Source of the DNA: a virus
Reading direction: 5' to 3' (one strand)
IMG/VR virus record: IMGVR_UViG_3300031215_000068
Coordinates: 1-23,743 of that record
DNA: 23,743 nucleotides
Both the position numbers and the translations under genes were made by a program. Below the pieces are notes generated by a model. The model saw only the letters and a program-made list of their open reading frames with translations. It made no database searches and was not told where the DNA came from. Of the stretch, positions 1 to 23,743 are shown one piece after another (the first letter of the stretch is position 1; each line of letters begins with the position of its first letter).

Positions 1-1
1 T

Positions 2-334
2 CCCAACACCGACGAAACGGTGATTGTTTCCCGAGCGAATGCAAACGATCTAGTCAATCTGAATGGCTGGTCTTACGCGAGCGCCAAACCGGCAGAGCAA
101 TCCGTTGAAGATGCGGAACCTACCGACGCCACCGATACTGATGAGAATGAGCTGGAAACGGTCCCCTCGCCGGTAGCGGAAGAGACTGTCACTCCTGACG
201 CCGACGAAGAAGGTGAAATCGAGGCTCTGCGTGCTCGCGCCGCTGAGCTTGGTATCGAGTTCGACGGTCGGTGGCGTGAGAAGAAGCTGAAAGAAGCTAT
301 CGCCGAAGCTGAAGCCGAAGCCGAAGCCGAATAA
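2..334 (+). CDS. acidic phage protein, 5' end cut by window (head-region accessory protein)
   Basis: The frame is open from the first bases of the window, so this is the 3' part of a gene. A GTG at 20 has no ribosome binding site and is probably internal. The visible protein has a short ordered start (VIVSRANANDLVNLNGWSY), a long Asp/Glu/Pro/Thr-rich linker, and a C-terminal segment of about 35 residues (EIEALRARAAELGIEFDGRW and following) that resembles the small helix-extended-helix (HeH/LEM or SAP-like) domains of phage proteins. It ends in an alternating Glu-Ala tail. Such proteins often lie between capsid and head-completion genes, which fits this position. The start is paralogous in pattern to the next gene. 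The function is not known; a capsid-associated or DNA-contacting role is inference only. Confidence 0.6.
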   Translation, partial: PNTDETVIVSRANANDLVNLNGWSYASAKPAEQSVEDAEPTDATDTDENELETVPSPVAEETVTPDADEEGEIEALRARAAELGIEFDGRWREKKLKEAIAEAEAEAEAE

Positions 335-338
335 GCGA

Positions 339-359
339 TAGACCTTCAAGAGAGGTCTA
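339..359 (+). promoter_or_regulatory. hairpin covering the ribosome binding site of the 362 gene
   Basis: TAGACCT (339-345) and AGGTCTA (353-359) form a perfect 7-bp stem with a 7-base loop. The Shine-Dalgarno sequence GAGAGG (350-355) lies partly in the loop and partly in the 3' arm, and the stem ends two bases before the ATG at 362. If folded, it would limit translation of the small acidic protein. Its role is inferred from geometry alone. Confidence 0.4.
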
Positions 360-361
360 CC

Positions 362-568
362 ATGTACGAAAAGGTATTTTCACCTGAGGGTGAGATGTTT
401 GAAGTCCACCCTAACAGGGTCGCATATTTGATCCTCGACATGGGGTGGACCCGAAGCAAGGTTGAAACCCGTTCGGAACCAGAACCGGAACCAGAACCGG
501 AACCAGAACCGGAACCAGATTACGAGGAACTGGGCCTGTTCGACGAGGACAACGAAGAAGACGCCTAA
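362..568 (+). CDS. small acidic protein with Glu-Pro repeat
   Basis: This is a 68-residue protein with a Shine-Dalgarno GAGAGG six bases before its ATG. Residues 1-33 look ordered (FEVHPNRVAYLILDMGWTRS); the rest is a seven-fold Glu-Pro repeat followed by an Asp/Glu-rich tail. The first part resembles the start of the preceding gene in pattern: beta strand, Asn/Ala, hydrophobic helix, then Gly-Trp. Both may therefore be small phage proteins with one tiny folded unit and an acidic tail. It sits immediately before a strong terminator, so it is probably the last gene of the upstream (capsid) transcript. No named family is recognised. Confidence 0.65.
   Translation: MYEKVFSPEGEMFEVHPNRVAYLILDMGWTRSKVETRSEPEPEPEPEPEPEPDYEELGLFDEDNEEDA
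476..517 (+). repeat. 12-bp tandem repeat encoding Glu-Pro
   Basis: The unit GAACCAGAACCG is present about 3.5 times without a mismatch and encodes (Glu-Pro)7. The alternating CCA/CCG codons show that it grew by duplication of a 12-bp unit rather than by selection on single codons. Copy number may differ between relatives. Confidence 0.9.
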
Positions 569-594
569 CAAAGGCGCATAACACATTTTCCAAT

Positions 595-627
595 AAAGAG
601 GAGACCTTAGGTTTCCTCTTTTTTCTT
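595..627 (+). terminator. strong intrinsic terminator
   Basis: Bases 595-606 pair with 610-621 around the loop TTA to give a 12-bp stem, with one G-T pair in its inner half, followed directly by a run of T (619-624). This is a textbook rho-independent terminator. It separates the upstream (presumably capsid) transcript from the promoter at 661. Confidence 0.85.
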
Positions 628-660
628 ATGGGTTAGAAGTGATCTGTATTGTGACTTTCA

Positions 661-689
661 TTGACATTCGACCCATAATGACGTATAAG
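661..689 (+). promoter_or_regulatory. sigma70-type promoter TTGACA-17-TATAAG
   Basis: A perfect -35 box TTGACA (661-666), a 17-base spacer and a -10 box TATAAG (684-689) lie just after the terminator at 595-627. Transcription would start near 695-697. The ATG at 691 therefore cannot be the start of the following gene on this transcript, and the ATG at 751 is preferred. A 6-bp hairpin (ACCCGC 703-708 with GCGGGT 715-720) would form near the 5' end of the RNA. Confidence 0.7.
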
Positions 690-750
690 AATGACAATCA
701 ACACCCGCTCAAGTGCGGGTACCCATCCACAAATCGTACCGGGGGTATGC

Positions 751-1068
751 ATGTTTGGTAAGAACCACCATCCCGCAAGCGACTCAGGGTGGTTACACAC
801 TGTTTTGGTGAAAATCGACCAAGGTGTTTCCGCGCTTCAACAGGACGTTGCCTCGATCAAATCTGATCAGAGGGCGATGGCGAAGCAAAATGATCGTCTG
901 GATCAGCGGGTTACTGACATTGAAAGCGTTATTATGAAACTCAGGACGAAAGAAGTTGAACGCGTATCTCAATGGAACGGACCAAAAGCGGTTGCAGCGG
1001 TAGTCGCAAGTCTGGTGCCGATTATAATAATCGTAAATTATATTACGGGACAGTACGTCGCTATGTAG
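751..1068 (+). CDS. small coiled-coil protein with C-terminal membrane segment (holin/XhlA-like layout)
   Basis: This is a 105-residue protein. The frame is open back to an ATG at 691, but that ATG lies at the -10 box of the promoter and lacks a binding site; the ATG at 751 follows GGGGG and is preferred. Residues about 15-75 form a predicted heptad-like coiled coil with charged positions (IDQGVSALQQDVASIKSDQR and onward). Residues about 80-100 are strongly hydrophobic (AVAAVVASLVPIIIIVNYI), followed by a short tail. A coiled coil followed by a single membrane span is the layout of XhlA-type haemolysin/holin accessory proteins and some small phage membrane proteins. No sequence motif proves a lysis role, and no endolysin is visible nearby. 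It is the first gene after a strong promoter. Confidence 0.6.
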   Translation: MFGKNHHPASDSGWLHTVLVKIDQGVSALQQDVASIKSDQRAMAKQNDRLDQRVTDIESVIMKLRTKEVERVSQWNGPKAVAAVVASLVPIIIIVNYITGQYVAM

Positions 1069-1106
1069 CGTCGGTCGTCTGAATATTCTTATTACTGTTT
1101 TTCGTG

Positions 1107-1138
1107 CGTCATGCAAGAGATTCAAGTATTGCGTGACG
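1107..1138 (+). promoter_or_regulatory. intergenic hairpin
   Basis: CGTCATGCAA (1107-1116) pairs with TTGCGTGACG (1129-1138) through ten positions, one of them G-T, with a 12-base loop. There is no T run, so it is not a standard terminator. The arms carry the CGTCA/TGACG sequence that recurs in other spacers of this window. The 128-base spacer 1069-1196 holds no other clear feature except the binding site GGAGGGG before the GTG at 1197. Confidence 0.35.
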
Positions 1139-1196
1139 GAATTCAGTGAGCTACCACCATCGACACGGATGACAATAACTGTGACGGAGGGGTAAA

Positions 1197-1376
1197 GTGT
1201 TCACAAAAGACGAAAAAGATAAGATGGTTCTTCAGTCCCGAAACAAACGTATTTCGGTACTTCTTGAGATAGAAATGACGGTCATAGTTAGACAAGAAAT
1301 CGTCAACGAGACTATGGAGTGTCTTGCGCTACTTCTTCATGTGCAGACCACCATAGAGCCGGAAATATCCGGCTAA
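1197..1376 (+). CDS. hypothetical 59-residue protein with GTG start
   Basis: This short gene has a strong Shine-Dalgarno GGAGGGG a few bases before a GTG start and runs 59 codons to TAA. The product begins MFTKDEKDKMVLQSRNKRIS and is followed by an amphipathic, probably helical stretch rich in Leu, Ile, Val and Glu (VLLEIEMTVIVRQEIVNETM), then a Leu-rich segment. No membrane segment or known motif is seen. It lies between the coiled-coil membrane protein and phoH in the same direction and is probably in the transcript from 661. No family is recognised. The good binding site and the lack of any competing frame are the case for calling it real. Confidence 0.5.
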   Translation: MFTKDEKDKMVLQSRNKRISVLLEIEMTVIVRQEIVNETMECLALLLHVQTTIEPEISG

Positions 1377-1431
1377 ACAACAAGGTGATACGGGGCAATG
1401 GCAAAGGTTTTTCCTATTCCTTGGAGGACCT

Positions 1432-2187
1432 ATGTCTGACGACTTCTTCGAAACGGTGACTCAGTCACCAAAAGCGCAACGCCGCATGAACCGGAAGAAG
1501 AATAAGGAGGTCAGGCAACTCGCCCGAACCCCGAAGCCAATAGAACCAAAAACGGAAACACAGGCAGAGTATCTTGGTAGTCTTCGTGAAGGCGATCAGT
1601 GCTTCGCAGTCGGCGGAGCAGGTACGGGTAAGACGTATCTAGCCGCTCGCCACGCTATGGAACGCCTTCTCAAGGGAGAAGTAGACCATATCGTTCTAGC
1701 GAGGCCGACCGTGTCAGACGCTCGTCACCGGCTAGGGTTTCTACCCGGCAACAAAGACGAGAAGCTTGCGGAATGGCTGGTCCCGCTGGTCGCGGCTCTA
1801 AAAGAAGGTTGTGCTCCTTCTGAATATGCTCAGTTTGTCCGAGAAGGAAAGATCGAGTTCCAATCGTTTGAACACATCCGAGGTCGGACTTTCAACAATT
1901 CTGTGGTACTTCTTGACGAGGCACAGAACTGCACGGTTAAAGACCTGATCACATTCCTTACTCGTCAGGGTATGGAGGCTCAAGTGATCGTTAATGGTGA
2001 TACGGATCAAGTCGATATCCACGACTCTGGTCTGGAAAAAATCCTCGATATGATCGAGTTGTACGATTTCATCGAAGCGGACATTATTGAGTTCGGTCCT
2101 GAAGATGTCGTGCGTAGCCCAAGAGCAAAACAATGGGTGAAGGCTATTTCTTTAGCCAAAGACGCTGGACTCTTGACTCCTGCTTAA
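1432..2187 (+). CDS. phoH: PhoH-like P-loop ATPase
   Basis: This is a 251-residue protein of the PhoH family, an ATPase with a fold related to superfamily 1 helicases. Walker A is GGAGTGKT (residues 61-68). The PhoH signature RPTVSDARHRLGFLPG lies at 91-106, Walker B VVLLDEAQN at 158-166, the sensor-like NGDTDQ at 188-193 and the Arg-containing VVRSP at 226-230. All expected motifs are intact. The basic N-terminus (residues 15-40) precedes the ATPase domain. PhoH proteins are common in phages, especially marine ones; their role is not settled, with RNA metabolism and phosphate-starvation response both proposed. Shine-Dalgarno GGAGG lies four bases before the ATG. Its place beside structural genes, rather than in a replication block, is unusual. 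Confidence 0.93.
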   Translation: MSDDFFETVTQSPKAQRRMNRKKNKEVRQLARTPKPIEPKTETQAEYLGSLREGDQCFAVGGAGTGKTYLAARHAMERLLKGEVDHIVLARPTVSDARHRLGFLPGNKDEKLAEWLVPLVAALKEGCAPSEYAQFVREGKIEFQSFEHIRGRTFNNSVVLLDEAQNCTVKDLITFLTRQGMEAQVIVNGDTDQVDIHDSGLEKILDMIELYDFIEADIIEFGPEDVVRSPRAKQWVKAISLAKDAGLLTPA

Positions 2188-2190
2188 AAG

Positions 2191-2207
2191 CGTCATATTA
2201 AATGACT
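2191..2207 (+). promoter_or_regulatory. CGTCA-N7-TGACT dyad
   Basis: CGTCA (2191-2195) and TGACT (2203-2207) flank a seven-base AT-rich spacer in the 42-base gap between phoH and the connector gene. The same half-sites at the same spacing occur at 4034 and 18624. It may be an operator-like site; no good -10 box follows here. Confidence 0.35.
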
Positions 2208-2229
2208 CTATGAATCGAAGGATTGCGTG

Positions 2230-2751
2230 ATGTTCAACTTCAAGGCTGAAGATGGTACTGGCTACATGGACGCGACATCGTACGTGTCTGTGGAAGACGG
2301 TCGCGTGATCCTCTCGCTTCACCCGTCGCCTCTGGCTGCGAAGTTTTCTGTACTGGAAGATGACGAGATCGGAAAGCGCTTCTCGTACGCCTCCAAATTC
2401 CTCGACAACCGGGCGGAGTGGTTCGGCGACAAGTCGTCTGAAACACAAGCTCTCCGTTGGCCTCGCAAGGATGTCAAAGGGCGGGACGGTTACAAAATCC
2501 CGCGCGACACCATTCCTGAGCTTATCAAGGAAGCGGTTGTCGAGATGGCTATCGCATTGTTGGCGAAAGACCTGACTTCTGACTCGTCTCTGGACAACAT
2601 CAAAGAGCTTGATGTCGACGGAGCGGTTCGGATCGAATTCGCTAGTTCGTCTACGGCGGGATCGATCCCTGTGAACGTGCTTCACATGCTTTCCTCGCTC
2701 GGCACATTCAATGTCGGCGGACGTCAAGCCGTCAAGATCAAGAGGTCCTAA
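2230..2751 (+). CDS. head-tail connector / adaptor protein (DnaT-like family)
   Basis: This is a 173-residue protein. The ATG at 2230 is preferred over the GTG at 2227 because AAGGA (2218-2222) is then seven bases away. The features TSYVSVEDG near the start, KFLDNRAEWFG in the middle, then QALRWPRKDV and a helical region beginning IPELIKEAVVEMAIALL, follow the pattern of phage head-tail adaptors annotated as 'DnaT-like ssDNA-binding', which plug the portal at head completion. Its position ahead of FII-, Z- and U-like genes agrees. The name DnaT-like reflects database history and does not show DNA binding here. The stop overlaps the next ATG (TAATG). Confidence 0.75.
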   Translation: MFNFKAEDGTGYMDATSYVSVEDGRVILSLHPSPLAAKFSVLEDDEIGKRFSYASKFLDNRAEWFGDKSSETQALRWPRKDVKGRDGYKIPRDTIPELIKEAVVEMAIALLAKDLTSDSSLDNIKELDVDGAVRIEFASSSTAGSIPVNVLHMLSSLGTFNVGGRQAVKIKRS

Positions 2752-3116
2752 TGAACCTCGCTTCTCTGGTCTCTGAAGCCCTCTCTAAAGCCGGGTCCAT
2801 GGTTGAGGGGCTGGTCGTTGATGCGGTCTATCACCGGCACCTAGGATCGTCCTATGACACCCAAGCAGGCAGGGTGACCGCTGACACGGTAACCTCTGAT
2901 ATCGGAAGCGTCCTCATGCGCTCCTTCAAGGAGGAAGAGCGTACGGGGGATGTTGAGCCGATGACCGATAAGAAGCTGTTCGTTGACGGTCTTAAGATCG
3001 ATTTCGAGCCTTCGACCGATGACTACCTGACGATCAACGAACGCCGCTGGAACGTCCATTCGTGGAGTCAATACACCGGCAGGGCAGGGTTCAATATCCA
3101 CGTTCGGGAGGCGTAG
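2751..3116 (+). CDS. head-tail joining protein (FII-like position)
   Basis: This is a 121-residue protein that starts within the stop of the connector gene. Lambda FII is 117 residues and occupies the same place in the order. The visible parts are an N-terminal helix (LASLVSEALSKAGSMVEGLV), a stretch with Thr/Asp-rich turns, and a beta-rich C-terminal half (KKLFVDGLKIDF ... DYLTINERRWNVHSW). The family match rests mainly on position, length and the FII-like beta pattern; sequence identity cannot be judged by eye. The gene is followed directly by the Z-like gene, with the binding site GGGAGG inside its own 3' end. Confidence 0.6.
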   Translation: MNLASLVSEALSKAGSMVEGLVVDAVYHRHLGSSYDTQAGRVTADTVTSDIGSVLMRSFKEEERTGDVEPMTDKKLFVDGLKIDFEPSTDDYLTINERRWNVHSWSQYTGRAGFNIHVREA

Positions 3117-3593
3117 GTGATTACCGCAAACCTCGGCGCATTCTCCGCTGGGCTCGATAGGGCGGTTGATAAGATCGAGAAGAAATTCCGCGCGCGTGTG
3201 ATTGGGTCGGTAAACTTCACCCACTCAATGATCCTCTCCCGAACTCCGGTACATACTGGTCAGTCGATCAGGAACTACATCTGGACCGTTGATAAGCAGT
3301 ACACCGGCCCTCAAGTCGGTGCTGCGGGTACCATGCCTCCCGGCCCGACCAACTCTATGTCGCTTGGATCGGAGCCTAGACGACCCGCTAACGAGGGTCG
3401 CCCTACTCGGTCGAAGTTGGCGTTGGACTTCAAAAACCCCTACCGTAATTTCGTCCTGACGAACGTCGCCGACACGATCAAAGACCTTGAATACGGGTTG
3501 CTCCCGTCGCCAGATAGGTCCCGTTCCCCGGCTGGTATGTTTGGGATCACTCTTAAAGCTCTCTCGGCACGTATCGCATCGGGGACCATCTAA
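3117..3593 (+). CDS. neck / tail completion protein (HK97 gp10- or lambda Z-like)
   Basis: This is a 158-residue protein starting with GTG, five bases after GGGAGG. The pattern TPVHTGQSIRNYIWTV (residues about 42-58), later FVLTNVADTIKDLEYG and a C-terminal PAGMFGIT, is the hallmark of HK97 gp10-type neck proteins: a 'TPV.TG' turn, an 'N...Y...LE.G' loop and a closing 'aPaGM' segment. These proteins help join or complete the tail at the head end. The gene overlaps the next one by one base (TAATG), which suggests coupled translation. Confidence 0.8.
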   Translation: MITANLGAFSAGLDRAVDKIEKKFRARVIGSVNFTHSMILSRTPVHTGQSIRNYIWTVDKQYTGPQVGAAGTMPPGPTNSMSLGSEPRRPANEGRPTRSKLALDFKNPYRNFVLTNVADTIKDLEYGLLPSPDRSRSPAGMFGITLKALSARIASGTI

Positions 3594-4018
3594 TGTCGTT
3601 CAATCAATTCCGCGCTCGGGTAGAAGGTGACCTAGCCGCAAAGTTCGGTCAGGACTACCCAGACATTCCAGTGAATTTCCCGAACACGCCGTATAGAGAC
3701 GGCACCACGGGGCGCGTCGCCAGCCTTGCATATGTCGATGAAGACTCGTTCACGGCAAGTATTGGTGGTCGAAAGGTTAAACGGTTTCCGGGCATTATCC
3801 AGATCGATATCATTGTTACGGTCGACACTGGCGCGGGTGAGGCTGTAGAGATTGCTGAAAAAGTCGCCTCGATCTTCGACAGTGAAGAAATCTCCATCGC
3901 GCCGGACCATGACGTTACTTTCAAAGTCCCTCAGATCAAACAGCTAGGCGTCCAAGGTGAGAGCTTTCGTGTAGCCGCCCGCATTCCATACCTACGAGAT
4001 ACCTACACGAACGCGTAA
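3593..4018 (+). CDS. tail terminator (lambda U-like / DUF4128-like)
   Basis: This is a 141-residue protein with an N-terminal helix and a beta-rich core (FPGIIQIDIIVTVDTGAGEA, then a helix EIAEKVASIFDS), ending in RVAARIPYLRD. That is the pattern of the tail terminator family, whose hexamer caps the tail tube and fits it to the head; lambda U is 131 residues. It directly follows the Z-like gene and precedes the major tail protein, as in lambda. It is the last gene before a 168-base spacer with its own promoter. Confidence 0.8.
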   Translation: MSFNQFRARVEGDLAAKFGQDYPDIPVNFPNTPYRDGTTGRVASLAYVDEDSFTASIGGRKVKRFPGIIQIDIIVTVDTGAGEAVEIAEKVASIFDSEEISIAPDHDVTFKVPQIKQLGVQGESFRVAARIPYLRDTYTNA

Positions 4019-4023
4019 TAGCG

Positions 4024-4073
4024 TGAGCCGTAGCGTCATATGCATTGACATTTTCGGCTCATTGGGTTAGCTT
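4024..4073 (+). promoter_or_regulatory. putative promoter with dyads before the major tail protein
   Basis: TTGACA (4045-4050), a 17-base spacer and TAGCTT (4068-4073; a weak -10) lie between the tail terminator gene and the major tail protein. The -35 box overlaps a CGTCA-N7-TGACA dyad (4034-4050), and both lie inside an outer inverted repeat, TGAGCCG (4024-4030) with CGGCTCA (4055-4061). A dedicated promoter for the most abundant tail protein would make sense. The -35 is strong but the -10 is not. Confidence 0.45.
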
Positions 4074-4085
4074 TCGTGACAAATG

Positions 4086-4104
4086 TAGGGCCTCTGAGGC
4101 CCTA
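4086..4104 (+). promoter_or_regulatory. GC-rich hairpin in the leader of the major tail protein
   Basis: TAGGGCC (4086-4092) pairs with GGCCCTA (4098-4104) around the loop TCTGA. Only two T follow, so termination is doubtful. It lies just after the expected start of transcription from the 4045 promoter and could protect the 5' end of the mRNA or act as a partial terminator for the upstream genes. Confidence 0.45.
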
Positions 4105-4186
4105 TTCGTCATTGAACGCGCGGGCCGCAAAACTCGGTGAGTGACCGGTCCAATACCCCAACAATCACCAAGTTAGGAGGCAACCC

Positions 4187-5989
4187 GTGCAGTTTGCCGA
4201 GTCAAATAGCGTATCCATTCGAACTCTTCTCGAAAACGAGTGGGGTAGCATCCCTTCGACCGGCGTGACGCGCGCCCGGCGTTTTACTTCGTCCAGCATC
4301 GGCGCTTCGAAAGAGACCTCTGAGAGCGAAGAGATTCGCGACGACGGTCAGGTTGAAGACATCTCCGAAGTCGGTAAAGCGACTGGCGGCGACATCAATT
4401 TCGAATTCGCGGCTGGTACTGTCGACGAAGAGCTTTCGGCGGTCACCCGCGGCGCTTGGTCTCGCCCGATGACGTTCGACACCTTCTATGGTTCCATCGT
4501 GTCGTTCACCGCGACCGACGAGGTCACGATTAGCGGTGGTGATTTAACCCCGTATTTCACGGCTGGTCGCCGGGTCCTGACGAGCGGCTTCAAGACGCCG
4601 ACGAACAACAACTACTTCCAAATCTCCGCCGTCGCTTTCGATTCGCCGACGAACACGACCACGATCACATTCACCGACACGACCGGCACCGTGGAAGCTG
4701 GAAACGACAACGGTCGTATTTCTGATGCGAACGACGTTCTCTTCCTGAATAACACCAACCTTCGCCTTGGCACCGCTGGTGAGCGCGCTATCGACTCCAA
4801 TTCGACCAATGCATTCGCTTCGTCGATTGCTGCGGGTCAGCTCTTCATCGGTCAACGTCTGTTCGTCGAGGGTGCTGGTTTCGAAGAAGGCTCCGTCGAG
4901 TTCGCCGCACCCGCTGAAGCTGGTGACAAAGTCGTTATCTCCGATGGCAAACGGTCTGTGACGTTCGAATTCGGCACCGCCGTTACGTTCGGCGCGGTAG
5001 CCGTCGCTCCGGGCTCCGCTCTCGATGATTCTGCTGCTAACCTCGCTGCTGCGATCAACGAACAACGCGTATACGGCAAGCTCTCTGTTTCCGCGAAAGC
5101 CTCCACCGGTACTGTGACGATCCGTAACCTTCGTGTCACGGGCGGCTCTATCTCCTCCGCTGACGCCACCGTGTCGGCGTTTTCTGGTGGCGACGAAACC
5201 GCGCGCGGCTTCTTCACGATCACTGGATTGACGTCCGACAAAGTGACTGTCGCTGAAGATATCGCTACTGTCACCGGTGCGCCGATCACCATCAAGTCTT
5301 CGATGCTCCGCAATCCGGGCAACGCAGCCGATATGGTGTATCGATCCTTTACGGTCGAAGAAGCCTACGCCACGGTGAACCAATACTTCGTCCGCGACGG
5401 TCTGCGCGTTGGTACGTTCTCCATGGAGACGTCGGCACAGTCCAAGATCACGGGCTCCTTCGGTTACACCGGTCGCGCCTCTGACATCCGCCAGAGCCCG
5501 CTTCTGGGCGCTGCGCCGTACACTCCGGTGAACGCCGCTCAGACCCGCATCACCAACGCCTCTACCAACGTCGGCGCGATCCGCAAAGACGGCTCTGAAC
5601 TCGCGACGGCTGTTCAATCGATTTCTTTCAGCGCTGAAGTGAACCTTCGTGCTCAGACTGCGGTCGGCTCTGAATACGCCCGTGGCATCGGTTCTGGTCG
5701 CCTGAACGTCTCTGGCGGCATCACGGCATACTTCCAAGACGGTATCTTGTTCCAACACTTCCTTGATCACGATACGGTCTCCTTCGACTGGCCCTACACC
5801 GACGTGGACGGCAACACCTATCACTTCACTATTCCTGCCGCTGTGATCACCTCTGACACGGTCGCTCCGGGCGGCATCGATCAAGACGTGACCGAGAACA
5901 TGGAATGGCAAGCGAAGCGTGACCCGTCCACCAACTGCACGCTTCAGATCGACCGGTTCTCCTCGATCCATCCGATTGCTGCCTTCTAA
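4187..5989 (+). CDS. major tail (tube) protein, unusually long
   Basis: This is a 600-residue protein with a GTG start six bases after the strong binding site AGGAGG. The N-terminal 100 residues (SIRTLLENEWG, then FTSSSIGASKETSESEEIR, VEDISEVGKATGGDINFEF and VDEELSAVTRGAW) match the phage tail tube protein family (Phage_tube_2 type), whose members polymerise into the inner tube; homologues are commonly about 300 residues. The C-terminal third (INASTNVGAIRKDG-like segments, SAEVNLRAQTAVGSEYARGIG, then DQDVTENMEWQAKRDP) also fits. Between them, residues about 229-338 form a separate beta-rich module with the pattern VVISDGKRSVTFEF ... NLAAAINEQ, probably a surface decoration. The gene has its own promoter region and is flanked downstream by a structured spacer. 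Confidence 0.88.
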   Translation: MQFAESNSVSIRTLLENEWGSIPSTGVTRARRFTSSSIGASKETSESEEIRDDGQVEDISEVGKATGGDINFEFAAGTVDEELSAVTRGAWSRPMTFDTFYGSIVSFTATDEVTISGGDLTPYFTAGRRVLTSGFKTPTNNNYFQISAVAFDSPTNTTTITFTDTTGTVEAGNDNGRISDANDVLFLNNTNLRLGTAGERAIDSNSTNAFASSIAAGQLFIGQRLFVEGAGFEEGSVEFAAPAEAGDKVVISDGKRSVTFEFGTAVTFGAVAVAPGSALDDSAANLAAAINEQRVYGKLSVSAKASTGTVTIRNLRVTGGSISSADATVSAFSGGDETARGFFTITGLTSDKVTVAEDIATVTGAPITIKSSMLRNPGNAADMVYRSFTVEEAYATVNQYFVRDGLRVGTFSMETSAQSKITGSFGYTGRASDIRQSPLLGAAPYTPVNAAQTRITNASTNVGAIRKDGSELATAVQSISFSAEVNLRAQTAVGSEYARGIGSGRLNVSGGITAYFQDGILFQHFLDHDTVSFDWPYTDVDGNTYHFTIPAAVITSDTVAPGGIDQDVTENMEWQAKRDPSTNCTLQIDRFSSIHPIAAF

Positions 5990-6032
5990 CGTCATCTGAC
6001 GTGACGGTAAACCCCCACAGTCAACTAGAATA

Positions 6033-6107
6033 ACCCGACCCGTCGAAAGACGAACGCGGCGTTCCGCGCGGAACGGGGGGGAGAGGTGGTCGGGTCCTCT
6101 CCTCCCC
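6033..6107 (+). ncRNA. structured leader / possible pseudoknot between major tail protein and chaperone
   Basis: Four helices can be drawn. CGTC-GAAA-GACG (6041-6052) has a GNRA tetraloop. The palindrome CGTTCC-GCGC-GGAACG spans 6060-6075. A 12-bp stem pairs 6075-6086 with 6096-6107, with one G-U pair and a nine-base loop. Finally ACCCGACC (6033-6040) is exactly complementary to GGTCGGGT (6088-6095), which occupies eight of the nine bases of that loop. This permits a pseudoknot, or a switch between a multibranch fold and the third hairpin. No U run follows. Its role (mRNA processing, attenuation, or lowering chaperone translation) is inference. Confidence 0.4.
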
Positions 6108-6137
6108 ATCCTTAACCCTGACAGGACTTATACCACC

Positions 6138-6554
6138 ATGAGCACCCTTTACGACATCTATGAATCTGACCCGTCCCGCGAGAGCGACGGCGTTTGGGTT
6201 AATTTCGGCCCTCACATCGAAGTGAAAGTTCGCCGGATGAACTCCCAACCAGTGCGTGAGTCGCACAAACGTTTCAGCGCTCCCCACGTCCACTATTCGC
6301 GCTCGGGCCGTGACCTTCCCGAAGAGATCGCCAACGAGATCGCCGTCAAAGTGATGGCTGACGCTGTGATCGCTGACTGGCGCGGTTCGGGCCTTCAAAC
6401 CCGCGACGGTGAGCAGATCCCCAACACGTTCGAAGCCAAGGTCGACACCCTCAGTGACCCTCGCCTGAAGAACTTCCGCGATGCAATCGCCGTCGCCGCT
6501 TCCGATCAAGACCTGTTCAAGGAAGCCGACGACCGGGAAGCGGAAAAAAACTAA
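6138..6554 (+). CDS. tail assembly chaperone, short form (lambda G-like)
   Basis: This is a 138-residue protein. It starts MSTLYDIYESDPSRESDGVW, which suits the short-form chaperones that coat the tape measure protein before tube assembly. Residues about 20-120 contain a compact alpha/beta domain (VNFGPHIEVKVRRM ... EEIANEIAVKVMADAVIADW). The frame ends at TAA immediately after the slippery sequence A AAA AAC. The binding site is weak (AGGA eleven bases away) and lies after a structured RNA, which may lower yield relative to the neighbouring major tail protein. A minority of ribosomes are expected to shift into the longer G-T form. Confidence 0.85.
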   Translation: MSTLYDIYESDPSRESDGVWVNFGPHIEVKVRRMNSQPVRESHKRFSAPHVHYSRSGRDLPEEIANEIAVKVMADAVIADWRGSGLQTRDGEQIPNTFEAKVDTLSDPRLKNFRDAIAVAASDQDLFKEADDREAEKN

Positions 6555-6937
6555 CGGACTTCCTGAAGTGGAGCCTAAAGCCACAATCAAAGCACGCTTC
6601 GTGGCTTGAGGCTATTCAGGAAGAAAAAGGCATCAAGGCCAAGTCGGTCTCCGAAAAACCAAAACTATTCGACGACGTCGTTTGGGTTTGGAACGGGTTT
6701 CAACACCTACATTCAAGGCGGGGAGAGGGGATGAATGGTCCTCTCGCAATAACGCCGTCTGATATTCTCGCATACTGTGAACTATACGGAATAAAGGTCT
6801 CACAGACTAGAGAAGACTTCTCTCGCTTTATTATGGCTCTGGATGACGCGTTCTTTGAACACGTCAGCGAAGTCCGAGAAAAAGAAAAACAAAAAACGGG
6901 CAAGACTTCCAACCCTAGTAGGCGGAGTAAGAAGTGA
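6138..6937 (+). CDS. tail assembly chaperone, long G-T form by -1 frameshift
   Basis: The heptamer A AAA AAC (6545-6551) is in the right phase for a -1 shift, just before the zero-frame stop. In the -1 frame, reading continues from 6551 for 128 codons to TGA at 6935-6937, giving a 266-residue fusion. The T-like part begins LTDFLKWSLKPQSKHASWLE and contains a segment W-x-GF-x-HL followed by GPLAITPSDILAYCELYG and an acidic helix with FIMALDDAFFE, which is the usual pattern of T-like chaperone domains. An ATG at 6731, with the purine-rich site GGGAGAGGGG just before it, could also be used to make a short T fragment. Lambda G/GT uses the same strategy to recruit the tape measure protein. Confidence 0.85.
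6545..6613 (+). promoter_or_regulatory. programmed -1 frameshift site with downstream hairpin
   Basis: The slippery heptamer A AAA AAC is at 6545-6551. Bases 6572-6584 pair with 6601-6613 over 12 of 13 positions (one A-G mismatch) around a 16-base loop, forming a stable hairpin 20 bases after the slippery site. The distance is longer than the usual 5-9 bases, so it may act as a weak stimulator or not at all. The slip itself is supported by the matching downstream frame. Confidence 0.8.
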
Positions 6938-9900
6938 GCGGTGAAACCCATACCCTTCGATTAAATATCGACGCCTCTAAAGCCGAGGCGGGCGCGCGGT
7001 CGTTCATCGCCGCCATGGGTAAGATCAAGCGTGCCGCAAATGGTGACGTCCGCAAACTGGGCGGTGAATTCCGCACTCTGAGCGGCGCGGTCGACAAGCT
7101 CGATGCGTCCAAGCTCAACAAGTTCGAAAGCTCTCTTAAGTCGTTCAAGAACGTCGGTAAGGGTGCTCGGAACTTCCGCCAGTTTGCGGACGCACTCAAA
7201 TCCCTTCGGGTTCCCTCTGATAAGAAGCTTCAGGACCTCACGCGCCTCTCTGACGCTGTGAAGTCTTTTCGTGGCATCAACGGGTCTGTAGGCGGTTTTG
7301 CTGACCTTGTAAAGACCCTGTCTACGTTCAAGGCTCCCTCTGAACGCCAAGTCAAAGGCGTCCGCGATCTATTTTTCGCAATCGGTCAATACCGCGCCCC
7401 TTCGAACTTGTCGTCCCTTGGCGACATGTCGAGAATTCTGTCCGGTATGCGTATCCCGTCTTCCGGGAAGCTTGAGCGCTTCAAAGGATTCTTACGCGTC
7501 ATGCAATCAGCTCGCGCCCCGCGCGGGAACATGGCGGGCTATTCCCAACTCTCCGCTGTCTTTTCGAAATTCCGCGCGCCGTCCCGCTCGCAGACGGAAA
7601 ACCTGCGCGGATTCCTGAAGATGCTCGACAACATCCGGGCTCCTCGCCATGTGCGCGCTGTTGCTGAGGCGATGAACCAGATCGCCGTAGCGTCTAACCG
7701 TGCGAACCGGACGCTGTCCCGTACCAATCAGCTATTCCGTCGCATCCCGTCAAATGCGGGTCGTGCAGCGCGTTCGTTCCGGAACACCGCAAATGGTGCG
7801 CGAGGGATGGAGAACGCGTTCTCTGCGTCCTATCAGGCCGGTTCCATGCTGCGCACCCTTCTGGGCTCGCTCACGGTGGCAGAGTTCTCTCGTCAGTTAT
7901 GGACAGCCAACACGGCGGCGCTGCGGGCTGAGACCGCGTTCAGAGTTGTCACTGGCAGCGTAGAAGGTGCGAACGAAGAATTTGAGTTTACAACACAGCT
8001 TGCGAGAGAGACTGGACAAGCACTCGACGTTATGCTGCCCCGATACTCAAAGTTCTCTGTCGCTGCGCAGATGGCAGGGTTCAGTACAGAGAACACACGA
8101 AAAGTTTACGCCGCAACCTCAGCCGCTTTGACGGTAATTGGTGCCAGCGCTCATGACGCTGAACTTGCGTTCCTAGCGCTTGAACAGATGGTGTCTAAAG
8201 GCACAGTCCAAAGTGAAGAACTGCGTCGACAGCTCTCGGAACGCCTTCCGGGTTCTTTCTCTGCGATGGCCCGTGCTGCACAAAACATTGGTCTCATTGC
8301 AGAAGAGGTGGAACGACCTGAAGCCGCGCTTAACGATCTTCTGAGGCAAGGTAAGGTTCTTTCTGAAGAGATCCTTCCGGCGTTTGCTGAAGAGTTGATG
8401 AGGACTTACGGCTCTGAGCTTGAGGCGGCTCTGCGTCGACCGGACACCGCACTTAAAACGCTCCGCACCGAGTTCTTCCTTTTCCGGAAGACGGTCGGTG
8501 AGGCGGGTTTCATGGACGCGGTCGGTACGCAGATGAATCGCATCGCCGACGTGATGGGCTCCCCGGCATTCCAAAACTTCGCCAAGACGCTTGGCGAAGA
8601 CCTTGCTGTTGCGATCAACAAGCTAGGTGATGGTGTCGTTTATGTCCTTGAGAACATTGAGATGTTCCGGAAGATCGCCGAAGGGGTCGTTTGGGTTGTC
8701 TTCGTCCGTACGCTTTGGGGTATGGGCGGGGCAATGATTTCCATGTCCGGCTCTATCAGAACTGCGATTGGCGGGATGAGAAATATGATCGGCCCTATCA
8801 GAAATATGATTGTCGGGCTGAGAACTATGACCGGGGCCACGACTATGCTCGGACTCGCGATGCGTGCGATCCCGTTAATCGGTATTGTAGCTGGCCTAGC
8901 GACGATGGCGCATTGGCTTTGGAAGAACCGAGAAGAGACGGTAACACTCGCTGGACGCACCGCTGAGATTGGTGATATCATCGGCGGTACTTGGGACTAT
9001 GTCACAGAAAAAGCCTCAAACTTCTTCAACATTCTTCAAAACTTTGGTAATGACGTATTAGGCTTCATTGGCGATCAGTTTGGTGTTACTTTCGATAACA
9101 TCAACATTGGTTGGGGTGATGTAGTAAATTTTATGCGTGGTCTGATTAATTTCTTCATTAACTGGGGGAATTCTTTAAGAACCATTATGGTAGCGGTCTT
9201 CAAAGGAATTGTCGACTCCGCTATTGCTGCCTACGGACCACTTGTCGATTTGATTGATAGCGTCAAAGAAGGTGATATGGGGCAGGCTTTTACTCATCTT
9301 GGTGAGCTTAACGGATTTAGTATGGCTCGACGCGGTATGATTAGTCTTGTTCAAACCGCAGAAGAGACTAAAAACCGACTTGCTGAAATCTGGAATACCG
9401 ACAACTTCGCTGAAGGTGGAATGTACGGCGATATGGCGGCTGATATCATGGATTTAGCGGTAGAACGCGGCGAACGTCGCGACCGCGAAGCTACGCCCGA
9501 AGGACCGGGCGATACGGGCGATGGCGAGCCGTCCCTCATGGACCGCCTTTTTCCACCCGGTGGAAACGGTGATAGCGATACGGGCGATGGGGGCGACAAC
9601 TCAGAGACGGATCGTCAGCTTGAACAGCTTCGCGACAGCCTCCAAGGCGTCTACGATCAATACGACCCTCTGGGCGCTGCGCAGAGGGAGTATGCGGAGA
9701 GCCAAATGTCGCTCGCGCTAGCGCTCGCAATGGATGTTATCCCCAGCACCGAAGCATATGAATCAGCTTTGGCGCGTCTCGAAACCACCACGCGAAACGC
9801 TCGCGATCCGATGGCTGCTATGCAGCGTGATATGGATCGTGAGATCGAGCTTCTACGGATGGGCGAACGCGAGCGTCAGATTGAGATCGACACCCGTAAC

Positions 9901-11106
9901 CGTGTCAATGAACTCGTCGCCGCTGGTGTTCAGCTTCACGACATCAACAACGAACAACTCCGCGAACAAGTCGCTCTTATATACGACCTGAATAACGCGA
10001 ACACCGAAAGGACTGGTTTTGCCAGATTCATCGAAGATGCTGCTACATTTGATGAAATTCTAGATGATATCAGCTATAAGATCAGCGACGAAATCAGCGA
10101 TGCGTTCGCCGAGATGGCGACGAGTGGGAAGCTCAGCTTCCGCGACCTGACTCAATCCATCCTAGCTGATATCGCCCGTGCGATGTCTCATAAGATGGTT
10201 GCGTCGTTCCTTAATATGTTGGGACTTGGGGATGCTCCTGATCAACAAGAAGCACGATCTAGTGGTTCCTCGGGAGGTATCCTTAGTCGTTTGTTTGGTG
10301 GTGCGAACCAAGAACAAAGTCAGGGCGGCGGGAACTTCCTTCAGAGGTTGTTCGGTGGTAACCAAGGCGGCAACTCCGCAGGCAGCTCTATGGGTCAGGA
10401 CTTCGCGGAGAGCGCGCGAAGCGTGTTCCAAGGGTCTCAAGGAGGTGGCGGCTTCCTCAATCGTCTCGGAGGCATCTTCTCGCAAAGTGGTGAAGGTGGT
10501 GGTTTCTTGAGCAACCTCATGGGCGTCTTCAGACAAGGCGGTGGGCTCTTCAAAAACATGTTCTCTGGCATCATGGGGATGTTTGGTGGCGGCGGAGGCG
10601 GCGGAGTCGGCGATCTCCTCGGGATGGCGTCCCCGCTCCTCAACATGATCCCCGGTGTTGGGCCGTTTCTTAGTATGGGTGCGCAAGTTATTAGCGGGTC
10701 TTTATCTGAGGGCGGTTATTCCGGCTCGGCGGTCAAATATCAACCCGTCGCGGCGGACATCTTCAAGAATGCCCGGCACTTCTCCGAGGGTACGCAGAAC
10801 ATCTCTGGCGGCATCCCGTCTATCCTCCACCCTGAAGAAGCAGTCGTCCCATTGTCGCGGGGCCGAAAAATCCCTGTCCAGTTGACAAATTCGAAAGAAA
10901 GTGTTAGCAAGAGTGACGGTCAGGGCGGTAATGTAAGCCTTAACGTTCAGATTCCCGAAATCGTTATTCATGGTGCCAAGGATGAAGAGTCCGGGGCTCG
11001 GGCTGGCGCTGCTGCCGGTCGTGAGCTTAAAATGGCGATGAAGTCTATTCTTGCTGAAGAATCGAGACCGGGCGGACTTCTCTATAACCAACGCAAAGCG
11101 AGCTAA
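6934..11106 (+). CDS. tape measure protein (lambda H-like)
   Basis: This is a 1390-residue protein whose GTG start overlaps the stop of the G-T gene (GTGA); GGAG lies six bases upstream. It is threaded in the tail tube, sets tail length and later passes into the host membrane. Residues about 92-238 carry eight repeats of 20-21 residues marked by R-A-P-S or a variant. Residues about 292-490 match the common tape measure domain (TMP_3-like; TVAEFSRQLWTANTAALRAE, later ELRRQLSERLPGSF). Hydrophobic segments lie near 579-602 and 643-663. Residues about 1050-1095 (FAEMATSGKLSFRDLTQSIL) match the lambda tape measure C-terminal domain. Residues 1109-1230 are Gly-rich. The end contains GIPSILHPEEAVVPLSRGRK. 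At about 0.15 nm per residue the tail would be near 200 nm, an estimate only. Confidence 0.93.
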   Translation: MSGETHTLRLNIDASKAEAGARSFIAAMGKIKRAANGDVRKLGGEFRTLSGAVDKLDASKLNKFESSLKSFKNVGKGARNFRQFADALKSLRVPSDKKLQDLTRLSDAVKSFRGINGSVGGFADLVKTLSTFKAPSERQVKGVRDLFFAIGQYRAPSNLSSLGDMSRILSGMRIPSSGKLERFKGFLRVMQSARAPRGNMAGYSQLSAVFSKFRAPSRSQTENLRGFLKMLDNIRAPRHVRAVAEAMNQIAVASNRANRTLSRTNQLFRRIPSNAGRAARSFRNTANGARGMENAFSASYQAGSMLRTLLGSLTVAEFSRQLWTANTAALRAETAFRVVTGSVEGANEEFEFTTQLARETGQALDVMLPRYSKFSVAAQMAGFSTENTRKVYAATSAALTVIGASAHDAELAFLALEQMVSKGTVQSEELRRQLSERLPGSFSAMARAAQNIGLIAEEVERPEAALNDLLRQGKVLSEEILPAFAEELMRTYGSELEAALRRPDTALKTLRTEFFLFRKTVGEAGFMDAVGTQMNRIADVMGSPAFQNFAKTLGEDLAVAINKLGDGVVYVLENIEMFRKIAEGVVWVVFVRTLWGMGGAMISMSGSIRTAIGGMRNMIGPIRNMIVGLRTMTGATTMLGLAMRAIPLIGIVAGLATMAHWLWKNREETVTLAGRTAEIGDIIGGTWDYVTEKASNFFNILQNFGNDVLGFIGDQFGVTFDNINIGWGDVVNFMRGLINFFINWGNSLRTIMVAVFKGIVDSAIAAYGPLVDLIDSVKEGDMGQAFTHLGELNGFSMARRGMISLVQTAEETKNRLAEIWNTDNFAEGGMYGDMAADIMDLAVERGERRDREATPEGPGDTGDGEPSLMDRLFPPGGNGDSDTGDGGDNSETDRQLEQLRDSLQGVYDQYDPLGAAQREYAESQMSLALALAMDVIPSTEAYESALARLETTTRNARDPMAAMQRDMDREIELLRMGERERQIEIDTRNRVNELVAAGVQLHDINNEQLREQVALIYDLNNANTERTGFARFIEDAATFDEILDDISYKISDEISDAFAEMATSGKLSFRDLTQSILADIARAMSHKMVASFLNMLGLGDAPDQQEARSSGSSGGILSRLFGGANQEQSQGGGNFLQRLFGGNQGGNSAGSSMGQDFAESARSVFQGSQGGGGFLNRLGGIFSQSGEGGGFLSNLMGVFRQGGGLFKNMFSGIMGMFGGGGGGGVGDLLGMASPLLNMIPGVGPFLSMGAQVISGSLSEGGYSGSAVKYQPVAADIFKNARHFSEGTQNISGGIPSILHPEEAVVPLSRGRKIPVQLTNSKESVSKSDGQGGNVSLNVQIPEIVIHGAKDEESGARAGAAAGRELKMAMKSILAEESRPGGLLYNQRKAS
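7207..7647 (+). repeat. 20-21-residue RAPS repeats in the tape measure N-terminus
   Basis: Motif positions by residue are R92 (RVPS), R113 (RGIN, degenerate), K133 (KAPS), R154 (RAPS), R173 (RIPS), R194 (RAPR), R214 (RAPS) and R235 (RAPR). The spacing is 19-21 residues throughout. Between motifs lie short amphipathic helices with Leu/Phe. The DNA copies have diverged, so the repeats are old. Confidence 0.8.
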
Positions 11107-11109
11107 ACC

Positions 11110-11463
11110 GTGGCGACATATCCGGCTAATCTGCCTCAACCTTCCTACGGCTCCTCTCTTGATGAGGAGTATAGGGCTGAAGAAGTGACGTTCGGATATG
11201 GCTACGAACAAGGTTCTAAGGCGGGACCGAACAACACCCGTCGAGTTGGTTCTTTCACTTACACCGGTGTGACTAAAGACGAAGCCGAAGACTTGCGAGA
11301 GTATTTCGCGGGTCTCGGCGGCGTTGATGTATTTGAATGGACACCGCCTGAACTAGGCACCGAACTTCGCTTCAAAAGCGGTAAGAAATTTGGAATGAAG
11401 TATAGAGGATTCAACAATTTCGACTGCTCCATTGAAGTAAAACAGGTATTTATCCATGGTTAG
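11110..11463 (+). CDS. minor tail protein, lambda M-like
   Basis: This is a 117-residue protein. Lambda M is 109 residues and directly follows H, as here. The pattern YPANLPQPSYGSSLDEEYR near the start, RRVGSFTYTGVTKDEAEDLR in the middle, then a short beta region (VDVFEWTPPELG ... KKFGMKYRGF) and a closing strand, is typical of the phage minor tail protein family (Phage_min_tail). It helps build the tip complex at the end of the tape measure. The GTG start has no clear binding site and lies three bases after the tape measure stop, so coupled translation is likely. Its 3' end overlaps the next gene by eight bases. Confidence 0.85.
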   Translation: MATYPANLPQPSYGSSLDEEYRAEEVTFGYGYEQGSKAGPNNTRRVGSFTYTGVTKDEAEDLREYFAGLGGVDVFEWTPPELGTELRFKSGKKFGMKYRGFNNFDCSIEVKQVFIHG

Positions 11464-12181
11464 CCTTCCAATCAATGAGCATGTCCAACGATCAAACTTA
11501 GGCGGAGAGGTTGTACTTGTCGAGGTTGATCTAACTAAGTTTGGTGAGAACATCATCCGTCTCGCGCCTGTTGGACTAGACGAGACCGGCACGCCGATTT
11601 CTTTTGGCGGAAACATCTATACACCCCATCCGATGGAGCTTGATGGTTTTGAGGTCCAATCTGGCGGGCCGTATCCTACCCCTTCTGTTTTGTTTGAAAA
11701 CACGGGTAGCGTATTTACGCCATTCATCCTTCAATACCGCAACCTTCTAGGTGCTGAATTCCGTCGTATCCGAACCTTTGAAAGGTTCCTAGACGACGGC
11801 GAGGAGCCCGACCCGTACTCGATCCTAAGCGAGGACATCTACAGCTTCGACGAGCTGACCACCCATAATCGTACGACGGTAGGATGGAAGCTTTCATCCG
11901 CCATGGACCAACGCGGGGCTATGCTCCCCGGTCGCATGGTGGTTCGCGATTACTGCCCGTTCATGACGCGCTACACCGAAGAAAACGGCTCGTACGCGGG
12001 GTATGATCGAGCTGAATGCCCGTACACCGGCGCTCAAGCTTTCGACGAGGAAGGACAACCCACCTCACCGGAGGAAGAAGTATTTTCGAAGACGTTGGAA
12101 ACCTGTTGCTACCCTCGTTTCGGGAAAGAAAACCCCCTTCCGTTTGGCGGCTTCCCCGGTGTGGCTAGGTTCCGGGGATGA
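11456..12181 (+). CDS. minor tail protein, lambda L-like, with altered cysteines
   Basis: This is a 241-residue protein of the lambda L family (Phage_tail_L), a tip protein. In lambda it carries an iron-sulphur cluster on four cysteines (recalled as C173, C182, C205 and C212). Here cysteines lie at 167 (RDYCPF), 188 (AECPYTG), 217 and 218 (ETCCYPRFG). The third canonical cysteine falls on Phe210, seven residues before C217, and an extra cysteine sits next to the fourth. The closing LPFGGFPG is normal. Whether a cluster still forms is open. The N-terminal two thirds form the usual beta-rich domain with the motif HPMELDGFEVQSGGPYPTPS. It overlaps M by eight bases and K by four (ATGA). Confidence 0.88.
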   Translation: MVSLPINEHVQRSNLGGEVVLVEVDLTKFGENIIRLAPVGLDETGTPISFGGNIYTPHPMELDGFEVQSGGPYPTPSVLFENTGSVFTPFILQYRNLLGAEFRRIRTFERFLDDGEEPDPYSILSEDIYSFDELTTHNRTTVGWKLSSAMDQRGAMLPGRMVVRDYCPFMTRYTEENGSYAGYDRAECPYTGAQAFDEEGQPTSPEEEVFSKTLETCCYPRFGKENPLPFGGFPGVARFRG

Positions 12182-12951
12182 TCTTCGAACTCGACCGGGA
12201 AGATATTCTCCGCCCTGAGGTTATTGAAGACCTTCGTCAACACGCGAACGAATGCTACCCGAACGAATGCGTCGGCGCGATTATGAAGTCAGGCTATCAG
12301 CGCTTAGACAACACGGCAGGAAACCCAGAAACCCACGCCCGAGTAAGCCGAAAAGACACTCAAAGACTCCTTGCCTCTGGCGAGATGCTGGCCCTTGCTC
12401 ACTCGCACCCTAACGGGCCGAACTGCCCTAGCGCGCAGGATATGGCGTCTCAGATTGAGATGGATGTCCCGTTCGTCCTGATTTCGACGAACGGGCAGGG
12501 GTGTTTGCCACCTCTGATTTGGGGAGATCAGATCGCCCCACCACCACTCGACGAGTCGGGTTTTATCCACGGGATCAAGGATTGTTACTCGCGCATCCGT
12601 CATTTCGGGATGCTGCATGGTTTCGGTGGCGATCCTGTGTTGATCGACGACTTCCCCCGAGATTGGCAATGGTGGGAAAAGAATCAAAATCTATATATCG
12701 AAAACTTTCGATCTGCTGGATTTTATGAAGTACCGTTTGCAGATAGAGCTAAAGGTGACGTGCTTATGCTTAAAGTACGTTCCGATAAATTCAATCATGC
12801 TGGTGTATTAGAGCAAAAAGACGTTCTGTATCACCTATCGACTGGCTCTGAACCATACAATCCAAAAAGAAAACCAGACAGACGACCAATACATAACTTC
12901 AAGCATATCGAAATGATGTGTGTGCGTTACGACTATAAAAAGACGAGCTGA
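12178..12951 (+). CDS. tail tip peptidase, lambda K-like (JAMM + NlpC/P60)
   Basis: This is a 257-residue two-domain protein. The first domain is a JAB/MPN metalloprotease with an intact JAMM motif: Glu30 (ECVG), then His75-Ser-His77, seven residues, Ser85 and Asp88 (HSHPNGPNCPSAQD). The second is an NlpC/P60 peptidase-like domain with catalytic Cys136 (KDCYSRIR) and His207 (FNHAGV), and a further His in LYHLSTG. Lambda K has the same pair of domains and is needed for tail tip assembly; it may cut peptidoglycan or process tail proteins. Start and stop codons overlap L. The last 90 codons are visibly more A/T-rich than the first half, hinting at exchange of the second domain. Confidence 0.92.
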   Translation: MIFELDREDILRPEVIEDLRQHANECYPNECVGAIMKSGYQRLDNTAGNPETHARVSRKDTQRLLASGEMLALAHSHPNGPNCPSAQDMASQIEMDVPFVLISTNGQGCLPPLIWGDQIAPPPLDESGFIHGIKDCYSRIRHFGMLHGFGGDPVLIDDFPRDWQWWEKNQNLYIENFRSAGFYEVPFADRAKGDVLMLKVRSDKFNHAGVLEQKDVLYHLSTGSEPYNPKRKPDRRPIHNFKHIEMMCVRYDYKKTS

Positions 12952-12953
12952 AA

Positions 12954-15900
12954 ATGAACCAACTTCGCGATGTATATCTTCATGGTCGTCTTGCCAAGCG
13001 TTTTGGCAAGAAGCATCGTCTGTCTGTGGATTCGCCTTCTGAAGCGATCCGCGCGTTGTCGTCGCAATACCCCGGTTTCCGCGAGACCATTTCTACCGGT
13101 AACTACGCAGTCGTCCGGGGTAAACTGGACGACGAAACGTATCTCACCGATTGTGAGCTGAATGTCCGGTTCGGTTCTTGTCCAGAGATGCACCTGATTC
13201 CAGAACCCAAACTCGCTGGTCTGGACCCTCTTACTCAATTCATCATCTCCGCGACCGTACTAGCTGCGACAACTATCATCTCATCCTTGCTGGCCCCGCA
13301 GATCGATGCGCCGGACCCTAACAAGCGAGAGAGGGAAGAAAACTCGGGCATATTCGACGGCCCGGTGAACGTGACCGAACAAGGTCACCCTATCCCCTAT
13401 ATCGCTGGTTTGAAGGTTCGCGTCGGGTCTGTTGTCGGCGCTTCGGGTATCGAGACGACTGACATACCTATCTCTCAACGCTACGACGGCGAGGGTGGTT
13501 ATGGTGGTGGCAACACGGGCGGATTCCGTGGCGATAATAACAACCTCCAACTCGAAAAGGGTGGTAAGGGAGGCGGACAGGCGCGGGCGGCTCAAGAAGA
13601 CCCGAACACGCTCCGGTCAAACACAACCGCCAGAATCATTGACCTCGTCGGCGAAGGCCCCATTGGTGGTCTGATCGACGGTCTGAAATCTGTCTACTTT
13701 GACGGCACGCCGGTTGAGAATCCTGACGGAACCTTCAACTTCACCGGCGTTGAGGTTCAGGAGCGTTTCGGTGAGGCCGATCAAGAGCATCTTCCTAGCT
13801 TCAGCGCTGTCGAATCCAACCCGCGAGAGATCGGGGTCGAGTGTGTGTATGGCGACACGTCAAATAACCGGTTCGGGAGGGTTGAGCCGGTCGAGACGAT
13901 CAGCAATTCTCTGGTTGACCGCGCTCGCGTTGTTATCAGCTTAGATAATGGACTCAATCGTCAAGATACGGAGACCGGCGATCTGCTTAGGACCAGCGTC
14001 ATCGTCGCGATTGATGTCCAAGTGGACGGCGGCGGGTTCATTGAGGTCGTTAAGCACACCTTCTCCGGAAAGACGGTCAGCACATACCCGAAGTCTTTTG
14101 ATGTAGAGCTTCCGAGCGGAAACACGCGTCAGGTTCGCGTGCGTCGGGTTACCCCAGACCGGGAAGAAGCGTCTCACACCGATAATGTATTCTTCTCCTC
14201 CATCGTCGAAATTATCGACGCCAAACTGACGTATCCATACACCGCCTACATGGGCGTCACTGTCGACGCTCTACAATTTGGAAGCCGAATTGCTGGACGC
14301 GCCTACGAACTCGCCGGGACGATTGTCGACGTCCCGTCGAACTATGATCCTGTCGAGAAGACCTACACCGGGACGTGGGACGGGACGTGGAAGAAAGCGG
14401 CTACTGAAAACGCGGCGTGGCACGTACGAAACCTTGTGATCAACAACCGATATGGTCTCGGACGTTATACGAGCGCTCTCCCTGACAAATGGGAGCTGTA
14501 TCAGATTGCGCAATACAACGATCAACTCATCCCAGACGGGCGCGGCGGACTAGAGCCTAGGTATACCCTCAACACCGTGCTCAACACGCGTGAGGAAGCA
14601 TACGACCAGCTTAACAAGCTCGTCTCGACCTTCCGGGGCATGTCGTACTGGTCCGGTAATGCGATCACCTTCCGCCAAGATCGCCCGTCGACAAATGAAC
14701 CGCACATTCTCAACCCGTCCAACTCGGTTGAAGGCAAAGTCGACTATTCCGAACCGTCGATCAAAGACCGTAACTCGGTCTACGTCGTCATGTGGAACGA
14801 CCCGAAAGATGGTTTCAGACTGACTCCAGAAGTGGTCGAAGACCAGCGCCTCATTCGTGAGATCGGTTGGAAAGAAAAACAGATTGTCGCGATTGGTTGC
14901 ACCTCGCGAGGCCAAGCCCGACGCATCGGCAAATTCTCGCTGGACGATGAGTGGAATGCTCAGAAGCGTGCCACTTGGGGCGAAGGTATCGGCGGCAAAC
15001 TCAAGCTTCCCGGCGACGAAGTCCAAATCTTTGATCCGGAGTTCTACGCCGAGCCTCTGCGTCATCGGGGAGGGCGGGTCAAGACCGCCACCACTACGGC
15101 TGTCACGATTGGCCATCCCCTCGCCCTCGACCCGAACAAGGAATACTCTCTCAAGGTCGTCCTTCCGGATGGTACTGTCGAAGTGCGTGAAGTCACCTTC
15201 ACACTTGACTCTGAGGGTTTCACCGAAGTCCTAAATCCGATCTTAGCGTTCTCGGATTCTCCGATCCCTGACGCGGTCTGGGCTGTCCAAGACGAGGATA
15301 CAGCACCTCTGCGTTTCCGCGTCGAGAGCGTGACCGAAGAGTCCTCTATCGAGCACAAACTTCAGGCGCGAATCTACGACCCGACCAAATACGCGCGGAT
15401 CGAGCAAGGGTTGACGCTCCCACCTGAGGCTGTCAGCAACCTTTTAACCGGTCCTATCGCGAAACCGCGTGGTTTGAACGTACAAGAGTTCTGGAAACAA
15501 GTAGGCGACACTCGGGTCCCTAGCCTCAGCCTTAGTTGGACTCCGTCCCCAGATAGGCGAGTCGAACTTTATGAAGTCCAATTCATTGAACCGGGCTCAG
15601 AAAACTTTGAAGAGCTTAGCCGAGGTGTTGAGGTCTTCCGAGACGTCGTAGGTGTGGTGCCGGGAATCTACCGTTTCCGAGTACGCGCTGTTGGTTTTCT
15701 TGGTACGCCTTCTGCTTGGGCTCCTCTGACTGTAGATGTCAGCGGGTCTAGATCTACTCTTCCGGACGTCGCCGACCTACAGGTTGTCACTGCTGAATCC
15801 CCAAGACAAACCTACCTTACTTGGTCGCGTCCGTACGACCCTAGGCCGTTCAAATACGGCATCACACTGACTACTGAAGACGGGACGGAAGACCTCGCGG

Positions 15901-18401
15901 AGATCACCGCTCAAGAGTATATTGTTCGTCAAGCCGGAACATACACCGTGTATGTGCGATACATGGGGCATGAGTCTACTGGTGTTCCGGTTGTCGTGAC
16001 CGAAGAAGACCTTCCGTCGCTCAACTGGGATGTCATCGATGGACGCCCGACGACCCTAGCGGAGCTTGACGCAGCAGCTCAAGAAGCCCTTCAGACCGCG
16101 AATACGGTCGCCGACGCTGCTAAAACAGCGGCAGACGAGGCTATTGAGGGTACGAGAAACGTAAGAGGGCTTGAGGGGCTTTCTCTTATCAACTGGTTTG
16201 AACAAACCACCCGGTACACAGGCTGGACGCATCCGGGCGCTATGCCGTCGCCGATGAACCAAGATTTGTTCAAGCTGGTTTGGGACTTTTCCACCTCTGG
16301 TGAGAAACCAAACAACGCAGCTCGATACCCTGTGACTCGACCAGTAAACGCCGGGTCTTTCGTCCAAACCGGTATCGAGATCGAGTGTGGGGGCTCTGTT
16401 GAGGAAGCTGTCCTCAACGTTCTTTGGTTTGACGAATCCGGATCACTCATCTCGCGGGTTGAGATTGATAGGGGAACCGGTCGTCGTTTGGAAGGCATCG
16501 CGGAAGCTCCGGAAGGGTCTGCCAGCGCAAGTTTTGACCTAGTACCTGTTGTGTCTGAACTGACCGGTATCGGTTTTATCAGCATCAATGAGCCCTATGC
16601 TGCGTATGCGCTGACCGGCCAAACCGAAGTTGAAGAATATTCCTCCAAGAGTGACGAGGTTTATGCACGATTTGAGGAACTAGAGAGAGCAATCGCCGGT
16701 CAGGTTACGGCGTCTCGTCAGCTCATCAGCGAAAACAGAACCTCGCGTGCTCTGTACCGTGAAAACGTCGAAACTATCACCAATGATCGGTACGCCCGTG
16801 TCGTCGCAGACATGGAGATTTCCACGCGTGTAGAAGACATTGAAGAAAACTACATGACGGCTGCGCAAATCAGTCAAACCTATATGACTGAGAGCGAAAC
16901 CGAACAATCAATCGCTCTCTACAATCTGAATCTAAACTCAACATTCCAGTCTTTGAAGGACGATCTGGCTTCAAACTATCTCACTAGCTCTGAGATAGAC
17001 CAAACCTATATGACTCAGTCTGATGTTAATCAGGCAATCGCGGTGTATGACCTTAACCTGAATAGCACTTTCGAAGACCTGAAAGATGATCTAGGATCAA
17101 ACTATCTCACTAGCTCTGAGATAGACCAGACCTATATGACGCAGGCTGAGGTTGATCAGACCATATCTTTGTACAATCTTGATCTAAACTCAACATTCCA
17201 GTCTTTAAAATATGACCTTAACACCAATTATATTACTTCGTCTCAGATAAGCCAAACCTATATGACGCAGGCTGAGGTTAATCAGGCAATCGCGGTGTAT
17301 GACCTCAATCTAAATAGCACTTTCGAAGACCTGAAAGATGATCTAGGATCAAATTATATAACCGCGTCTGAGATCGATCTTACCTATATGACGCAGGCTG
17401 AGGTTGATCAGACCATATCTTTGTACAATCTGAATCTAAACTCAACATTCCAGTCTTTGAAGGACGATCTGGCTTCAAACTATCTCACTAGCTCTGAGAT
17501 AGACCAAACCTATATGACGCAGTCTGAGGTTAATCAGGCAATCGCGGTGTATGACCTTAACCTGAATAGTAGTTTTAATGGTCTTGATACCCGAATCGGC
17601 GACATTGAGACGAGCTATATAACTGAGGCTACAGCAAACCAACGATTCACAACTTATTCCGATGTCAACCAAGCAATAGCGGTTTACAATCTTGATCTAA
17701 ATTCAGATTTCAGTGGTCTCAAATCTTCAGTAAACTTGACCGCTCAAACGGTTTCGGATTTGCAAGGTAATGTTTCTGCTACTTACGGCTTTGAATTGGA
17801 CGCCGACGGCAACATCGCGTCTATGAAGGCTCATGCTGACGGCTCCGGGTCATCTATTAGATTCTTGGCTGATAAATTCCTTATCGCTACGCCGGAAGCT
17901 GCGGTTGATCCTTTTGGGATTCAAGGGAATACGGTCACAATGCAGAATGTGGAGATTCAAGGTAATCTCCTTGTTTCTGGTACTGTAGATGCCCCACAAC
18001 TAAAAGTTGGTGCTGTGTCTAATTCGGCTGCTTACACAGGTTGGAGTAGTGGAAACCTATTTAGGTATTCGTGGCGTGATATTGCCAACGTGAACTTTGC
18101 AAGTATTGAAGGAGGGACTATATCGGTAGCACTGACCTTGAGCTGTGGTAATCTATCAAATCAAGATGTTGCTGTCACGATACGGCTAATAACACCAGAA
18201 GGCCCGCGTGAGCTTCATGACGTGCTAGATTATCTGTTTGAGAACACGAATACGGCTGTGTTTAACTTCACGAACATACCAGCCGGTACCGGTCAGTACA
18301 AAATCCAAGCAATGTACACAAACGGAAGGTCAAGCGAGACGGTTAATCCCGCTCCTGACCCTCGCCAATGGAACCTAGCTATTACGGAGCTTAAGCGATG
18401 A
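12954..18401 (+). CDS. fused tail assembly I and central fibre J protein
   Basis: This is one frame of 1815 residues with no internal start between the two parts. Residues 1 to about 176 are lambda I-like (VYLHGRLAKRFGKKHRLSVD, a hydrophobic segment PLTQFIISATVLAATTIIS, then GPVNVTEQGHPIPYIAGLKV). Residues 177-206 are a Gly-rich linker. From about 207 it is lambda J-like (NTTARIIDLVGEGPIGGLID, KSVYFDGTPVENPDGTFNF), the central fibre and receptor-binding tip protein. Two fibronectin-III-like domains lie at about 837-934 and 936-1019, followed by a beta domain at about 1060-1210, helical segments, then seven repeats of 42-45 residues (1299-1595). A DUF1983-like segment follows (about 1605-1650: TYGFELDADGNIASM) and a beta-rich C-terminus. 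Lambda I and J are separate genes. The stop overlaps the next start (ATGA). Confidence 0.92.
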   Translation: MNQLRDVYLHGRLAKRFGKKHRLSVDSPSEAIRALSSQYPGFRETISTGNYAVVRGKLDDETYLTDCELNVRFGSCPEMHLIPEPKLAGLDPLTQFIISATVLAATTIISSLLAPQIDAPDPNKREREENSGIFDGPVNVTEQGHPIPYIAGLKVRVGSVVGASGIETTDIPISQRYDGEGGYGGGNTGGFRGDNNNLQLEKGGKGGGQARAAQEDPNTLRSNTTARIIDLVGEGPIGGLIDGLKSVYFDGTPVENPDGTFNFTGVEVQERFGEADQEHLPSFSAVESNPREIGVECVYGDTSNNRFGRVEPVETISNSLVDRARVVISLDNGLNRQDTETGDLLRTSVIVAIDVQVDGGGFIEVVKHTFSGKTVSTYPKSFDVELPSGNTRQVRVRRVTPDREEASHTDNVFFSSIVEIIDAKLTYPYTAYMGVTVDALQFGSRIAGRAYELAGTIVDVPSNYDPVEKTYTGTWDGTWKKAATENAAWHVRNLVINNRYGLGRYTSALPDKWELYQIAQYNDQLIPDGRGGLEPRYTLNTVLNTREEAYDQLNKLVSTFRGMSYWSGNAITFRQDRPSTNEPHILNPSNSVEGKVDYSEPSIKDRNSVYVVMWNDPKDGFRLTPEVVEDQRLIREIGWKEKQIVAIGCTSRGQARRIGKFSLDDEWNAQKRATWGEGIGGKLKLPGDEVQIFDPEFYAEPLRHRGGRVKTATTTAVTIGHPLALDPNKEYSLKVVLPDGTVEVREVTFTLDSEGFTEVLNPILAFSDSPIPDAVWAVQDEDTAPLRFRVESVTEESSIEHKLQARIYDPTKYARIEQGLTLPPEAVSNLLTGPIAKPRGLNVQEFWKQVGDTRVPSLSLSWTPSPDRRVELYEVQFIEPGSENFEELSRGVEVFRDVVGVVPGIYRFRVRAVGFLGTPSAWAPLTVDVSGSRSTLPDVADLQVVTAESPRQTYLTWSRPYDPRPFKYGITLTTEDGTEDLAEITAQEYIVRQAGTYTVYVRYMGHESTGVPVVVTEEDLPSLNWDVIDGRPTTLAELDAAAQEALQTANTVADAAKTAADEAIEGTRNVRGLEGLSLINWFEQTTRYTGWTHPGAMPSPMNQDLFKLVWDFSTSGEKPNNAARYPVTRPVNAGSFVQTGIEIECGGSVEEAVLNVLWFDESGSLISRVEIDRGTGRRLEGIAEAPEGSASASFDLVPVVSELTGIGFISINEPYAAYALTGQTEVEEYSSKSDEVYARFEELERAIAGQVTASRQLISENRTSRALYRENVETITNDRYARVVADMEISTRVEDIEENYMTAAQISQTYMTESETEQSIALYNLNLNSTFQSLKDDLASNYLTSSEIDQTYMTQSDVNQAIAVYDLNLNSTFEDLKDDLGSNYLTSSEIDQTYMTQAEVDQTISLYNLDLNSTFQSLKYDLNTNYITSSQISQTYMTQAEVNQAIAVYDLNLNSTFEDLKDDLGSNYITASEIDLTYMTQAEVDQTISLYNLNLNSTFQSLKDDLASNYLTSSEIDQTYMTQSEVNQAIAVYDLNLNSSFNGLDTRIGDIETSYITEATANQRFTTYSDVNQAIAVYNLDLNSDFSGLKSSVNLTAQTVSDLQGNVSATYGFELDADGNIASMKAHADGSGSSIRFLADKFLIATPEAAVDPFGIQGNTVTMQNVEIQGNLLVSGTVDAPQLKVGAVSNSAAYTGWSSGNLFRYSWRDIANVNFASIEGGTISVALTLSCGNLSNQDVAVTIRLITPEGPRELHDVLDYLFENTNTAVFNFTNIPAGTGQYKIQAMYTNGRSSETVNPAPDPRQWNLAITELKR
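16848..17738 (+). repeat. seven tandem 126-bp repeats in the J part, alternating types
   Basis: Copies begin at 16848, 16974, 17100, 17226, 17352, 17478 (this one 135 bp) and 17613. The core is N-Y-x-T-x-x-x-I-x-x-T-Y-M-T-Q, then either TISLYNLNLNSTFQSL (copies 1, 3, 5; copy 1 begins SIALYN) or AIAVYDLNLNSTFEDL (copies 2, 4; variants in 6, 7). The alternation means that the unit duplicated was a 252-bp pair. Some copies share long identical stretches of DNA. The A/T content is visibly higher than in the rest of the gene. Confidence 0.93.
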
Positions 18402-18604
18402 GTACCGCAGCAATCGTGTACGATAGAAACACGGGTGATGTATTATATAAAGTACAGGGTGAATTGATTCAGCTTAACGTGAACGTCGACGTTGATCGTA
18501 CATGGAGGGAGGTCCCTCATGACACAGAACCGAACGACGCGCCTTCTTTAGGCGATATCGACACACATCATCCGGGTCTGGTGGACCCTTACGTTAATAA
18601 CTAA
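18398..18604 (+). CDS. small hypothetical protein between J and the fibre
   Basis: This is a 68-residue protein. The ATG overlaps the stop of the I-J gene (ATGA), and GGAG (18386-18389) lies eight bases upstream, so it is well placed for coupled translation. The first half is beta-like (AAIVYDRNTGDVLYKVQGEL, then LNVNVDVDRTW); the second half is acidic, with DTEPNDAPS and DIDTHHPG, and probably extended. No family is recognised. Small proteins in this position (between J and a side fibre) can be fibre attachment or tip accessory proteins, but nothing in the sequence proves this. Confidence 0.6.
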   Translation: MSTAAIVYDRNTGDVLYKVQGELIQLNVNVDVDRTWREVPHDTEPNDAPSLGDIDTHHPGLVDPYVNN

Positions 18605-18616
18605 CCCAAACGATGA

Positions 18617-18647
18617 ACCAAAACGTCAGCCATATTGACGTTTTGGT
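18617..18647 (+). promoter_or_regulatory. perfect 12-bp hairpin before the fibre gene
   Basis: ACCAAAACGTCA (18617-18628) pairs with TGACGTTTTGGT (18636-18647) around a seven-base loop. No T run follows, so a terminator is unlikely. It contains a CGTCA-N7-TGACG dyad (18624-18640) and overlaps the -35 box of the putative promoter, which suggests a DNA-level operator or a leader hairpin. Its position argues against the in-frame ATG at 18613 being the fibre start. Confidence 0.55.
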
Positions 18648-18664
18648 ATCATATGTTATATATA
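18635..18664 (+). promoter_or_regulatory. putative fibre-gene promoter
   Basis: TTGACG (18635-18640) is followed by AT-rich sequence with TATATA at 18657-18662 (spacer 16) or 18659-18664 (spacer 18). Transcription would begin near 18670, just before the binding site GGAG (18687-18690). The sequence AGCCATATTGACG resembles AGCCGTATTGACA at the end of the window. Confidence 0.45.
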
Positions 18665-18693
18665 TACTGAACAATTCCCTTGCATTGGAGATT

Positions 18694-21600
18694 ATGTTGA
18701 CTACGACACTGGTCTTTATACCAGCCGGTCAGCCGTTTGTTGATGAGGCGGTGAATCCGCCCGAAACGTACTCTGGCGGACAGATTTACTCGCTCGACAC
18801 GTCGACGCAAGGTGGTATTGACGCAGTCAACCGCATCATCTCCGCCGGTGGGGGTTTTGATGTAAGTCGACTTGTCGTGGGACTTATCCAGATTGCGTGG
18901 AGTCAAGTAACCGGTAAGCCGGGGTCTTTTACTCCATCGGCTCACAGCCATTCGGCGAGCGATATCGTTTCTGGAACGTTGGACGTTCTACGGGTTCCGA
19001 ACCTTGACGCTTCAAAAATAGCGACTGGCATTCTTGAAGTCGCTAGAATTCCGGACCTTGACGCCTCTAAAATAACTTCGGGTGTTTTAGGTGACGACCG
19101 TGTATCTCCGTCTAATGTCACCCAACATCAATCTTTGTTTGAGCTTACTCAGTCACAGGTTACCGGTCTGGTCGATGCGCTCGCATCCAAGGTAGACCTT
19201 GTAGAGAAAGGTGTAGCCAACGGTTTAGCGACTTTGGGTGTTGAAGGTGTGGTTCCTGTCGATCAGGTCCCAAACCTCCCAGCCTCGAAAATTAATTCTG
19301 GTGTTCTCAGTACCGAGCAAATACCGTCTTTAGACGCGGACAAGATCGCTTCAGGAATCCTCGGCGTAGGGCGTATCCCGAATCTAGACGCCGCGAAAAT
19401 TGCGACGGGTATTCTTGAGCTTGCTCGTATTCCCGACCTAGACGCTGCGAAAATTACGTCTGGTGTATTCTCACCAGATAGAATCTCATCGGAATCCGTA
19501 ACTCAACATGCCGGATCACTAGTCCTTGATCAGGATCAAATCACCGGGCTCCCCGCCGCGCTCGATTCCAAGGTTGATGATTCTCAGGTTGGGGTCGCAA
19601 ATGGTGTTGCTTCTCTAAATGTGTCTGGCGTCGTTCCGGTAGTCCAAATTCCGGGCCTCGGTACCGACAAGATCATTTCTGGTGTCTTTGCGAACGAACG
19701 CATCTCGCAAAGCTCTGTGAAGCAATACGAAGCCGCGCTTTCGCTCACGCTTTCCCAAATCACAGATCGGGGGGCTCTAACCTCCCACGATACGGTGTCT
19801 ACCGGCCTTGTGGACGACGGTGCGATAACCGAATCTAAGCTTTCTGCGGCGGTGCAGGAGAAGATCAACAGGGCTGCGAAGAATAACTTCAATAGCACTG
19901 TTGACCCAACTTCGAACGACGATTCCGGGGACGGGTATGTCGAAGGCTCTGTGTGGGTAAACACCACGACTGACGAGAGCTTCCGCCTTGTAGACGCCAC
20001 GTCTGGCGCGGCTCAGTGGGCGAAAACCACCCTGACCGCTGACGAGTTGGGAAGCATGGCTTTCCAGAACGCCGCCGCCGTGAACATCTCTGGCGGCGTG
20101 GTTGATGCAGGAACGCTGCGAAAGTCAGGCAATGACGTCTGGCATTCCGGTAATTTCGATCCGAATACAAAAAGCGACGCTGGCCACAGACACGACAACG
20201 CTACCGTATCGTCAGACGGTTTCATGTCGTCGGGTGACAAGGAAAAGATCGACGGTATCGAACCGGGTGCTGAGGTCAATATCGTAAAAAGCGTCCAATC
20301 GAGAACCGGCGATGTCGTTATCACCAAAAATGACGTTGGTCTGGACGAAGTCGACAACACTTCTGACACCAACAAACCAATCTCGACCGCTACACAGGCG
20401 GCTCTTAATTCGAAGAGCAATACCGGTCATACACACTCAACCGATGAGATCACTTCGGGAGAGTTCGCAGACGACCGAATTTCGCAGACCAGTGTAACAC
20501 AACACCAAGGCGCGTTCGCGCTTTCCCAGTCTCAGATTGGTGGTCTGGTTGGGGCTCTGTCTGATAAGGTCGAAACGAGCGTAATTGGTGCTGCAAACGG
20601 TGTCGCAACTCTCGATGCCTCGCAACTCCTTCCGCTTGTTCAAGTACCCGGACTACCAACGTCTCGCATCACCAGCGGTACGTTTTCTACCGCACGTATC
20701 CCCGGTCTAAGCGCTTCGAAGATCACGTCCGGCACCTTCCACGACGACCGGATAAGTCAATCTGCTGTGAAGCAATATGAGGGTGATTTAGCGGTCGATT
20801 GGACGCAGCTTACGTCGGTACCTAACCTCTATACGACCTCGGAAGTTGACGACCTACTTGCTCAGAAAGCCAACCTGAGTCAGCTCCCCTATGCCTGTGT
20901 GGGTCAATACAGCTCGACCGACACCACGACCAACATCAACGCCGACGCCGAGATTGTTTGGAACGCCGTAGATAAAGGCGACATCGTGATAACCGTCACC
21001 GGCGCTTCGATCACCGTAGCGGAAGACGGCCTGTTCGATGTCTATACGTCACTCGCTTACGAAAACATCGGTGCTGACGACACCGACGTTCGCGACTCGG
21101 TTGGCGTGTACCTAGAAGTCAACGGTGTAGCTCGCTCAGCAACCGGTATGGGTGGGTACGTCCGATCCAAAGACAGTCACAACGAAGCGTCTACGTCTAT
21201 CTCTGAGGTTCTGGCGCTCAGCGTGGGCGACACTCTCAAGGTGAAGACCCGAAGAATGGCGGGGGGGGACGATTGCTACCTTCGTGCCAATGAGAGTGTC
21301 CTGAAGATCGTCAAGGTGGGCGGTAAGTCTTCACTTCTCGCGGCACAATCCATCGCGGACGTTTCAGGCCTTCAGAGCGCACTTGATGCCAAGGCCAATG
21401 ACGGTCATAAACATGACGCCGCCGATGTAGAGACGGGTGAGTTCGCTAACGAGCGGATCAGTCAATCTTCAATCGTCCAACACCAAGCCGCGCTCGATAT
21501 CGACTGGACGCAGCTTACGTCCGTCCCGACCGCATTTACCCCGGAAGCTCACGGTCACGATATCGATGATATAGCGGGTCTAGAATTCGCTCTGAACTCC

Positions 21601-23103
21601 AAGCTCGACGCAAGCGAGTATACCGCTTCCGACGTTCTGGCGAAGCTTCTGACCGTTGACGGCGACGCCAGTGGTCTTGCAGCTCAAACCGCATCGACGC
21701 TTTCCACCCCCCGCACGATTTCACTGTCCGGTGACGCCCTTGGTTTCGCCAGCTTCGACGGTTCTGAAGACGTGATTATCGACATCACGGTAAAGGATGA
21801 CTTTCACTTTCACTCCATCGGCACAGTGGCTGGTCTTGAGAGCGCGCTGAACTCCAAGCTCGACGCAAGCGAGTATACCGCTTCCGACGTTCTGGCGAAG
21901 CTTCTGACCGTTGACGGCGACGCCAGTGGTCTTGCAGCTCAAACCGCATCGACGCTTTCCACCCCCCGCACGATTTCACTGTCCGGTGACGCCCTTGGTT
22001 TCGCCAGCTTCGACGGTTCTGAAGACGTGATTATCGACATCACGGTAAAGGATGACAAGCACGCTCACATCATCGACAACGTGGATGGTCTTCAGAGCGC
22101 GCTGAACTCCAAGCTCGACGCAAGCGAGTATACCGCTTCCGACGTTCTGGCGAAGCTTCTGACCGTTGACGGCGACGCCAGTGGTCTTGCAGCTCAAACC
22201 GCATCGAAGCTTTCCACCGCCCGCACGATTTCACTGTCCGGTGACGCCTATGGTTACGCCAGCTTCGACGGTTCTGAAAACGCGACTATCACCGTCACGG
22301 TAAAGGATGACAAGCACGCTCACATCATCGACAACGTGGATGGTCTTCAGAGCGCACTCGACGCCAAGGCAGACCTTGTTGGTGGGAAACTAAACCCGAC
22401 TCAACTACCCGACGATGTTGGAGGCGGCGGCCTGACGGTCGCGGCGATCAAGACGAGCGCTTTCCGCCCGAACGTCAGCGAGATCACGCCGATTGATACG
22501 ACGGCGACCGGCGTGAACCTAACGGGCCTGCCGGACACGACGACTTACGGCGCGCGCTCGGTGCTTGTTCCACACGCTGAAAGCTGGTCGGTCTCAAACC
22601 CCGTCACGCTTCCGGCCAGTGAGGCGACTCCCATCAACGGCGTGGCGATCGACCTGATCTTGACTAAGCCGTCGATTATCGACATGCGCTACGTCGGCTC
22701 TAATTTCGGCTGGGAAGTGACGGTGACGCCTCTGGACGCCGCCGACGATTATCGCAGCCCGACCGTGGCGACGCCGTCGATTACGTCCCCGGCTGACGCC
22801 GCGACGGGGCAACCTGAAACGCCGACCTTCACGTCGTCGCCGTTCGCCATGCTGTTTGGGTCGGACACGCACGCCGAGTCTGACTGGCAGGTCGCGACAG
22901 ACGTGGGCTTCGGCAATGTCGTCGCGCAGAGCCTAGGCGCGGCGAACCTGACGTCGTGGACACTGGCGCCGGGCGTTTTGCAGGCCGCGACGAAATATTA
23001 CGTGCGCTTGCGTCACTGGGGTGCGGACTCATTGGAGCCCACCGACTGGTCCGATGTGGTTTCATTTACGACGGCCATTTCGTTCTCCGATCCGGGCGTC
23101 TAA
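18694..23103 (+). CDS. long modular side tail fibre, ending at an in-frame stop
   Basis: This is a 1469-residue fibre. The ATG at 18694 follows GGAG by three bases (a TTG at 18697 is also possible); an in-frame ATG at 18613 is rejected because it lies beside a hairpin and promoter. The shaft has many copies of a degenerate unit, for example RIPDLDAAKITSGVF and DDRISQSAVKQYEG, and eight H-x-H motifs. A beta-rich insert at about residues 730-876 resembles a C1q/TNF-type jelly roll (ITVAEDGLFDVYTSLAY). Residues 967-1221 are three near-identical 85-residue repeats. The C-terminal part (about 1240-1469) is compositionally different, with a fibronectin-like segment ending TKYYVRLRHWGADSLEPTDW. The frame stays open for 179 codons after the TAA. 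It probably binds the host surface. Confidence 0.88.
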   Translation: MLTTTLVFIPAGQPFVDEAVNPPETYSGGQIYSLDTSTQGGIDAVNRIISAGGGFDVSRLVVGLIQIAWSQVTGKPGSFTPSAHSHSASDIVSGTLDVLRVPNLDASKIATGILEVARIPDLDASKITSGVLGDDRVSPSNVTQHQSLFELTQSQVTGLVDALASKVDLVEKGVANGLATLGVEGVVPVDQVPNLPASKINSGVLSTEQIPSLDADKIASGILGVGRIPNLDAAKIATGILELARIPDLDAAKITSGVFSPDRISSESVTQHAGSLVLDQDQITGLPAALDSKVDDSQVGVANGVASLNVSGVVPVVQIPGLGTDKIISGVFANERISQSSVKQYEAALSLTLSQITDRGALTSHDTVSTGLVDDGAITESKLSAAVQEKINRAAKNNFNSTVDPTSNDDSGDGYVEGSVWVNTTTDESFRLVDATSGAAQWAKTTLTADELGSMAFQNAAAVNISGGVVDAGTLRKSGNDVWHSGNFDPNTKSDAGHRHDNATVSSDGFMSSGDKEKIDGIEPGAEVNIVKSVQSRTGDVVITKNDVGLDEVDNTSDTNKPISTATQAALNSKSNTGHTHSTDEITSGEFADDRISQTSVTQHQGAFALSQSQIGGLVGALSDKVETSVIGAANGVATLDASQLLPLVQVPGLPTSRITSGTFSTARIPGLSASKITSGTFHDDRISQSAVKQYEGDLAVDWTQLTSVPNLYTTSEVDDLLAQKANLSQLPYACVGQYSSTDTTTNINADAEIVWNAVDKGDIVITVTGASITVAEDGLFDVYTSLAYENIGADDTDVRDSVGVYLEVNGVARSATGMGGYVRSKDSHNEASTSISEVLALSVGDTLKVKTRRMAGGDDCYLRANESVLKIVKVGGKSSLLAAQSIADVSGLQSALDAKANDGHKHDAADVETGEFANERISQSSIVQHQAALDIDWTQLTSVPTAFTPEAHGHDIDDIAGLEFALNSKLDASEYTASDVLAKLLTVDGDASGLAAQTASTLSTPRTISLSGDALGFASFDGSEDVIIDITVKDDFHFHSIGTVAGLESALNSKLDASEYTASDVLAKLLTVDGDASGLAAQTASTLSTPRTISLSGDALGFASFDGSEDVIIDITVKDDKHAHIIDNVDGLQSALNSKLDASEYTASDVLAKLLTVDGDASGLAAQTASKLSTARTISLSGDAYGYASFDGSENATITVTVKDDKHAHIIDNVDGLQSALDAKADLVGGKLNPTQLPDDVGGGGLTVAAIKTSAFRPNVSEITPIDTTATGVNLTGLPDTTTYGARSVLVPHAESWSVSNPVTLPASEATPINGVAIDLILTKPSIIDMRYVGSNFGWEVTVTPLDAADDYRSPTVATPSITSPADAATGQPETPTFTSSPFAMLFGSDTHAESDWQVATDVGFGNVVAQSLGAANLTSWTLAPGVLQAATKYYVRLRHWGADSLEPTDWSDVVSFTTAISFSDPGV
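21261..21268 (+). repeat. G8 homopolymer in the fibre gene
   Basis: Eight consecutive G encode part of Met-Ala-Gly-Gly-Asp near residue 856. Loss or gain of one G brings a stop within about 15 codons, removing the three repeats and the C-terminal domain. Tracts of this length are known slippage sites in phase-variable bacterial genes; here the switch is only possible, not shown. Confidence 0.85.
21592..22356 (+). repeat. three tandem 255-bp repeats in the fibre gene
   Basis: Copies start at 21592, 21847 and 22102, each encoding 85 residues that begin LNSKLDASEYTASDVLAKLL and contain RTISLSGDALGFASFDGSED and an H-x-H motif. Copies 1 and 2 are almost identical as DNA through about 200 bases; copy 3 differs at a modest number of positions toward its end. 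A partial fourth start (LQSALDAKADL) follows. The unit matches the widespread LSGDxxGxxSFDGS fibre-shaft motif. Recent duplication is the simplest explanation. Confidence 0.95.
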
Positions 23104-23307
23104 AACTGGAAAGCGCCGGGGACTTACGACCTAACGCCGGTCAACAACCCGACCTTCACGGCAAACGGCGGTTATCAGGGGAACGCGTCATCAAGCTGGC
23201 TCGATACCGGCTTCAACCCGGCGACGAACGGCGTCCAATACACGAAAAACGCTCACTCGATTGGCGTTCGGGTCGAGCAGCTTGTCAGCCAGAACAGCAG
23301 GGCTCAC

Positions 23308-23643
23308 ATGGGTGCGACCGACGAATCCGGTAACAACGAACTGCTACTTGAAGACATGACCACCGCAGAGCGGAAATTTTTCGTTTCTAATGGCTGTACA
23401 GTACTCGGGCCGGTGGGAAGGCTGACCGGTCTACTCGCTGGAACGCGCGTCAATGCTAACGTACTAGAGATTTACAGGCGGGGCTCTTTGCTCGCGAGTG
23501 CGTCGCTCGAGTTACCCAAGAGCGTAAGCGCCAACCTCGCGATTCTCGCAAACGGCACCTCGGGCGGCGCGATAAGCTTTTCGGATGCGCGTGTCTCGGC
23601 GGCGTTCTGCGGCTTTGGGTCTCCAACTGGCGTAGTCAGGTGA
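23308..23643 (+). CDS. fragment of fibre C-terminal domain after the in-frame stop
   Basis: The frame of the fibre resumes after TAA (23101-23103) and stays open from 23104 to TGA at 23641-23643, 179 codons in all. A separate start would be the ATG at 23308, with weak AGGG five bases away, but that would cut the domain. The preceding part (NWKAPGTYDLTPVNNPTFTA, NGGYQGNASSSWLDTGFNPA) and this part (VLEIYRRGSLLASASLELPK, ANLAILANGTSGGAISFSDA) together read as one beta-rich, lectin/LamG-like fold, as on many fibre tips. Readthrough, recent loss of the tip, a sequencing error, or a separate short protein all remain possible. Confidence 0.55.
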   Translation: MGATDESGNNELLLEDMTTAERKFFVSNGCTVLGPVGRLTGLLAGTRVNANVLEIYRRGSLLASASLELPKSVSANLAILANGTSGGAISFSDARVSAAFCGFGSPTGVVR

Positions 23644-23717
23644 TGTGGAGAGCCGCTATGGGTGCAGACGATAAGATTCCTATAATCAGGCGTCTAAAAT
23701 CGTCGATTCTCGACTAG
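23643..23717 (+). CDS. possible 24-codon peptide after the fibre
   Basis: An ATG overlaps the preceding stop (TGATG), giving a 24-residue peptide; a second in-frame ATG at 23658 has a good binding site (GGAGAG, 23648-23653 approximately) and would give 19 residues (MGADDKIPIIRRLKSSILD). Start-stop overlap and binding site favour translation. The peptide is too short for family assignment and could be chance. Confidence 0.25.
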   Translation: MWRAAMGADDKIPIIRRLKSSILD

Positions 23718-23724
23718 AAATGTG

Positions 23725-23743
23725 AGCCGTATTGACAATAACT
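23725..23743 (+). promoter_or_regulatory. possible promoter -35 region cut by window end
   Basis: AGCCGTATTGACAATAACT ends the window. TTGACA (23732-23737) follows AGCCGTA, which resembles AGCCATATTGACG before the fibre gene, and the first seven bases recur at 4026-4032 before the 4045 promoter. The final TGACAATAACT also occurs at 1170-1180. The -10 box would lie outside the window. Confidence 0.35.

Follow-up and report, generated by a model that had tools for sequence, protein, structure and literature searches.

The fibre gene and the frame beyond its stop codon

The virus record analysed here is linear, and its 23,743 bases, referred to below as the window (the whole stretch of DNA under analysis), carry the tail genes of a lambda-like siphophage. 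A tail-fibre open reading frame occupies positions 18613..23103 of the plus strand, matching the phage tail repeat PF12789 and many tail-fibre PHROGs. The whole frame encodes 1496 residues (1469 when counted from a later ATG, as in the first-pass annotation), comprising stalk repeats and a terminal FN3-like domain, and it is closed by an in-frame TAA at 23101..23103. Within the stalk, a 255-nt unit is present in three tandem copies that are 86-90% alike (21550-22359). Another open reading frame of the window, at 12954-18401, has a lambda-I-like N-terminus (PF06805, PHROG_32) fused to gpJ in one frame; the start of this fusion is also covered by two contigs, L016 and L017, that are 99% identical to the window, and in the Rhizobium phage P106B the I-like protein and gpJ are separate coding sequences.

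Our reading of the open frames agreed with the first-pass annotation in that the frame of the fibre gene remains open after the TAA for 179 codons, up to a TGA at 23641-23643 (23104..23643, plus strand). Runs of at least 179 open codons are frequent in this GC-rich window, antisense and hence non-coding frames included, so that openness is weak evidence when taken alone; it is the codon score, a match to PHROG_26223 and a 116-bit profile match that set this frame apart from chance. Scored for codon usage, the 179-codon segment reaches 0.163; this falls within the range of real genes, at its low end (8th percentile), and exceeds the value of all off-frame segments. The score decreases along the segment: its first third has 0.31 and its last third -0.03, a value at the 2nd percentile of true coding segments. 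The two sides of the stop are similar in base composition and codon usage.

The first-pass annotation had suggested that readthrough of the stop may lengthen a minority of fibres by 179 residues, giving two fibre lengths on one virion. The uninterrupted frame is what such a mechanism would need, and the codon that closes the fibre gene speaks against it: TAA is the commonest gene end in the window (it closes 8 of the 13 counted, with TAG or TGA at the others), therefore there is no recoding. An alternative code with TAA as a sense codon was ruled out for the same reason. A search of the window for tRNA genes, suppressor tRNAs included, gave none, which also counts against readthrough, and no terminator-like site was found after the TAA.

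The region after the stop is an incomplete lectin-like domain

The 179 residues match PHROG_26223 (1.5e-12) and PHROG_18498, which contain proteins from Sinorhizobium and Flavobacterium phages and have no assigned function. The viral contig L002 is 63% identical to the post-stop residues over 41 residues, and bacterial genomes also contain matching loci, L013 for example; the plasmid records searched gave no match, and no Pfam family was matched by the tip proteins tested (those of the window, L061 and L013). The fragment encoded by the window was modelled as a beta-sandwich with a pLDDT of 78, its best matches in the PDB being the carbohydrate-binding module CBM66, pentraxins and sialidase lectin domains, which backs the label 'lectin-like'. 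The predicted structure is that of a concanavalin-A-like lectin fold, and this model, together with the family of phage proteins described here, bears out the tip domain that the first-pass annotation had placed after the stop. The model of L061, a complete relative, reached a pLDDT of 96 and likewise matches carbohydrate-binding and sialidase lectin domains; in it, helices 3-13, 20-35 and 228-245 frame the same core, whereas the window model keeps the core without these terminal helices.

The extent of the domain was assessed with a profile of 250 positions built from 59 complete-domain relatives. The window is matched over profile positions 61-225, with 116 bits, in this frame only and from the first post-stop residue, and it contains the core sequence of the family (N-W-K-x-P ... 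PTFTA..G..G ... [YW][LI][DN][TS].FNP). Positions 1-60, the N-terminal helical part, and positions 226-250, the C-terminal helix, were absent from all six frames of 22701-23743, the latter up to the contig end. A frameshift in place of a truncation was thereby ruled out, given that neither missing end lies in any of the six frames nearby.

Scans of the viral collection gave two sets of relatives of the tip, ranked by a complete domain in one and by the window fragment itself in the other, the latter serving as a check for a sampling bias towards complete domains. The domain starts at or before position 30 in 117 of the 121 distinct relatives, at 43 in two more and is cut by the contig in the remaining two; it ends at position 226 or later in 116, the other five being cut by the contig. 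Contig-end cuts aside, none of the 121 has the domain without either end. As both ends are absent from the window copy and present in its relatives, the window copy is a fragment: judged by sequence comparison, the post-stop region is a member of a real phage tip-domain family, yet not an intact domain, a point that the first-pass annotation had overlooked. Phages widely carry this lectin-like tip domain with its helical ends: 121 distinct copies were counted here among L002-L098 and L137-L215, and some proteins of the family, such as L007, carry two or three copies in tandem.

The loss of both conserved ends is hard to reconcile with readthrough, even though the post-stop residues are homologous to tip domains and their core is predicted to fold. 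It also makes a leftover of gene shuffling preferable to a hidden second fibre form. Translation of the 179-codon tail as a separate small protein of 111 residues, from an in-frame ATG at 23308, is exceedingly improbable: that ATG does exist, but a product begun there would be missing 68 residues at its front, among them the stretch of the domain that is conserved best, and no ATG, GTG or TTG lies in frame ahead of it.

The fibre end and the junction

The fibre's final complete domain, at 22777..23073 (plus strand), is FN3/Ig-like, with 42-53% identity to domains of other phage fibres and a match to Ig_Rha78A_N below the cut-off. The domain comparisons support the boundary that the first-pass annotation had drawn between an FN3-like segment and the tip domain. 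A single-protein search for close relatives of the FN3 end gave none, and the relatives considered here were obtained by an alignment-based search. In none of the 25 viral relatives is the FN3-like domain C-terminal, all of them extending at least 280 residues past the start of the domain. Gly_rich_2 (PF21722) follows it in L099, L100 and L129, a bacterial locus; the match to this family begins at profile position 1 or 2 (below the Pfam cut-off in L099), and the domain opens with F..PG.Y.W..P or a near variant. L129 is the locus read among four similar ones (L128-L131) in genome G054, which have open frames of 515-524 residues and an FN3-like domain 42% identical to that of the window; L129 runs on into the glycine-rich domain, and the four loci possibly represent related prophages.

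The junction itself, FSDPGV*NWKAP (23083..23118, plus strand; the asterisk is the stop), aligns with F..PG.Y.W..P, and its right half is the NWKAP of the tip family. The stop is aligned with the Tyr of the Gly_rich_2 opening motif in two of the three relatives (L099, L100 and L129), and the tip family has Leu, Ile, Val or Met before NW in 72 cases, counted with a pattern that admitted only these four. Since both alignments span the position of the stop, it falls inside the coding sequence of the relatives. The stop is therefore not the natural end of the fibre, as the FN3 relatives continue and the opening motif of their next domain aligns across it. The two modules that meet at the junction have W-x-A-P in common. 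The upstream match, FSDPGV to the glycine-rich motif, is short and could have arisen by chance; only the opening motif of Gly_rich_2 can be aligned after the window's FN3-like domain, and the joined segment has no Pfam match.

An 11-nt direct repeat, GGCGTCTAAAA, is present at 23095..23105, where it includes the stop, and again at 23689..23699, 594 nt downstream and beyond the open frame, both copies on the plus strand. A match as long was obtained in 13 of 2000 shuffles, and further repeats are located near it. The repeat is suggestive only, and may be a trace of an exchange.

The window junction was found in none of the other records among the viral contigs and phages searched. The lack of a conserved junction is a further point against readthrough, and a literature search on readthrough in tail fibres yielded nothing comparable; a passage from it describes a -1 frameshift in P2-like tail genes. 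Taken with the TAA, the missing tRNA and the incomplete domain, this renders readthrough very improbable as the source of a second fibre length. Still more improbable is a combined scheme, in which a core-only lectin domain, fused by recombination within W-x-A-P, would be displayed on a minority of fibres via readthrough of the TAA.

Origin of the junction

We consider it fairly probable that the junction is a mosaic made by recombination, that the fibre ends at residue 1496 and that the 179 codons go untranslated, as a relic silenced not long ago. According to this proposal, an exchange would have joined an FN3-ended fibre to the interior of a phage tip domain unrelated to it, leaving the beta-sandwich core without the N-terminal helices and the C-terminal helix of the family. 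The in-frame TAA at the junction would cut off this core-only piece, and the fibre made would be a 1496-residue protein ending just past the FN3 domain. The silencing must then be recent, for no further stop interrupts the frame and its codons still resemble coding sequence. The fall of the codon score along the 179 codons and the lack of a terminator after the TAA accord with the proposal. As neither the donor nor the ancestral fibre was found, we infer the exchange itself, and we likewise take the stop to be real in the virus and the relic to be untranslated. The first-pass annotation had also put forward a recent nonsense mutation that switches off a receptor-binding tip. This holds insofar as the stop removes the domain, but the damage exceeds one stop, as a mosaic junction and a truncated domain are present too.

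An artefact is a less likely explanation, albeit one with an appreciable chance: a wrongly called base could have created the stop within a fusion that works, or the final ~640 bases could derive from another virus, joined on at the contig end. The feature lies less than 650 bases from the contig end, a single stop interrupts an otherwise open frame, the junction recurs in no other record found, and L016 and L017, which represent the same phage at 99% in the other samples 3300031403 and 3300031212, stop before the end of the fibre. A base-call error would nevertheless leave the absent domain ends unexplained, and a join between two viruses fits poorly with the similar base composition and codon usage on either side and with the size of the only repeat found at the junction, 11 nt being short for an assembly join.

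The fold predicted for the core, a beta-sandwich at pLDDT 78, speaks somewhat against a relic, as the core by itself could still function. Stop-bearing and stop-free viruses might coexist, the stop being a reversible loss of a working core-only tip. A single stop in a frame that is otherwise open and coding-like would be expected in that case. We regard such a variable tip as distinctly unlikely, since no sequence variant was found, both conserved ends of the domain are absent and neither a recombinase nor a reverse transcriptase was noted among the genes of the window, which is only part of a genome.

Comparison with known systems and implications

The proposed recombination scar resembles the situation in lambda. 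The side tail fibre gene stf is frameshifted in the common laboratory strain (PMC3509688), and stf/tfa are also inactivated when lambda recombines with the Rac and Qin prophages (PMC3945230). In lambda as in the window, a break within a side-fibre gene cuts off its distal part, and recombination is a known route of fibre loss. The window differs in having an in-frame stop beside a truncated domain instead of the frameshift of a laboratory strain, and no intact ancestor of its fibre is known. Viewed through this analogy, the putative fibre-tip scar is ordinary phage evolution and fits the lambda pattern.

With the PHROG_26223 family, which includes the 'putative YapH protein' of Sinorhizobium phage phiN3 and Flavobacterium elemo phages, the window shares the core from NWKAPGTYD to the last strand and a predicted beta-sandwich; unlike that family, its copy is 60 profile positions short at the N-terminus and 25 short at the C-terminus, and a stop precedes it. 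As in the FN3 and Gly_rich_2 (PF21722) ends of L099, L100 and L129, an FN3-like domain is closely succeeded by the F..PG.Y.W..P motif or a near variant, but the window retains the opening motif only, with a stop inside it and the lectin-like core thereafter. RNA phages such as Qbeta employ programmed readthrough of the coat-protein stop, a leaky UGA followed by a complete and conserved extension. The window shares with Qbeta a same-frame extension after the stop, but its stop is TAA and its extension a truncated domain.

If the proposed origin is right, a single junction shows how fibre tips may be swapped and lost, as two unrelated tip modules that share W-x-A-P meet and a stop ends the product. 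Were both forms to be present in one population, the locus would be a case of tip switching. The main lesson is that the wholeness of the domain should be checked before an open frame after a stop is called readthrough.
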